A DNA stretch of 64,000 nucleotides from an uncultured Flavobacteriales bacterium (GTDB lineage: Bacteria > Bacteroidota > Bacteroidia > Flavobacteriales_D > Crocinitomicaceae): assembly GCA_943789205.1 (NCBI GenBank), contig CALSTG010000001.1:2098435-2162434 (forward strand). The letters are read 5' to 3'. The position numbers were made by a program, and so were the translations under genes. Each line of letters opens with the position of its first letter. Positions within the stretch are counted from its first letter, which is position 1. Of this stretch, positions 1-64,000 are shown piece after piece. A model generated the notes under the pieces. That model had not been told where the DNA came from. It worked only from the letters and a program-made list of their open reading frames with translations, and searched no databases.

Positions 1-143
1 GTAATGATTTGATCTACCTCATTTGTATCTATAGCGTCTTCTATTGACATTATAGTTCCTGATTTTATCAGGATGTCTTTTCGGACATTATGATGACTAG
101 AGCTAGGGTCTATTATTTTCGCTTGTTTAAGTAGAACATTCAT
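1..143 (-). CDS. pyrC: Dihydroorotase, N-terminal fragment (runs off the window)
   Basis: This is the first ~47 codons of a gene that leaves the window at position 1 and is absent from the ORF track. Reading the minus strand from the ATG at 143 gives MNVLLKQAKIIDPSSSHHN, then RKDILIKSGTI. That is the usual beta-sandwich start of a dihydroorotase or related cyclic amidohydrolase (x-x-LLKQAxIIDP...DILIxxGxI). The metal site is outside the window, so dihydroorotase is an inference from this N terminus and from the common Bacteroidota neighbourhood with a BatA-like protein. It begins 3 nt after the stop of the upstream BatA-like gene and is probably co-transcribed with it. Confidence 0.65.
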   Translation of the reverse strand, partial: MNVLLKQAKIIDPSSSHHNVRKDILIKSGTIMSIEDAIDTNEVDQII

Positions 144-146
144 AAT

Positions 147-2183
147 TTAATTTTTCCAGAATTTTGTAATTAAAATTTCACAAAAAATAGCAAGTATGGT
201 AATAAAGATACAAATACGCCAATACTCGTTATTGTTGTCTATCTTAAGAGATGTGATATCTGTTTTTTCATTAAAGGATTCTGTCTTTACATTTTTTAAT
301 CCAGCATTTGATAATTGCTTTTTAATTTCTGTCAGCCGTATATACTTCGTTGAAGATTCCAAACGACTGTAGTTAAACGATAATGTTTTGGCTGGCTCAT
401 TTTGATTAAGGAAGTAATTACCATGAGATAAATTTTCCATAGCCTCAATACCTGAAATATCTATATAGTCATAGGAACCCTCTTGAATGATTTTTGGTAT
501 AAAATCTGTGGTCGTATTTTGGAGCTTAACCGGTCCATCTCCACTAAGACTTTTTTCAAAGGGTATAAGTTCACTTTGTCCGATATAGTGGTAGGGTAGT
601 GAAGTGTTTCCAGCGGTTTCAGCAATACGAATGCACAGTACAGGGAATAATGTGTTTTGAATTAAGTCTGAGCAATTTTCATCTAGTCCTGAAAATAACA
701 CAAAAGAGTTGTCAAGAGAACGAAAGAGCACTGGGCTTTCATCCCTCAATGATAGCAATGGAAGTGCGGTAGTTTGTTTGTAGTTGCTTTTAAATAATTT
801 CTTAAAGCTTGGTAAATTCAGTGTTTCTTCTTGATCCTCAAAGACTCCTTTGAAAATTGGATCTTTTAAGGCAATATTATTTGCTTTTAAATCCACCTCC
901 TTTAGACCTTCTATTATTGGTAAATCCAATGCCTCAAGAAGTGGATTCATTTGATTTATATCTACTTTGATAGAGGGCAGTATAAAAATGAGTCCTCCAT
1001 TCTTTTTGAACTTTAATAGGTCGGCACGTAAACCGCTCGAAATATTTTGAACCCCATTCAATACTACCAGCTGTTGTTGATATAGAGCTGATTGATTGAC
1101 ACGTTGAATATCAGTTTCTGATATTTTGAAAAAGGCTTCCGTCTTGAATGCTTTATTAACGCTTGAGACCGCATCTTTACCATTAATAATCAGTACTTTA
1201 CTCTCGGTTGAATTTTGAAAACAAAAGAAAAAATCATCGTCCCAAAATATGGATTGATCTTGAAGCTCTATTTTTCCATTTACGAATGTTTTTTGTTTGT
1301 TGGGTATCGTAACAGAACTAATGACAGCTCCTTTTTTGGGTAGGTCTATAAAAATATCCTTGCTAAAGGTATTTGCAGTAACCTTTACCTCAAAGTTGAC
1401 CAAGGTTTCTGAACCAGTATTATTTAATCTGAAGAATAGCTCACTGTCCTCTCCAATTCTATGAGTTTTTGTGCCAAACCATAAAGAATCAATAAAACAG
1501 TTTTCAATTTTTTGCGGTGCAAATTGCCAGATATTGAGATTCGTTTCAGGATCTTTTTTTATTGATGAAATATCAAAAAAATCTTTTTGAAAGTCACTTA
1601 AGAACATACAATTAAACTTTAAAGCTTTATTCTTATTCTCGGCCTCTATTTTTAAATCATTATGCCAATTGAATATACTACTAAATGTCCTCTGTAAAGG
1701 CGTGTATTGTAACTTGTCAATTTCAATTTGTGCATCTTTAGCATTCAGAATTCTCTTCTGTAATGCGCCTAAATCATTACTGCTTATTGTGTAACGCTGG
1801 TCTTTTGGATTGGAATTGATAAACTCTTTTGCGGTCTCCTTAGCTTCGGATAACAATTCTCCTCTAAAGCCCTTCGCGGACATGGAATATGAATTATCGA
1901 TGTAAAGGCTAATAATAGATTCGTCGGAGTCATTAATGCCATTTTCATTATAGGCAGGTTGCGCAAATGCAAGAATAAGGAAGCCTAATGCAATTAACCT
2001 TAGGCATAAGATGATAACATTCTGTAGTTTTTTAACAGCTTTTTTTTCCTTTTGAAAGGATTGTAAAAATCGAAGTGATGAAAAATAGATTTTTTTATGT
2101 CTCCTAAAGTGAAAAAGATGAATAAGAATAGGGATGGAGAGTAGAAGTAAGAACCAAAGTGTATTGGGGTACAGGAAATTCAT
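147..2183 (-). CDS. BatA-domain double-transmembrane protein with vWA-like region
   Basis: A 678-residue membrane protein. The first ~78 residues are the BatA N-terminal domain: two hydrophobic segments (about 8-26 and 55-77) separated by a basic loop (FRRHKKIYFSSLRFL). A von Willebrand A-like start follows near residue 93 with a MIDAS-type DNSYSMS (DxSxS). A long periplasmic stretch and a last hydrophobic helix (about 655-675) close the protein. Members of this family sit beside MoxR/Bat aerotolerance genes or, as here, next to dihydroorotase; their exact role is not established. It has its own promoter and is insulated from the upstream TPR gene by a terminator. The start chosen is the first ATG, which lies only a few bases after the predicted transcription start. 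Confidence 0.85.
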   Translation of the reverse strand: MNFLYPNTLWFLLLLSIPILIHLFHFRRHKKIYFSSLRFLQSFQKEKKAVKKLQNVIILCLRLIALGFLILAFAQPAYNENGINDSDESIISLYIDNSYSMSAKGFRGELLSEAKETAKEFINSNPKDQRYTISSNDLGALQKRILNAKDAQIEIDKLQYTPLQRTFSSIFNWHNDLKIEAENKNKALKFNCMFLSDFQKDFFDISSIKKDPETNLNIWQFAPQKIENCFIDSLWFGTKTHRIGEDSELFFRLNNTGSETLVNFEVKVTANTFSKDIFIDLPKKGAVISSVTIPNKQKTFVNGKIELQDQSIFWDDDFFFCFQNSTESKVLIINGKDAVSSVNKAFKTEAFFKISETDIQRVNQSALYQQQLVVLNGVQNISSGLRADLLKFKKNGGLIFILPSIKVDINQMNPLLEALDLPIIEGLKEVDLKANNIALKDPIFKGVFEDQEETLNLPSFKKLFKSNYKQTTALPLLSLRDESPVLFRSLDNSFVLFSGLDENCSDLIQNTLFPVLCIRIAETAGNTSLPYHYIGQSELIPFEKSLSGDGPVKLQNTTTDFIPKIIQEGSYDYIDISGIEAMENLSHGNYFLNQNEPAKTLSFNYSRLESSTKYIRLTEIKKQLSNAGLKNVKTESFNEKTDITSLKIDNNNEYWRICIFITILAIFCEILITKFWKN

Positions 2184-2189
2184 CGGCTA

Positions 2190-2220
2190 CAAAAGTAGTT
2201 AAAGTTCATTGTTAGGCAAA
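2190..2220 (-). promoter_or_regulatory. Bacteroidota-type promoter for the BatA-like gene
   Basis: On the minus strand TTTG (2217-2220) is followed by 19 nt and TACTTTTG (2190-2197), a full match to the -33 TTTG / -7 TAnnTTTG consensus. The predicted start of transcription falls about 3-5 nt before the ATG at 2183, so the message would be almost leaderless. Confidence 0.6.
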
Positions 2221-2231
2221 AAATAAGAATC

Positions 2232-2259
2232 AAAAAAAAATGTCCCGAAGGACATTTGA
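2232..2259 (-). terminator. Rho-independent terminator of the TPR gene
   Basis: On the minus strand an 8-bp perfect stem AAATGTCC/GGACATTT closes a C(TTCG)G tetraloop (2238-2257) and runs straight into a T tract. It starts within a few bases after the TPR gene stop, so it separates the gyrA-TPR unit from the BatA-like gene. Confidence 0.8.
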
Positions 2260-2260
2260 T

Positions 2261-3373
2261 TTAATTTTTGGACTTGTCATACCATTCCTTGAATTTTTCT
2301 TCATTGCCACTGGCTCTGTAAGCCATAGCTAAGTTTTTCATCACTGATTTATTATCAGGGAAGGCAATTGCCATTTTTTCAAGACTCGGAATAGCCTTTG
2401 TCAAAAGCGCTTTTTTCTTATCCTCCAATTCATTCACTCTAGGGTCTCTGTAATCTAAATCTCGAGCCTCATCTCCTAGTGCAATGCTCCAGTCCATATA
2501 TAATGCTGCAAGGTTAGAGTGAGCGTTGACGTATTCTGGATCGATTTGAATTGCTTTCAGTAGATTCGTTTCTGCCTTTTCATTTTGTTTTAACTCTATA
2601 AATGAGGTACCGAGTATATAATAAAGCTGTTTATTGTTAGGGTCTATTTCAAGTGCTTCCTTAATGTAAATTTCCGAACTTTCCGTATCTCCATTTTTCA
2701 ACGCTATATTGATATAGTTTGTTAAAACAGTCATGTCCTTGGGAAATAATTCGTTGGCAACATCGGTGAGCTCCTCAGCTTTTTCAAGCTCTTCAACTCT
2801 GATTAGAGAATCAACAACATAACGATAGGTTGCCATAGCATTTACCTTGGCATCTTCGTACTCCTGACCTAAAAAGGTCTTGGTTTGATAAGCACCAGCA
2901 AAGCTCATGAATGCCATTTCGAAGTTTTTGTTGTTGTACATTCCAAGCCCCATATTGAAATATTGATCAACTCTACTTCCAATAAAACGTTCTGCATCTG
3001 GCGCATACTTCCCTTTCGGATCATTCAATACTTTAGCGAAACTCTCCATGCTTATCCCTGTATACTTCTCCAAAAGCGCTTCGTCGGGGGCAATGCCAGA
3101 CATGGCATCAATTTGGGAAACTTCGATAAGTCCAAAATATACCATTCCACGATAGAGGTGCATTTTCATGTCATCCTTAGTTTCGTCATTAGCCGCTGCT
3201 AGGTCGATAAACGTCTTTGCTTTTGTTACCGTTTCTTTTGCTTTTTCAGGTCCAGCCATTGGATTGTATTTTTTCATCAGCATTGCTGCATCAGTCACAT
3301 TCTTTTTTTGATTGAATGCAAAGCCCGCTGCAAATAAAAAAGCAATAAATAAAATGTTTGTCTTCATGTTCAT
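2261..3373 (-). CDS. Secreted tetratricopeptide repeat protein
   Basis: A 370-residue protein with a signal peptide of about 20 residues (MKTNILFIAFLFAAGFAFNQ). The C-terminal half has tandem TPR units, for example around YYILGTSFIELKQNEKAE and NAHSNLAALYMDW. It should act in the periplasm as a protein-binding scaffold; the partner cannot be read from sequence. It lies 50 nt after gyrA on the same strand and ends at a strong hairpin terminator, so it may be read through from gyrA. TPR proteins beside gyrA are common in Flavobacteriales. Two start codons (MNM) lie three codons apart and I cannot choose between them. Confidence 0.8.
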   Translation of the reverse strand: MNMKTNILFIAFLFAAGFAFNQKKNVTDAAMLMKKYNPMAGPEKAKETVTKAKTFIDLAAANDETKDDMKMHLYRGMVYFGLIEVSQIDAMSGIAPDEALLEKYTGISMESFAKVLNDPKGKYAPDAERFIGSRVDQYFNMGLGMYNNKNFEMAFMSFAGAYQTKTFLGQEYEDAKVNAMATYRYVVDSLIRVEELEKAEELTDVANELFPKDMTVLTNYINIALKNGDTESSEIYIKEALEIDPNNKQLYYILGTSFIELKQNEKAETNLLKAIQIDPEYVNAHSNLAALYMDWSIALGDEARDLDYRDPRVNELEDKKKALLTKAIPSLEKMAIAFPDNKSVMKNLAMAYRASGNEEKFKEWYDKSKN

Positions 3374-3423
3374 AATTGTTATTATTAATAATGCACTTTC
3401 AAATGTTGTGCCACTTTTTCTGA

Positions 3424-5988
3424 TTACTCTTCAGACGTTTCCTCATTTGAAGATTCAGTATTTTCTGTATCATCTTCTTGAGCATCAGATCCGGTCAAGG
3501 AGATTTCCTCTCCGGCTTCGTCCTCGTCACCTCTTGGAACTCTCGCTATTGCGGCAATTTCAGAGGTCCCTTTAAGATTTATAAGCCTTACACCTTGAGT
3601 TGCTCTACCCATAGTTCTGATACTGTCAACATTCATTCTGATGGCTACGCCACTTTTAGTAATAATCATTAAATCGTCTTCATCTACGACGTTTTTTATT
3701 GAAAGTAAATCTCCAGTCTTGCTCGTGATGTTAAGTGTTTTGACTCCTTTACCACCTCTATTTGTGATTCTGTATACAGGTTCTTGGTCTTCAGGGTCGT
3801 TTAGGTAGGTGCGTTTACCGTAACCTCTTTTAGATACGACAAGAATAGTTGTGTAAACGTCTTCAACACAAATCATACCTACCACCTCTTCGGTAGCATC
3901 ATCAATTTTGATACCTCTCACACCTGATGCATTACGTCCCATCGGTCTTACGGCCTCCTCGTTGAATCTTATTGCTCGACCTGAGCTTGAGGCCAATACA
4001 ATTTCGTTTTTACCATTTGTAAGTTTAGCTTCCAGTAATTCATCATTCTCACGGATTGTAATCGCATTAATGCCATTTGTACGTGGTCTTGAATATGCTT
4101 CTAAAGAAGTTTTCTTAATTACACCAGATTTGGTACACATCACTATAAAATTGTTGTTGATATAATCTGTATCTGTTATATCCTGAACTTTAACATATGC
4201 CTTTACCTTATCATCTTGAGGTATGTTTATTAAGTTTTGTATCGCACGGCCTTTGGCAATCTTAGTTCCTTCTGGTATTTCGAATACTCGCATCCAAAAG
4301 CATCGACCTTTCTCTGTAAATATTAAAAGATAATTATGGTTGGTCGCTACAAAAAGATGTTCTAAGAAGTCCTTTTCTCTTGTCGTGGAGCCTTTAGAAC
4401 CCATTCCACCTCTGTTTTGTACTTTGTACTCTGCAAGACTGGTTCTTTTGATATAGCCGGCATGTGATATAGTAACAACAACCTCTTCATCAGCGATAAG
4501 GTCTTCGATTCTCATTTCGCTTGCGCTATATTCTATGGTCGATCTTCTTTCATCGCCGTATTTATTTTTTATTTCTTGAAGCTCAGTTCTAATGATTTCC
4601 ATTCTCCTTGGCTCATTTGCAAGAATGTCTTTTAGATCAGCAATGGTTTTCATCAAGTCATCAAACTCAGCTCGTAATTTATCTTGTTCTAGACCCGTAA
4701 GCTGACGCAATCTCATATCGACAATCGCACGTGTTTGAATATCTGTCAATCCGAAACGTTCTGCAAGGTTTTCTTTTGCTTTGTCTGGAGATGGAGAACC
4801 TTTGATGATTTCTATAACCTCGTCAATATTATCTGATGCGATGATAAGACCCTCTAAAATATGAGCTCTTTCTTCTGCTTTTCTTAATTCATATTGCGTT
4901 CTTCTAACAACTACTTCATGTCTAAATTCAACGAAATTAGAGATCATACTCTTTAAGTTAAGGAGCTCCGGACGCCCTTTAACTAAGCATATGTTGTTTA
5001 CTGAAAATGAGGTTTGTAGAGATGTGTATTTAAACAACTTGTTTAATACAACATTAGCGATAGCATCTCTCTTAATTTCAAATACAATACGCATACCATT
5101 TCTGTCTGATTCGTCTCTTAAATCAGATATGCCTTCTATTTTTTTGTCATTTACAAGGTCTGCTGTTTTACGAATTAAATCTGCTTTATTGACCTGATAT
5201 GGTATTTCGGTAACGATGATTTGTTCTTTACCACTACCGTTCTCTTCAATTTCAGCTTTCCCACGCATCACAATACGTCCTTTGCCTGTTAGAAAAGCAT
5301 TTCGAACACCTTCATAGCCATAAATGATTCCTCCAGTTGGAAAATCTGGTGCCTTTACGTATTTCAGGAGTTCTTCATCTTCAATGGCATTGTTTTCGAT
5401 ATATGCAATCGTACCATCTATAACTTCAGAAAGGTTATGAGGAGCCATGTTCGTAGCCATGCCTACCGCAATACCAGAGGCACCATTTACGAGAAGATTA
5501 GGTATTTTTGTTGGTAGTACACTTGGTTCATTAAGACTATCGTCGAAGTTAGGTCTAAAGTCAACGGTTTCTTTATCTAAATCATCGAGCATTTCCTCAG
5601 AAATCTTCTTTAATCTAGCTTCTGTATACCTCATTGCAGCTGGGCTGTCACCATCGACAGAACCAAAATTACCTTGACCATCCACCAGCGGATAGCGAAG
5701 CGACCAATCTTGTGCCATACGAACCATGGTGTCATAAACTGAACTGTCACCATGTGGGTGGTATTTACCAAGAACTTCACCGACAATCCTAGCTGATTTT
5801 TTGTGAGATTTGTTTGAATAAACACCAAGGTCCTGCATGCCGTAAAGCACACGTCTATGCACAGGTTTAAAGCCATCTCGCACATCTGGAAGGGCTCTCG
5901 AAACGATTACCGACATCGAGTAATCGATGTATGCGGATTTCATTTCATCCTCAATATTAATTTGAATTATCTTCTCTCCGTCTGCCAT
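3424..5988 (-). CDS. gyrA: DNA gyrase subunit A
   Basis: The 854-residue breakage-reunion subunit of DNA gyrase, which with GyrB introduces negative supercoils. The catalytic tyrosine is Y121 in [10 protein letters not shown]. The quinolone-resistance region reads [14 protein letters not shown], so the residues equivalent to E. coli Ser83 and Asp87 are both wild type (S82 and D86 here). A GyrA-box (QNRGGMG) is present near residue 528 at the start of the C-terminal beta-pinwheel, followed by repeated blades. The protein ends in a ~35-residue acidic tail (DEDEAGEE... EETSEE), usual in the phylum. The GyrA-box marks it as gyrase rather than topoisomerase IV ParC. Length and start fit the family. 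Confidence 0.97.
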
Positions 5989-6039
5989 ATCTTTTTACTC
6001 TCTTAAGTTAAGTTTCAAACATTACTTTTTAGTAATAAC

Positions 6040-6047
6040 CAAATTTA
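6040..6047 (-). promoter_or_regulatory. Possible -7 element upstream of gyrA
   Basis: TAAATTTG on the minus strand matches TAnnTTTG and would give a leader of about 45 nt for gyrA. I find no TTG at the expected -33 distance, so this is only half a promoter. Confidence 0.3.
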
Positions 6048-6129
6048 CAAAATAACAACCCTTGAGAACTCACTTTTTTAGGTATTTTACTAACAAATTA
6101 TAAGTACAAATTGTGGATAAATAGGCGTA

Positions 6130-6156
6130 TTTGACAAATTATTCATATTATATTTG
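6130..6156 (+). promoter_or_regulatory. Possible promoter of clpC
   Basis: TTTG (6130-6133) and TATATTTG (6149-6156) match both Bacteroidota boxes, but the gap of 15 nt is shorter than the usual 19-21. The clpC ATG follows 25 nt after the -7 box. The gap makes this tentative. Confidence 0.4.
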
Positions 6157-6180
6157 TAAGTATAGAATTGATTGTAAGAT

Positions 6181-8715
6181 ATGGAAGCAAAATTTTCACC
6201 TAGAGTTAAAGATTTATTATCTCATAGCCGTCAAGAGGCCTTTAGACTTCGTAATGAATTTGTTAGTGCAGAACACTTGCTTTTAGGTTTAATAAAACTT
6301 AATGAGGGTACAGGTCTGCGCGTTATTCACGAGTTCCAGCTTGATTTAGAGTCAATAAAATCGGAAGTTGATATACTTTTAGAAAGACAATCTGTTCCTA
6401 AGCTTGAAAATGCAAACCTACCTTTACTTAAGCAGACTGAGAATATTATTAAGCAATCTTATCTGGAAGCAAAACAATTTAAATCTTCGGTAATAGGAAC
6501 GGCACATATATTATTGACAATATTGCGCTACGAGGACTGTGCAGCATGTAAAATTTTAAATAAATACGGTATCATGTACGAGAATGCGAGAAGTGAATAT
6601 GAAAATATTCTAGAAGAGACAAAAGGCCCGAAGGCTGAATTCCCAGGGAGTAGTAGTGAAGAGGAGGAGCCATTTTCTTCACCTGCATCTAAAAAACCAA
6701 CAGATTCTAAATCAAAAACACCTGTACTTGATAATTTTGGGCGTGACTTAACCAAAATGGCTGATTTAGGGAAGTTGGACCCAATTGTTGGAAGAGAAAA
6801 AGAAATAGAGCGTGTGAGTCAGATTCTGTCTCGAAGAAAGAAGAACAATCCAATTTTGATTGGAGAGCCAGGTGTAGGTAAAAGTGCCATTGCAGAAGGA
6901 TTGGCATTGAGAATCGTTCAAAGAAAAGTGTCAAGAGTGCTTTTTAATAAAAGAATTATGTCTTTGGATCTCGCATCTCTAGTAGCAGGAACGAAGTACC
7001 GAGGGCAATTCGAAGAGCGTATGAAGGCTGTTATGCAAGAAATCGAAAAAAATCCTGATGTTATTTTATTTATCGATGAAATACATACTATTATTGGAGC
7101 TGGAGGCGCAAGTGGTTCGTTAGATGCCTCAAATATGTTTAAGCCGGCTCTTGCAAGAGGGGAGCTTCAAGCAATTGGTGCAACGACTCTTGATGAGTAT
7201 AGACAGCATATTGAAAAAGATGGTGCTTTAGAACGAAGGTTTCAAAAAGTAATTATCGAACCAACGAACACAGAAGAGACGATTCAAATCCTTATGAATA
7301 TTAAGGAACGTTATGAGGACCATCATTCTGTTAGTTACACCGATGAAGCTATAGAGGCTTGTGTGAAGCTGACAGAACGTTATATTACGGACAGACATTT
7401 GCCAGATAAGGCCATTGATGCTCTTGATGAGGTTGGTTCTCGGGTGCACATCACAAACATCAATGTTCCAAAAGAAATTACAGAAATTGAAACTAAAGTA
7501 GAAGAGCTCAAAGAGGAAAAAGCTCAGGTAATACGTTCTCAGCAATATGAAAAGGCTGCTGAATTAAGGGATGATGAGCGCAAGCTTCTTGAAAAACTTG
7601 AAGCGGCAAAACTCAAATGGGAGGAGGAATCTAAAAACAACAAGATAGCTGTTACTGAGGAGAATGTCGCTGAGGTTGTCTCAATGATGTGTGGAATTCC
7701 AGTTACAAAAGTGTCTCAATCTGAGACTGGTAAATTGGTTGTGATGTCTGATGAGATTAAAAACCTTGTGATTGGTCAAACCGAAGCTGTTGACAAAGTA
7801 GTAAAAGCTATACAAAGAAACAGAGCTGGTCTTAAAGACCCAAACAAACCAATAGGTTCTTTCTTCTTTTTAGGACCAACAGGTGTTGGTAAGACACAGC
7901 TAGCAAAAGTGCTTGCCAAGAAGTTGTTTGACACTGAAGAGGCGCTTATACGTATTGACATGTCGGAGTATATGGAGAAATTTTCTCTTTCGAGATTGGT
8001 AGGAGCACCTCCAGGATATGTTGGTTATGAAGAAGGTGGACAGCTTACGGAAAAGGTGAGAAGAAAGCCATACGCCATAATCTTGCTTGATGAAATTGAA
8101 AAGGCGCATCCTGATGTATTCAATTTACTACTTCAGGTTTTAGATGACGGACATATGACAGATGGTTTAGGTCGTAAAATTGACTTTAAGAATACTATTT
8201 TAATCATGACATCCAATATAGGAGCGCGTCAATTGGCTGACTTTGGTACTGGTGTTGGTTTCGGTACACAAGCTCAGCAGGAATCAAAAGACGAGAATGT
8301 CAAGTCGGTCATACAAAATGCCTTAAGAAAGGCTTTCTCTCCTGAATTTCTAAACAGAATTGATGACATGATTATGTTCAAGTCATTAGGGAGAAAAGAA
8401 ATTCATAGAATTATAGATATTGAGTTGGCTAATTTATATGCTCGAATTTTATCTTTAGGGTTTGATATAAAACTCACTGAGAAAGCGAAAGAATTTATTG
8501 TAGATCAAGGTTATGATGAGAAATTCGGTGCCCGTCCCTTAAAAAGAGCGATACAGAAATATATCGAAGACCCTTTAGCTGAGGAGATTATTAAATCCAA
8601 CTTCAAAGATGGTGAGAAGATTACTATGGATTTGAATACCACCAAAGATGGTTTAGCGGTTAAGAAAAAGTCAAAAGGCTCAAAGAAAGAAAGCTCTAAC
8701 GGTAAGGATGCCTAA
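6181..8715 (+). CDS. clpC: ATP-dependent Clp protease ATP-binding subunit ClpC
   Basis: An 844-residue HSP100 unfoldase that feeds proteins to ClpP. Order of parts: two Clp_N repeats (residues 1-145), an acidic/serine-rich linker, AAA1 with Walker [10 protein letters not shown] near 227 and Walker [11 protein letters not shown], a UVR-type coiled middle domain ([16 protein letters not shown], near 455), and AAA2 with GPTGVGKTQ near 564 and [14 protein letters not shown]. The tripeptide VGF after SNIGARQL is the ClpP-docking loop, so this is a protease partner and not the disaggregase ClpB, which lacks it. It is monocistronic, divergent from gyrA and convergent with the nitroreductase. The lysine-rich tail ([11 protein letters not shown]) is typical of the phylum. 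Confidence 0.96.
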
Positions 8716-8723
8716 GCAGCACC

Positions 8724-9446
8724 TTATTTTCTTTTAACAACCTCGTCAAAAGGAACACGATATCTTGGTCCCCATACTCCTTTTTCTGTTCCTTTACCTA
8801 TGGATATTATCATATTGATTTCTGCCCCTATTGGTAATTGAAGGAGGCGCTTGACTCTTTTTTTGTCAAACCCCTCCATTGGGCATGAATGTAAACCTTC
8901 TGCGGCAATAGAGAGCATAAAGTTTTGTGCAGCAAGCGCGCACGACTTATGAACAACAATCCGTTGTTCTGCTTTCCCTCCTAGACGATAGAAGGGTTTT
9001 TGTATGCCTAATAGAAAACTTGTCAATTTTCTTAGAAATGAGGCGATTCCAATTGGGTCATTAAAATAGACTAGAGGAATTAGCTTTTTATAATAATTCA
9101 AAGCCCTATTTTGAAGCTTTCCAGGTCTGCCATCCAAACTTTCTTTGATCTTTTCATAATTCCATTTCGCTCGGCTGCGCCATTTGTCTTTCCGTGTGAT
9201 AAAAACAACCATGTGTTTAGCTGTTTTTGCTGCGGACTGATTTAAGCAGAGTGGGATTAGCGCATCTAGATATTCACGACTCTCGATCCAATGAAATTCC
9301 CAAAGCTGCATATTACTGCTGTTTGGAGCAAGTATTGCATTCTTAAGGCCACGCTCGATAACTTCATTGGGAACTTCAACATCAGGGTCAAAACTTCTAT
9401 TACTTCTTCTAGATTCAACTATTTTTTGAAATTCGTTTTGTAGCAT
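8724..9446 (-). CDS. Nitroreductase family protein
   Basis: A 240-residue member of the FMN-dependent nitroreductase fold. The N terminus carries the FMN-phosphate-binding RRSNRSFDPD pattern and the following NAILAPNSSNMQLWEFHW block; the C terminus has the glycine-rich ISIGKGTEKG. It is longer in the middle than classical NfsB-type enzymes, with a basic insertion (about 85-150). Such proteins reduce nitro compounds, quinones or flavins with NAD(P)H, but the substrate cannot be predicted. It stands alone, converges on clpC with 8 nt between stops, and is divergent from grpE, sharing a 144-nt intergenic region. Confidence 0.8.
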   Translation of the reverse strand: MLQNEFQKIVESRRSNRSFDPDVEVPNEVIERGLKNAILAPNSSNMQLWEFHWIESREYLDALIPLCLNQSAAKTAKHMVVFITRKDKWRSRAKWNYEKIKESLDGRPGKLQNRALNYYKKLIPLVYFNDPIGIASFLRKLTSFLLGIQKPFYRLGGKAEQRIVVHKSCALAAQNFMLSIAAEGLHSCPMEGFDKKRVKRLLQLPIGAEINMIISIGKGTEKGVWGPRYRVPFDEVVKRK

Positions 9447-9523
9447 TTAGCTGTTAAGTTTTGGTGCGCCAAGGTAATAAAGTATTTTAAAATCTGACAC
9501 AATTTCGTGTAAATGAAAAAAAA

Positions 9524-9565
9524 ACATGACAGCATGGCGGAATAACAAATGTGGCAGTATCTTTG
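9524..9565 (+). promoter_or_regulatory. Candidate promoter region of grpE-dnaJ
   Basis: TATCTTTG at 9558-9565 matches the -7 box. It overlaps TGGCAGTATCTTTGAC, and a TGACAGCATGGC word lies 25 nt upstream. The TGACA/TGGCA words are suggestive of a stress-responsive promoter, but no -33 TTTG is at the right distance, and the sigma-54 -12 GC is missing. The grpE ATG follows 25 nt after the box. Confidence 0.35.
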
Positions 9566-9590
9566 ACATCGCATAAGCAAAGATTATAAT

Positions 9591-10142
9591 ATGGCTGTGA
9601 AAAATAAAAAAGACAATAAAAAAACGAAGGAAACAGAAGAGGTTAATGAGGCTAAAACCGAAGTGAATGAAACTACCGAAGCTGAGGAGTCGAAAAAAGA
9701 GCCAACTGCTGAGGAAAAATTCAATGAACTGAACAATCGGTTCTTACGCCTATATGCGGAATTCGAAAACTATCGAAAACGTACGAATAAAGAACGTTTA
9801 GATTTGATTACCAATGCGAATGCTGACCTTTTAAAAGATCTTGTTCCTGTTATTGATGACTTTGAAAGAGCTATAGCCAACAATGAAACATCCGAGGATA
9901 TAAACGGTATTAAAGAGGGTTTTAGTCTTATTTACAATAAGTATACTGGACTATTGCAATCAAAGGGACTTAAAGCAATGGAAGCAAAAGGAGCTGCCTT
10001 TGATCCGGAAATCCATGAGGCCATTGCCAATATGCCAACAGAGGAGAAGGAGATGAAGGGAAAGGTTATTGATGACGTTGAAAAAGGATATTTTTTGAAT
10101 GACAAAGTTTTGCGATTCGCAAAAGTTGTTGTGGGCCAATAA
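9591..10142 (+). CDS. grpE: Nucleotide exchange factor GrpE
   Basis: A 183-residue cochaperone that releases ADP from DnaK. A charged low-complexity N terminus (Lys/Glu-rich, residues 1-45) leads into the long dimerising coiled coil, then the GrpE core LRLYAEFENYRKRTNKER and the C-terminal beta-wing DPEIHEAIA ... VLRFAKVVVGQ. It is followed 11 nt later by dnaJ, forming the usual grpE-dnaJ heat-shock pair; dnaK is not in the window. Length is normal. Confidence 0.95.
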   Translation: MAVKNKKDNKKTKETEEVNEAKTEVNETTEAEESKKEPTAEEKFNELNNRFLRLYAEFENYRKRTNKERLDLITNANADLLKDLVPVIDDFERAIANNETSEDINGIKEGFSLIYNKYTGLLQSKGLKAMEAKGAAFDPEIHEAIANMPTEEKEMKGKVIDDVEKGYFLNDKVLRFAKVVVGQ

Positions 10143-10153
10143 AACAAATATAG

Positions 10154-11263
10154 ATGAGTCAGAAAAGAGATTATTATGAGGTTTTAGGATTAAGCAAAAA
10201 TGCCTCTGAATCCGAAATTAAAAAGGCTTACAGGAAATTGGCCTTAAAGTACCATCCTGATAAAAACCCAGACGATGCTGACGCTGAAGAACGCTTTAAA
10301 GAGGCTGCTGAGGCATATGAAGTATTGAGTAATGGTGATAAAAAAGCCCGATACGACCAATATGGTCATGCTGGAATGGGCCAAGGTTTTGGTGGAGGAG
10401 GAATGAATATGGATGACATATTCTCTCAATTTGGAGATATATTTGGTGGTGCATTTGGTGGCAGTTTTGGCGGTAGTCGAGGTGGTGGATCTCGCACGGT
10501 TAAAGGTTCTAACCTTCGAGTAAAAATGAAAATGACGCTCGAAGATATCGCAAATGGTGTAAAGAAAAAGATAAAAGTCAATAAACTGGTTAATGCAGAC
10601 GGAGTTACTTTTAAAACCTGCACTACTTGTAATGGTTCAGGAAGGATAACAAGAATGGCTCAAACCTTTATTGGAGCAATGCAAACACAATCTGCATGTA
10701 ATGTTTGTCAGGGTTCCGGAAAGATTATAGATAAAAGACCATCAGACGCCGATCAGAATGGTTTGAAGCGTCAAGAGGAGGTTATTGAGATTGAGATTCC
10801 TGCAGGAGTTGAAGAAGGTATGCAGCTAAACGTTCGTGGAAAAGGTAATGCGGGGCCATTTAATGGTGTTCCAGGTGATCTCATGGTTGTAATTGAAGAG
10901 GTTGAGCACGCTGAGCTGAAAAGAGATGGTGATAATGTTCATTACGAAGCTTTTGTAAGTTTTATGGACGCTGTTCTAGGCGAAAGTGTTGAAATACCTA
11001 CCTTGTCAGGTAAGGTCAAAATTAAAATCGACCCAGGAACGCAAAGTGGTAAAGTACTTCGTCTTAGGGGTAAAGGTTTGCCAAATGTTCAGGGGTATGG
11101 TTCGGGAGATTTATTTGCGCACATCAATGTTTGGACACCAACTAAAATATCAAAAGACGAAAAGTCAATTATTGAGAAGTTGAAAAAATCAGAAAATTTT
11201 CAACCAAAAGCAGGTGACAAAGATAAAGGGTTCTTCAAGCAGATGAGAGATATGTTCTCATGA
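10154..11263 (+). CDS. dnaJ: Chaperone protein DnaJ
   Basis: A 369-residue Hsp40. It has a J domain with the HPD triad in [10 protein letters not shown] (about 33-38), a glycine/phenylalanine-rich linker ([20 protein letters not shown] ...), a zinc-finger region, and two C-terminal beta domains that bind client protein. Only two CxxCxGxG motifs are present (CTTCNGSG near 154 and CNVCQGSG near 180), whereas E. coli DnaJ has four. One zinc centre is therefore missing; this compact form is common in flavobacteria. The stop overlaps the start of the next gene by 4 nt (ATGA), so the CPBP protease is translationally coupled. Confidence 0.95.
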
Positions 11264-12162
11264 CTCAGTTTATAGATTCAAGTAAAAAGTATCCAGTAAC
11301 CATTCCAATGGTGGTCGCTACTGTTTCGCTTGTTCTTATCGCATATTTTTTGGGTGGAAGCGGTTTGTTATTCGATTATGAATACGCAAAAGATTTTGCT
11401 ACATCTCAGGCCCCAGACACCTCTCAATACATTCAAGTGTTGGGTTCTAATCGTGTGTTATTTTGGATGCTACTGCCATTTACGCTCTCTTTTGTAATCT
11501 TCCTTGTGGCCATTAAATGGATTCATAAAAGACCAGTTCTTTCTGTTTTTACAGGACGCGACCAGTTAGACTGGATGCGGATTTGTACTAGCTTTTTTAT
11601 TGTCTTTTTTTTCCTAACGATCATTTCTGCGCTTCAAATTTGTTTTTCAGATGATATCATATGGAGCTTTGAATGGAATACGTTTTTTCCTTTGCTACTC
11701 ATAGCATGTTTAATGATACCTATTCAAACAACAATAGAAGAGTTATTATTTAGGGGGTATTTACTTCAAGGAATTAAGCGAAGATTAGGTTCAAATATTC
11801 AAGCTGTGGTATTATCTGGATTCTTTTTTGGACTCATTCACTTGGGGAATCCGGAAATTGAAGCAATTGGTGTTCATGTGCTTTCACATTACGTATTACT
11901 GGGCTTATTTTTGGGTTTATTGACTTTATTTGATAATGGACTTGAGCTTTCTATGGGATTCCATGCTGCAAATAATATTTTTGCTGCCTTAATGATTTCT
12001 AGTGACTGGCAGGTATTTCAAACAGAGGCTTTATTTGTCGATTATGCGGCTCCTGAATTTACTTTTTCCATGTTTGGAACAACCTTGCTTTTTTTAATTG
12101 CATTAATATTTCTCTTCAAACGAATGTATGGTTGGGGGTCGCTAAAAGATTATCTGAGGTAA
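11260..12162 (+). CDS. CPBP family intramembrane metalloprotease
   Basis: A 300-residue polytopic membrane protein of the CAAX-protease and bacteriocin-processing family (Rce1/ABI). All three conserved motifs are visible: [11 protein letters not shown] (EExxxR), FFFGLIHLG (FxxxH) and FHAANNIFA (HxxxN). About eight hydrophobic segments can be counted. The substrate of bacterial members is generally unknown; it may be involved in membrane-protein quality control, which would suit its 4-nt overlap with dnaJ. This functional link is inference. Confidence 0.88.
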
Positions 12163-12202
12163 TAAGACCATAATCCTCAACTTTTTTTAGATTTACATTA
12201 GT

Positions 12203-13124
12203 ATGATTGAGATTGCACATGTTTCAAAGTCATTTCGACCTAAGGTAGCTTTGAGTAATGTTTCTTTTAAAATTAAGAAAGGGACGATTACAGGACTGCT
12301 TGGACCAAATGGTGCTGGTAAGACGACGCTAATTCGTTTAATGAATCTTATGGGTGCCCCTGATGACGGATTTATTAAATTCGAAGGGCAACTTCTCAAA
12401 GAAAGCCACCTCAGAGAAATCGGTTATCTTCCTGAAGAAAGAGGTTTGTATAAAGAGCTATCTGTTAGCCAGCAGCTGTTGTTTTTTGCCAAACTTCGAG
12501 GGTTAACCTCAGTAGAAGCGAAGCAAGCTGCCAGATACTGGATAGATCGACTGCAAATGTCTGAATGGTCGAACAAAAAAACAGAAGCTTTATCGAAAGG
12601 CATGGCACAAAAGGTGCAATTTGCTGTGGCTGTTGTTCATGACCCAAAATTTTTAATCCTTGATGAGCCTTTCACGGGGTTTGACCCTGTAAATATTGAT
12701 TTAATCAAACAATTACTTTTTGAATTTAGGGATGCAGGTAAAACAATATTGTTGAGCACACACAATATGCAGCGGGTTCAAGATATTTGTTCGCATATTA
12801 TTTTAGTAAATAAAGGGACAATTAATTGCCAATGATGCCATCAATGATTTGTTAGATAAATTTGAAAGAAAGCATTTTATGGTTGCCTATCGAGGAACGA
12901 GTGTTGGATTTGCGAATGCTTTATGGACTGATTTTGAACTTGTGAAACAAACGGAGCGTTCTGACGGGGTTGTTGAGGCCCATCTATTAAAGCGGGGAGA
13001 AAAGTCTGTTGATGACCTTATCAATAATCTTAAAGGCCATGTTTCTATTGAATCTATTCAAAGAGCACCGGTTAATATGGATGAGGTATTCTTAAATTTA
13101 ATAGCAAAAACGACTGAATTATGA
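12203..13124 (+). CDS. ABC transporter ATP-binding protein (one frameshift)
   Basis: Two ORFs (12203-12835 and 12849-13124) are pieces of one ~306-residue ATPase. The first carries Walker A GPNGAGKTT, signature LSKGMAQK and Walker B FLILDEPFTGFDP. In the next frame the sequence continues without a break as IANDAINDLLDKFERKHFM, so the frame changes near 12822 by one extra base or two missing. The C-terminal piece resembles the DUF4162 region of ABC-2 exporters of the NatA type. The stop overlaps the start of the permease (ATGA), so the two form an exporter. I read the shift as a sequencing indel, since both sides of it are well conserved; a true pseudogene is possible. Confidence 0.85.
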
Positions 13125-14452
13125 GCGGGATCATGCTTATAGCTATTAAGGAGATAAAGCAAAGGATTTTAAACCGCTCTTTTATCTTAATGCTGCTTCT
13201 TGTACCGATGATGATATTATCTATGGTTTATTTTTTAGTGAAAGCTTCTGATGAAGGTAAAAAAAATGTGCAGGTTTTAATCGCGGATCCAGGGAACATA
13301 CTTCAAGGTGTGATTTCTTCTAAGGGTTCTTCTAACGTTAATTATTCTTTTGTTTCTGATTACCTTGAAATAGAAGAATTTAAAATAGGTAAACGCTTTC
13401 AGAAATATGACGTTTTACTTGAGGTAAACGAGAAGGTATTGAACAATAAAAAAGTCTTTATCTTTCACAGAGACTTTCTTTCAAATAATATTCAGAGTTC
13501 CATCCGATATACTTTTGAGCGAAGGGTAGAGGAGGTTTTGATTTCAGAGTTCTCTGACCTCAGTATTGATGAATTCCGTCAACTAAAACAGCCATTGAAT
13601 GTTGACTTTAGAAGTATTGATAATCCTACAAATTCTAGCTCTAATAAAGCAGGTTGGGTTGGGTATTTTTTCGGTGTTATTATTATGCTTGTTACCTTGT
13701 TTTATGGTCTTTCCATCCTGAGAGGTATAGCTCGTGAAAAAGCGGAACGTGTTGTTGAGGTTGTTGTTTCGATAGTTCGCCCATATCAATTAATGCTCGG
13801 TAAAATTATTGGAATTGGTTCAGCAGCAATTATCCAGATTGGATTTTGGGTGCTGTTTGTTTTTGTCGGCTTATACGCGCTCCAAGATATATTATTCTCT
13901 GACTTTTTCATTGATGAGTCCTTGACTGCTTCACAAGTTTCTGAAGGTGCTAATGAGATACTTCAGAATGAGTTTAACAGAATTAGAAATAATGAAATGA
14001 TTCATCTCATTTACGATAGAATTAACCTCGCATTGATGTTGCCATTTTTCTTTATTTTCTTTCTAGTAACCTATCTCTTTTATGGTGCCCTATTTAGTTT
14101 AATAGGAGCTGCTATGGGGTCAGAAGGCGATGGTCAACTCTTTATTTTACCTACGGTATTTTTAGTTTTATTCACCATATTTGCGGGGTATTTTATGCTA
14201 AACAATCCTGAATCGCAGCTTTTTGTTTTCGGTCAATTCATACCATTTACGCTCCCGATGTTTGTTATGATTAAGTTATCTATGGGTTATGCAGTAGGAT
14301 CAGGGTATTTAATTTGGATCAGTTTGTTAATTATGATCTTTTCGATTATTCTAATGCTATGGATTGCAGGCAGAATCTTTAAGGTTAGCCTCTTGTCTTA
14401 TGGGCATCGTTTAACCTTAAGGGGATTGTTTAAATGGTTCCTTTCAAAGTGA
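13121..14452 (+). CDS. ABC-2 type transporter permease (NatB-like)
   Basis: A 443-residue integral membrane partner of the preceding ATPase. One N-terminal helix (about 20-40) is followed by a ~130-residue extracytoplasmic domain, then six hydrophobic segments beginning at about residue 180 (GWVGYFFGVIIMLVTLFYGL). The conserved IAREKAERVVEVVVSIVRP between segments is the ABC-2/NatB signature. Substrate is unknown: homologues export Na+, drugs or signalling molecules. Its 3' end overlaps the start of the Ppx gene by 19 nt. Confidence 0.87.
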   Translation: MSGIMLIAIKEIKQRILNRSFILMLLLVPMMILSMVYFLVKASDEGKKNVQVLIADPGNILQGVISSKGSSNVNYSFVSDYLEIEEFKIGKRFQKYDVLLEVNEKVLNNKKVFIFHRDFLSNNIQSSIRYTFERRVEEVLISEFSDLSIDEFRQLKQPLNVDFRSIDNPTNSSSNKAGWVGYFFGVIIMLVTLFYGLSILRGIAREKAERVVEVVVSIVRPYQLMLGKIIGIGSAAIIQIGFWVLFVFVGLYALQDILFSDFFIDESLTASQVSEGANEILQNEFNRIRNNEMIHLIYDRINLALMLPFFFIFFLVTYLFYGALFSLIGAAMGSEGDGQLFILPTVFLVLFTIFAGYFMLNNPESQLFVFGQFIPFTLPMFVMIKLSMGYAVGSGYLIWISLLIMIFSIILMLWIAGRIFKVSLLSYGHRLTLRGLFKWFLSK

Positions 14453-15332
14453 AAAAAGCAGTAATCGATATAGGTACAAATACCTTTAATCTCTTAATAG
14501 CACGTGCAGATATTTCGGGTATTGCTATTATCGAAACCCACAAGGAAGCGGTGTCTCTTGGAATGGGAGGTATTAATGACAATATGCTCGCTGATTCGGC
14601 TATTCAAAGAGCAATGAATGCTTTTAAGGCATTTAAAACGATTCTCGATGTTCATGGGATATCAACACCAAGGCTAATCGCTACATCAGCTGTGCGAGAT
14701 GCAAAGAATGCAGCATCTTTTGTTTCATTAATATCTGAGACATTCAATTGGCAGGTAGATATTATTTCGGGTATTGAAGAAGCAAAGCTCATCTATAAGG
14801 GGGTGCCCAGTGTTACGATTTTAGGGATCCTGCTGTTATAATGGATATTGGAGGTGGTAGTACGGAATTCATTGTGGCTGATAACAAAGGCATTCAGAAG
14901 GAAATTTCTTTAAATATAGGAGTTTCGCGTCTTTATCAAGGCTTCGAAGTGTCTGATCCATTTTGCGACAAAGATATTCGGAATATTGAAAACTTTTTAG
15001 AGGAACGCGATCAAGGTTTTTTTGACAATATAACTGCTAGAACGCTTATCGGATCTTCAGGCACGTTTGAGACCTTTTATGAGCTCATTAACCAAATGCC
15101 GTTTCCAAAGTCATCTAAAACGATTGAGTTGGAGCTTGAACCATTTATAGAGGCTCTTGAGACCCTAATATACTCAACGCTTGCCGAGCGAAATAAGAAT
15201 GAATTTATTATTCCTATTCGAAAGCAAATGGCTCCTTTTGCCGCTGTTAAAACTCGGTGGGTTATGCAAAAACTACAACCCGAACGCGTATTGATTTCTC
15301 CTTATTCATTAAAAGAAGGGGCGTTTATTTAG
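14434..15332 (+). CDS. Ppx/GppA family phosphatase (one frameshift in a G run)
   Basis: Two ORFs (14434-14841 and 14841-15332) form one ~299-residue member of the exopolyphosphatase/guanosine pentaphosphatase family. The first has phosphate-binding AVIDIGTNTFNLLIA and LIATSAVRDAKNA; the second has the second nucleotide-phosphate loop MDIGGGSTEFIV. At the run GGGGG near 14803 the frame is lost; one more G would restore KGGAQCYDFRDPAVIMDIG. A homopolymer indel in the assembly is the simplest explanation. It is the short, single-domain form, which lacks the extra C-terminal domain of E. coli Ppx, so polyphosphate versus pppGpp cannot be assigned. It converges on the aminopeptidase gene with 4 nt between stops. 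Confidence 0.85.
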
Positions 15333-15336
15333 TGCT

Positions 15337-17283
15337 TTATATTGAAATTATTTTAAGCCTTTTAATATTATTAATTAATTCAATTTCAATAATATAAGTT
15401 CCTTTATTTAAATCATTAATATTAATTAATTCGTTAGGGTTGACTTGTAAGGTTTTTTTGACCTTACCATTTAGGTTGTAAACTTTGACCTCCGCTTTAT
15501 TTTTAAGATTTTTAATTTGAAAGGTCCCATTGGAAGGATTAGGGTGGAGACTAATTTCATCTTCCATTATAGGTTCATTTAGTCCAAGCTCATTACTTTG
15601 AACAATACTACCTATACGATTGATAATCCAATTTTCAGGATCTACTGATATTGAGGAAGCGATTGTACCGATATTATTTATGGTAAATGTATTCGAATTG
15701 CCGCTAATATCGAATCTTACAATTGTATCTCCAATGCCCGGTCTAATAAATCGAATATCCAAATCATTGGTAAATGTCGCAGTAACATTAGGTTTAGATG
15801 TGGTATGGTTTATTTGTAAGATTACATCTTCACCAGTCTGTTGCCATAATAATGAATAAGTAGGATACCCTTCTCCGAAGTACCACTCCTCAAAAACGGG
15901 ATTAAAATCAATACCTGTTGCTTCTTCTAAAGCCTCTTTAAAATCAATACCATAAGCCGTACTATCTTTGAATGTAACTTGAAAGTCTCTCAGAATATCG
16001 AAAAATAGCGCATCGTCGTTAACCATATATCTCATAGTATGCACAATGGCAGCACCCTTATCATAGGTGAGCCTGCCACTGAATATTCTATTTTCATTCA
16101 AGCTATCCAATACCCAAACACTTCCTCCGTTTTGATTCATGATATTGTCATGAACATCTTCCATATGTCCTGCGCTTTCGTTCGGATATAGGTTTTCAAG
16201 CATTAAATATTCGCTGTAGGATGCAAAGCCTTCATTGATCCAGATATCGCACCATGAAGCACACGTCACATTATCTCCCCACCATTGGTGACCTAGCTCA
16301 TGTGTTGTTAGTCCTTTTGTAAAAAAGCCCTGGGTCGTCATCGTTTGATGCTCCATGCCTCCTGAAAAGGGAGCCATACAGTGGCCATATTTTTCATCTT
16401 CAAATGGGTAGGGTCCATAAAGGTCGTAGAATAGCTCCATGAAGTCTACTGTTTCATCAATATCATCTTGAAAGTTGATGAGCGTTTGAGGGTTATCGTA
16501 AATATAGTTTTGAATCAAAATAGGGTTGGGGGCACCTACGGGATTGGCATAAACGTTATACTCTACATAGCTTGAGACAGATACTGAAATCAAATAATAA
16601 TCAATAGGGTGGCGGTGCTTCCATTCATATCTACTAAAGCCATTTCCCAAATCTACAACCTGCTCAAGGAGGCCATTTGATCCAGCTTTGAGATTTGAGG
16701 GCACGGTAATAAAGAAATAGCTGCTGTCCGCTTTATCTGTTAAACTTTGTTTACATGGAAACCATTCATACGCTGAAAACGGTTCAGAAAGGGACCAGAC
16801 AACATCATTTCCCCAAGTAGGCGAGTCATCTTGAGACATCCCTGCACCACCAAGTGGATTTGTCGCTGCGGTAGGGGGTGTTCCTGAATAATCCGTTTCA
16901 ATAGAGAAGATTTCATTTTGTCCGGCATTGACCGGAACTTTAATAGCCGAATTGTTTCTTGAATAATCTACCGCATTGCCATTAACTCTAATTTCTGTAA
17001 TCGTATACCCTGAGAAAAGTTCATAAAGGGCCGAATCTAAGGATACATTTGCACTCGCATCCATTCGAACAGTTCCAGATAAAGCCGTACTCAAATTATT
17101 CATGTTCAAGTCTAGATGATAGAAGTGCACATCGTACAGCTCAGTTTCAGCAATCTGATTTAAACTTAATGAATTGCTTTTCAATTGTGTGTTGAATTTC
17201 TTGTGCTTTCCACATAGCGTACTTTGACTATATGCAAAAGATGAAATCAATAAAATGATAAGGGTGGGAAATAGGTGCTTCAT
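15337..17283 (-). CDS. Secreted M1 family metalloaminopeptidase with T9SS sorting domain
   Basis: The ORF runs from 17319, but the first 12 codons are not needed: MKHLFPTLIILLISSFAYSQ is a standard signal peptide and gives a 648-residue protein. The M1 zinc site is intact: HELGHQWWGD supplies two histidines and the catalytic Glu, and the third ligand Glu lies in INEGFASYSEYL. The substrate exopeptidase motif is visible as GGMEHQ (GxMEN-like). The last ~75 residues form a type A T9SS sorting domain (LHPNPSNGTFQIKNL ... GTYIIEI), so the enzyme is exported across the outer membrane and kept at the surface or released. It probably digests peptides for nutrition. Confidence 0.9.
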   Translation of the reverse strand: MKHLFPTLIILLISSFAYSQSTLCGKHKKFNTQLKSNSLSLNQIAETELYDVHFYHLDLNMNNLSTALSGTVRMDASANVSLDSALYELFSGYTITEIRVNGNAVDYSRNNSAIKVPVNAGQNEIFSIETDYSGTPPTAATNPLGGAGMSQDDSPTWGNDVVWSLSEPFSAYEWFPCKQSLTDKADSSYFFITVPSNLKAGSNGLLEQVVDLGNGFSRYEWKHRHPIDYYLISVSVSSYVEYNVYANPVGAPNPILIQNYIYDNPQTLINFQDDIDETVDFMELFYDLYGPYPFEDEKYGHCMAPFSGGMEHQTMTTQGFFTKGLTTHELGHQWWGDNVTCASWCDIWINEGFASYSEYLMLENLYPNESAGHMEDVHDNIMNQNGGSVWVLDSLNENRIFSGRLTYDKGAAIVHTMRYMVNDDALFFDILRDFQVTFKDSTAYGIDFKEALEEATGIDFNPVFEEWYFGEGYPTYSLLWQQTGEDVILQINHTTSKPNVTATFTNDLDIRFIRPGIGDTIVRFDISGNSNTFTINNIGTIASSISVDPENWIINRIGSIVQSNELGLNEPIMEDEISLHPNPSNGTFQIKNLKNKAEVKVYNLNGKVKKTLQVNPNELININDLNKGTYIIEIELINNIKRLKIISI

Positions 17284-17379
17284 AGTGTAAATTGAAGTAT
17301 GAAAATACAAAAAAAGCAAGTGTGAAACTACAAAAAAAAAAAGAGGGGACGAAGAGGGGACTATAAAGAGAGCGTTGGC

Positions 17380-20300
17380 TTAACGCTTAATTATCTTTTC
17401 TACTCGAGTTAAATTCCCATCAAATACTCGAAGAGAATAAATCCCACTTTCAAAAGTAGAAAAAGGCATATTAAAGTCATGGATACCAGGTTCCATTTCT
17501 TCGTTTAGCTTATTGTAGACCATTCGACCGGTTTGGTCGTACAATTCAACGTAAATACTAGAGGTTTCGGATAAAAGTATTGAAATCGTAATATCCTCAT
17601 CTGTAGGATTGGGATAAACTGATACAAGAGCAAATCCAGATCCTTCAATATTCTTGCACTTGGTGTTGTTCTCTTGATTTATATCAAGGTAGGTTGAAAT
17701 ATTCGCATTTTGAGCCTCAACACATACAAAGCGTTCTGTTGCATCTTGATCAGAAATGAATGCTGACGGTTGCGCATTGAAAATATAGATTTCGCTTTCG
17801 CCTTGTAAGATGGAACCTGACCAATTCTCCTGTATAGGGCCATTTTCAGGTGTTTTAAGCGTTAGATTCAGGTTTTCTAATGGAATTGTACCAAGGTTTG
17901 CTATTTCAACCCCAACGGTCAAGAACCCGTTAATATCTTGAGCAAATAAAGTTTTTAGGTTGATATCATAAAATGCTTCATTGACCAATAAGGTTTTACT
18001 GATTGTATCACGACAACCGAAATCATTTATGGTCATCAGAATAATATCCAAATAAGAACCATTAAATGTATTCGAATAGCTTATATTATTTTCAATATTA
18101 TTGTTAAAGTTCAGACCATCACCATCACCAAAGTCCCAATAAGAGCTGTCTGCACCAAGGCTTGTGTTCAAAAAGTTTATGGGTATGTCCGAAACTAATA
18201 CTTGAGGATCGCACATTAAAATTTGCGCATTAAGCTCCTCGCTAACATCAACAGTAAATGTCGTATCAACGATACATCCTTGATCGCTTGTTGAACTTAA
18301 GGTAAGGAGTTGTATTCCTGTTGTTGGAAAATTGAAACTTGTATTTGTAGCAGTATCTTCGAATTGTAAATTAAATAGCCAATTTGTTTCAGTCAGTGAA
18401 CCTTGTGGAATTGTAGACAGATCTCAAATTCGTCCAAGTGTTTTTACATGCTGGTCCAACTTGATAATTGATAATTGGGTTAGGGTGTACTGTAATGTTT
18501 TGGATGGAGGTATCCATACAGCCATTATCGCCGTCAAAATGAGCTGAACTGTATATTCTCCATAATTCTCATAGATATTTACCTTGAACGGGATTGATAG
18601 AGTCTGTTTCGTCACCATAATTCCATTCGTAGGTCGTGATCTCGAAAGTATCTGCAATACTGCTATTGTCATGAATTCCAAGACTGCAATTCACAAGGGT
18701 TTGAAATAGAAGATGTCCGCTACAGGGGCTGGTTGAATAAAACTTCTTGGACTACTGTATCAATGCACATTATTGGTATCAATAGCAATAAGTTCAACAT
18801 CATAATTGCCAGTTAACCGAAGAGTATAAGGGGATACTTCAGTACTTGTATTGCCATTTTGTCCAAATTCCAATTGAAAGAATTCAGAGGAACATCATAT
18901 TCGTTCGAGGCCGCAAAGTTATTTCTTCATAAGGGCAGTAATTTGTCGGTTGAAAGCTGATATAGGTTTTGGATGACTTAATCGAAGTTTCTTTGACTTG
19001 AACAGCCTTCCAAAGTAGAAACCTCTAAGAAACCCAGCGTATAAACCTGAATCCTGATATATCTGAGCTCCTGACTTGAGAAAACACTGTCTAACTCACC
19101 AAATTCCATATCACTTGATCGATCGTATTACCCGGAGGCACAGTGCTAGTTTCAGAAAAGTTCAATGGACTTCCCTGACAAATCTCATTTTCAATCGAAT
19201 AGGATAGGGAAGGGGCAGTTCCGATAACCGTGACTTCGATGGTGTCAGAATTTTGGCATCCATTATCATTTGTAACATCAAGAATATAAATACCCGATGT
19301 ATCAATATTTAAATTAGATGTGGTGTCTTGAGTATTCCATAGCCAATTAGATATTACCGAAGTATCTTGAATCAATTGAATCGAATTTCCTGAGCAAAGG
19401 CTGGTGTCAAGACCGAGTGAAATGTTCTCTAGATGAGTTATCGATTGAAATAGTCGCAGTATTACTAGTTCTAGGCATCCTAGACTATCCGAAACGTATA
19501 TGATATGGATTCATTTTGATTTAAAATTCTAACTGGATTTGTATTTCCATCACTCCATTGAATGAAAGTGTAGTTTCCTTGTGGAAGATTTGCGCTAATG
19601 GTATCTGCTTCATTGAAACAAACTTGTTGGTTCTGGAGATGGATTTCATCATATGGAGGCCTTGATATAATAATTGAATCCCTCGATGTTCTTCCAAATA
19701 CGTCAACTGTTTCTAGCCAATAAAGTCCAGGATTACTAACGACGATTGATGAGTCTGTGCTACCCGTATTCCACAAATATGAATTGTAATAATTAGGACT
19801 AGAAATAGTGGTATCACAGAATCCATAATTTATTGAAAAATCTAAACCTAAATTAATTGAAGGAGCATATTTATTCATTAAAAAATTTTCTACAATTGAT
19901 TGTTCATTTTGAGATAAAATTCTGTCAAAAATTATGACTTCAAATATTTTTCCGCCAAAAAAGTAGCTTACTTGACCTTTTGCTGAACCTAATGTGAAAC
20001 CATCTAAATCGGAAAAAGATAAACTACCTTCAACCATAATATTTGAATTTTCATAGATTTTAGAATTTGGACCATCATAATTAAATGTAAAAAGGTTTGG
20101 TCCATAAACAAATGGATGATTATATCTGATAAAAGAACTGTTTGAAGTAAACGCGTATATATGATTAAGGGCATGTCGAAAGTTAAAAACATTGTTTCCA
20201 CCATCAAAAACAAAGTTACCATCATTATTATTTGAGTTTATTATAAATATTGTTGCTACATCAGTCAAAATAGAATCGTAAAGTACTTTCATCGTATTAT

Positions 20301-20574
20301 TAGTCCCATTAAACTCTATTGAGGGCATACCGCCGAGTTCGTTCTGTATTAATTGGGGTCTTTTTTCAGGTGCTGATTGAACCAAATTATAATTTAATGC
20401 ACTTAAATCTGTAATTTCTGAAATTATACCATTCGAATGAATTACGTTTTGAGAATTATACCAGCCAATTATACCCGGTATTTCTGAAGGGTTATTTTGA
20501 CCATTTACACTGAAAACAAATAGGGAACACATTAGAATAATATAATTTCTATTTAAAAGGAAGTAAAACATCAA
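17380..20574 (-). CDS. Large T9SS-exported LamG/PKD-domain surface protein (several frameshifts)
   Basis: Three ORF-track pieces (19480-20574, 19091-19375, 17380-18216) belong to one gene of about 1,064 codons. The N-terminal piece has a signal peptide ending SVNGQ, then a concanavalin/LamG-like fold (about 30-230: IPGIIGWYNSQNV ... FGGKIFEVIIFDRILS). Ig/PKD-like repeats follow (SYLWNTGSTDSSIVV; SNWLWNTQDTT; SSYWDFGDGDG), and the protein ends in a type A sorting domain (VYPNPTDEDITI ... GIYSLRVF). The frame of the last piece stays open upstream of its ATG to about 18400. Between about 18400 and 19480 the frame changes repeatedly. A surface adhesin or glycan-binding protein is likely. It has its own promoter. 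Confidence 0.75.
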
Positions 20575-20620
20575 TTTAGTGTAACTGTTTATTTTGAAAA
20601 TATACTTTTTAAGTTTAATA

Positions 20621-20650
20621 CAAAAATATTTTTGTAATTGTTTATATCAA
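20621..20650 (-). promoter_or_regulatory. Promoter of the LamG/PKD surface protein gene
   Basis: On the minus strand TTG (20648-20650), 19 nt, then TATTTTTG (20621-20628) match the -33 and -7 boxes at the ideal spacing. The leader to the ATG at 20574 would be about 40 nt. Confidence 0.5.
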
Positions 20651-20677
20651 CCCTGATGGTATTTAAGATTGAAATAA

Positions 20678-21985
20678 TCATTTTATTTCTTTCATGGTGT
20701 CATGAATTTTAATAGAAAAGTCACGTACTCTTTTTATTCTAGAAAAGTTATTGATCTCGGAATCTTTTAGGTCATTTTTAATCTCTCTATTCTCATGATG
20801 TGCAATGTAAAATTTTGATATTTCATTTACTATTTCACTTTCTGTAAAGGTCATATATTGAACATTTCGGTCAGGGTAAAAATGAGTGGTTTTGTCAGGG
20901 TTCGAAAGAATTGTTAAAATGGGTTTTCTAGTAGCAGCATATTCATACAATTTGGCACCTAGGAGGTTATCTTTTTGGCCTGTAAAATCAAATTTCAAAA
21001 GAAGATGACATTTTAATTGTAATGTTACACTTTCTTGATGTGGTATTCTTTCATAGATTATTATTTCATCTTCATACTCTTTACTTAAATCAATAATTCT
21101 TTGTACTTGACTGTTGTGATAAAGTTTTATTCCAACAAAAATGACTTGGATATCGAAGCCAAGTGTATGTTTTATTTTTTTAAATGCATTAATAAAAGCA
21201 GAAACATTATGTTCTAAATAAATTGATCCAGTGTAACAAATGGAGAATTTTTTAAATTCAATAACATCATTAATATTGTTTAAAAGATCTAAATCAATTC
21301 CATTCTCGTGCAAATAAAACTTGGTTTTTTTAAAAGCTGAAACATTGTCTTTAATAATCTTCGGAGATGCAGCGGATGCGAATAAAGCATGTGTTAAGTA
21401 TTTATTTTCTCTTTTTCTTTCAATGATATTAAATAATTTATGTAATCCGTTTTTTTTTATGTGATTTGAAGACCATCCATCTCTATAATCAAGGATATAA
21501 GGAATATTAAATCTCATGTTTAAGTCATGAGCATATTTAAAAAAAACAAATGGTTCTCCAGTCGTTAAAATTAAATCAACTTTGTTGCCTTTTAGATAGG
21601 TCACAGCCCTTTTGTATATGAAATAACTTTCATCAAAAATTGGAAAGTTCCACTTTAAGAGAAGTTGCAATAGAGAAAATGTTTTTCGGATTAGTTTCTT
21701 GAATTTATTATTTCCGAATAACTTATGCTTTATACTACCCTTGTAATTTAGTTTTATTATTCTTCCAAAATCATCTTTTTTATCAATCTCGGGATGTTCA
21801 TCTTTTTTCAAAAAATCTTTTGGTTGCTTTATTTGAGCACTCCAATTTCGAGTTATTAAAGTTGTCTCAATATTATTTCGAGCAAAATATTTTCTCCATG
21901 CGTGTGGTCTTTGAGCACCAATTGAATTAAGTGGCGGGTAATCAAAACAAAGTATTAATAGTTTTATTTTTTTTTTTGAGCTCAC
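20678..21985 (-). CDS. Glycosyltransferase, GT-B fold (family 4-like)
   Basis: A 435-residue cytoplasmic or membrane-associated sugar transferase. The N-terminal Rossmann half opens LLILCFDYPPLNSIGAQRP, the usual GT4 start where the sugar acceptor is bound. The C-terminal half has FSICYTGSIYLEHNVSAFI and a nucleotide-sugar-binding region (GAKLYEYAATRKPIL) in which the canonical EAMA-type Glu motif appears as KLYEYAATRKP. Donor and acceptor are unknown. It is the last gene of the amidotransferase operon and overlaps the LpxD-like gene by 4 nt, so it probably adds the modified sugar made by its neighbours. Confidence 0.8.
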   Translation of the reverse strand: MSSKKKIKLLILCFDYPPLNSIGAQRPHAWRKYFARNNIETTLITRNWSAQIKQPKDFLKKDEHPEIDKKDDFGRIIKLNYKGSIKHKLFGNNKFKKLIRKTFSLLQLLLKWNFPIFDESYFIYKRAVTYLKGNKVDLILTTGEPFVFFKYAHDLNMRFNIPYILDYRDGWSSNHIKKNGLHKLFNIIERKRENKYLTHALFASAASPKIIKDNVSAFKKTKFYLHENGIDLDLLNNINDVIEFKKFSICYTGSIYLEHNVSAFINAFKKIKHTLGFDIQVIFVGIKLYHNSQVQRIIDLSKEYEDEIIIYERIPHQESVTLQLKCHLLLKFDFTGQKDNLLGAKLYEYAATRKPILTILSNPDKTTHFYPDRNVQYMTFTESEIVNEISKFYIAHHENREIKNDLKDSEINNFSRIKRVRDFSIKIHDTMKEIK

Positions 21986-22845
21986 TTTATTTTTTTTGCT
22001 GGGTTACCAATCCATGTTTCGTTTTCAGGAATATTTTTGACCACAACCGCACCTAATCCAATTGTTGCATTTTTTGAAACTTTGATTTTATTTCGAATCA
22101 GGGCACCTATGCCTAGAAAAACATTATCCTCGATGATCGATGAACCCGCAATGATAACATTACTTGTTAAAAGACAGTTTTTTCCAATTATACAATTGTG
22201 CCCGATATTGCAATAGGAGCCAATTTTAGTTCCCATGTTAATTACAGTGGTGCCTAAAGCAGATCTTCTTATTGTTGAATAAGGTCCTATTTCGACATTA
22301 TCTCCAATTTTCACACCACCAATTTGTGGGAATTTCACATAAGAGTCTGTCATAGAATCAAATTCTTGCCCTAGCCCTTCAGTACCAATTGAAGAAAAAG
22401 CGTTTATGATACAATTATTTCCAATAATAGAATTTGGGTAAATACTAACGTTATCATAAATAATGCACCCGTCTCCTATTTTAACATTTTCTCCAATAAA
22501 GACGTTCGAACCAATTTTTAATTTTTCGTTATCTCTGTGAATATTATGTAAATTTGTAAAGTAATCAGGTGTCAAATCTGAGAAAAATTTATGTACCACT
22601 TTGGCGAATGCTAACCGGGGATTTTCAACAACAAGGTATTCTACATTTTTTTTAGGTTTGATCTTTTGATAGGCTTCTCTGCAACAAATAACTGCGCCTG
22701 ACTTTATTTTATTCAAATTAGATATGTCTCTAGCCCAGGATAAACAAATACTTTTATTCGTAGAACTATTTAAAAGGCTATCAATTATAGAATTGTTATT
22801 ATTCTTTAAACCTAAAAAAGAAGCAATTTTTTTAATTGATGACAT
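21982..22845 (-). CDS. LpxD-like N-acyltransferase (left-handed beta-helix)
   Basis: A 287-residue protein. Residues 1-100 resemble the uridine-binding N-terminal domain of LpxD (VEYLVVENPRLAFAKVVHKFF). From about 110 there are ten or so hexapeptide turns of the [LIV]-G-x4 type (IGSNVFIGENVKIGDGCIIY ...), and the end IGLGAVVVKNIPENETWIGNPAKKI is the classic cap. Canonical LpxD transfers 3-hydroxyacyl chains to a glucosamine amine in lipid A. Because it sits inside a glycan operon and not in an lpx/fabZ cluster, I think it acylates an amino sugar of the surface glycan. The N-terminal half should recognise a UDP-sugar. Confidence 0.75.
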   Translation of the reverse strand: MSSIKKIASFLGLKNNNNSIIDSLLNSSTNKSICLSWARDISNLNKIKSGAVICCREAYQKIKPKKNVEYLVVENPRLAFAKVVHKFFSDLTPDYFTNLHNIHRDNEKLKIGSNVFIGENVKIGDGCIIYDNVSIYPNSIIGNNCIINAFSSIGTEGLGQEFDSMTDSYVKFPQIGGVKIGDNVEIGPYSTIRRSALGTTVINMGTKIGSYCNIGHNCIIGKNCLLTSNVIIAGSSIIEDNVFLGIGALIRNKIKVSKNATIGLGAVVVKNIPENETWIGNPAKKIK

Positions 22846-22854
22846 TATTCAGTC

Positions 22855-23388
22855 TTACTTTTCAACTTGTTTTCCAGGAATCCCGATATATGTAGAATTT
22901 GCTTCACAGTTTTTATTAATAAATGCAAGAGAACCTATAACCACGTTATCACCTATTGATATTCCATGTTGTAAAACTGCATTAGTTCCTATGAAGCAAT
23001 TTTTTCCAATTTTTGCCCCTCCAATTTGGTTTTTGGTTGTGTTGAGGTTATTTGTCATAACCCTTGGACATACGTATGTTCCGTCTCCTATTTCAACTCC
23101 TCTCGCAATTATCGAATCATATCTTAAAGTAACATTATTTCCTATTTTACAATTGCCCGAGGAAGACACTCTAGAATCAATCACACAATGGTTACCGATT
23201 ATTGTATTACTTCTCAATTCAACAAAATTTTTGATGTGAGTATCATTACCAACAACAACATTTTCCTTAATTATACAGTGATTTTCAATAATTACATTAT
23301 CTCCAATTTGGACATCATCTTCGATTATTGTAAACTCACCAATTTTAACGTTTTTACCTATTGTGGCTCTTTCTGATATTATATTCAT
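22855..23388 (-). CDS. Hexapeptide-repeat acyltransferase (WlbB/WbpD-like)
   Basis: A 177-residue left-handed beta-helix protein made almost entirely of hexapeptide turns (ATIGKNVKIGEFTIIEDDVQIG ... IGTNAVLQHGISIGDNVVIG). It is close in length and layout to WlbB/WbpD, which acetylate the 3-amino group of UDP-2-acetamido-3-amino-uronic acids. The ending FINKNCEANSTYIGIPGKQV is the usual C-terminal cap. Ten nucleotides separate it from the LpxD-like gene. The acceptor sugar is inferred only from the operon; an O-acetyltransferase is the main alternative. Confidence 0.7.
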   Translation of the reverse strand: MNIISERATIGKNVKIGEFTIIEDDVQIGDNVIIENHCIIKENVVVGNDTHIKNFVELRSNTIIGNHCVIDSRVSSSGNCKIGNNVTLRYDSIIARGVEIGDGTYVCPRVMTNNLNTTKNQIGGAKIGKNCFIGTNAVLQHGISIGDNVVIGSLAFINKNCEANSTYIGIPGKQVEK

Positions 23389-23403
23389 ATTGTATTTAAT
23401 TTA

Positions 23404-24039
23404 TTAAAGTATCCATCTTATCACTTCAAAGCATTCCGCATATTTTGCGTTGATTTGAACCCCTCTTGTTCTTGCTAATGATTTAACAAACTCCTCATTT
23501 GCATAAGCCCTGTGGGCTTGTGATTGATATTGTTTGATTGCATCAATTTTTTGTGCAATATGCTTTTCTCCGAGCTTCATGAATGATGCCGTGTTGAAAC
23601 TCAAATTATTCCATGGTAATTCATATGATAACAAACTACTGAATTTAAATGCTCTAAATCCCTCTTGAGCTATTGTATAGTGATCTTGGTGAAGGTCAGT
23701 TAGAGCCGGTATAAAAACAATATCAGGTTGAATATCTTTTTTGAGATTTAGTATGTCATCAAGAATTTCTTGTCTATGGAAATTAAATGTTCTTACATTG
23801 TAGTCGAAAAGAATCAAATTTTCTTTCTTTATTCCAAGAATTTCACTGGCAGCCTTGATTTCGGTAATTAAAATATCCTCTGGAAATTCTTTCCGTACAG
23901 ATTGTTTGCATGCTGAAAACGCTGCACAAAAGACCGTGTTACCTTCTTCTATAAGTTTAGCGACAGTAGCTCCACAACCAAACTCAAGATCATCTGTATG
24001 AGGAGCAAGTACTAAAATTTTCTTTTTCGTAATATTCAT
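23404..24039 (-). CDS. PIG-L family N-deacetylase
   Basis: A 211-residue zinc deacetylase of the PIG-L/LmbE family. The first zinc motif is APHTDDLEFGCG (a variant of AHPDDxE) and the second is DLHQDHYTIAQEG (HxxH-type). Members remove N-acetyl groups from amino sugars such as GlcNAc-PI, mycothiol precursors or teicoplanin. No signal peptide is present, so it works in the cytoplasm on a nucleotide- or lipid-linked sugar. Its start overlaps the wbpG-like stop by 4 nt and two acyltransferase genes follow, which suggests deacetylation followed by a different acylation. Confidence 0.82.
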   Translation of the reverse strand: MNITKKKILVLAPHTDDLEFGCGATVAKLIEEGNTVFCAAFSACKQSVRKEFPEDILITEIKAASEILGIKKENLILFDYNVRTFNFHRQEILDDILNLKKDIQPDIVFIPALTDLHQDHYTIAQEGFRAFKFSSLLSYELPWNNLSFNTASFMKLGEKHIAQKIDAIKQYQSQAHRAYANEEFVKSLARTRGVQINAKYAECFEVIRWIL

Positions 24040-25151
24040 TTTATCTTTTTTAATATCCTTTTAAAACCTCTGTAAAAGGGACGTATAATGTCATAATAAT
24101 TTTCAATGCTACCGTAATATGAATGTTCAATCCTTGGTGATTTAATGTAAGTATCAAATTCTTCTTCAGTAAAACCCATTTTTTTTAATACAAAGTTATA
24201 GTCACTAGTTTCTAAATTTTTGTCTGGATATGTTTCTTCTTTCATTAATTCTATTGCATCATTTCTTGATAATTGTCCAGCACATATTAGTGTCGAATAA
24301 TGTGACTTTCTTTTATCAACATTGAATTTTTTTGGCAAAATATAAGCTTGATAAAATCGAGTGAAAATTGATTCGTAATGTTTACCGCCATAATCTCTCC
24401 ATTCAAACTCATCAATTATCATTTCTTTAGCTTTTGGCTTATTATAAGGGTAAAGGTCTAAAATTGAAACTGTTTTAATCGGTTCTTTTTTTAAAGAAAT
24501 TGAAAAACTTTTTCTAATTGGAAAAGTTTTTATTTTCTCCGATCCAAAAGTTTTATGAATTTTACGGATATTTAAGCTATCTGATTTATTATGAATCCAA
24601 TGATTTGGGAGTCTTCCTTCGGTAGTAATACTGCTTCCATTTAAGATATATTTAATTTTATTTTTCTTTGCTACTCTTTTTAAAATTGTACCTATTGCAT
24701 GATCCGTCAAAAGTTCAATGTCAATAACATTTGCCTTGAAAAATGACCTTTGTAAGTCTCTAAATTCAGCCCACTTGATAACATGAGTATATAGGTCGTA
24801 TTGGGTACGTTTGAGAATATTTTTTATGTTTACCACAGATAATTCGGAATTCCATCCATTGTCGAGATGAACTGCTAAAACCCTTAATTTATATTTCATA
24901 CACAGAGAAGCAACAAATGTACTATCTACGCCACCGCTTAACCCAATCAGGGCGTCATATTTTTTTCCTTTTCCCTCTTTTTTTATCAGATTGATTAAAT
25001 TTTTAAAGTCCTTTAATTCTTCATCATCTCCTTTATAATATTTTAATATATTTTCATCATAGGTAATGCAATGATTACAAATACCACTAGTATTTAAAAT
25101 TAAATTTGGATCATCATTAATATCTATAATACAGCGCTTGCAAGCTTTCAT
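24036..25151 (-). CDS. wbpG: N-acetyl sugar amidotransferase (WbpG/PseA family)
   Basis: A 371-residue ATP pyrophosphatase. The N terminus has two Cys pairs expected to bind metal (CKRCIIDINDD and GICNHC), as in WbpG and PseA. The PP-loop LSGGVDSTFVASL (about 70-82) binds ATP. In Pseudomonas and Campylobacter this protein turns an N-acetyl group of a sugar into an acetamidino group using ammonia from a HisH-HisF pair. The two partner genes lie directly upstream in the same operon (gap of 4 nt to hisF2), which supports the same reaction here. The sugar substrate cannot be named, because no uronic-acid or pseudaminic-acid genes are in the window. Confidence 0.85.
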   Translation of the reverse strand: MKACKRCIIDINDDPNLILNTSGICNHCITYDENILKYYKGDDEELKDFKNLINLIKKEGKGKKYDALIGLSGGVDSTFVASLCMKYKLRVLAVHLDNGWNSELSVVNIKNILKRTQYDLYTHVIKWAEFRDLQRSFFKANVIDIELLTDHAIGTILKRVAKKNKIKYILNGSSITTEGRLPNHWIHNKSDSLNIRKIHKTFGSEKIKTFPIRKSFSISLKKEPIKTVSILDLYPYNKPKAKEMIIDEFEWRDYGGKHYESIFTRFYQAYILPKKFNVDKRKSHYSTLICAGQLSRNDAIELMKEETYPDKNLETSDYNFVLKKMGFTEEEFDTYIKSPRIEHSYYGSIENYYDIIRPFYRGFKRILKKIK

Positions 25152-25155
25152 TAAA

Positions 25156-25905
25156 TTATCTTTTTATTCCGATTGAATCAAATTCTTCAGTTGATGGGTA
25201 GTTTATTAAAATCCCTCGTGAATCTGTATAATACACAAATAGACTACCACAAGCGGCACCGGACGCTCCTTTATTCAATGCAGACATTACATCATTAAGA
25301 TCTTTACATCCTCCTGCTATCACAATTGGATTTTTCACAATCTTCGTTGTTTCCTCTAGAAATTCAAGATCGTAACCATTGTATGTTCCATCTCCATCAA
25401 TTGATTGTAATAGAAATTCTCCAACTCCAAGATCTGCATATTTTTTTAGCATTTCTAATGCTTCAATTTTACTTTGGTTTGTTCCGTTTTCTGAAGTAAA
25501 ATATCTATTACCTGAAATAACTCTGTAATCGATACAAGCAGAAATTGTTGAACTTCCAAATTTAGCAATTGCCCTTTCTACAAAGGGAACATCCATTAAT
25601 GAACTATTTAATATCACCTTTTCAATACCTAGTCTTAGAATTTTTTCAATTTGCTCTAAATTATGAATACTTCCACCATATGAAATAGGAGAAAAGCTTT
25701 CGTCTACAAATTCGCTAATCATTTTATAGTTTATCCCATTATTTCTTGCACTTTTATCAAGAATACACAATTCATCAACTTGCAGTTCGTTGTATATTTT
25801 TACTGAATTTAGCAAATCACCAATATACACTGGGTTTTTGAACTGTGTTGTTTTTATTAGTTCTTGATTTTCAATGAGTAGGATTGGTATAATTCTTTTT
25901 AACAT
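25156..25905 (-). CDS. hisF2: HisF-like (beta/alpha)8 ammonia-channel subunit for sugar amidation
   Basis: A 249-residue HisF homologue. In true HisF the first strand reads IIPCLDVxDG with catalytic Asp11. Here the strand is RIIPILLIENQELIKTTQF, so that Asp is replaced by Leu. The other catalytic Asp (ACIDYR) is kept, and the barrel ends normally. Loss of Asp11 is the mark of the HisF2 proteins that sit in O-antigen loci and pass ammonia to WbpG instead of making imidazole-glycerol phosphate. It overlaps hisH2 by a single base (TAATG type), as expected for a stoichiometric pair. Confidence 0.85.
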   Translation of the reverse strand: MLKRIIPILLIENQELIKTTQFKNPVYIGDLLNSVKIYNELQVDELCILDKSARNNGINYKMISEFVDESFSPISYGGSIHNLEQIEKILRLGIEKVILNSSLMDVPFVERAIAKFGSSTISACIDYRVISGNRYFTSENGTNQSKIEALEMLKKYADLGVGEFLLQSIDGDGTYNGYDLEFLEETTKIVKNPIVIAGGCKDLNDVMSALNKGASGAACGSLFVYYTDSRGILINYPSTEEFDSIGIKR

Positions 25906-26507
25906 TACAATAAACTGAATTCTTTGAATAATTGCATTCCATATATATGGCTTTTTTCAGGATGAAACTGAACACCAAATACATTTTCTTTTTGAAAACC
26001 AGCACAATACGAAATCCCATTAGCTTCAGAATTTATTATTTGGTATTCATTTCGTTCAAAATAATATTTGTGAACAAAATAAAATCGCGAAGAATCATTT
26101 TTAAGAATTTTATTTTCCTTGGCTATAGTTACGTAATTCCATCCCATTAATGGTATTGTTCCCTTATAGGTCTTAATTGTTTCAAAACTTTTTACATTTA
26201 AATCTACCCATGCGAGGCCGTTTAATTCACCTTCATCACTGGTTTTACCCATGAGTTGCATACCTAGACATATGCCAAGTATGGGGATTTTGTTGATAAT
26301 GACTGCTTCGTTGAGAGCTTTAATCAAATTTAACTTTCTCAAGTTCGATACTCCATTATCGAAAGAGCCAACACCGGGTAGTATTAGTTTTTTTGCATTA
26401 ATGATGTCCTCATGTTTTGAGCTTATTTTAGACTCAACCCCAATTTTATTGAGCATATTTTTAATTGAACCAAGATTACCTAATTTATAATCAACTATTA
26501 CAATCAT
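25905..26507 (-). CDS. hisH2: HisH-like glutamine amidotransferase for sugar amidation
   Basis: A 200-residue class I glutaminase. The nucleophile Cys is in GICLGMQLMG and the His-Glu pair in VQFHPEKSHIYG, so the triad is complete. It releases ammonia from glutamine and hands it through the HisF-like barrel. No other his genes surround it, and the pair lies between a glycosyltransferase and wbpG, so a role in glycan amidation and not histidine synthesis is well supported. The start overlaps the glycosyltransferase stop by 4 nt. Confidence 0.87.
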   Translation of the reverse strand: MIVIVDYKLGNLGSIKNMLNKIGVESKISSKHEDIINAKKLILPGVGSFDNGVSNLRKLNLIKALNEAVIINKIPILGICLGMQLMGKTSDEGELNGLAWVDLNVKSFETIKTYKGTIPLMGWNYVTIAKENKILKNDSSRFYFVHKYYFERNEYQIINSEANGISYCAGFQKENVFGVQFHPEKSHIYGMQLFKEFSLL

Positions 26508-27694
26508 TTTTCAATTAATTGTTTAAATGATTTATCGAAATCCATTTTAACGATGTTCCAGTTTAAACTTGTTTCAAAAGCTCGCCTACCATTCATTCCT
26601 AATTCATCGAGATTCGAACGATTTTTTGCTAGATTATTTATTTCCTTTGCAATACTATATTGATCAATTAATTCAATTGTTTTGCCCGAATTATATTTAG
26701 AAATAATTTTTGTATTTTCGGGTGAATTAGATCCCAAAACACATATTCCTGCAGCCATATATTCTGTTACTTTATTGGCTAAAGCATATTTTTTCGAGAG
26801 ATTTATATGCTTTATAAGCATTATTCCAATGGAAGCTCCGGAAATATATCGAAGAAGTTTTTCGTAGGGCAGTAGATCTTTGAAATAAATTTTGTTATTA
26901 TTTGAATTGAGATTTTTTAATTCAGTTTCAAGTGGCCCATTACCGATTATTACAAGTATAATATTCTCATCAAAATATTGGGAGGCTTTGACTATTTCTC
27001 TTAAATATCTGCCTTCATTTAAAGCGCCATGATATAGCACAATTATTTTTTTTTTATCTATATCTAAATCCTCATAAATAATAGTGTTTTTATGAAGATC
27101 AATGTACTCTGGGTAATTCGGAGTAATGATAATATTTGAAACATTATATTTTTCTTTTATATAGAATTTATAATTTTCGTTTGTAGTTAGAACTAGGTCT
27201 ACAGTTCTTATAAACTTCCTCTCCCAAAGTTTTGAAAAAAACCGCATTTGGATTAACAAAGTTTTGAAGATGATTTTTTTAAAAAAGGATACTTCAGATG
27301 GGAAATGTTGATTTAACGTTTCAACGTATAAATCATGAACATCATAGATTATTTTTGTTGCTATTGTTCTTAATTTGTAGGCAGCATATGAAGTGGGTAG
27401 GTCATGGGCGTATATTACATCGTAAGATTTTCCAATTTCTTGAACCTTGGGAATTAAGAACATACTCTCAAGATAAACTAGAGAATGATTAATTATTTTT
27501 CCTTTAATCGATAACTTTGGACGTTTTATTGGATACAAATTAATTTTATCATTTACTAATAAGTTTAATTCATCGATTTCGTCTCCAATAAAGAAATAAT
27601 CAATAGTGACATTTTCATTGGCCATAGAACTGATAGTTCTTCTTGCTCGGCTGTCATTGATCCCGGCCAATGATAACACACATATATAATTCAT
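26504..27694 (-). CDS. Glycosyltransferase family 4-like protein
   Basis: The ORF extends to 27739, but the better start is the ATG at 27694 (MNYICVLSLAGINDSRARR), which overlaps the stop of the acyltransferase by 4 nt (ATGA) and gives a 396-residue enzyme. It has two Rossmann halves: YDVIYAHDLPTSYAAYKLR in the first, then IIVLYHGALNEGRYLREIV and VTEYMAAGICVLGSNSPE in the second, the last being the donor-binding EMAAG motif. Donor and acceptor are unknown. It heads the eight-gene tightly coupled run down to 20678. Confidence 0.83.
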   Translation of the reverse strand: MNYICVLSLAGINDSRARRTISSMANENVTIDYFFIGDEIDELNLLVNDKINLYPIKRPKLSIKGKIINHSLVYLESMFLIPKVQEIGKSYDVIYAHDLPTSYAAYKLRTIATKIIYDVHDLYVETLNQHFPSEVSFFKKIIFKTLLIQMRFFSKLWERKFIRTVDLVLTTNENYKFYIKEKYNVSNIIITPNYPEYIDLHKNTIIYEDLDIDKKKIIVLYHGALNEGRYLREIVKASQYFDENIILVIIGNGPLETELKNLNSNNNKIYFKDLLPYEKLLRYISGASIGIMLIKHINLSKKYALANKVTEYMAAGICVLGSNSPENTKIISKYNSGKTIELIDQYSIAKEINNLAKNRSNLDELGMNGRRAFETSLNWNIVKMDFDKSFKQLIEK

Positions 27695-28275
27695 TCTTTC
27701 AAATTCATTTTTAATTCTTCCAATTCCTTCAACCACCATTTTGATCTCAGTCTATCTTGTATTTCGTCATCATCAAATCGATATCTAATCAGTTTCGCAG
27801 GCGTACCAGCAAATATTGCATAGGGCGGTATATCTTGGTTGACAAAGCTATGTGCTCCAATGACACAACCATGCCCCAATTTTAGACCCGACATAATCAC
27901 AACATTAGCTGATATTAAAACATCGGCCCCAATAATTATCGGGGAGGATTTTTCCATTTTGTTCAATTTTGGATTTACAGACAAACCATCAAGTTGATGG
28001 TTATCTAGACCAATTTTAACGTCGTGAGAAATACATGAATAGTTATCGATCAGTGAGCAGTTTAAAATTTTTGTTCCATCTCCAATATAAACGTGTTTTC
28101 CAATTGATTTAATTTCATCCGAAATAAAACAGTTTTTTTTAATAACAGTACCCTTATCTATGTTTGTGTTTTTTGGTACAAATGATTCCAATGTACATTC
28201 GGGGAATCGAGTTTTATTCTTCCAGTGAATAGAAAAATAGGTACGTAAATCCAATAGTAATTTTTTTATTATCAC
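27691..28275 (-). CDS. Sugar O-acyltransferase (hexapeptide, WbbJ/NeuD-like)
   Basis: A 194-residue left-handed beta-helix acyltransferase. After a basic N-terminal ~45 residues there are hexapeptide turns (NIDKGTVIKKNCFI, VYIGDGTKI, IIIGADVLISANVVI) and the cap SFVNQDIPPYAIFAGTPAKLI with the GxPAK motif typical of serine/sugar acetyltransferases. DNHQLDG holds the likely catalytic His. It probably O-acetylates the surface glycan. A degraded copy of its first 45 codons lies on the far side of asnB (30110-30253), so this gene or its predecessor has been duplicated. It follows asnB by 16 nt. Confidence 0.8.
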   Translation of the reverse strand: MIIKKLLLDLRTYFSIHWKNKTRFPECTLESFVPKNTNIDKGTVIKKNCFISDEIKSIGKHVYIGDGTKILNCSLIDNYSCISHDVKIGLDNHQLDGLSVNPKLNKMEKSSPIIIGADVLISANVVIMSGLKLGHGCVIGAHSFVNQDIPPYAIFAGTPAKLIRYRFDDDEIQDRLRSKWWLKELEELKMNLKE

Positions 28276-28291
28276 TGATTAAAAAAAGTTT

Positions 28292-30088
28292 TCATTGTTT
28301 TTCAAAAAGTGATTTGTAAGCGACTAATATTTTCCATTTTGAAGTATAATCCGAGGTAATAAATTTATTTTCGATTAACGATTGTTCTGCGTCTTTTAAT
28401 ATTTCTTTAAAAAATTTATTTTGCATCCAAGAATCTTGGGGCGCTTGAAATCCAATTTTATCTCTTCGATAAGTAATTTCGGAAGGAAGAATGTCGCTCA
28501 TCGAGGTTCGTAAAATTGATTTCGACCAACCATGATACAATAAATATGAACTAGGTAGTGAGAAAACAAATTCAACTAATTCATGATACAGAAATGGAAG
28601 TCTAACTTCAACAGAGTGAGCCATTGAATTCTTGTCCGCAAAACGAAGGAGTTTTTCAAGGCCTTGGTTATTCATTTCATGCTTGAGTGCTGATTTGAGA
28701 TCTGTAAATTGTTTAAAAGGTGTATTTTTATTTTTGAATTCCGCATAAAAATCAGGGTGTATTCCTTTAGGTCTTTTGTTAGATATTTTTTTTGCTACTG
28801 AAGAAACAAATTTATGAGTTTGAGGAGACCTTAGTAATAATGAATCTTTAAAATTAAGAGTTGTATTGGTGCTATGATTCATGTTTATTAAATTATTAAT
28901 CCTCAACCTTTCGGGTTTATTATTTATTAATTCTCTGATATAGAATTGAAAATCCTTTGTGTATCCACACAAGAATTCATCTGCTCCTTGTCCATCGAGC
29001 ATTACAGTAACGCCCTGTTTTTTCGCCTCTTGATAGACACAATATTGAGCATAAATACTTCCCGTTTGGAAGGGTTCTTCTTGATGATAGATTAGTCTTT
29101 CTAACTCTTTAATTAAGTCCATTGCCTGAACATTAACATTAAAGTGTTTTGTTTTAAACCTGTTTTGAATAATTTCGATGAATTGTCCCTCATCTTTTGA
29201 AAAATTCTTAAATCTAGCGGAAAATGTTGCGTTTTCATTTGAAAGTTTTGAAACTAATGCAACGATGCTACTAGAGTCCAGTCCTCCAGAAAGAGATGAT
29301 CCAACTTTTACATCGGATCTTAATCTTCTTTCAATAGATGTATTTAATAACTCTTTGAACCTGTCAGATGCTTCTGAAAATGACATATCTACTGAATCAC
29401 TTATTACAATATCCCAATAACGCGATTGTTTTATTTGCTTTCCACCTTTATAAATAAAAGAATGGGAAGGTTTTAATTTATTTATCTCCTTGTAGAAGGT
29501 TTGTTTTTGGTCATGAGGATTTTCAACTAAGTCAAAATGCAAATAATTGAAAAGTAAATTTTCATTTATGCTCTTATCAATTCCTATTTCCAACAGCGCT
29601 TTAATTTCTGAGGCAAAATAAAAGTCACCATTGTAAAATCCGTAATAAAATGGTTTTTCTCCGAAACGATCTCGGGCACAAAACAGTTCATCTTTTATTT
29701 CGTCATAAATTGCAAACGCAAACATTCCATCTAACTTTTGAAGCATATCTGTTCCCCATGTTTGGTAAGCTGCCAATAAAACTTCAGTATCAGAATCTGT
29801 TGAGAATACAACGTTTTTAATTTCAAGTTCCTTTTTTATTTCGAGGTAATTATAAATTTCTCCATTGAAGGATGTTGTGTAATCACCTCGAGTCATTGGT
29901 TGAGCAGCGTTTTCAGATAGATCAATTATTGAGAGTCTATTATGGCCGAGTATTACTTTTTGCCTTTTAGAATACCAAGTTCCATTTCCATCTGGTCCTC
30001 TATGTGACATTTTAAGCTTCATTCTCTCAATTGATTGCAAGTCAAAAGAGGAATCACTATTTCGCCATATTCCGCTAATTCCACACAT
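28292..30088 (-). CDS. asnB: Asparagine synthase-like glutamine amidotransferase
   Basis: A 598-residue two-domain enzyme. The N-terminal nucleophile is Cys2 in MCGISGIWRN, followed by the glutaminase core (SHRGPDG, SFNGEIYNY). The synthetase domain has the PP-loop SSLSGGLDSSSIVAL near residue 268 and PFLYHELVEFVFSLP further on. In glycan loci such proteins (WbpS and relatives) amidate the carboxyl group of a uronic acid rather than making free asparagine. Its position between glycan genes favours this role, but sequence alone does not exclude ordinary asparagine synthesis. It is flanked by two copies, one broken, of the acyltransferase 5' end. Confidence 0.82.
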   Translation of the reverse strand: MCGISGIWRNSDSSFDLQSIERMKLKMSHRGPDGNGTWYSKRQKVILGHNRLSIIDLSENAAQPMTRGDYTTSFNGEIYNYLEIKKELEIKNVVFSTDSDTEVLLAAYQTWGTDMLQKLDGMFAFAIYDEIKDELFCARDRFGEKPFYYGFYNGDFYFASEIKALLEIGIDKSINENLLFNYLHFDLVENPHDQKQTFYKEINKLKPSHSFIYKGGKQIKQSRYWDIVISDSVDMSFSEASDRFKELLNTSIERRLRSDVKVGSSLSGGLDSSSIVALVSKLSNENATFSARFKNFSKDEGQFIEIIQNRFKTKHFNVNVQAMDLIKELERLIYHQEEPFQTGSIYAQYCVYQEAKKQGVTVMLDGQGADEFLCGYTKDFQFYIRELINNKPERLRINNLINMNHSTNTTLNFKDSLLLRSPQTHKFVSSVAKKISNKRPKGIHPDFYAEFKNKNTPFKQFTDLKSALKHEMNNQGLEKLLRFADKNSMAHSVEVRLPFLYHELVEFVFSLPSSYLLYHGWSKSILRTSMSDILPSEITYRRDKIGFQAPQDSWMQNKFFKEILKDAEQSLIENKFITSDYTSKWKILVAYKSLFEKQ

Positions 30089-30109
30089 GGTTAATATATT
30101 TCTTTAGGA

Positions 30110-30253
30110 TTAAGAAAAACATAGATTTTTTTAATAACCATACCCTTATCTATATTTATGTTTTTTGGTAAAATTATTCTAAAGTACATTCGGGAAAGCG
30201 ATTTTTATTTTTCCATTGAATAGAAAAATAGGTGCGAATATCCAAAACTATTT
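30110..30253 (-). pseudogene. Decayed copy of the 5' end of the 27691-28275 acyltransferase
   Basis: The stretch between asnB and the upstream glycosyltransferase aligns base by base with 28130-28265. On the minus strand it reads LKKIVLDIRTYFSIQWKNK, then RFPECTLE, a stop, and after a one-base deletion LPKNINIDKGMVIKK. The intact gene reads KKLLLDLRTYFSIHWKNK, RFPECTLE, VPKNTNIDKGTVIKK. By eye about four of five bases agree. There is no ATG, a stop and a frameshift are present, and the homology ends near 30110, so it is a relic and not a gene. Confidence 0.85.
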
Positions 30254-30256
30254 TTT

Positions 30257-31495
30257 TTAATATTTCTTTAAAATACTTAAATAATTATCAATATTAGAAT
30301 CAAAAGTATAAGCTTTAAGTATTTTTTTTCTTGCTTCTCCTCCAATTTCACTTAAATCATATTTGCACTGCATAATCTTTTTTAAAACGTTAAACCAATC
30401 ATCCTCTGATTCAACTAAAAAGGAATTTTTAGTATTATCAGCTATTCTTTTGTTTACAGTAATATTTGAGGCTACACTTGCTACGCCCATTCCCATATAC
30501 TGAATTAATTTAAAGCCTCCTTTACCTTTGCTTTGATCACTATTGTCCAAAGGCATTAGGCCTATATCTATCTCGCGAATGGCATTAATCTCATCATTTA
30601 AAGACCATTTTTTGAATTTTATAGGAAAATTTGTTTCTCTCAAATATTGATTTCCCCCGATAACTAGTAATTTAAATTTAAAATTTTCTGCTAATCTATC
30701 CAGCACAGGTAAAATATTATCAAGCAAAAAGTAATTTTGATTTCCGCCTATCCAACCAAGGGTTATTAGATTATTCTGCTTATATACCTTAGGACTGTAT
30801 TCATTATAATTAACGCAGGTAGGAATCACTACCATTTTGCTATGATCGGAATTTATAAACTTTTTGAAGTATGCTTTTAGGTAATCCGAAACAACAATTA
30901 AGGTCTTGTACATGTTGAGGGTGGTTATAGTTTTGTTTCCATTTTCTTGTAATAAAACGGGTATAATTCCTTTTATAATTCTCGGTTCTTTTTTAGTGGC
31001 AGCTATATCATCATCAATATCTAGAATTGCGCTTGGATGAAAATGAAGAAGGAATTTATCCATAAATAAGTTTCCGTAATCATTGTATAATAGCAACTCT
31101 CTTCTAACAATCACAAATTCACATTTTCTACTTTTACAAATTTGAAAAAACCGAATCCACATAGATTTAATTAAATATTGATTTATATCCATAAATTCAA
31201 AATCATACTTGGACTTTCGGTAATTTGTTGTAATTACTTTTGCCTTATAATCGTAATTGTTTAGTTTTTCACACCACTTTTGGGCTCTGTATTGATAACC
31301 AGAATTTTCAATAGGAAAATTTTCAAAATAGAGTATGGTATTATTTTTTCTGCTAACTGCGGGTTTGAGGAAGATTTTAAGAATATAAATTATACATTTT
31401 AGAACATGTAAGTTTACAAACAGCGAAAGTGTAAAAGCAATTTTTTTTAATCGACTAAACTTGATCCGAATAGTATTTCTAGGAATTATTCGCAT
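30257..31495 (-). CDS. Glycosyltransferase (GT-B fold, family 4-like)
   Basis: A 412-residue enzyme. A hydrophobic segment near the N terminus (about 20-45: IAFTLSLFVNLHVLKCIIYIL) may anchor it to the membrane. The donor-binding half has ITLGWIGGNQNYFLLDNI, IDIGLMPLDNSDQSKGKGGFK and LIQYMGMGVASVAS, which is the equivalent of the GT4 EYMAxGxP motif. The pattern SGYQYRAQKWCEKL resembles acceptor-domain starts in the same family. No donor can be assigned. About 150 nt without any gene lie upstream, where I see nothing recognisable. Confidence 0.78.
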   Translation of the reverse strand: MRIIPRNTIRIKFSRLKKIAFTLSLFVNLHVLKCIIYILKIFLKPAVSRKNNTILYFENFPIENSGYQYRAQKWCEKLNNYDYKAKVITTNYRKSKYDFEFMDINQYLIKSMWIRFFQICKSRKCEFVIVRRELLLYNDYGNLFMDKFLLHFHPSAILDIDDDIAATKKEPRIIKGIIPVLLQENGNKTITTLNMYKTLIVVSDYLKAYFKKFINSDHSKMVVIPTCVNYNEYSPKVYKQNNLITLGWIGGNQNYFLLDNILPVLDRLAENFKFKLLVIGGNQYLRETNFPIKFKKWSLNDEINAIREIDIGLMPLDNSDQSKGKGGFKLIQYMGMGVASVASNITVNKRIADNTKNSFLVESEDDWFNVLKKIMQCKYDLSEIGGEARKKILKAYTFDSNIDNYLSILKKY

Positions 31496-31648
31496 AAATA
31501 ATCGAAATAGTGTTGATTATCACGTAACCGTTTTGTAGTTCTCTCCTGTCAGAAGTATTTTTAATGACTTTCTATTTTCGTTTTGAACTGTGAGAATCTT
31601 AATAAATTTATGACATCAGACTTAATCATTATCATATTGAATAGTAAA

Positions 31649-32398
31649 TTATCCGAGAACATTTGATAATTCATTATTATCTCCTTTGTATATAAAAATA
31701 AGATTATGGTAGAAATGTATAGATATAATTTTCTTATCAAAATATCCTGGTTCATAATTAGCTATTTGAAATTCTTGATGATTTAATCCATCTGTTAAAT
31801 GTTTAAAGAAATTCATCATAGTTTTTTCATTTTTAAGGTCCTTACTTGTACCCCCGAATTCCTTCCAATAGGATGTCTGAGTATCTTCAATTACATAAAT
31901 TCCACCATTATTTAATTTTGGGAAAAGTATTTTAAAAGTTTCAATCACATGTTCATTTATATGGCTGCCATCATCAATTATAATATCGAACGATTTAGCG
32001 GATTTACAAACGTCATCAAGAAATTTAAAGTCAATTTGACTACCTTGAAAAATCTTTATTCTTTTTTCCTCCAAAGGTTTCTTATCGTAAATGTCAATTC
32101 CAAAAATTTGAGCAAAAGGGAAATAAGTTTTCCACATGCGAAGTGAATCTCCGCCAGATTTTGGATTCTTATATCCACCGACACCAATTTCCAAAAGGTT
32201 GATTTTTTTGTATCTCATTTTTTTGAAGTGAGAATCATAATGTTGTGTGTAATAGTGGCCAATAATTTTATCAGTTTCGTAAATCCTCCCTATTTCATCT
32301 AAATTATTCCAATGAGTTAGAGATTTTAGTAGATTTAAATTTCTTCTAATAACTCTGCGATTTTTTTCATTGAAAAACTTTTTTATAGTTTCTTTCAT
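31649..32398 (-). CDS. Class I SAM-dependent methyltransferase, MycE-like sugar O-methyltransferase
   Basis: A 249-residue protein. The SAM site LLEIGVGGYKNPKSGGDSLRMW, then FGIDIYDKKPLEEKRIKIFQGSQ and IIIDDGSHINEH, follows the pattern of MycE/TylE macrolide-sugar methyltransferases (GVGGYxxPxxGGxSLRMW, DIYDK, DDGSH). The paired Asp residues in IIDDGSH match the Mg2+ site of those enzymes. It most likely O-methylates a hydroxyl of a glycan sugar, which would often be a terminal residue. It lies between the flippase and a glycosyltransferase. A second ORF in another frame over its 3' end is a shadow. Confidence 0.72.
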   Translation of the reverse strand: MKETIKKFFNEKNRRVIRRNLNLLKSLTHWNNLDEIGRIYETDKIIGHYYTQHYDSHFKKMRYKKINLLEIGVGGYKNPKSGGDSLRMWKTYFPFAQIFGIDIYDKKPLEEKRIKIFQGSQIDFKFLDDVCKSAKSFDIIIDDGSHINEHVIETFKILFPKLNNGGIYVIEDTQTSYWKEFGGTSKDLKNEKTMMNFFKHLTDGLNHQEFQIANYEPGYFDKKIISIHFYHNLIFIYKGDNNELSNVLG

Positions 32399-32408
32399 AT
32401 TTTAATCT

Positions 32409-33839
32409 TTAATTGAGTTGAGTTTTTCTCTGATATTTTCTTATTTCAAAGTATGAGTAGGTCAAAATAACTACACAACAGGTAATTTTTAAAAGTATTA
32501 ATCTAGAGTATTCAATACTATCAATCACAAATTCAGATAAATTAAATACCAAGAATGTACAACTCAGGATTATTAAATAAAGTATTGGTTTAGTTAATCT
32601 AAAATGAATATTAAATAATTTTCTATTATATATATATTGAATTACTAACCAGATTACTGACCCTAAAAATGTACCGAATGCTACACCATAAATGCCATAA
32701 TCGATAACTAATAATAAGCTAATAAAAACATTACGTTCCTAAGAGAGACAAAAGAAGCGTAGGTGAATATACTTTGTTTTAGACAATATATGTAAACCCG
32801 TATTATAAAACAGATTATTAAATCCCTATAAATATTATAGATATACTTAAAAAGAATACCACCAATAATGCTTTGTTGTAGGCCGGTGCGAATACTTGAA
32901 TAAGTTCGTTGTTAAAAGTAAAAAAGATGAAAATAAACGGGAAAAGAAGGATCCAAGCAAAATCATGAAAAGATTGAATGATTTTTTTGAGTTTTGGATT
33001 GTCTTTCATACTCATTGCACGAGGAAACCAACCTAAGAGTAATGCAGAAAAAATCAAATTTAAAAGGCTACTTATTTTGGCACCAATTGCATAAATACCA
33101 AGCTCGTCAATAGAGCAATAATTCAAAATAATTTTTCGATCGAAAAAGGTTACCATTTGAAATAAAATGGTAACACCTAAGATATGAATAGAGTAGTTGA
33201 AAAGGTATTTGAATATGGTTAAATTCCAGGTAACAGTAATTTTTTTTCGAACTGCCAGAAATCCAAGAAGATTCATTATCCCACTGTAATCAAAGATGCT
33301 CTAAAGAAACCTATTACCCCCATTCGGTCATAGTAAACAAAAATAAACCCAAGTGAGACAATGAGAAATATGTTGATTAATGATAGTAAAAGGAAAATAT
33401 TTTTTTTGAATTCGCAGCGTAAAATTGACATTGAGAATGAAAAAAGCATACTTCCAATTACAATGAAAATATTAATTAAATATAATTCAAAGTTTATCTC
33501 ATTGTTAAAGACAGATGAAATGATTATGCCTTGTAGTGAAAACATGGATAGAAAGTATACTGCACTAATCATTAATAAAAAAGCTAAGATGGTACCTGTC
33601 AATGATTTAATTTCCGTTTTATAATCAGGGTAAAATCTAAGTAATCCTCCAATTAATCCAAATGGAAGTATCGTCATAAATAAATTGTTCCAGGTGAGAA
33701 AAATATCCATGATTCCATAGTCACCTTTGGATAGTATCCGAGTATAAATGGGAGTTAAGAAAATTGAGGCAAAAACACCGATGTAACTAGATAGTCCGTA
33801 TACGGCTGACTCTCCAAGAACTTTTTTAAGAATACTCAT
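32409..33839 (-). CDS. Wzx-type oligosaccharide flippase (at least three frameshifts)
   Basis: Two track ORFs (33276-33839, 32818-33276) and an unlisted 3' part make one ~477-residue MATE/Wzx polysaccharide exporter. The N terminus SAVYGLSSYIGVFASIFLTPIYTR is the classical start of the family. The middle continues FLAVRKKITVTWNLTIFKYLFNYS. Beyond 32818 I recover NLFYNTGLHILSKTKYI and then VFISLLLVIDYGIYGVAFGT to a TAA at 32409. Frame changes fall near 33275, 32818 and 32735-32760. It flips the lipid-linked glycan to the periplasmic side. With this many shifts in one gene, decay cannot be excluded, but the recovered parts keep their hydrophobic pattern. Confidence 0.75.
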
Positions 33840-33893
33840 TTTGTTTGCTATTCAATTTAATAGTTAACCCTTAAAATTTTGATTTTTTTCAAA

Positions 33894-35141
33894 TCAAAGA
33901 ATCATCCCCGCTCCTACGGTATTATTATTTGTTTCATCAATTAATATAAAAGACCCCGTATTTCTATTTGTTCGATAAGAATCAAAAAAGAGTGGGGTAG
34001 TGGTCTTGATTTTAATTCGAGCAATTCCATTTTTCTCTATGGAGTTCTGCCTTCTATTCTTTTCAATTCATTCAGGTCGACAACATAAACGATTTCTTTA
34101 ATAATTGCTCTTCCAGATCGTGTTGTATGCTGGATGCTATATTTTCCATTGAGTTGCATCGGGTTTTCTCCCATCCAGCAAATCATTGCATCAATTTCTT
34201 GACTATTTTGAGGTTGGTTGGTTGTTTTCACAATCATATCACCTCGGCTAATGTCAATATCATCCTCTAGTTCTATACTAATCGATTGAGGCGCATAAGC
34301 TTCTTTCAAATTCGAATCCCCACAATGTATTTTCTTAACACGGCTTTGCAGTTGAGAGGGTAGTGCCGTAACTTGATCCCCAATTCTTAAAATACCACTT
34401 GAAATACGTCCTGCATAGCCCCGGTAATCATGGTATTCATCCGTATGTGGTCTCAAAACGGTTTGAACGGCAAATCTAAAATCAATGTGATTAAGATCAT
34501 TAGCTACAGGTATGTTTTCGAGTGAATGTAATAGTGTGGGTCCATTGTACCACTCCATAGTTTCAGAGCGGTTTACAACATTGTCACCTTTTAAAGCTGA
34601 GATTGGAATGAATTTAAAATCTTGAATGTCTAATTTGGCTGCAAAATCTTTATATTGCTCCTTGATTTTGTCAAAATCAGATTGTTTGATAATCAACAAG
34701 ATCCATTTTATTGATACAAACCAAAACATGAGGTATTTGAAGTAAAGAGGCAATGTAGCTATGTCTTTTGGTTTGTTCGATGACGCCATTTCGTGCATCT
34801 ATTAAGATTAAAGCGGCATTTGCTGTGGATGCTCCAGTAACCATATTCCTTGTATACTGAATGTGCCCGGGTGTATCTGCGATAATGAACTTACGATTAG
34901 GTGTATTGAAATACCGATAGGCAACATCAATGGTAATACCTTGTTCTCTCTCGTCTTTTAAACCATCCGTTAAAAGTGAAAAATCAATTTCATCTAATCC
35001 TTTCTTTTTACTCGTATTTTCTATCGCTGCTAGCTGATCTTGAAAAATACTTTTTGAATCGTACAACAAACGTCCTATTAAGGTACTTTTACCATCGTCA
35101 ACACTACCAGCTGTTGTAAATCTTAATAATTCTCCTTTCAT
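33894..35141 (-). CDS. cysN: Sulfate adenylyltransferase subunit 1, CysN (two frameshifts)
   Basis: The GTPase subunit of ATP sulfurylase. ORFs 34677-35141 and 34037-34798 join near 34689 (removing one base gives [16 protein letters not shown]). A second shift near 34048 leads into an unlisted end, [18 protein letters not shown], then [20 protein letters not shown] and TGA at 33894. The restored gene is 416 codons, the normal size. Motifs: [10 protein letters not shown] (G1), ADTPGH (G3), NKMD (G4), then the EF-Tu-like beta-barrel. It works with CysD to make adenosine phosphosulfate, and it starts inside the formyltransferase stop (4-nt overlap), so the pair is separated from cysD by two glycan genes. 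Confidence 0.88.
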
Positions 35142-35944
35142 TTCGGTAAAGGAATTAACTTAATTTTATCATTTGTTAGTTTACCACCTTTGATAAACTC
35201 AAACATTTTTTTTGAATTTCTCATAACAAGATAATTTTGATACCAACCCCACTGTTTAGAGTAATACGTGGTTCCCTCGGCAATATTTTTTTGAGGAATG
35301 TTTTGAGTTTTATTTTTCATGATATTACTTATGCTTCTAATATATAGGTCATGGGCGTGATTCATAACTCTGATATGTATTTTCAGTAAGGAATTGTCTG
35401 TTTTACTAAACTTCGTATACTCTGTTGTTAAAATCCCACCAGTGTCAATGCCCTTATCTATCCACATGATGGTATTTCCAATCATGTTAAATTGCTTAGT
35501 TGCAATGCACCAATTCGTGCAATTTGGACCTCCTTTTATATGGGGTGATAATCCCGTATGTAAATTTAATAGTCCTATTTTTGGGTTTATCTTAATTAAA
35601 TCCTCTTTTATGAGGCTAGTTCCAGAAACAAGAATTAAATCAGGATTTATTTTTTTGGTATAATCAAAGGTTCTTTTTTCATTGATATTACTAACAACTA
35701 ATTGATCACAATTCGGATAAGAATTAAATTCTGATTCGTAATGATTCATAAGACTCCACCAAGTTTTATTGGGAAGGGAGAAAATAAATTTTGATAATAA
35801 TTTATTGATAATTGTTTTTAAATTATATTTTTTGATGCTTACTCTTTTTTCAAGCACAATCGCAGAAAGAGGAAACTGACTATTGATTTTATTCGCTAAA
35901 GCTCTTTGATTTGGCTCATCTCCAATCCACATTACAATTTTCAT
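35138..35944 (-). CDS. Formyltransferase family protein (possible sugar N-formyltransferase)
   Basis: A 268-residue protein with the formyltransferase core. The catalytic Asn-His pair is in [15 protein letters not shown] and the Asp in [11 protein letters not shown], matching the N...H...D triad of Met-tRNA and sugar N-formyltransferases that use N10-formyltetrahydrofolate. It lacks the C-terminal tRNA-binding domain of Fmt. Because it lies between a polysaccharide deacetylase and cysN, with 4-nt overlaps on both sides, formylation of an amine exposed by deacetylation is an attractive guess. GART-type folate enzymes are the alternative but do not fit the context. Confidence 0.72.
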
Positions 35945-36864
35945 TTTCGATATCGAATTAAAAATTTAATTTTCTCAAGAATATGAGAGATTCTTAGCTT
36001 TGTTTTGAACCACCTTTCATTATACAGTTCTATTCTTGGGATCTCAAACTTACTGTGTTTATTTGGGTTGAAAATATCTTGTTTAACTGCTAAGCCAAAT
36101 TGATAACCTAGTTTTTGAGATAAGGTTATTGTAGCCTCATTATAACTACCAACAGGATATGAAATTGTTCGAGGATAGAAACCTAATTTTGAATATATGA
36201 TTTCTCTAGACTCTTTCAGTTCTTTGGCAATGATATTTTCATCGTCAACAGTACCTAACATAAAGTGATTGACTGTATGTGACCCTACATAATGACCCTT
36301 TGAAATCAATTTTTTTATATCATCCCAATTCATCATTAGTTTAGGTAGGTTATCTATTTTGGTGATTTTTTGAATTTCTTTAAGAACTAAAACCCTTTTA
36401 AAATGATTTATTTTCTTTAGTTGAGGTTTTAATTGTCTTGCATAAACTAGAGGAGTTGTTATTTCATCAAACTCAACGTTTCTCAATTCCTCTGGCAGAA
36501 AGTCAAAATCAAGATTTATATGATCCGGTTTGAAGTTTTGGAAGCAATATTCTAGTATATGCGTCCATGTTGGTATGTTTTTTTCTATACAATTTGTAAC
36601 AATATAAAATGTTGCTTTAACATTGTGCTTCTCAAGAATCGGTAGAGCGGTATCAATATTGTCCTTATAACCATCATCAAACATTATTGTGGCGAAATCA
36701 GATTTTTTTTTATAGTCTCCAGAAGACATTAATTCTTCAAAAACTCTAACCTCATATTTTTTTTTGATATGTACAATACATTTCTCAAAAAGAATAGGGT
36801 CCATTGGGTCCCACAAGGGGTCTCGTTGGTGATGGACTCTATGAAATAAAAAATTTCGAATCAT
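35941..36864 (-). CDS. Polysaccharide deacetylase (NodB/CE4 domain)
   Basis: A 307-residue CE4 deacetylase. Catalytic motif 1 is FATIMFDDGYKDN (Asp-Asp), motif 2 is VGSHTVNHFML (HxxxH-type metal ligands) and motif 3 is SYPVGSYNEA. No clear signal peptide is visible at the N terminus (MIRNFLFHRVHHQRD), so it probably acts in the cytoplasm on a lipid-linked or nucleotide-linked sugar. The gene lies 6 nt after cysD and overlaps the formyltransferase by 4 nt, so removal of an acetyl group and formylation may be consecutive steps. Confidence 0.82.
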   Translation of the reverse strand: MIRNFLFHRVHHQRDPLWDPMDPILFEKCIVHIKKKYEVRVFEELMSSGDYKKKSDFATIMFDDGYKDNIDTALPILEKHNVKATFYIVTNCIEKNIPTWTHILEYCFQNFKPDHINLDFDFLPEELRNVEFDEITTPLVYARQLKPQLKKINHFKRVLVLKEIQKITKIDNLPKLMMNWDDIKKLISKGHYVGSHTVNHFMLGTVDDENIIAKELKESREIIYSKLGFYPRTISYPVGSYNEATITLSQKLGYQFGLAVKQDIFNPNKHSKFEIPRIELYNERWFKTKLRISHILEKIKFLIRYRK

Positions 36865-36870
36865 ATTTTT

Positions 36871-37775
36871 TTAAAAATAGCCTTCTTTTTTACGTTCTTC
36901 CATTGCAGCCTCTGATCTTTGGTCGTCTGCGCGATTTCCTCTTTCTGTTTCACGCGCTGCGGCAACCTCAGCAATAATATGATCAAGCGTACTTGCTTCT
37001 GATTCAACAGCTCCTGTGATTGTTAAATCTCCAATGGTTCTAAATCGAACAATTTCTTTTGTGACCTTTTCATTTGGTTTGAGTGTAATAAAAGGTGAGT
37101 TTGCCAAAATCGTATTGCCTCTTCTTATCACCTCTCGCTCATGAGAAAAGTATAGACTTGGTAATGCTATTTTTTCTTTCTTAATATACTGCCAAATATC
37201 CATTTCGGTCCAATTGCTAATTGGAAAAACACGGAAATGTTCACCAAATTTCTTTTTACCATTGAATAAGTTCCATAATTCTGGTCTTTGATTTTTTGGA
37301 TCCCATTGGCCAAAGTCATCACGATGGGAAAAAAATCGTTCTTTGGCACGTGCTTTTTCTTCATCTCTTCGTGCACCACCCATAGCCGCATCAAATTTAT
37401 TTTTCTCAATGGTATCGATTAGTGTAGGGATTTGTGCAGTATTTCGAGTCGCATGAACGCCTTTCTCGTCTTGAGCAAGACCATTGTCAATAGCTTCTTG
37501 TACACTCCCAACAACCAATTGAGCTCCAATTTTATCGAACCAAGTTCATCGCGAAATGCAATGGTTTCATCAAAATTATGTCCAGTATCTATATGAACAA
37601 GCGGAAAAGGAATCTTTGCTGGGTAAAAAGCTTTGACAGCAAGATGCGTAACAACGATTGAATCTTTTCCTCCTGAAAATAAAATACATGGGTTTTCAAA
37701 CTGAGCAAATGCCTCTCTCAACACAAATATGGACTCTGCTTCTAACTCCTCTAAATGTTCTAGTCTGTAGCTCAT
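36871..37775 (-). CDS. cysD: Sulfate adenylyltransferase subunit 2, CysD (one frameshift)
   Basis: ORFs 37419-37775 and 36871-37518 are one ~301-residue ATP sulfurylase small subunit. The PP-loop [13 protein letters not shown] and [18 protein letters not shown] are in the first piece. The second frame picks up as [17 protein letters not shown] near 37535, then [19 protein letters not shown], and ends [10 protein letters not shown], which is the typical C terminus of the family. One base is lost (or two gained) between GAACTTGGTTC and GATAAAATT. It makes adenosine phosphosulfate with CysN. It overlaps cysC by 4 nt. Confidence 0.9.
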
Positions 37776-38356
37776 AGTTTAGATTTTAATTGCTCAAATA
37801 AATAGTCGATGCTTTCGTCTGGTGTTTGCTCATCAGTTTTTACTACGATATCAGGTTTTATGGGTGCTTCAAATGGACTTGAAATACCTGTAAAATCATT
37901 GATCTCACCAGTTCGTGCTTTCTTGTAAAGTCCTTTGACATCTCGTTTTTCGCATGCTGAAACAGAGCTTTCAATATAGACCTCTATAAAGTCTGTATCA
38001 GAAATTATATTTCTTGCCTGAATTCTATTGCTTTCAAAAGGAGAAATAAATGCATTAATAACGATGTGTCCCGTCTCAACAAATAGCTTAGAAATTTCGG
38101 CTACGCGTCTGATATTTTCGATTCTATCTTTTTCGCTAAATCCAAGATCTTTATTGATCCCAAGTCTTGTGTTGTCTCCATCCAAAACAACGGCGTTGAA
38201 TCCATTTTCAAAAAGTTTGGCTTGGAGTCCATTTGCAAGTGTAGATTTACCTGAGCCCGATAGTCCGACAAACCAAAGTACAAACCCACGGTGTTGATTT
38301 CGTTTTTCAAAATCAGTGCGGTCTATTTTATAGGATTGAGACTTCAGGTTATTCAC
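37772..38356 (-). CDS. cysC: Adenylylsulfate (APS) kinase
   Basis: A 194-residue kinase that turns APS into PAPS, the sulfate donor. The P-loop is [17 protein letters not shown], followed by the substrate motif [17 protein letters not shown], the [10 protein letters not shown] helix and the lid ISPFESNRI. The C terminus has [16 protein letters not shown], as in E. coli CysC. It overlaps DUF2061 on one side and cysD on the other by 4 nt each. No PAPS reductase or sulfite reductase is in the window, so the PAPS could serve either cysteine synthesis or sulfotransferases. Confidence 0.94.
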
Positions 38357-38616
38357 TTGTTTTCTTTTGATTGATCATCAGTTTTTCGATGTGGTAAACC
38401 AAGGTTAATTTTAAACCACATCCGCTCGTGAAAGTAGTATAAAATCATTTTAGTAACAACCTCAATTCCGCCGATTTTTAAACCGGTCATTGCATCTCCT
38501 GTGATAAGCCAACCTATAATCATGGTATCTATGGTGCCAACAATTCTCCAGGTTATTGTTTTCGCAACATGGCGTTTTACTGAGGGGTCTTTAAATAAAA
38601 TTAAATCTAGTATCAT
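38353..38616 (-). CDS. DUF2061 small membrane protein
   Basis: An 87-residue protein. KDPSVKRHVAKTITWRIVGTID is the DUF2061 signature, followed by one hydrophobic segment (MIIGWLITGDAMTGLKIGG) and a second amphipathic one ending in HERMWFKI. Proteins of this family often precede or are fused to cysC in Bacteroidota, and this one overlaps cysC by 4 nt. A role in sulfate or sulfonate handling is assumed from this linkage only. It probably starts the sulfate-activation operon. Confidence 0.82.
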   Translation of the reverse strand: MILDLILFKDPSVKRHVAKTITWRIVGTIDTMIIGWLITGDAMTGLKIGGIEVVTKMILYYFHERMWFKINLGLPHRKTDDQSKENK

Positions 38617-38687
38617 TTTACGGCTTCGCCATTCTCACTCCCAATAAAACAATTAGGAATAGAGTATTTTTTATTTGACCAAATTAA

Positions 38688-39219
38688 TTATTCTTTACTC
38701 CAAAGAAGTAAAAAAGGTTCCTTTTGGCTTTTTGTATACACTGTGAACTCATCAGACGTCATGACCATGGCACGAATTTTTCGTGAAACAAGGTCTTCAG
38801 CTTTCTGTATGTGTTCTTGTAATATATTCTTATCAATGTCACCTATTAAAACAACATCTATGACACCCGAGTCTTTTCCCTTTGCGTAGTCTCCAATCAA
38901 ATAGGCATTCTCCACTGAACCTAGTCTTTCTATGACAGATTCAATGATGGAATCAATTCCAGTAATTTTCGAAACAATACTTTTGATTTCAGGGAATAAT
39001 GGGTGGGAGGTTTTGGCATTATACATGACCAAGGTTGCCTTTGGACTCACGTTCAATAAGTCCCGCGTCTTGTAATCGATTTAATTCAAGTCTTACGGAA
39101 TTGGTGCTTTCATCAAATTCGGTGGCTAATTCCCGGAGGTAGGCCTTCATTGTGGGGTTCAAAAAGAACTTAACCAACAACCGGATTCTTGTCTTTGATG
39201 TAATGAGTGCATCTAACAT
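38688..39219 (-). CDS. Winged-helix regulator fused to a nucleotidyltransferase-like domain (one frameshift)
   Basis: ORFs 39019-39219 and 38688-39056 form one ~177-residue protein. The N-terminal 65 residues are an ArsR-like winged helix (KTRIRLLVKFFLNP ... SVRLELNRLQDAGLIERE). After removing one base near 39030 the frame continues ESKGNLVMYNAKTSHPLFPEI. The second domain has AYLIGDYAKGKDSGVIDVVLIGD, which resembles the GSxxxG...DxD nucleotidyltransferase loop but shows GD for GS and one Asp only. Bacteroidota keep such proteins near capsule and LPS genes. It stands between hldD and the sulfate operon, with inverted repeats upstream. Confidence 0.78.
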
Positions 39220-39220
39220 T

Positions 39221-39291
39221 GAGTAACAAATTTACTCGTTATGTTCATTTGATGCTAATATTATCGAATATTTATGAACAAGTAATGAACA
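39221..39291 (-). promoter_or_regulatory. Promoter/operator region of the winged-helix regulator
   Basis: GAGTAA-CAAAT-TTACTC (39221-39237) is a perfect 6-bp inverted repeat with a 5-nt spacer. The minus-strand -7 box TAAATTTG (39227-39234) lies inside it. Further upstream TGTTCAT (39242-39248) is mirrored by two ATGAACA copies (39274-39280 and 39285-39291). No TTTG is at the -33 distance. Both repeat sets lie in the 75-nt gap before the regulator and are good candidates for autoregulation. Confidence 0.45.
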
Positions 39292-39294
39292 AAA

Positions 39295-40249
39295 CTAGGT
39301 GTTGAGGTAGTTTTGAACATAATCGCTTACGCCTTCTTCAAGGGTGTAGAATGATTTTGAGTAACCAGCTGCTATTAGCTTTTGCATGGAGGCTTCTGTG
39401 AAATACTGGTATTTATCTCGAATATCTAAAGGTGTGTCTATGAAGGATATTTTAGGTGCTATATCTAATGCTTTAAATGTAAGGCTCGCTAAATCATAAA
39501 AAGTGCGCGCCTTTCCTGTTCCAACATTATAGAGTCCAGAGGCCACTGCGGAATCAGAAAGAAAATTAAGTATGGACACCACATCTTTCACATAAATAAA
39601 ATCCCTAAGTTGTTCGCCATCTTTATATGCTTCATTGTGAGAACGAAACAATTGCATGCCTCCAGTTTTTTGAATTTGATTAAAGGTGTGTAATACAACG
39701 CTGGCCATTCTCCCTTTATGATTTTCATTTGGACCATAGACATTGAAGAACTTTACGCCAGCCCAGAAGGGAGGAGTCGCTGTTTGATTCAAAACCCATT
39801 TGTCAAAATTATTCTTCGAATCCCCATATGGGTTTAAAGGGCTCAATTTGTTTACAAGCTCATGTTTATCCTCGTAGCCATGCTCACCCAACCCGTAGGT
39901 CGCTGCGCTACTCGCGTAAATCACGGGAATATTATGAGCTGTGCAGGCATTCCAAATATCCTCGCTGTATTTAACATTTAAAGTCTCATGAATGCTGTAA
40001 TCCATTTCCGTGGTATCAGTTCTTGCACCGAGATGAAATACGAAATCAACTTTACTGTGGTTAATTGAAAACCAGTCAATAAATGCCGTTCTTTCAATTT
40101 TGGAATGAGCATTGAATATTTTTATGATTGCTTTCTTTATCCTTTCTCGAAAAGTCATCAACTAAAATGAGGTCATTTCTACCGGTCTGATTTAACTCTT
40201 GAGCAAGAAAGCTCGCGATAAATCCTGCAGCACCTGTAATGACTATCAT
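39295..40249 (-). CDS. hldD: ADP-L-glycero-D-manno-heptose 6-epimerase (one frameshift)
   Basis: The track gives 39295-40161, but the true start is the ATG at 40249: MIVITGAAGFIASFLAQEL is the NAD(P)-binding Rossmann start and joins the ORF after a one-base shift near 40105. The restored protein is ~318 residues, the normal size for HldD. The active-site YxxxK is PYGDSKNNF, and FFNVYGPNENHKGRMASVV is specific for HldD. It makes ADP-L-glycero-D-manno-heptose for the lipopolysaccharide core, so this organism probably has heptose in its LPS. It sits 9 nt after the deoxynucleoside kinase. Confidence 0.88.
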
Positions 40250-40258
40250 AATTTTTGT

Positions 40259-40873
40259 TTAGAATAGGCCGTTTATCTCAGCGTCAATGGAATGTATGAT
40301 TTTTCCCAAATCTTCTTGGCTTTCAGGAAATCTATTGTTGTCAATATCAATAATAAGCAGTTTGCCCTTATCATATGTTGAAATCCATGCCTCGTAGCGT
40401 TCATTCAATCTTTTCAGATAATCTAAACGAATACTTTCTTCATAATCCCGACCCCTCTGCTGAATTTGATTCACAAGGGTAGGGACACTAGCACGGAGAT
40501 AAATAAGTAAATCAGGTGCTGAAACAAAAGAATCCATAAGGGTAAATAATGAAAAATAGTTTTCAAAATCACGTGTAGTCATTAAGCCCATCGAATGCAG
40601 GTTCGGTGCGAAAATAAATGCATCCTCATAAATGGTTCTATCCTGGATTACAGTATTTTCCGTAGATTGGATTTCTTGTACTTGCGTAAAACGACTATTC
40701 AAATAATAAATTTGAAGATTGAATGACCATCGCTGCATATCATGATAAAAATCATTTAAATATGGATTGTGTTCTACATCTTCAAAGTGTGTCTCCCATC
40801 CGTAATGCTTAGAAAGCATATTGGTTAATGTTGTTTTCCCTGATCCTATATTTCCGGCAACGGCAATGTGCAT
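40259..40873 (-). CDS. Deoxynucleoside kinase
   Basis: A 204-residue kinase of the dGK/dAK/dCK family for salvage of deoxynucleosides. P-loop IAVAGNIGSGKTTLTNML; substrate-binding Glu and Trp in WETHFEDVEHNPYLNDF and RWSFNLQIYYLNSRF; the DR[ST] motif is QDRTIYEDAFIF; and LIYLRASVPTLVNQIQQRGRDYE holds the LID arginines. Whether it prefers deoxyadenosine or deoxyguanosine cannot be read from the sequence. It is separated by 54 nt from the upstream gene and 9 nt from hldD, so a shared transcript is likely. Confidence 0.9.
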   Translation of the reverse strand: MHIAVAGNIGSGKTTLTNMLSKHYGWETHFEDVEHNPYLNDFYHDMQRWSFNLQIYYLNSRFTQVQEIQSTENTVIQDRTIYEDAFIFAPNLHSMGLMTTRDFENYFSLFTLMDSFVSAPDLLIYLRASVPTLVNQIQQRGRDYEESIRLDYLKRLNERYEAWISTYDKGKLLIIDIDNNRFPESQEDLGKIIHSIDAEINGLF

Positions 40874-40927
40874 AATTTGTGTTTTTTCGCTTTGCTAAAT
40901 TAGTATAAATGGCTTTACACGAATCGA

Positions 40928-41734
40928 TTATTGAGATTTTAATTCATAGGCCATAATGACTCCCTTATTGCTAAAATAAAAAGAATTTCCTTCAACCTTA
41001 ACTGATGATGCCTTTGGGGCGGAAATCGAGAGGTTGATCAGATTGTTTTTTAAAGAATTAAATTGGACTTTATCTGTATTCATTGCTATGATATAATCTC
41101 GCCAAAAGTTCAGACTATTATACGTTTCTTCCAGCTGGCCTTTGAGATTTAAAAACATATCAAATACATATACGGTCTTGTCTTTGGTAAGAAGAAATAA
41201 ATCGTTGTTATGCTCACGACAGCTCTGAATTTCAATTTCTTGACCGAGAAGTGCATTCATATTCACCACACTTTGAATTGTTTTTTTTTCGATGAGATCA
41301 ATTAAATATAAAGAGCTATTAAAAGCATCAAAAACATAAAGCACATTTGATCTTGAGGACACCGCACAGCATACTGCATTTTGAATGTTAAAATCTTCTA
41401 AATCCATACATTCTCCATTAATACTGAAGGTATTGTCAAGGATACAGATTTGTTGTTGGTCTTGGGAAAATAAAATAGTTTTAAAGGCATTTATCGGCAG
41501 CAGTTGCGTTATTTCTCCTGTGGCACGAACACTTTGAGAAAATGTTGGTAATTGTCCATTTTCTGCTTTGTACAAATTATTATCGTTGAAAAAAAGAACG
41601 TTACCTGTTGCATCAGGAATCCATTTAAATTTTTCGCTAATTAGATACTTTTCTTTCCGTTCTACAAAATTAGGTTGACAAATCAGTTCTGAGGAAATCA
41701 CAATAAATAGCAACAAGGTCAGTAGTTTGGTCAT
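40928..41734 (-). CDS. Secreted protein with beta-propeller-like repeats, function unknown
   Basis: A 268-residue protein with a signal peptide (MTKLLTLLLFIVISSELICQ). The rest is beta-rich, with repeated blade-like patterns of the type NVLFFNDNNLYKAENG, NVLYVFDAFNSSLYLIDL and DLFLLTKDKTVYVFDMF, suggesting about six propeller blades. I do not recognise a catalytic motif. It lacks a T9SS sorting domain and a lipobox, so it is probably periplasmic. It lies 8 nt after the GH3 gene and may share its transcript. Confidence 0.7.
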   Translation of the reverse strand: MTKLLTLLLFIVISSELICQPNFVERKEKYLISEKFKWIPDATGNVLFFNDNNLYKAENGQLPTFSQSVRATGEITQLLPINAFKTILFSQDQQQICILDNTFSINGECMDLEDFNIQNAVCCAVSSRSNVLYVFDAFNSSLYLIDLIEKKTIQSVVNMNALLGQEIEIQSCREHNNDLFLLTKDKTVYVFDMFLNLKGQLEETYNSLNFWRDYIIAMNTDKVQFNSLKNNLINLSISAPKASSVKVEGNSFYFSNKGVIMAYELKSQ

Positions 41735-41742
41735 TTCTAAAT

Positions 41743-43275
41743 TTAATGATTTCTCGGAGACTTTTGGTTTCTTTCAAGAAGCTCTTGTATTAATAAACGG
41801 TCATTTTGTAGTCTTGGTATCTTGTGTTGTCCACCGAGCTTGTTTTTTCTTTTTAGCCAGTGTTCAAAGTCTTCTTTTTTTACATAATTAAACTTGGGGG
41901 GCATCATATTGAAATCACCTTTTCTTTTGCCCTTATAATCACCATTTATGGCCTTCATATTTTCTTCTATGGACTCCTCAAAATTCGAAAGATTTATATG
42001 CTGTTTGTTTTTTACTGCAATGACCCATTGATGACCACCGGAGCCCTTTAATTTTTGAAAATAGGGTCCAACGGTAAAGTCTGAAATCTCAACATTATGA
42101 ATTTTAGCCGCTTGAGCTATAGCTTTTTCAACGTGAGCTATTATGGTTTTTTCACCGAAAGCATTTATATAATGTGTAGTGCGTCCAGTAACCATAAACC
42201 TATATGGTTTGATAGAACTAAATTGAATGGTATCACCAATAATATAGCGCCACAATCCGGCAGAGGTAGAGATTACCAAGGCGTATTCAATTCCTGTTTT
42301 AACATCCTTTAACCCAACAACGTTTTGGGAATGAATCCCATCGAATTCCTCCATGGGAATAAACTCATAAAGTATCTGTGCATCGGTGAGTAATAGCATG
42401 TCATTGGAGTCTTTTAGGTCCTGAAGACCAAAATATCCTTCTGAGGAGTTGTAAGACTGAACATAATTCATTTTTGAATTGGGAAGCAATTTTTTAAACC
42501 TTTCTTTATATGGCTCGATATTCATCCCTCCATGAATATAAAGTTCAAGATTTGGCCATACTTCATGAATGTTTTTTTTGCCAGTAATCTCCAGAACTTT
42601 TTCAAAAAGTACAAGTGTCCATGAGGGCATACCAGCAATAATACAAATATTGTCACCAACTGTTGCTCTTGACATTTTATCTAGTTTTTCCTCCCAATTG
42701 TCCATAAGGGCAATTTCTCTTTTGGGTGTCCTTCTAATTTCTGTCCACCAGGGAAGGTTTTCAACGATAAACGCAGAAAGATCTCCAATGCTTGTGTTGT
42801 TGGCTTGCGCGTTGATTTGTGTACTGCCGCCTATGATAAGATGTTTTGCATTGTAAAGTTTTCGTTTTTCGTAGTTTTTATAATACAGCGCAAGAAGATC
42901 TTTACCACCTGCATAATGGTTTTCGTACAAAGAATCCGTAGTAATGGGTAATAATTTTTCAGTTTTTGTAGTTGTTCCTGAGGATTTAGCAAACCAGGTC
43001 GTAGATCCTGGCCAAAGGATATCTTTTTCTCCATTAATTTGTTTCTTTATAAGTGGAAATAAAGTATCGTAGTTACTAAGTGGAACTTTTTCTTTAAAAT
43101 CGTTAAAGCTTTTGATTTTCGAAAAATGATATGTTTTTCCAAATTCCGTTTGCTTCGCCCGTTGAACAAGGGTCAGAAGTACATCTAATTGACAAGAAAT
43201 AGGAGAGGAGGTGTAATTTTCTATCCTAGGAAGTCGCCTTTTAATAATGTGCGAAAAAACAGCATTAAAGGGCAT
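41743..43275 (-). CDS. GH3 family acyl-adenylating protein
   Basis: A 510-residue member of the GH3 auxin-responsive promoter family, related to firefly luciferase-type adenylating enzymes. The ATP-binding motif is WFAKSSGTTTKTEKLLPIT (SSGTTxxxxK), followed by YNSSEGYFGLQ and GLWRYIIGDTI and VTGRTTHYINAFGEK. Plant GH3 enzymes couple amino acids to jasmonate or auxin through an acyl-adenylate. Bacterial homologues are frequent in Bacteroidota, but their substrate is not known. Motifs needed for adenylation are present, so I expect an active acyl-amide ligase. The gene lies 21 nt after a 32-codon membrane peptide ORF. Confidence 0.85.
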   Translation of the reverse strand: MPFNAVFSHIIKRRLPRIENYTSSPISCQLDVLLTLVQRAKQTEFGKTYHFSKIKSFNDFKEKVPLSNYDTLFPLIKKQINGEKDILWPGSTTWFAKSSGTTTKTEKLLPITTDSLYENHYAGGKDLLALYYKNYEKRKLYNAKHLIIGGSTQINAQANNTSIGDLSAFIVENLPWWTEIRRTPKREIALMDNWEEKLDKMSRATVGDNICIIAGMPSWTLVLFEKVLEITGKKNIHEVWPNLELYIHGGMNIEPYKERFKKLLPNSKMNYVQSYNSSEGYFGLQDLKDSNDMLLLTDAQILYEFIPMEEFDGIHSQNVVGLKDVKTGIEYALVISTSAGLWRYIIGDTIQFSSIKPYRFMVTGRTTHYINAFGEKTIIAHVEKAIAQAAKIHNVEISDFTVGPYFQKLKGSGGHQWVIAVKNKQHINLSNFEESIEENMKAINGDYKGKRKGDFNMMPPKFNYVKKEDFEHWLKRKNKLGGQHKIPRLQNDRLLIQELLERNQKSPRNH

Positions 43276-43296
43276 AAATGGTTCGTTCGGTTGGGA

Positions 43297-43395
43297 TTAA
43301 CCCCACATTAAGATACTGATAATAATACCTAGTAATAATACAGTTACAATAGTACCTACAGCGTTGGTTGATTCTTCAAAAAAATTATCAGACAT
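43297..43395 (-). CDS. 32-residue single-pass membrane peptide
   Basis: An ORF too short for the track. It opens MSDNFFEESTNAVGTIVT, then 14 hydrophobic residues and MWG at the end. It has a soluble acidic head and one membrane helix with a Trp near the C terminus. It lies between the Bax-inhibitor gene (57 nt upstream) and GH3 (21 nt downstream) on the same strand, in a spot with no other explanation. Coding cannot be proved from one sequence; conservation in related genomes would be needed. Confidence 0.45.
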   Translation of the reverse strand: MSDNFFEESTNAVGTIVTVLLLGIIISILMWG

Positions 43396-43452
43396 AATGT
43401 ATATTTTCTACAAAAATAAATAAAAGGTTAATTCGCTCGACATGATTTTTTT

Positions 43453-44169
43453 TTAATCTCTTCCACCCATTATTCTTAACAATGAAAGAAAAAGATTAAT
43501 GAATAATATATAAAGGGTTAAGCCACCTATGAGTGCCATTTTATTTTTTTGTTCGTCATTCAGCTGTGCGTTTTGGGCAAGCTTCTTGAGCTCTTGCATG
43601 TGATAAGCTGTCAATCCTGTGAATACAAAAACACCTAGGCAGGCAATAATAAAGCCCATACTGTCGCTACCGATAAAAATATTTACAATTGAAGCTATGA
43701 ACATGCCTATGAATACCATATACAACAGACTTCCGAATTTACTCAAGTCAGTATTTGTTGTATAGCCGAGAATGGCCATTCCTCCAAAGGCTCCTGCAGT
43801 TACAAAAAAGGTATTGGCTATCGATTGGATATCATAGACCAGAAATATGGACGATAACATTAAACCCATTAAGCCTGAGTACAGAACAAATAGCATGGTC
43901 AGTGAAAGCATGGATAATTTATTGTAACCCCATTGTATAACAAAAGTTAAACCAATAGGCGCGAACATGACTACGTAAAATAAAGGGTTAAAACCACCTG
44001 TAGCTGATATAAAATAGCTAATGAACAGTTCAGGATCGTTGCCTACTCTAAAAGCAATTAGACCTGAAATGGCTAGTGCTGCAAACATATACGTATATAC
44101 AGATCTAAAAAACGTTTTTACGGATTCTGACGAATTTTGTACCTGGCTATTTTCAAAAATGGTATTCAT
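43453..44169 (-). CDS. Bax inhibitor-1/YccA family membrane protein
   Basis: A 238-residue protein with seven hydrophobic segments starting near residue 27 (VYTYMFAALAISGLIAFRVG). The family signature is spread over segments 2-6, and the end FINLFLSLLRIMGGRD is the classical C terminus of the family. Bacterial BI-1/BsYetJ homologues are pH-sensitive calcium-leak channels; E. coli YccA modulates FtsH. The physiological role here is unknown. It lies 7 nt after folE. Confidence 0.88.
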   Translation of the reverse strand: MNTIFENSQVQNSSESVKTFFRSVYTYMFAALAISGLIAFRVGNDPELFISYFISATGGFNPLFYVVMFAPIGLTFVIQWGYNKLSMLSLTMLFVLYSGLMGLMLSSIFLVYDIQSIANTFFVTAGAFGGMAILGYTTNTDLSKFGSLLYMVFIGMFIASIVNIFIGSDSMGFIIACLGVFVFTGLTAYHMQELKKLAQNAQLNDEQKNKMALIGGLTLYILFINLFLSLLRIMGGRD

Positions 44170-44176
44170 AACTCAA

Positions 44177-44788
44177 TTATTTAATCAAATTTATAAATTC
44201 TTTACGAGTTGAGTCGTTGTTTAAAAACAAACCAGTAAAAGCACTAGTTGTAGTAGCAGAATTTTGTTTTTGAACACCTCTCATTTGCATACACATGTGC
44301 GAACATTCAAGCACTACGGCAACTCCTTTTGGGTTTAATGTTCTTTGCAAACAGTCTCGTATTTCTATAGTTAATCTTTCTTGTACTTGTAATCGTCTTG
44401 AGTAAGAGTCAACAACACGCGGTATTTTACTTAATCCTACAATTTTGCCATTAGGAATGTAGGCGATGTGGGCTTTTCCAAAGAATGGTAAAACATGATG
44501 CTCACACAGTGAATAAATCTCTATGTCTTTGACCAGTACCATTTCTGAATATTCTTCATGAAATATAGCCTGCTTAACAATATCATCAGGATTTATCTCA
44601 TAACCATTCGTTAAAAACTTCATGGCTTTTGCAACCCTTTCAGGGGTCTTTAACAAACCTTCTCTGTCGGGGTTCTCTCCCAAATCTTTAAGAATTTGTC
44701 TATAATTGGTTTCAAGTGTGTTTGATTTCAAAATATTGGTTTTATAGGTAGTAAACGTAGTTGGATTAAAATGGTTCTTTACCTCCAA
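44177..44788 (-). CDS. folE: GTP cyclohydrolase I
   Basis: A 203-residue enzyme that converts GTP to 7,8-dihydroneopterin triphosphate. The zinc ligands are Cys and His in [11 protein letters not shown] and Cys in [10 protein letters not shown]. The substrate motif [22 protein letters not shown] is complete. Product feeds folate, tetrahydrobiopterin or queuosine synthesis. It overlaps the next upstream gene, a PTPS homologue, by 23 nt; the two therefore probably act on the same pathway. Confidence 0.95.
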
Positions 44789-45197
44789 AATATTCTACAA
44801 AATTATTTTCAGTTTCTATCAGCTTAATCTTTACCAATTCACCACCTTTTGCATCAATAAGTTCCTTTATTTCATCCCATATGCCAATGGCCAAATTTTC
44901 AGTTGATGACATGATACCCTTCATAAAGTCGACATCGAGGTTAATGTTCTTATGGTCAATTTTTTCAATCACTGAGGATTTGATAATGGTTCCAAGTTCC
45001 TTTAAATTCATAACAAAACCTGTTTCTTGGCTAGGAGCACCTTTTACGGTAACAAAAAGCTCAAAATTATGACCATGCCAATTTTTATTGCTGCATTTCC
45101 CAAAGACGTCATCATTTTTAGCATCAGACCAATCTTCGCGCCTTAATCTATGAGCTGCGTTAAATGTCTCTCTTCTTGTAATATAAATGGCTTTCAT
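44766..45197 (-). CDS. 6-pyruvoyl-tetrahydropterin synthase/QueD family protein, CX5HGH type
   Basis: A 143-residue T-fold enzyme acting on the product of FolE. Zinc His ligands are in TFNAAHRL and WHGHNF; the catalytic Cys is in [11 protein letters not shown]; the Asp-His pair is in KIDHKNIN and a pterin-anchoring Glu in ETENNFVEY. Cys and HGH are separated by five residues. E. coli QueD has CX3HGH, and mammalian PTPS and bacterial PTPS-II have CX5HGH. The spacing therefore points to 6-pyruvoyl-tetrahydropterin (tetrahydrobiopterin pathway) more than to queuosine. The gene starts 3 nt after mtaB. Confidence 0.88.
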
Positions 45198-45200
45198 TTC

Positions 45201-46523
45201 TTATGCGATATCAATTGTAGATTCTGTATTAACTTTATATATACCATCCCGATCAAGATACTCAAGTTGAACATCACAAAACGAATTGCTCAGCGCTTTT
45301 TGGTATGGCGTTTTAATTTTAATATAATTTTCAGTGAAGCCATGTATGTATCCATTATGGTTTTCATCTTCAAATAATACCTTGCGCTGTGACCCCTTGT
45401 TTTTTTCGTAAAAATGGCGTTTTTTTCGATCTGATAATAGGTGAAGTACTTTACTTCTTTCTTTTCTTTCACTCATCGGAACCGCATCGCTCATTTTCTT
45501 TGCCGTTGTATTTGCCCTTTCTGAGTATGTAAACACATGTAAATATGAAACATCCAGATTTTTGAGAAAGTCAACAGTTTCTTTAAAAAGAGCTGCTGTT
45601 TCTCCGGGGAAGCCAACTATTACATCTACTCCAATGCATGCATCAGGGCGTAATTTTTTTATGTATTCAATTCTCTCTTGATATAATTTAGTGTCATATT
45701 TTCTGCGCATGGCCTTCAAAAGATTGTCATTTCCAGATTGTAATGGAATATGGAAGTGAGGCACGAATTTTTTAGAAGTCTCTAAGCAAAAGTGTATGAT
45801 TTCATTTGACAACAAGTTAGGTTCAATAGATGATATTCTATACCGATCAATACCTTTGACCTCCTCTAGCCTCTGAATCAATTGATAAAAATCTTCTTTA
45901 CCACCTTGACCGAAATCACCGATATTCACTCCAGTTAAGACAATTTCTTTTACATTTTTATTTGCAACCTCCTGAGCTTGCTCAAATGTTTTGTCAATAC
46001 TAGAATTCCTACTCTTTCCACGAGCTAAAGGTATAGTGCAAAATGTACAAAAGTAATCGCAGCCATCTTGTATTTTTAAAAAAGACCTTGTCCGATCACC
46101 GAAGGAGTATGATGGAACGAATTCTTTGGTGACTTTTATATGATCGAAAGCTACAATTGACGAAGTGTTGTTCTTATTCAGTTTTTCAAGATGTTCTAAA
46201 ACATTGAATTTTTCATTAGCACCTAGAACCATATCGACACCATCCATTGCACCAATCTCAGTTGGCTTAAGCTGTGCGAAGCAACCGACAATAATTACAA
46301 AAGAAGCTGGATTAATGCGTTTGGCTTTTTTGACGAGTTGTTTACACTTTCTATCTGCGTTTTCAGTTACCGAACAAGTGTTGATAACATAAATATCAGG
46401 TTGTTCTTCAAAATTAACCTTAGCAATTCCTGCATCTTCAAATAGACGAGAAATAGTCGATGTTTCTGAAAAATTCAGTTTACACCCGAGCGTATAGAAA
46501 GCAACTTTTTTAAACTGATTCAT
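45201..46523 (-). CDS. mtaB: tRNA t6A37 methylthiotransferase MtaB
   Basis: A 440-residue radical SAM enzyme that adds a methylthio group to threonylcarbamoyl-adenosine 37 of tRNA. The N-terminal MTTase domain has three cluster cysteines in TLGCKLNFSE, NTCSVTENAD and VGCFAQ. The radical SAM triad is DGCDYFCTFCTIPLARG. The C terminus is a TRAM RNA-binding domain (RKVLFEDENHNGYIHGFTENYIKI). KLNFSE near the start is typical of MtaB rather than MiaB. It has a full-consensus promoter and begins a long co-directional run to the left. Confidence 0.92.
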   Translation of the reverse strand: MNQFKKVAFYTLGCKLNFSETSTISRLFEDAGIAKVNFEEQPDIYVINTCSVTENADRKCKQLVKKAKRINPASFVIIVGCFAQLKPTEIGAMDGVDMVLGANEKFNVLEHLEKLNKNNTSSIVAFDHIKVTKEFVPSYSFGDRTRSFLKIQDGCDYFCTFCTIPLARGKSRNSSIDKTFEQAQEVANKNVKEIVLTGVNIGDFGQGGKEDFYQLIQRLEEVKGIDRYRISSIEPNLLSNEIIHFCLETSKKFVPHFHIPLQSGNDNLLKAMRRKYDTKLYQERIEYIKKLRPDACIGVDVIVGFPGETAALFKETVDFLKNLDVSYLHVFTYSERANTTAKKMSDAVPMSERKERSKVLHLLSDRKKRHFYEKNKGSQRKVLFEDENHNGYIHGFTENYIKIKTPYQKALSNSFCDVQLEYLDRDGIYKVNTESTIDIA

Positions 46524-46536
46524 AGGAATTCAGTTG

Positions 46537-46567
46537 CAAATTTAACGCTTCACTTAATGTTAACAAA
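46537..46567 (-). promoter_or_regulatory. Promoter of mtaB
   Basis: On the minus strand TTTG (46564-46567), 19 nt, then TAAATTTG (46537-46544): both boxes fit the Bacteroidota consensus exactly. Transcription should begin about 10 nt before the mtaB ATG. The -33 box lies in the spurious 5' extension of the lhgO ORF. Confidence 0.6.
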
Positions 46568-46617
46568 ATACATCTTCATCTTATTGCTGTTTTTATGGAA
46601 GAAAGGTTTAGATTCAT

Positions 46618-46625
46618 TAAATTTG
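46618..46625 (+). promoter_or_regulatory. Possible -7 element of lhgO
   Basis: TAAATTTG on the plus strand matches TAnnTTTG, 15 nt before the ATG at 46641. There is no TTG at the expected -33 site. Its position supports 46641 and not 46557 as the true start of lhgO. Confidence 0.35.
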
Positions 46626-46640
46626 CGGCAAATTCGAGCT

Positions 46641-47852
46641 ATGAAATTTGATATTGCGGTAATTGGAGGAGGAATCGTTGGAGCAGCAACATTCTATAAG
46701 CTTCAGAAAAGAAATCCAAATTTAAAAATAGCCTTGTTTGAAAAAGAGGCTGCACTTGCGGACCACCAAACGGGCCATAACTCAGGAGTCATTCACTCGG
46801 GATTGTATTATACGCCTGGAAGTTTAAAGGCTAAAAATTGCATCGAGGGAAGGCACGAGCTTGTCGCCTTTTCTAAAGAATATGGTATCCCTCACGATGT
46901 ATGTGGGAAAGTTGTTGTTGCAACTGAAGAAAAAGAGTTACCTCATATGGATCGTATTTTCTCAATTGGGATGGAGAATAAAATCGAAGGAATTGAAAAG
47001 ATAAGTGCAGACCAGGTGAAAGAAATTGAGCCACATGTAAAATCTATAGGAGGGATTTGGGTGCCTTGCACAGGAATTGTAGATTTTGTTGCGGCTACTC
47101 GAAAGATGGTTGCATTAGCACTTGCTATAAATCCAGATAGTAAAGTATTCATGAGTTGTGAGGTGAAGGATATTGAAAAAAATGAAGATTATTCCATTCT
47201 TCATACTTCCAAGGGTGCTTTTCAGTCTCGAAACCTTGTTTTTTGTGCAGGTCTACAAGCAGATCGCTTGGCTAAAAGAGATGGAGTGAACTTAAAAGAG
47301 AAGGTGGTAGGTTTCAGAGGTGATTATTATGAATTGACACCGCAGGCGCATCACAAGGTTAAAAATTTGATCTACCCAGTGCCCAATCCTGACTTTCCTT
47401 TTCTAGGTGTTCACTTTACGAGAATGACAAATGGTGAGATTGAATGTGGGCCAAATGCAGTATTTACATTTAAGCGCGAAGGCTATGAAAAGACAGATTT
47501 TTCTTTAAGAGATACCGCAGATGCATTGTCTTATATGGGTACTTGGAAATTATTTTTCAACAATATGTCCTTTGGTATTAATGAATACCGCCGAGCTTTT
47601 TCTAAAAGATTGTTTTTAAAGACCCTTCAGCGCATGATCCCGTCTCTAGAGTCAGACGATATTCGTCCAGGACGCGCAGGTGTAAGAGCGCTACTTTTGT
47701 CACAGGATGGGGATACTCGGGACGATTTTAGAATTGAATATCATGGGAATTCAATACACGTTCTAAACGCCCCTTCACCTGCTGCTACAGCATCACTTGC
47801 TATTGGTGATTACGTGTCTGAAGCTGCCGAAAAACACTTTTCTTTAAAATAA
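46641..47852 (+). CDS. lhgO: L-2-hydroxyglutarate oxidase
   Basis: The track ORF opens at 46557, but the FAD-binding strand begins at the internal Met of MKFDIAVIGGGIVGAATF, so 46641 is the better start (403 residues). The dinucleotide-binding GGGIVG, then HNSGVIHSGLYYTPGSLKAKNC, and the C-terminal RPGRAGVRALLLSQDGD mark the LhgO/YgaF family of FAD-dependent oxidoreductases. It oxidises L-2-hydroxyglutarate to 2-oxoglutarate and passes electrons to the quinone pool. It is divergent from mtaB and is followed after 90 nt by a TPR gene. Confidence 0.88.
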   Translation: MKFDIAVIGGGIVGAATFYKLQKRNPNLKIALFEKEAALADHQTGHNSGVIHSGLYYTPGSLKAKNCIEGRHELVAFSKEYGIPHDVCGKVVVATEEKELPHMDRIFSIGMENKIEGIEKISADQVKEIEPHVKSIGGIWVPCTGIVDFVAATRKMVALALAINPDSKVFMSCEVKDIEKNEDYSILHTSKGAFQSRNLVFCAGLQADRLAKRDGVNLKEKVVGFRGDYYELTPQAHHKVKNLIYPVPNPDFPFLGVHFTRMTNGEIECGPNAVFTFKREGYEKTDFSLRDTADALSYMGTWKLFFNNMSFGINEYRRAFSKRLFLKTLQRMIPSLESDDIRPGRAGVRALLLSQDGDTRDDFRIEYHGNSIHVLNAPSPAATASLAIGDYVSEAAEKHFSLK

Positions 47853-47942
47853 GCTTGATATAAACAACACCAATGTTAATAATATTATTTCCTCATTTAT
47901 CCCAAGCAATCAAAATTAATTTACCTTTAATAAAAACGGCCT

Positions 47943-49343
47943 ATGTTTGATGACGAAGAAGACGAAAACGGGGACAATTATTTAAAGGAAGACCTCGAGG
48001 TTTTTGAATCCTATCTTAAGGGTAATAATACCGTATTTATAGACAGCGATAGACTCGAGTCAATAGTCGATCACTATTTGATTAATGGCAATTTTTCGAA
48101 AGCGCTGTTGGCTGCGGAAATGGCAATTTCTCACTTCTCTTATAATGGATTATTTTCTCTTCGTAAAGCCCAGGCGCTTACCGGTTTAGGAAAGCTTAAT
48201 GATGCTATAGATGAACTCAATGATATTCAAGCTTATGGCGTACCATCATTCGAATTTCATCTAACGAAGGCCAGTATTTTCAGCCAGCTAAAAGATTCGA
48301 AAAACGCCATTAAAAACTATAGACTGGCTATCGAAGCTGCAGGGGATGAGGATATCGATGATATTTATCTCGATATTGCATTAGAATATCAAAATTTAGG
48401 GAAATTTAATGAAGCCATTGAGATTCTCAAAACAGCGATAGCGGTTAATCCTCAAAACGAAGGTGCACTTTACGAAATTGCATTTTGTTACGATCAGTTA
48501 GGCAATTATCAACAGGCAATATCTTGTTATTCTCAGTTTATAGATGAAAATCCTTATTCTTTTACTGCGTGGTACAACCTAGGAAATGCCCATAGTAAAT
48601 TAGAAGACTTCTCAAAAGCTGTTTGGGCTTATGATTATTCTTTGCTTATAAATAAAGATTTTGGTCCAGCACATTTTAATATGGCCAACGCCTATCTTTC
48701 TCAAGAAAAATATTTCAAGGCAATTGAACATTTTAATGAATGCATGCGTATTGATGGAGATGATGCCTCTGCATATTGTTATATTGGTGAATGCTATGAA
48801 CAGCTGAACGAGCTTGAACTATCGAAGCATAATTATAAGCGGAGTATTGAGCTTGCTCCAATGCTTTCTGAGGCTTGGCTTGGATTAGGCATTATTGAGG
48901 ACCTCGAAGGTAAAACACGAGAAGGTATTGTACTCATTGAAAAAGCTTTGGAGTTTGAGCCAGGTAACGCTGGGATTATGCATGTGCTAGCTGGTGCTTA
49001 TGAAAAAATCTCAGAGTTTGAATTGGCCAAAGATTATTACATTCAATCTCTCGAAATTAACCCTCATGATGAGGAATGTTTATCCGACTATATTGAACTA
49101 TTGACAGAAGAGTCTCCATCAAATGCTTTTGAAGTGTTGCAAGAATTCATAGGTGCACATAAAGAAAATCGCATTGCGGCTGTTTTAAAGGTTAATTTGT
49201 ATTGGTTAAGAGGTCAAAGAGAGGAAGCATTGCACTTGTTCTCTAAATGTTTACAAGAAAATGGTCAAAAGGCCAAATCAATTTTTGATATTAATCCGAA
49301 TCTTTTAGACGATCAGGATTTTATTAATTTATCACAAGACTAA
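47943..49343 (+). CDS. Tetratricopeptide repeat protein
   Basis: A 466-residue protein without a signal peptide. An acidic N terminus (MFDDEEDENGDNY) precedes roughly eleven TPR or TPR-like units from about residue 40 (GALYEIAFCYDQLGNYQQAI, TAWYNLGNAHSKLEDFSKAV, AHFNMANAYLSQEKYFKAI, AWLGLGIIEDLEGKT). It is a cytoplasmic scaffold of unknown partner. It stands 8 nt before the phosphosulfolactate synthase gene, a linkage I recall as frequent in Flavobacteriales. Confidence 0.87.
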   Translation: MFDDEEDENGDNYLKEDLEVFESYLKGNNTVFIDSDRLESIVDHYLINGNFSKALLAAEMAISHFSYNGLFSLRKAQALTGLGKLNDAIDELNDIQAYGVPSFEFHLTKASIFSQLKDSKNAIKNYRLAIEAAGDEDIDDIYLDIALEYQNLGKFNEAIEILKTAIAVNPQNEGALYEIAFCYDQLGNYQQAISCYSQFIDENPYSFTAWYNLGNAHSKLEDFSKAVWAYDYSLLINKDFGPAHFNMANAYLSQEKYFKAIEHFNECMRIDGDDASAYCYIGECYEQLNELELSKHNYKRSIELAPMLSEAWLGLGIIEDLEGKTREGIVLIEKALEFEPGNAGIMHVLAGAYEKISEFELAKDYYIQSLEINPHDEECLSDYIELLTEESPSNAFEVLQEFIGAHKENRIAAVLKVNLYWLRGQREEALHLFSKCLQENGQKAKSIFDINPNLLDDQDFINLSQD

Positions 49344-49351
49344 ATCTAAAA

Positions 49352-50173
49352 ATGAATTTTAATTTATCCTATATTCCGAAAAGATCGGAAAAACCTCGTC
49401 AGCAGGGTGTTACCATGATGATGGATAAGGGGCTAAGTACAAAAGAAACGGAGAATTTTATTGAATCTTCCGGAGCGCTTACAGATATTGTTAAGTTCGG
49501 TTTTGGAACTGCTTTTGTAACAAGAAATCTTGAAGAAAAGATAAAGCTTTATAAAGCGGCCGGAATACGCCCTTATTTTGGTGGAACTCTTTTTGAGGCA
49601 TTTTATGCACGAGGCAAATTTGATGATTTTAGAAAGTTAGTATCTAAATATGATTTAGATCTGGCTGAGATTTCGGACGGATCTATAATTATTCCTCATG
49701 ATGAAAAATGCGAATTGATTAAAACGTTATCTAATGACTGTACCGTAATGTCTGAGGTTGGGTCGAAAGATTCAGGAATTTTAATTTCACCAGCGAAATG
49801 GATTCGAATGATGCAATCGGAGCTTCAGGCAGGAAGCTGGAAAGTAATAGCAGAGGGAAGGGAGTCTGGAAATGTTGGTGTTTTTAGACCTAATGGAACT
49901 GCACATACCTTATTAATAAATCGAATTATTGCCAAAATAAAACCCACTGATATCTTGTGGGAAGCACCACAAAAAAATCAGCAGGTTTGGTTTATTAAGC
50001 TTTTTGGTGCTGAGGTGAATCTTGGAAATATTGCACCAAAAGACATGATTCCTTTGGAATGTTTAAGATTGGGTCTGAGGGGTGATACCTTCTTTGAATT
50101 TTTACCAAAAACATTTGAAGAAAGATTAAAACAGGTCAATGATGACGAAGAAATAGATGACGCTGACGAATAA
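49352..50173 (+). CDS. comA: Phosphosulfolactate synthase (ComA family)
   Basis: A 273-residue TIM-barrel enzyme of the ComA family, which adds sulfite to phosphoenolpyruvate. Signatures: KPRQQGVTMMMDKGLS (the archaeal KPRxxGxTMxxDKG), GIRPYFGGTLFEAF, AEISDGSIIIP, SEVGSK and VIAEGRESGNVGVF. In archaea the product leads to coenzyme M. In Bacteroidota, which lack coenzyme M, a role in sulfolactate or sulfonolipid (capnine-type) supply is plausible but unproven. It overlaps the WD40 gene by 17 nt. Confidence 0.85.
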   Translation: MNFNLSYIPKRSEKPRQQGVTMMMDKGLSTKETENFIESSGALTDIVKFGFGTAFVTRNLEEKIKLYKAAGIRPYFGGTLFEAFYARGKFDDFRKLVSKYDLDLAEISDGSIIIPHDEKCELIKTLSNDCTVMSEVGSKDSGILISPAKWIRMMQSELQAGSWKVIAEGRESGNVGVFRPNGTAHTLLINRIIAKIKPTDILWEAPQKNQQVWFIKLFGAEVNLGNIAPKDMIPLECLRLGLRGDTFFEFLPKTFEERLKQVNDDEEIDDADE

Positions 50174-51080
50174 TACAGGTCAGCAGAATTGTTTCAACCT
50201 TGTTCATACTCTAAAAGGACACAACTCATCCGTTTACAGTATCACATTTTGCGATGGGTATCTTTATTCTGCCGCTGCTGATAAGTTAATTGCCAGGTGG
50301 GATATTCAAACAGGTGAGCCAGATAATTTCTCCATTAAACTCGATGCTGTTCCATATATTATTAAGGCTATACCTGAGTATTCTATTCTGATTATAGGTT
50401 TGAATAATGGATGCATTCATATAATAGACTTAAATCAAAAGACAGAAGTCACATGCTTAAAACATCACGATTCCGCTATTTTTTCAATAGAATTTAATTC
50501 AGATAATGGGCATGTTTATTTTGGGGATAAGGATGGGAACTTATCTACTTGGGATGTCAAAAACTGGGAAAATCTCTTTTTTTTTAATTTAGATTGTGGT
50601 AAGATTCGTGATTTAAAATATGTGATTGCTCAAAAGCAATTATTGGTGGCCAAATACAATGGTGATATTGGTATTTATGAAACGGAGTTTTATAATGAAA
50701 TAAAATCAATAGCAGCCCATGAAAATGGTGTTTCTGCCTTAGCTTATTCGGCAAATGACAGTGAAATAATTTCAGGTGGGAAGGATGCACATATATGTTG
50801 TTTTAATCTCAATGGTGAGAAAATAAAATCTATCCCTGCTCACAACTATGTGATCTATGGCCTACATAATTTTAATCAAGAAATTAATCTCTCTTGTAGT
50901 CGGGATGGAAGTATTAAAGTGTGGGATCGTGTTTTTTCAAAAGTACTTCAGAAAATCGAGCGTAAAAATATGGGGCATAAGCATTCGGTTAATCAGATGA
51001 TAATTCTTGATAATGATTGTTTTGCTACGTGCAGTGATGATAATTCTATCAAAGTTTTCAGTCTGAATGAAACCTTTTAG
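50157..51080 (+). CDS. WD40 repeat protein
   Basis: A 307-residue seven-bladed propeller of WD40 repeats: HTLKGHNSSVYSITF, LYSAAADKLIARWDIQTG, GHVYFGDKDGNLSTWDVKN, ISGGKDAHICCFNLNG, LSCSRDGSIKVWDR and FATCSDDNSIKVFSL. There is no signal peptide, so it is cytoplasmic. It overlaps the phosphosulfolactate synthase gene by 17 nt and is probably co-translated, but no functional link is known. Its stop overlaps that of the TolC-like gene on the other strand by 4 nt. Confidence 0.88.
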   Translation: MTLTNNTGQQNCFNLVHTLKGHNSSVYSITFCDGYLYSAAADKLIARWDIQTGEPDNFSIKLDAVPYIIKAIPEYSILIIGLNNGCIHIIDLNQKTEVTCLKHHDSAIFSIEFNSDNGHVYFGDKDGNLSTWDVKNWENLFFFNLDCGKIRDLKYVIAQKQLLVAKYNGDIGIYETEFYNEIKSIAAHENGVSALAYSANDSEIISGGKDAHICCFNLNGEKIKSIPAHNYVIYGLHNFNQEINLSCSRDGSIKVWDRVFSKVLQKIERKNMGHKHSVNQMIILDNDCFATCSDDNSIKVFSLNETF

Positions 51081-52414
51081 GGTTTAATATAATCCAGTTT
51101 TAGTTTTCCTGTCATCTTATATATTTCGAGATAAGTGTTGATTTTAGATAGCTCAAAATCATAGAGTTGTAGAGATTGATTCTCATAATTATTTTTAAAA
51201 TTAACCAGCTCAACAGAATTCAATGAACCCAAATCAAATCTTTTTTGCGCAATAAACCATGCTTGTTTTGCATAGGTAAGATTGAGCTCTGAAAGCGCAA
51301 CAAGATCTGCATTGTTTTTATAAATGTTAATCAATGTTGCGAGATTACTTTCTAAGGACGTTTTGAGTTGGTTATAGCTCATATTCGCAATAGATTCTTG
51401 AATTTTAGAGGCTTGAACAGCGCGTTTGTACTTCCAATTGTTAAAGAGATTGTATCGTAAATTTAAACCACCGTTATACATCAATACTTCAGTGCTTACT
51501 TTGAGACTTTCATCGTTCAAGTCTCTAAACCAGCTTCTTGCTGGAGTAACACCTGCTTGCAGTCCTAGAGTAGGGTATAGAAAAGATTGTTGAAAAGCAG
51601 TATTTGTCCTTTGAAGCTCCACAGCGAGGTATTGATTTTTTAAATCTTGATTCGTTTTAGGCAATGATGACAGCGCTTGTTTAAAATCAATAATTGGAAA
51701 ATCCACCCAAAGACCATCACTAAGAATCGGGGGTGCTAATGGATCAAATTTAACATTCATAAGTAAGCATAAATTTCTTAGGCTATTCTCATGAGAGGTG
51801 TTTTGAATTTTTTCATTGATACTATCCGTAAAGTATAAGTTTTTGAATTGTAATTCTTCTAGTGACGATGCTGTCCCAATAGTTCTTTTGACATCGTAAA
51901 ATTTAAAACGATTGAAGGAGTTTTCTTTAATTTGATTTAGTATTTTAAGCTTATCTCCTTGGGCAACAGCTTGATAGTAAGCTTTTAGGACGTCTAATAC
52001 CGTTGATTCCATGACTGACAATGCATTCCCATTGCTTTGAGCCTCAAGTTGCTCTAATCGTTGCTTGGAAATCCTAACAGCCATACCGCTAAATAGATTC
52101 ATGTTCAGAGAAAGATTAGGGGAGAGGTTGGTTGACAGAATCACACCTGGCGTAAAGGTAAATGGGTTATTTGTGTTGTCTTGAATACTTGTGTTTAGTC
52201 CTACATTTAAATCAACCGTAGGAAATAAGCCAGCCTCACTCCATTTATTATTTTTTTTAGAAATCTCTTTTTGAGCTTCACCTATTTGAACGGAATAATT
52301 ATTTGTAAGAGCAATAACAACAGCCTCCTTTGCTGAAAGTGAATCTATATTCTGCGCATGACACAAGGTTAAAGATGCACCTAGAAGTGAGATAAGGGTC
52401 AGTCTAAGCATCAT
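51077..52414 (-). CDS. TolC family outer membrane efflux protein
   Basis: A 445-residue outer membrane channel with a signal peptide (MMLRLTLISLLGASLTLCHAQ). Two internal repeats of long amphipathic helices, beginning LSAKEAVVIALTNNYSVQIG and later TNTAFQQSFLYPTLGLQAG and AQKRFDLGSLNSVELVNFKNN, form the family fold. It is the last gene of the MFP-RND-TolC operon and overlaps the RND gene by 11 nt. The whole set should export a small toxic compound across both membranes. Confidence 0.9.
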   Translation of the reverse strand: MMLRLTLISLLGASLTLCHAQNIDSLSAKEAVVIALTNNYSVQIGEAQKEISKKNNKWSEAGLFPTVDLNVGLNTSIQDNTNNPFTFTPGVILSTNLSPNLSLNMNLFSGMAVRISKQRLEQLEAQSNGNALSVMESTVLDVLKAYYQAVAQGDKLKILNQIKENSFNRFKFYDVKRTIGTASSLEELQFKNLYFTDSINEKIQNTSHENSLRNLCLLMNVKFDPLAPPILSDGLWVDFPIIDFKQALSSLPKTNQDLKNQYLAVELQRTNTAFQQSFLYPTLGLQAGVTPARSWFRDLNDESLKVSTEVLMYNGGLNLRYNLFNNWKYKRAVQASKIQESIANMSYNQLKTSLESNLATLINIYKNNADLVALSELNLTYAKQAWFIAQKRFDLGSLNSVELVNFKNNYENQSLQLYDFELSKINTYLEIYKMTGKLKLDYIKP

Positions 52415-55400
52415 CGTTAAGTTTATTTTTTAGTTTGAATACAGGTTCTGCCTGTAATGCTGAAATTTTTTCTCCAGAAATAAGAAATTTACCAATTCTT
52501 GCGCGGTCATTCCAAAGAAGAATTGCCGAAGGATAAAAGAATAAAATAAATACAGTGCCAAATAAAACACCAAACGCAATCGAAGTCGCCATGGGTATGA
52601 GGAATTGCGCCTGCATGCTCGTTTCGGATATCATTGGTAGCAATCCAGCTACTGTGGTCAAAGAGGTCAGGAGGATAGGTCTAAATCTCGATGCTGCCGC
52701 CGCAATAGCTGCAGACCTTGTAGAAGCACCTTCAAGTAATAGACCATTATAGCGGTCAAGAAATACAATCGCATCATTTACGAGCACACCAATTAACGCA
52801 ATCATTCCGAAAACCGACAAAATTGAAACTGGAATACCTACAAGACCATGTCCAATAATAGAACCTGCAATTCCCGATGGGATTACCAACATTATTAAAA
52901 ATGCTTGTGATAAACTATTGAAGTGAAGCATTAAAATCACAAACATTAAAAACACAAGAACGAGTGTCACATATTGCATTGAGTTGCTTGTCTTTTGACT
53001 TCTTTCAAACTGTCCAAGTTTTAATGCTTGAACATTTGGGTATAAGGATGTGATTTTTGGAATAACACCATCAAATATTTCTGTGTTTATTGTTGCCACC
53101 TCCTCAGGATCAATTGTTTCAGCATCTATCTTAACGATTCTTTGTCCATTTCTTCTTTTCAGGCTTTCTGGTGCGCGTCCCATCGTATAGTCACATATTT
53201 CTCTTAAGGGGATTTTCATGCCTTGGGCATTTTTAATTTTCATTTCAAATAAGTCAAAAGTGCTGTTTCGATCTTCAAGAGGGTATCTTACCCAAATTTT
53301 AACTTCATCAGTCCCCATGATTACTCTTTGTGCTTCTTGCCCAAAAAAGCCTTGTCTTATTTGGGTTAAAACCTCGTTTTTCGAGATGCCAAAAAGTTCG
53401 GCTTGTGCTTTCATTTTTAATTGAATCTCATTTCTACCGGGTGGCAAATTGTCTTTAATGTTGATGACACCTTTCATTTGATTCAATTCTTTCTTGATAC
53501 CATCTCTAGCACTCATTAATGCCCGATCATCATTGGATGTTAGTCCAATTTCAATTTCTTTACCAAAACGATTGAAACCTCCAACGTATAGATTCTCAGC
53601 AATCTTACCTTGGTCCAATGCATTGATCCTTTTGTTGATTCTATTCATCAAGGTATCAAGTGGAGTTTTCGAATCTTCGGCATTTACAAAAACACTAATC
53701 CCACCTGTGTGATTTCCAAATTGACCTATGTTTTGTGTAAAACCAATAGTGCTCGTATAATAAGTCATGATTTCATCACCAGTCTCCTGCTTCACACGAT
53801 TGTTCTCTTCTAGTAAAATCAAGGTAGCTTCTTCTATAAATTTCTCTGTTTGTTTCTCATTGGTACCTGGAGTGTATGCAACCTCAATCGTAAAGAAATC
53901 CGGTTGTATATTTGGGAAGAAGGTCGAAGAAAGTGTCCCGTTAATAAGCATAGATACCACAAATACAGTAAAGAATAAAGGGACGAAAAATGTCAAGCGA
54001 TACCAGCTTCTTTTCTTTCCAACAAGAAGACTAACCGATTCTGTGAATATGGAGTCTCGAATCCATCTGATGAAGCTATCAGCAGCTGATCTTATGCTTT
54101 TCTCAATAGGAGATTTAGAAAATCCAGCGTAAGCCAGATAAAGACCAAATAAAAATAAACTTAATGGAAATAGTAGGGTGTCCCAGGTGCCATTTGAGGG
54201 ATATAAATAATAACCTGTAACAAATGATATAATACCGAGTATCAATATCAGCAATCCAAGGCCAACCGAGTAAGAGCTTACTTTTTGTTCTTGAAGTACG
54301 CTTTTTTTCGACAGGTGAGAGGGTAGGGTAATGATTCCTTCAAGAATAGAAAAAATCAAACAAGCAATCGTTACAAATGCCATTTCCCGCATCATTTCAA
54401 GACCTTCTACAAAAAACAATACAGAAAAGGCAACAATTGTTGTAATAACAGAGGAACAAACAGAAGGAAGCACCTCCATAGTCCCATCAATCGCTGCTTG
54501 CTTGGGAGATTTTCCTTTTTCAAAATGTGCATAAATATTTTCTGCGATTACAATGCCATCATCAACTAAAATCCCAACTACCAAAATCATTCCGAACAAA
54601 GAAATCATATTTATTGTGATTCCATAAAATGTACCCAAAATGAACATTCCTAGAAAAGAAAAAGGAATACCAAAAGCAACCCAGCTAGAAAGTTTGATAT
54701 TTAAGAATAGACCCAGGAATACGAGCACGAGAATAAGTCCTGTAACTCCATTTTTCGTAAGTAGTTCGATACGCCCCTCTAAGAGTTCGTTGAATTCGAA
54801 ATAAATATCAAATTGAAATTCAGGATTGTTTTTATTGAAACTCTTTTGATAATCGTGTAATGTGCTTGATATTTTTTGAATGTCTTGGTTGGCAGTCTTT
54901 TCAATTTGAAATGATACTGCAGGTAGTCCGTTAAATGAGGACTTCTGTGAGTTTTCAGAATAACCTAAAATAACATCCGCGACATCACCAATACGGACTT
55001 TTTCACCAGTTTTAGAAGTTCTTAGCAATATATTTGAAATCTCTTCTGCTGTTAATACTCGATTGTTAGACCGGATATTCATTTCTTGAGAATTGCCTCG
55101 GATTTGTCCAGTTGTTATGTTTAAATTCTGAGCTGCTACTGCCGCTGATATTTCTTGAAAAGAGGTGTTGTATCGCACCAAATCATTTTCTCGAATATTG
55201 ATGGACAGTTCCTTTGTAGGAAAGCCCATTTTAACAATTTCAGTAATATTTTTAGTATTCAAAAGATCCTGTTCGACTTTAGTGGCAAGATCAACAAGCT
55301 CAATGTTTGAAATTTGTTTATTTCTTGCAGAAATACCAATGAACGCAACAACGCTGCCCATTCCTCCAGAGGTAATCTTTTTTAGAATAGGTTTTTCAGC

Positions 55401-55766
55401 TCCAGCAGGAAAAGAATTAATAGAGTTGATTGCATTCTCAACATCACTTAACAATTGGTCCATATTGGCATCCTGGTATGCTTTGATTTTTACAGATGCG
55501 GAGTTTTCAGAGGAAGTAGAATTGATTTCTTCAATTGCTGAAAGTCCCTTAATGGCTTGTTCAATTTTAATCGTTACACCTTCCTCCATCTCAGTAGGTG
55601 ATGCACCAGGGTAGAAGACAGTTGCAATAATGGTTTGAGGTTCTAATTCTGGGAAGAATGATTTTTTGGTTTGAAACAAAGAAAATATCCCAAATATGAT
55701 AATAACGGCAATAAATGCATTTCCCCAAACAGGTCTATTTACAAAAAAGGTGATTAGCTTTCTCAT
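52404..55766 (-). CDS. RND efflux permease (HAE1/AcrB type) with an extra membrane block
   Basis: A 1,120-residue proton-driven efflux pump. It starts MRKLITFFVNRPVWGNAF, has ASPTEMEEGVTIKIEQAI in the first periplasmic loop, and GILVDDGIVIAENIYAHFEKG in helix 4, carrying the Asp pair that relays protons. The second half repeats the pattern with FGMIALIGVLVNDAIVFLDRY. It is about 70-90 residues longer than AcrB. The extra block lies between the two halves (about 500-590) and contains at least two additional hydrophobic segments (VGLGLLILILGIISFVTGYY). Substrate is unknown. Operon with the adaptor (1-nt overlap) and TolC. Confidence 0.92.
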   Translation of the reverse strand: MRKLITFFVNRPVWGNAFIAVIIIFGIFSLFQTKKSFFPELEPQTIIATVFYPGASPTEMEEGVTIKIEQAIKGLSAIEEINSTSSENSASVKIKAYQDANMDQLLSDVENAINSINSFPAGAEKPILKKITSGGMGSVVAFIGISARNKQISNIELVDLATKVEQDLLNTKNITEIVKMGFPTKELSINIRENDLVRYNTSFQEISAAVAAQNLNITTGQIRGNSQEMNIRSNNRVLTAEEISNILLRTSKTGEKVRIGDVADVILGYSENSQKSSFNGLPAVSFQIEKTANQDIQKISSTLHDYQKSFNKNNPEFQFDIYFEFNELLEGRIELLTKNGVTGLILVLVFLGLFLNIKLSSWVAFGIPFSFLGMFILGTFYGITINMISLFGMILVVGILVDDGIVIAENIYAHFEKGKSPKQAAIDGTMEVLPSVCSSVITTIVAFSVLFFVEGLEMMREMAFVTIACLIFSILEGIITLPSHLSKKSVLQEQKVSSYSVGLGLLILILGIISFVTGYYLYPSNGTWDTLLFPLSLFLFGLYLAYAGFSKSPIEKSIRSAADSFIRWIRDSIFTESVSLLVGKKRSWYRLTFFVPLFFTVFVVSMLINGTLSSTFFPNIQPDFFTIEVAYTPGTNEKQTEKFIEEATLILLEENNRVKQETGDEIMTYYTSTIGFTQNIGQFGNHTGGISVFVNAEDSKTPLDTLMNRINKRINALDQGKIAENLYVGGFNRFGKEIEIGLTSNDDRALMSARDGIKKELNQMKGVINIKDNLPPGRNEIQLKMKAQAELFGISKNEVLTQIRQGFFGQEAQRVIMGTDEVKIWVRYPLEDRNSTFDLFEMKIKNAQGMKIPLREICDYTMGRAPESLKRRNGQRIVKIDAETIDPEEVATINTEIFDGVIPKITSLYPNVQALKLGQFERSQKTSNSMQYVTLVLVFLMFVILMLHFNSLSQAFLIMLVIPSGIAGSIIGHGLVGIPVSILSVFGMIALIGVLVNDAIVFLDRYNGLLLEGASTRSAAIAAAASRFRPILLTSLTTVAGLLPMISETSMQAQFLIPMATSIAFGVLFGTVFILFFYPSAILLWNDRARIGKFLISGEKISALQAEPVFKLKNKLNDDA

Positions 55767-56887
55767 TATTGTTGGGTAATTCCTATGTATTTTTTGATTT
55801 CTTTTGAAGGCACAATATATTCAATAACTAAAGTGTCATTATCTTTTAAACCTTCTACAAATAAGGAATCTTGCTTTTGGCTAATAACTTTGATTTCTTG
55901 TAGCTCTAGTTGATGGTTTTTCAAGATGTAAACATTGTTTTCTTTTGCAGCATTTGCTGGAATAACAGCAACAGATTCAGAAATCAAATTGTCAATCGTT
56001 GCCGTAACATATTGTCCCGAAAGTAATGTTCTATTTGGGTAGGGAGTAATAGAATAATATGCATCAATAGACTGGGTGTTGGTATTTATTTTTCCTTGTG
56101 ACCGCAAAAGTTTACCTTCTGCGACAGTTTCTCCTTTAGCATTTTCAAAAAACACCTTTCCGGATTTTTTAAATTTCTCAAAGACATCAATAGGAATTGG
56201 AAGTTTAACTTCCATATTTTCACGATTAAATATTCTTGCAATTCTGCTGCCTGGATTGATTATTGAACCCGGTTCTATGTATACTTCGCTCACCAAACCT
56301 GTAAAAGGAGCTAGATAAATATATTTTGAGATTTTTTCTTCTAAACCTTTTATGCTCCAATATTCTCCGTAGATTCCTTTTGAATTTATAAAAAGGGATT
56401 CTTTTTTATTAGAAAAAGAAGGCAAGCTCGGAAGAAATCCACTAGGCTTTATCCCCTCTAAAAACAAATTCCATTTCTCATATTCTGACGGGAAATCAAT
56501 AGAAATATCTGGCAAGATGGCGATGATGAGATTGGTTAATTGTGCTTTTCTTGCATTTAGGGAATAAAACATCTCTTCAGAACTTACTTTATATAAGAGG
56601 TCATTTTTTTTAAAACGGGTTCCCGGTTTTAGTATCATATCACCTTTTTGGAGCCTCCCTTGAACTTCAAATGCGACATCTAGCTCTGTAAAAGGTAGGA
56701 TTTGACCATAAGAACTGAGCGTTAGCGAACGTTTTTGATTTAATATGTTTTTAACTGAAATATATTTTTGTGTTTCAATACCCTTTTTTTCCTTTGTCTC
56801 ATCTTTTTTATTCGATAGCACAATAGTATACAAGGTGCCAGAGATTACAAGCAGAGCAGTAAATAATATAATTTGACTTTTTTTCAT
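55766..56887 (-). CDS. RND efflux periplasmic adaptor (HlyD/MFP)
   Basis: A 373-residue membrane fusion protein. An N-terminal signal-anchor (QIILFTALLVISGTLYTIVL) is followed by a lipoyl half-motif (LDVAFEVQGRLQKGDMILKPG), a hairpin region, a second lipoyl half (YLAPFTGLVSEVYIEPGSIINPG) and beta-barrel and membrane-proximal domains (LSGQYVTATIDNLIS). It joins the inner-membrane pump to the TolC channel. It is the first gene of the operon and is preceded by a good promoter. Confidence 0.9.
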   Translation of the reverse strand: MKKSQIILFTALLVISGTLYTIVLSNKKDETKEKKGIETQKYISVKNILNQKRSLTLSSYGQILPFTELDVAFEVQGRLQKGDMILKPGTRFKKNDLLYKVSSEEMFYSLNARKAQLTNLIIAILPDISIDFPSEYEKWNLFLEGIKPSGFLPSLPSFSNKKESLFINSKGIYGEYWSIKGLEEKISKYIYLAPFTGLVSEVYIEPGSIINPGSRIARIFNRENMEVKLPIPIDVFEKFKKSGKVFFENAKGETVAEGKLLRSQGKINTNTQSIDAYYSITPYPNRTLLSGQYVTATIDNLISESVAVIPANAAKENNVYILKNHQLELQEIKVISQKQDSLFVEGLKDNDTLVIEYIVPSKEIKKYIGITQQ

Positions 56888-57203
56888 TGAAGATGGCTAA
56901 GGTTTAGCATTTAGCGTGTCAAATGTAGTCAATGAATAAATTACTTGCAATATTAAACTTAGCTTGTTTTAGGAATGTATTTTGTATTCAAAAATATTTA
57001 CTTACCCTAAGTAAGTTTAAAGCAACTACAATATCAAACTAGAGTCATAAATATAATAAAGCGAATTAAAGTCGAAACATTTGATTTTAAGCGTCATTTT
57101 ATTTTTTAGTTGATATAAATTGCAGTCGCAACTCTGTGTCAATGTTTGATTTATTAATATGATAAAAAGATATTAACTTATCTTTGGTTGAATTCGAATA
57201 TTT
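56888..57203. other. Divergent intergenic region, efflux operon / FG-GAP gene
   Basis: The only gene-free stretch longer than 300 nt. It contains the minus-strand promoter at 56920-56950 and, on the plus strand, TATCTTTG at 57179-57186 (a -7 box 17 nt before the ATG at 57204), for which the nearest TTTG (57145-57148) is 30 nt away and therefore too far. AACTTACTTACCC-like words near 56999-57015 (TTACTTACCCTAAGTAAG) form an imperfect palindrome that a repressor could bind. No ORF or RNA hairpin of note is visible. Confidence 0.5.
56920..56950 (-). promoter_or_regulatory. Promoter of the RND efflux operon
   Basis: On the minus strand TTG (56948-56950), 20 nt and TACATTTG (56920-56927) match the -33 and -7 boxes. 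The leader to the ATG at 56887 is about 28 nt. Confidence 0.5.
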
Positions 57204-59435
57204 ATGAAAGTATTACAGGTCTTATTTATCCTCTTGCCGTCCTTCATTTGGTCACAGTTTCAATTTGTTACGTCGGATTCTTTAGCGGTAATTTCAAATA
57301 ATATTGAATTGTCTATGCCATGGGCAGGGGGGCTAAACTACCCACAGTTTTCTTCGATAGACTATGATTTTGATGGGGATTTAGATTTACTCGTTTTTGA
57401 TCGCAGCAACAATCAAATTAAGGTTTTTGAACAACAGTTTAATAGTGCTGGCTCCTTTTATAAATTTGACCCTAATGGTTCCTCATTATTCCCTCCAGAT
57501 TTGCGTTATAGATTATTTGCTATTGATTATGACGGCGATGGCAGAAAAGATTTATTTGCATACGGAATAGGTGGTATTAAGGTCTACAGGAATACTGGTG
57601 ATAATACTAATGGTCTTTCTTGGGAAGTTGCTAAGGATTTACTCTTCTCCGATAATTGGGGTGAATTACTGGCTTTATATGTAAGTTCAAGTGACATTCC
57701 TGCAATCATTGATGTCGATTTTGATGGTGATATTGATGTGCTTACCTTTCATATTGGTGGAGAATACCTTAGGTATCATAAAAATATGAGTAGAGAACTT
57801 TACGGACATTCTGATTCTTTGGTTTTTGAATTAAAAAATGAATGTTGGGGAACGTTTAGAGAGGATGTAAGTACCAATTCAGTTTTTTTAAATGATCAAA
57901 CAACACCATGCACAACAGGCAATGTTGGCAATCCTGAATTTCCTCAGTATGCGTCGAAAAAAATAGACGAGACCAAAGCCCATTCTGGATCTACCATCCT
58001 CGCATTAGATATAGATGGATCTGGTGTAATGGACCTTGTTTTAGGAGATGTTGCTTTTCCAAATTTAAACTTAATGATTAATGGAGGTAGCGATGTAAAC
58101 CAAAATTCCGCTATGATTTCAACAGATCCGCTTTTCCCGTCGAATAGTTTGCCCGCAGATATGCAACTCTTTCCGGCTTCTTATCATTTGGATGTCGATT
58201 TCGATGGTATTAAGGATTTGATTGTTGCTCCAAATGCAAAGAATATATCTGAAAATGAAAAAAGTGTGCATTTTTATAAAAATACTGGAACGAACGATGT
58301 ATCCAATTTTGTTTTTCAGCAAAAGGATTTTCTTCAAGTAGATATGATTGAACATGGTACAGGTTCCATACCTGTTTTAAGTGATGTCGATGGGGATGGA
58401 CTTATTGATTTAATGGTAGCAAATATCTTTTCATATAAAGACGTTCTGGATAAAGAGTCTAAAATCGCCTATTATAAAAATACTGGTTCTGCTGCAAATC
58501 CTCAATTCACATTAATTGATACTGACTTTCAAAACTTAAGTGATTTAGAGCTCGGGTTAAGAATGTATCCCGCTTTTGGAGATCTTAATGGTGATGGGAG
58601 AATTGATATGATTCTTGGTCTTGAGGATGGTACACTTTCTTATTTTATTAATAATTCCTCCGGCATTTCACCTTCTTATGCAACTCCTATTCCAAATTTG
58701 AAAGATGTGAATAATACGCTTATTCAAAATGGTTTATACGCTGCGCCTCAGCTTTTTGATCTTAACAAAGATGGATTATTAGATTTAATCATAGGTGTTA
58801 AGACCGGAGAGCTTATATATTATCAAAATATAGGATCTGCAGCAGAACCCTCTTTTGAGTTGATAACAACGCTTCTGGGCGGGGTTGATGTTGCTTCTAC
58901 AACGCCCAATGGCTATCCAGCACCTTGTTTTTTTAATCAGAATGATACAACATATGCTATGATTGGAAATGTAGATGGCACATTATTGTTTGTTAGCGGC
59001 ATAGATGGTCATATTAATGATGGAGATTTATTTGAAATGATTCAGGAGAATTATCTTGAAGTCAATGTTGGTGGATATACAGCACCTACTATTGCTGATT
59101 TAAATGGAGATGGTTTATTGCAATTAATTATCGGTCAGGATTTGGGCGGTTTGTATTACATGAAGGATGATCCAAATAGTAGTGTTGGCATTGACGAGCC
59201 TTTTCAAAAAGAAGTTTCTGTATGGCCAAACCCTTCTAAAGAAGAATTAAGTATTGAATTCACGGATTATTATGGCGAAGTTTCAGCTGATGTACTTAAT
59301 TTAATGGGGGATATTGTAAAGAAATTAGAAATTAAGACGAAACTTAGTGTCTTTAATGTCTCTGAACTCAAGCCTGGAGTTTATTACTTGAAATTTTCTA
59401 ATCGTTCTTCCACAGTAAAATTCATAAAGCTTTAA
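57204..59435 (+). CDS. T9SS-exported FG-GAP/VCBS repeat protein
   Basis: A 743-residue surface protein. Signal peptide MKVLQVLFILLPSFIWSQ. Seven or eight calcium-binding-type repeats follow, such as DYDFDGDLDLLVFD, DVDFDGDIDVLTF, DVDGDGLIDLMVAN, DLNGDGRIDMILG and DLNKDGLLDLIIG, which fold as an integrin-alpha-like propeller. The last ~75 residues are a type A sorting domain (VWPNPSKEELSIEF ... GVYYLKFSN). It probably acts as an adhesin or structural surface protein. Its stop is 2 nt from that of the convergent FAH gene. Confidence 0.88.
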   Translation: MKVLQVLFILLPSFIWSQFQFVTSDSLAVISNNIELSMPWAGGLNYPQFSSIDYDFDGDLDLLVFDRSNNQIKVFEQQFNSAGSFYKFDPNGSSLFPPDLRYRLFAIDYDGDGRKDLFAYGIGGIKVYRNTGDNTNGLSWEVAKDLLFSDNWGELLALYVSSSDIPAIIDVDFDGDIDVLTFHIGGEYLRYHKNMSRELYGHSDSLVFELKNECWGTFREDVSTNSVFLNDQTTPCTTGNVGNPEFPQYASKKIDETKAHSGSTILALDIDGSGVMDLVLGDVAFPNLNLMINGGSDVNQNSAMISTDPLFPSNSLPADMQLFPASYHLDVDFDGIKDLIVAPNAKNISENEKSVHFYKNTGTNDVSNFVFQQKDFLQVDMIEHGTGSIPVLSDVDGDGLIDLMVANIFSYKDVLDKESKIAYYKNTGSAANPQFTLIDTDFQNLSDLELGLRMYPAFGDLNGDGRIDMILGLEDGTLSYFINNSSGISPSYATPIPNLKDVNNTLIQNGLYAAPQLFDLNKDGLLDLIIGVKTGELIYYQNIGSAAEPSFELITTLLGGVDVASTTPNGYPAPCFFNQNDTTYAMIGNVDGTLLFVSGIDGHINDGDLFEMIQENYLEVNVGGYTAPTIADLNGDGLLQLIIGQDLGGLYYMKDDPNSSVGIDEPFQKEVSVWPNPSKEELSIEFTDYYGEVSADVLNLMGDIVKKLEIKTKLSVFNVSELKPGVYYLKFSNRSSTVKFIKL

Positions 59436-59437
59436 AT

Positions 59438-60043
59438 TTACCTGATATAGAAGCTTAGTATTTCTTCTCCCATGAGTCTTGCTTTGAGTTGATCTCCAAT
59501 TTTAACTGGACCAACACCAGAAGGAGTACCAGTAAAAATTAAGTCTCCCTTTTTCAACGTGATAAATTTGGATACATGAGCAATGATTTGATCAAATGAA
59601 AATATCATTTGATCACTTAATCCTTTTTGAACTATGTCTCCATTATGTTCCAGTTCAAAAGAGATGTTTTTCGATACATTCTTGAAATTTATCCATTGTT
59701 TCGATAATGGCGCGCTTTGATCAAAGCTCTTAGCAATTTCCCAGGGGAGACCATTTTCTTTACATTTTTTTTGAAGATCTCTGGCTGTAAAATCAATACC
59801 AAGAGTGAAAGAAGAATAGTAAGTGTGCGCAAATTTCTCTTGTATATTTTTACCTACTTTATCAATTTTTATAACAATCTCACATTCATAATGAAGATCG
59901 GAGGTGAATTTCGGATAAAAAAAATCTCGTGTTCTCAAAAGAGCCGTTTCCGGTTTCATGAAAAATATAGGCGTGTCTGGCACCGGTGCCGACATTTCTT
60001 TTGCATGATCCGCGTAATTTCTACCAATGCAAATAATTTTCAT
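59438..60043 (-). CDS. Fumarylacetoacetate hydrolase family protein
   Basis: A 201-residue FAH-fold enzyme, the short form. It begins MKIICIGRNYADHAKEM and has metal ligands in HYECEIVIKI (ExE) and the later Asp of the TLGIDFTARDLQ motif, plus FTGTPSGVGPVKIGD. Members of this size act as acylpyruvase or oxaloacetate decarboxylase/tautomerase. The exact substrate cannot be told. It overlaps the upstream exonuclease by 4 nt. Confidence 0.88.
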   Translation of the reverse strand: MKIICIGRNYADHAKEMSAPVPDTPIFFMKPETALLRTRDFFYPKFTSDLHYECEIVIKIDKVGKNIQEKFAHTYYSSFTLGIDFTARDLQKKCKENGLPWEIAKSFDQSAPLSKQWINFKNVSKNISFELEHNGDIVQKGLSDQMIFSFDQIIAHVSKFITLKKGDLIFTGTPSGVGPVKIGDQLKARLMGEEILSFYIR

Positions 60044-60876
60044 TTTTTAAACTTGTTTTGAAGCGCGTTCAGTTTTTCGTCTAATGAAGCATGCTCTTTT
60101 TCTCTGTTTCTTTCTTTTATGGTCTCCATTGACTTTCTTAGAATAGATTTAGTGTACAAGGGGAAATCCGCCTCAAGCATCCATCCATAATAACCTGGCT
60201 CAGTTTTCGCGATGTTTTCAATTGTTTTTCCCTTATGCTTACCAAAATTATAAACAACTTCATCATTTTCGTTCATGGCAATACGCCCTGCCATATCAAG
60301 TATTTTATGATTTCCAGCTCTAGATAAATCCGCAAGTGCTTTAACATTTGTGTTTAGTTCGTACTTTTCTATTTGCTTTTCTAAGACTTCCCAAGTAGCA
60401 ATAGTATCATACATGGCGTCATGGGCGTTTTCCAATGTTTTTCCACAATAGAATTTATAGGCAGCGACAAGCGTGCGTTGTTCCATTTTATGAAAAATAT
60501 TTTGAACATCGATGAAGGCACGTTGAGATAAATCAAATTTAGCATCAACACGCAGGAATTCTTCAGCAAGTACGGGTATATCAAACTTATTCGAATTAAA
60601 ACCGGCAAGATCTGAGTCTCCAATAAATGTGATGATTTCTGGAGCAAGTTGTTTAAAAGTTGGTGCTTGTAATGCACGCTCATTCGTAATACCGTGTATG
60701 TCAATTACTTCTTGAGGGATAGGCATTTCCGGGTTAACAACGAGATTTAAATCCTTTTTCGATCCATCGGGAAGAATTTTTATAATTGCAATTTGTACTA
60801 TGCGATCCTTAGTGATCTGGAGTCCTGTAGTCTCTAAATCAAAAACACACAATGGTTTTTTAAGAGAAATATTCAT
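60040..60876 (-). CDS. DEDDh 3'-5' exonuclease with ExoX-like C-terminal domain
   Basis: A 278-residue DnaQ-fold nuclease. Metal Asp and Glu are in CVFDLETTGLQ, another Asp in FNSNKFDIPVL, and the His-Asp pair in AHDAMYDTIAT, so the site is DEDDh. The C-terminal ~80 residues (VYNFGKHKGKTIENIAKTEPGYYGWML) match the ExoX-like C-terminal domain. It could act in mismatch repair or RNA turnover. The upstream OmpA gene ends 19 nt away. Confidence 0.9.
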   Translation of the reverse strand: MNISLKKPLCVFDLETTGLQITKDRIVQIAIIKILPDGSKKDLNLVVNPEMPIPQEVIDIHGITNERALQAPTFKQLAPEIITFIGDSDLAGFNSNKFDIPVLAEEFLRVDAKFDLSQRAFIDVQNIFHKMEQRTLVAAYKFYCGKTLENAHDAMYDTIATWEVLEKQIEKYELNTNVKALADLSRAGNHKILDMAGRIAMNENDEVVYNFGKHKGKTIENIAKTEPGYYGWMLEADFPLYTKSILRKSMETIKERNREKEHASLDEKLNALQNKFKK

Positions 60877-60895
60877 TGTATTGGTGCTTCCTGTA

Positions 60896-63242
60896 TTAAG
60901 GAATGATAATGAACGCAGTTCGTCTGTTTAATTGATGCTCCTCTTTTGAACATGCAGCGCATCGACAATCACTGAACCGGATGACTTCTCGCCATATCCC
61001 TTTGAGAAGAATACGATCTAGAATTTGTAATTCTTTCAGCGATATAATCAGCAGCAGACTTCGCCCTTTTCTTGGATAGTCTAGAAGTTATAGGATGCAT
61101 GAACCTCTGCAATCCGTATGCGAGCCTAGTTCAATTTTCACCTCAGGGTTCTCGTTCATGACCTTCACGATTTTGTCAAGCTCAACCTTTGCATCCTCTC
61201 GAATATCAAATTTGTCAAAGTTATAGTAAATCATAAATGGACCAAGGTCTGTTCCAATTTCTTTTTTGTCCAGCAGTACGATAATGAAAGTCGTATCAAA
61301 GAATCAGAACGCAAGAGTCAGTCATTAAGCTCGAAAGTCGCCAATAAATAACCATCGGCACTAACTAGATACAGTATAGTCTAGCTCGATATCCGAAATG
61401 CTTTAAATCTTTCACCAAGACTCAGAAATGAATGACTCCAAGTAGAATCAGTTGCACGAGGACCTCAAGTACTCGCCGTCCATTCGAAGCAAAAGTGACG
61501 GTTGCATTTGGTATCATTAGATCGCCAGATTTACGGTCGGCAACGATACCCTCCAGATTGTATTCAAAAAATGGTATGATCACTTCGTTTTCTTCGTCGA
61601 GAAGTACGCGCTTATATATTTCTTGATACGCAAGGTCACAATTTGTTGAAAATTTGTCGGTATATGGATCAACAGTAGCTTCATTGTAATAGTAAGCTAG
61701 CTCGTATTCTTTGCATTTTTCAAGTTTAGACATGAAAACACCATCTCTAACTCGAGGTTTGATGACTGTTTTATTTTGATCTTCACAAGTCAAACATGTT
61801 AATTCTACATATGAATCTTCTGGAATCGTCATGTTTTGAGAGTGAATTATTTCCCCATTTAAAAAAGCTATATTTCGTATTTCACTGTTGACTTTCATTC
61901 GGTAGATATCTTTTTCACCCTTACCACCTTTACGGAAAGAACTTAAATAAGCCTCTTGTCCATCTGCTGTGTGCGTGTAGAATAAGTCATCGCCTACTGA
62001 ATTTATTGGGTATCCCATGTTAATTGGTGACGACCAAATACCATTTTCGTCCTTAACACTCATGAACACATCAAACTCGCCCATACTGGTCGAGTCATTG
62101 CTAGAAAAGTACAAAACGTTATTGTCTAAGCCCATAAAAGGAGCATCCTCATCCCATTTAGAATTAACAGTCCCACCCATATTTTTAGGTTCTGACCAGA
62201 TTCCGTTTTCTTTTTCCATGTAGTAGATATCTCTGTGACCATAACCACTCTCTTTATCAGAAACAAAAAAAGCCATATTACCATCTGGTGAAACGGTATA
62301 ATGTGTTTCCCATCTCGTTTCTGTATTCACACCTGTTTTACCAATAGGTGCAATGGGAGTGAAGGTGCCTTTTTTAAGGTCGCTAAAATAAATATCACCA
62401 TTTCCTTTTTTATCATTATAAGTGTAGACGCGTCTTTCATCTATACTTACACTAACACTTGCCTCGTTAAAATTAGGTTTGCAAAGGTCCATTTTTACAG
62501 GTGCCATCCAGATATTTTCTTTGGAAAGTGTTGCTTGATAAATATCCTCAGGGTAGTGATTCATCATAGGATCTTTAAAGCCGTTACTTGCTCCATCTGC
62601 CCATGGTCTTCTCGATGTGTAATATAATGCCCTACCATCTAAAGATATATTCGATGAAAAGTCTGCAAATTCAGTGTTTATAGAGTCGCCAAGATTCTCA
62701 ATGATCACATCTTTTGGGTTTTCTATGAGGTTTTTAGCAACATTACATTGTGCAATACCTCTCTCAGCATATTCAATGAGTTCAGAATCTTTTCTAGTTA
62801 TTTCTAAAAACTTATTGTAGTTTTTTACTGCATTATCGAATTCCTCGTTTAAATGGTAGGCATGTCCCAAATGAAAGAAAATATCTGCAGGCACAGCATC
62901 TTCCTTTATCGAATACATATCATAATTTTTATCGATTGATCCTGTCGAAGAAACAAATAAATCAATGGCTTTCAAGTAGTTTTGTCTCATTGTTAATTCA
63001 ATGAATCCTTTTCGATATTTATAATTGGCGCTATTCGGGTTTGTTTTTAATAGTGCATCTGTAATTAAATCTGCAAAGTGAAAGAAATTTTCCTGTAGCA
63101 TTCTAGAACATTGCACGACCATTTCTTTCTCAGTTGCCTGAGAGATCATGTTTTTCACTTCGAGTTCAGAGTATTGTGAAACCAATTTTGATGGTAATGA
63201 AACAACAGCCATTAAGGCCAAGATTAAACTAATTTTTCTCAT
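60896..63242 (-). CDS. PorE-like OmpA-family protein: TPR, PD40 propeller, CRD, OmpA_C (frameshifted 3' end)
   Basis: The track ORF stops at 61422, but the true end is TAA at 60896; the restored gene is ~782 codons. A signal peptide (MRKISLILALMAVVSLPSKLVSQ) is followed by TPRs (about 60-160), a PD40 propeller (LYYTSRRPWADG, AFFVSDKESGYGHRDIYYM, LYFSSNDSTSMGEFDVFM), a carboxypeptidase-regulatory-like fold (LEGIVADRKSGDLMIPNATV) and an OmpA peptidoglycan-binding domain recovered in other frames (YNFDKFDIREDAKVELDKI, IELGSHTD, then CSKEEHQLNRRTAFIIIP). This order is that of PorE of the T9SS. Several frame changes lie between 60940 and 61440. Many paralogues exist, so PorE itself is not certain. 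Confidence 0.78.
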
Positions 63243-63263
63243 AATTTTTATCTCTTATGTAAT

Positions 63264-64000
63264 CTAAATATCGCGATTTATGTCGAATTGTTCTAAATAG
63301 TCGGCAACTTTTCTTACAAAGCGTCCACCTAATGCGCCATCAACAACTCTGTGATCATAGGCATGCGAAAGAAACATTTTATGGCGAATTCCTATGAAGT
63401 CACCTTCCGGAGTTTCAACTACTGCGGGTACTTTTCTTATAGCTCCTAAAGCCATAATAGCGACTTGTGGCTGATTAATTATTGGTGTACCCATTACATT
63501 TCCAAATGATCCAACATTTGTAACAGTGTAAGTACCACCTTGAATGTCTTCAGGTTTGAGTTTGTTATCTCTTGCCTTATTCGCAAGCGAATTCACACTT
63601 TGAGTAAGCCCTGTTAGACTCAGTCTATCGGCGTTTTTAATTACCGGAACAATTAGGTTGCCACTCGGTAACGCCGTAGCCATACCTATATTAATATCCT
63701 TTTTAACAATAATCTGAGTTCCTGAAACGGATACGTTAATCATTGGGAAGTCTTTTATAGCCTTGACAATTGCTTCTATTAGAATCGGTGTAAATGTTAA
63801 ATTTTCACCTTCTCTTTCTTTATAAGCTTTTTTAATCTTATTTCTCCAATTCACAATATTTGTAACATCTGCCTCGACATATGAAGTGACATGGGGAGAA
63901 ACTTGTTTTGACATAACCATATGCTCTGCAATCAGCTTTCGCATTCTGTCCATTTCAATGATTTGGTCTTCTCCCGAAGGAATTACCATTGGAGCATCTT
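63264..64000 (-). CDS. 2-oxoacid dehydrogenase E2 component, catalytic domain (5' end outside the window)
   Basis: The 245 C-terminal residues of a dihydrolipoamide acyltransferase. The frame stays open past the track start to the window edge (DAPMVIPSGEDQIIEMDRM), so lipoyl and E1/E3-binding domains lie beyond 64000. MRKLIAEHMVMSKQVSPHVTSY is the usual start of the catalytic fold, VTNVGSFGNVMGTPIINQPQ is the CoA site, and the catalytic His and Asp are in AYDHRVVDGALGG. The acid substrate (branched-chain, pyruvate or 2-oxoglutarate) cannot be told from this part. The downstream OmpA gene starts 21 nt later. Confidence 0.88.
   Translation of the reverse strand, partial: DAPMVIPSGEDQIIEMDRMRKLIAEHMVMSKQVSPHVTSYVEADVTNIVNWRNKIKKAYKEREGENLTFTPILIEAIVKAIKDFPMINVSVSGTQIIVKKDINIGMATALPSGNLIVPVIKNADRLSLTGLTQSVNSLANKARDNKLKPEDIQGGTYTVTNVGSFGNVMGTPIINQPQVAIMALGAIRKVPAVVETPEGDFIGIRHKMFLSHAYDHRVVDGALGGRFVRKVADYLEQFDINRDI

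Follow-up and report, generated by a model that had tools for sequence, protein, structure and literature searches.

The segment 30116-30273 (minus strand) of the window, by which we mean the whole analysed stretch of 64,000 nucleotides from an uncultured Flavobacteriales bacterium, is the decayed 5' fragment of an acyltransferase gene, lying in a mosaic glycan locus one gene away from an intact relative. On the minus strand the order is an upstream glycosyltransferase (GTup, 31495-30257), a gap of 168 nt, asnB (30088-28292), the intact hexapeptide acyltransferase (28275-27691) and a downstream glycosyltransferase (GTdown, 27694-26504), followed by an amidotransferase trio of the hisH-hisF-wbpG type (26507-24036). 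In related genomes GTup and GTdown form the left and right flanks of a slot. The acyltransferase begins with GTG 16 nt past the asnB stop and overlaps the likely true ATG of GTdown by 4 nt (ATGA). The open reading frame of GTdown is listed as starting at 27739, inside the acyltransferase, which is probably too early; comparison with relatives suggests that translation starts at the ATG at 27694, which overlaps the acyltransferase stop. The base composition of the asnB-acyltransferase stretch (about 30-33% GC) shows no clear contrast to that of its neighbours.

Intact asnB encodes a glutamine-dependent amidotransferase of the asparagine synthase family; its product exceeds the cut-off of TIGR01536 (asn_synth_AEB; 459.3 versus 267.1) and stays below that of TIGR03108, the XrtA/PEP-CTERM amidotransferase eps_aminotran_1 (373.3 versus 816.9). 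Judged by this family and by its neighbours, it probably amidates a uronic acid. The acyltransferase, of the left-handed beta-helix type, scores above the cut-off of the hexapeptide repeat PF00132 (53.2 bits versus 27) and below the NCBIfam cut-offs for the Vat/CatB type of antibiotic-modifying acetyltransferases (NF000311, 86.5 of 300; NF000490, 83.1 of 350), and its predicted role is probably the acylation of a sugar. Among the models matched by the trio, WbuX is above its cut-off and AglZ/HisF2, the best HisF match, is below; the wbpG-hisH-hisF combination points to acetamidino groups. Beyond the trio, at 21982-24039, lie two hexapeptide transferases and a PIG-L deacetylase whose identity to a block in two genomes of other genera (G351 and G814 in our numbering) is 56-86%, far more than the 34-44% of nearby glycosyltransferases, and this block has perhaps been transferred recently. 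Further along, at 17380-20574 (minus strand), a long secreted-type protein is found in several broken frames, and its end looks like a C-terminal sorting domain.

The original prediction had read the gap upstream of asnB as a relic of the acyltransferase 5' end, and this part of it is borne out. Within the window, blastn aligned positions 30273-30116 with 28284-28126 of the intact gene at 83.2% identity over 161 columns (E 9e-42). The local alignment score of 183 is far beyond chance, since the scores of 2000 dinucleotide-preserving shuffles averaged 24 (sd 3.2) and did not exceed 39. When the whole genome was searched with the acyltransferase, the remnant was the second-best match after the gene itself (E 3e-13, with three stops inside), and no further close copy was found there. 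The similarity starts within the last codons of GTup and stops about 27 nt before the start codon of asnB; about 50 codons are left of a gene which has 194 in its intact form. An acyltransferase which had lost only its middle was considered and rejected, because the spacer between remnant and asnB (30089-30115) resembles the 3' end of the intact gene no better than shuffles do at the DNA level (p 0.66). Read in the acyltransferase frame, this tail before asnB gives VFLNPKEIY-stop, which resembles the C-termini of some homologues (EFLNSI-stop).

Three lesions had been claimed for the relic, and they differ in weight. A nonsense codon is present as predicted: TAA stands at 30174-30176, where the intact gene has TCA. 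The one-base deletion is also there, beside 30170, but it could be a sequencing error, as it adjoins a T run and as several genes at 32.4-40.2 kb of the same assembly contain apparent frameshifts. Within 8 kb on the minus strand, such frameshifts were seen in a wzx-like flippase (two), cysN (two), cysD (one) and an NAD-dependent epimerase (one), in the regions 32400-33850, 33880-35141, 36871-37775 and 39295-40250, and the genes at 20.7-31.5 kb look intact. The frameshifts are probably assembly indels and possibly decay. The nonsense codon and the truncation are independent of the missing base. Finally, the remnant indeed lacks an ATG, having GAA at the position of the start codon; however, this is in itself no sign of decay, since the intact gene also does without an ATG and uses GTG at 28275.

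The way in which the two sequences differ suggests that they diverged largely while both coded for protein, before one of them died. Their differences are mostly synonymous (dN 0.09, dS 0.51 by NG86; dN/dS about 0.18 overall), with synonymous codons in excess (p 0.017), and in comparable codons 11 of the 18 differences fall on third positions, against 6.0 expected if the same changes were placed at random (p 0.008). The segment thus combines similarity to a functional gene and an open frame destroyed by TAA and truncation with a sign of past coding constraint, which rests on small counts and to which the branch of the intact gene adds a part. This bears on the idea of a local duplication, in which this lineage itself would have copied all of the intact acyltransferase, or just its 5' end, to the other side of asnB, where the copy then fell into decay. 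Such an origin would agree with the fact that the nearest sequence found to the remnant is the neighbouring gene, all other homologues having at most 47% protein identity. On its own branch, a copy which was dead on arrival should nevertheless have accumulated replacement changes about as fast as silent ones, and the ratio and the third-position excess given above, small as the 18 differences behind them are and with the intact gene's branch contributing, speak against it. The duplicate may instead have been long-lived and of full length and have died late. Taken as a whole, we consider a local duplication quite unlikely.

What do related loci hold at this place? We searched for asnB, GTup and GTdown in 240 genomes of the family and then read the loci; all comparisons are between species or genera, with 34-54% protein identity for the slot genes. 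In G340, G342 and G351, which belong to other genera, asnB stands alone directly between the same two glycosyltransferases and there is no acyltransferase. In G342 the genes are packed too tightly to accommodate a remnant, with asnB beginning inside the end of GTup and GTdown starting directly after the asnB stop. Other contents were also seen. In the slot of G126, asnB is preceded by two other genes, one FemAB-like and one deacetylase-like (L087 7915-9965), and followed by GTdown; that of G222 is empty, with GTup and GTdown joined directly, and that of G809 lacks asnB but holds a hexapeptide acyltransferase which is reversed and about 32% identical. In G388, asnB and GTdown lie on a contig which ends inside asnB, and GTup is cut at the end of another contig; G398 has asnB and GTdown without this GTup. 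G005 belongs to the same genus as the window and has another, different hexapeptide acyltransferase 3 nt before asnB (L053 8773-11208). A full-length orthologue of the remnant between GTup and asnB was not found in the other species among the 240 genomes, nor did any other genome show the order GTup-acyltransferase-asnB or this acyltransferase before GTdown. The best homologue of the acyltransferase outside the window is 47% identical, and nothing closer over most of its length was found in genomes of the genus (86), the order (399) and the phylum (396) or in GTDB contigs; viral contigs gave none either.

Could the gap be a functional leader of asnB and not a dead gene? It does lie directly upstream of asnB. 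However, where relatives have asnB directly behind GTup, overlapping it or no more than a few tens of nt away, they have no remnant-like sequence, and the similarity which we describe is to a coding sequence and has codon structure. An RNA element was ruled out as well, as the gap shows no unusual folding (z-score -0.33) and no Rfam match at E<=1. A leader is therefore highly improbable, and the expectation that the relic would not be a conserved functional element agrees with its not being found in related loci.

The same loci weigh on the direction of events. The history first proposed was the entry, by recombination, of a module of asnB and acyltransferase into a GTup-acyltransferase-GTdown locus, where it replaced most of the old acyltransferase. 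This would produce the observed order in one step. The ATGA overlap couples the intact acyltransferase to GTdown and the remnant begins right at the GTup stop, as if GTup, acyltransferase and GTdown had once been contiguous, and G809 is a case of an acyltransferase occupying the slot without asnB. A strain with the glycosyltransferase followed by a full acyltransferase and no asnB had in fact been predicted, and G809 corresponds to it loosely, but its acyltransferase is distant and lies in the opposite orientation. What counts against the module is asnB itself, which is found alone and tightly joined to both glycosyltransferases in the three genomes named above. In the asnB tree, the gene of the window groups with those of G342, G388, G340 and G126 (support 95/96), a clade of same-slot asnB genes from other genera. 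The asnB-only slots and this clade mean that the insertion of a module would need a lineage without asnB, which then acquired it from the same kind of locus. We therefore regard it as possible but unlikely, and not as the simplest account. On the same two grounds, asnB is well established in this slot across several genera; the acyltransferase is likely the newcomer, an accessory and unusual piece. The direction first proposed most likely needs reversing, in that the relatives make the acyltransferase, and not asnB, the later arrival. The asnB of G351 also sits in the slot but groups elsewhere, with that of G398, which means that asnB, too, has undergone exchange more than once.

Affinities change along the cluster. 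Among the 240 genomes, matches to GTup at E<1e-45 occur only in other genera; the GTup tree gives no polarity, leaving the window's position without resolution. In its tree, GTdown is placed together with G012 and G014, two genomes of the same genus as the window (98/99), although its identities are similar across all genomes (34-37%). The trio is 50-63% identical to G012 and G014 versus 36-46% in G340, G388, G809 and G126. By these comparisons, GTup and asnB appear to have their affinity with other genera, and GTdown, hisH, hisF and wbpG with two genomes of the same genus. The switch coincides with the position of the intact acyltransferase, between asnB and GTdown, and the pattern is imperfect: a partial hisH match in G351, of another genus, reaches 58%, and the trio of G105, of the same genus, only 37-46%. 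Thus the claim that the remnant marks a recombination joint holds in so far as the locus is mosaic and changes affinity, but the joint is probably elsewhere, between asnB and GTdown.

We hypothesize that two related clusters were joined near asnB, which left a redundant pair of acyltransferases whose upstream member decayed, and we hold this preferred history with somewhat less than even confidence. The junction of GTup and GTdown is a variable slot in a surface-glycan locus, and asnB would be its older occupant, with acyltransferase sequence on either side of it that the slots of asnB-bearing relatives lack. One of two related loci may have had an acyltransferase just before asnB, and the other an acyltransferase just before GTdown-hisH-hisF-wbpG. 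Recombination close to the 3' end of asnB would join both, and a single crossover would yield the order seen. The cluster would then contain two related acyltransferases, the downstream copy working and the upstream one redundant, and the latter would have been lost by a nonsense mutation and the deletion of its last three quarters. This history is built on what can be read directly, namely the remnant, the coding-type divergence, the gene orders of relatives, the grouping of asnB in its tree and the shift in affinities from one side of the intact acyltransferase to the other. From these we infer the joining event, its position and the redundancy, as we do the asnB substrate from family and neighbours; each historical step is reconstructed from distant states, with two parent loci that are hypothetical and an exact joint position that is not fixed. 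Alternatively, the order GTup-acyltransferase-asnB-GTdown came first, a second related acyltransferase was gained downstream of asnB and the first decayed in place. Such a stepwise course fits the coding-type divergence, the slot plainly gains and loses genes, and G005 has an acyltransferase directly before asnB. On the other hand, the acyltransferase of G005 is a different one and its asnB belongs to a different clade from that of the window, and closely related forms of a rare acyltransferase would have had to arrive on two separate occasions. We think this course rather unlikely; it differs from the joining of two clusters only in the number of events.

Remnants of this kind are known from other polysaccharide loci, and the one described here is a real and ordinary gene remnant, an ordinary trace of recombination. 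In Salmonella O-antigen clusters of groups B1 and D1-D3, remnants of wzy lie between intact genes and have been read as gain, replacement and serial deletion (PMC3715488). In both cases a decayed piece of a functional gene is found among intact polysaccharide-cluster genes, but in Salmonella many strains order the steps and the functional replacement in B1 lies outside the main cluster, whereas here there is one genome and the working relative is one gene away. In polysaccharide loci of Bacteroides fragilis, acetyltransferase genes are disrupted by a stop or frameshift in one strain (PMC3090145). There too a gene related to acetyltransferases is broken in a surface-polysaccharide locus; those, however, have been described as point lesions in genes that a second strain conserves, and of our gene about 50 codons are left next to a working relative. 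A parallel for asnB is WbpS (PGN_1234), an asparagine-synthase-like uronic acid amidotransferase of Bacteroidota which makes a uronamide sugar (PMC7468200). Both are asnB-type genes in a Bacteroidota glycan locus and by analogy likely catalyse the same general reaction, but WbpS homologues fall in eps_aminotran_1, unlike the asnB of the window, which passes TIGR01536 and not TIGR03108.

The remnant is a readable trace of the reshuffling of a surface-glycan locus, and it carries the caution that one genome is not enough to tell in which direction an insertion took place. Perhaps the junction of GTup and GTdown is even a preferred exchange site, at which genera swap asnB, acyltransferases and further decorating enzymes as single-slot cassettes, with the remnant recording one such swap; we find this idea doubtful. 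No mobile element came to notice in the slot. The content of the slot does vary between genera, from nothing to asnB, a reversed acyltransferase, or FemAB-like and deacetylase-like genes together with asnB, and these changes probably alter the decoration of the glycan.
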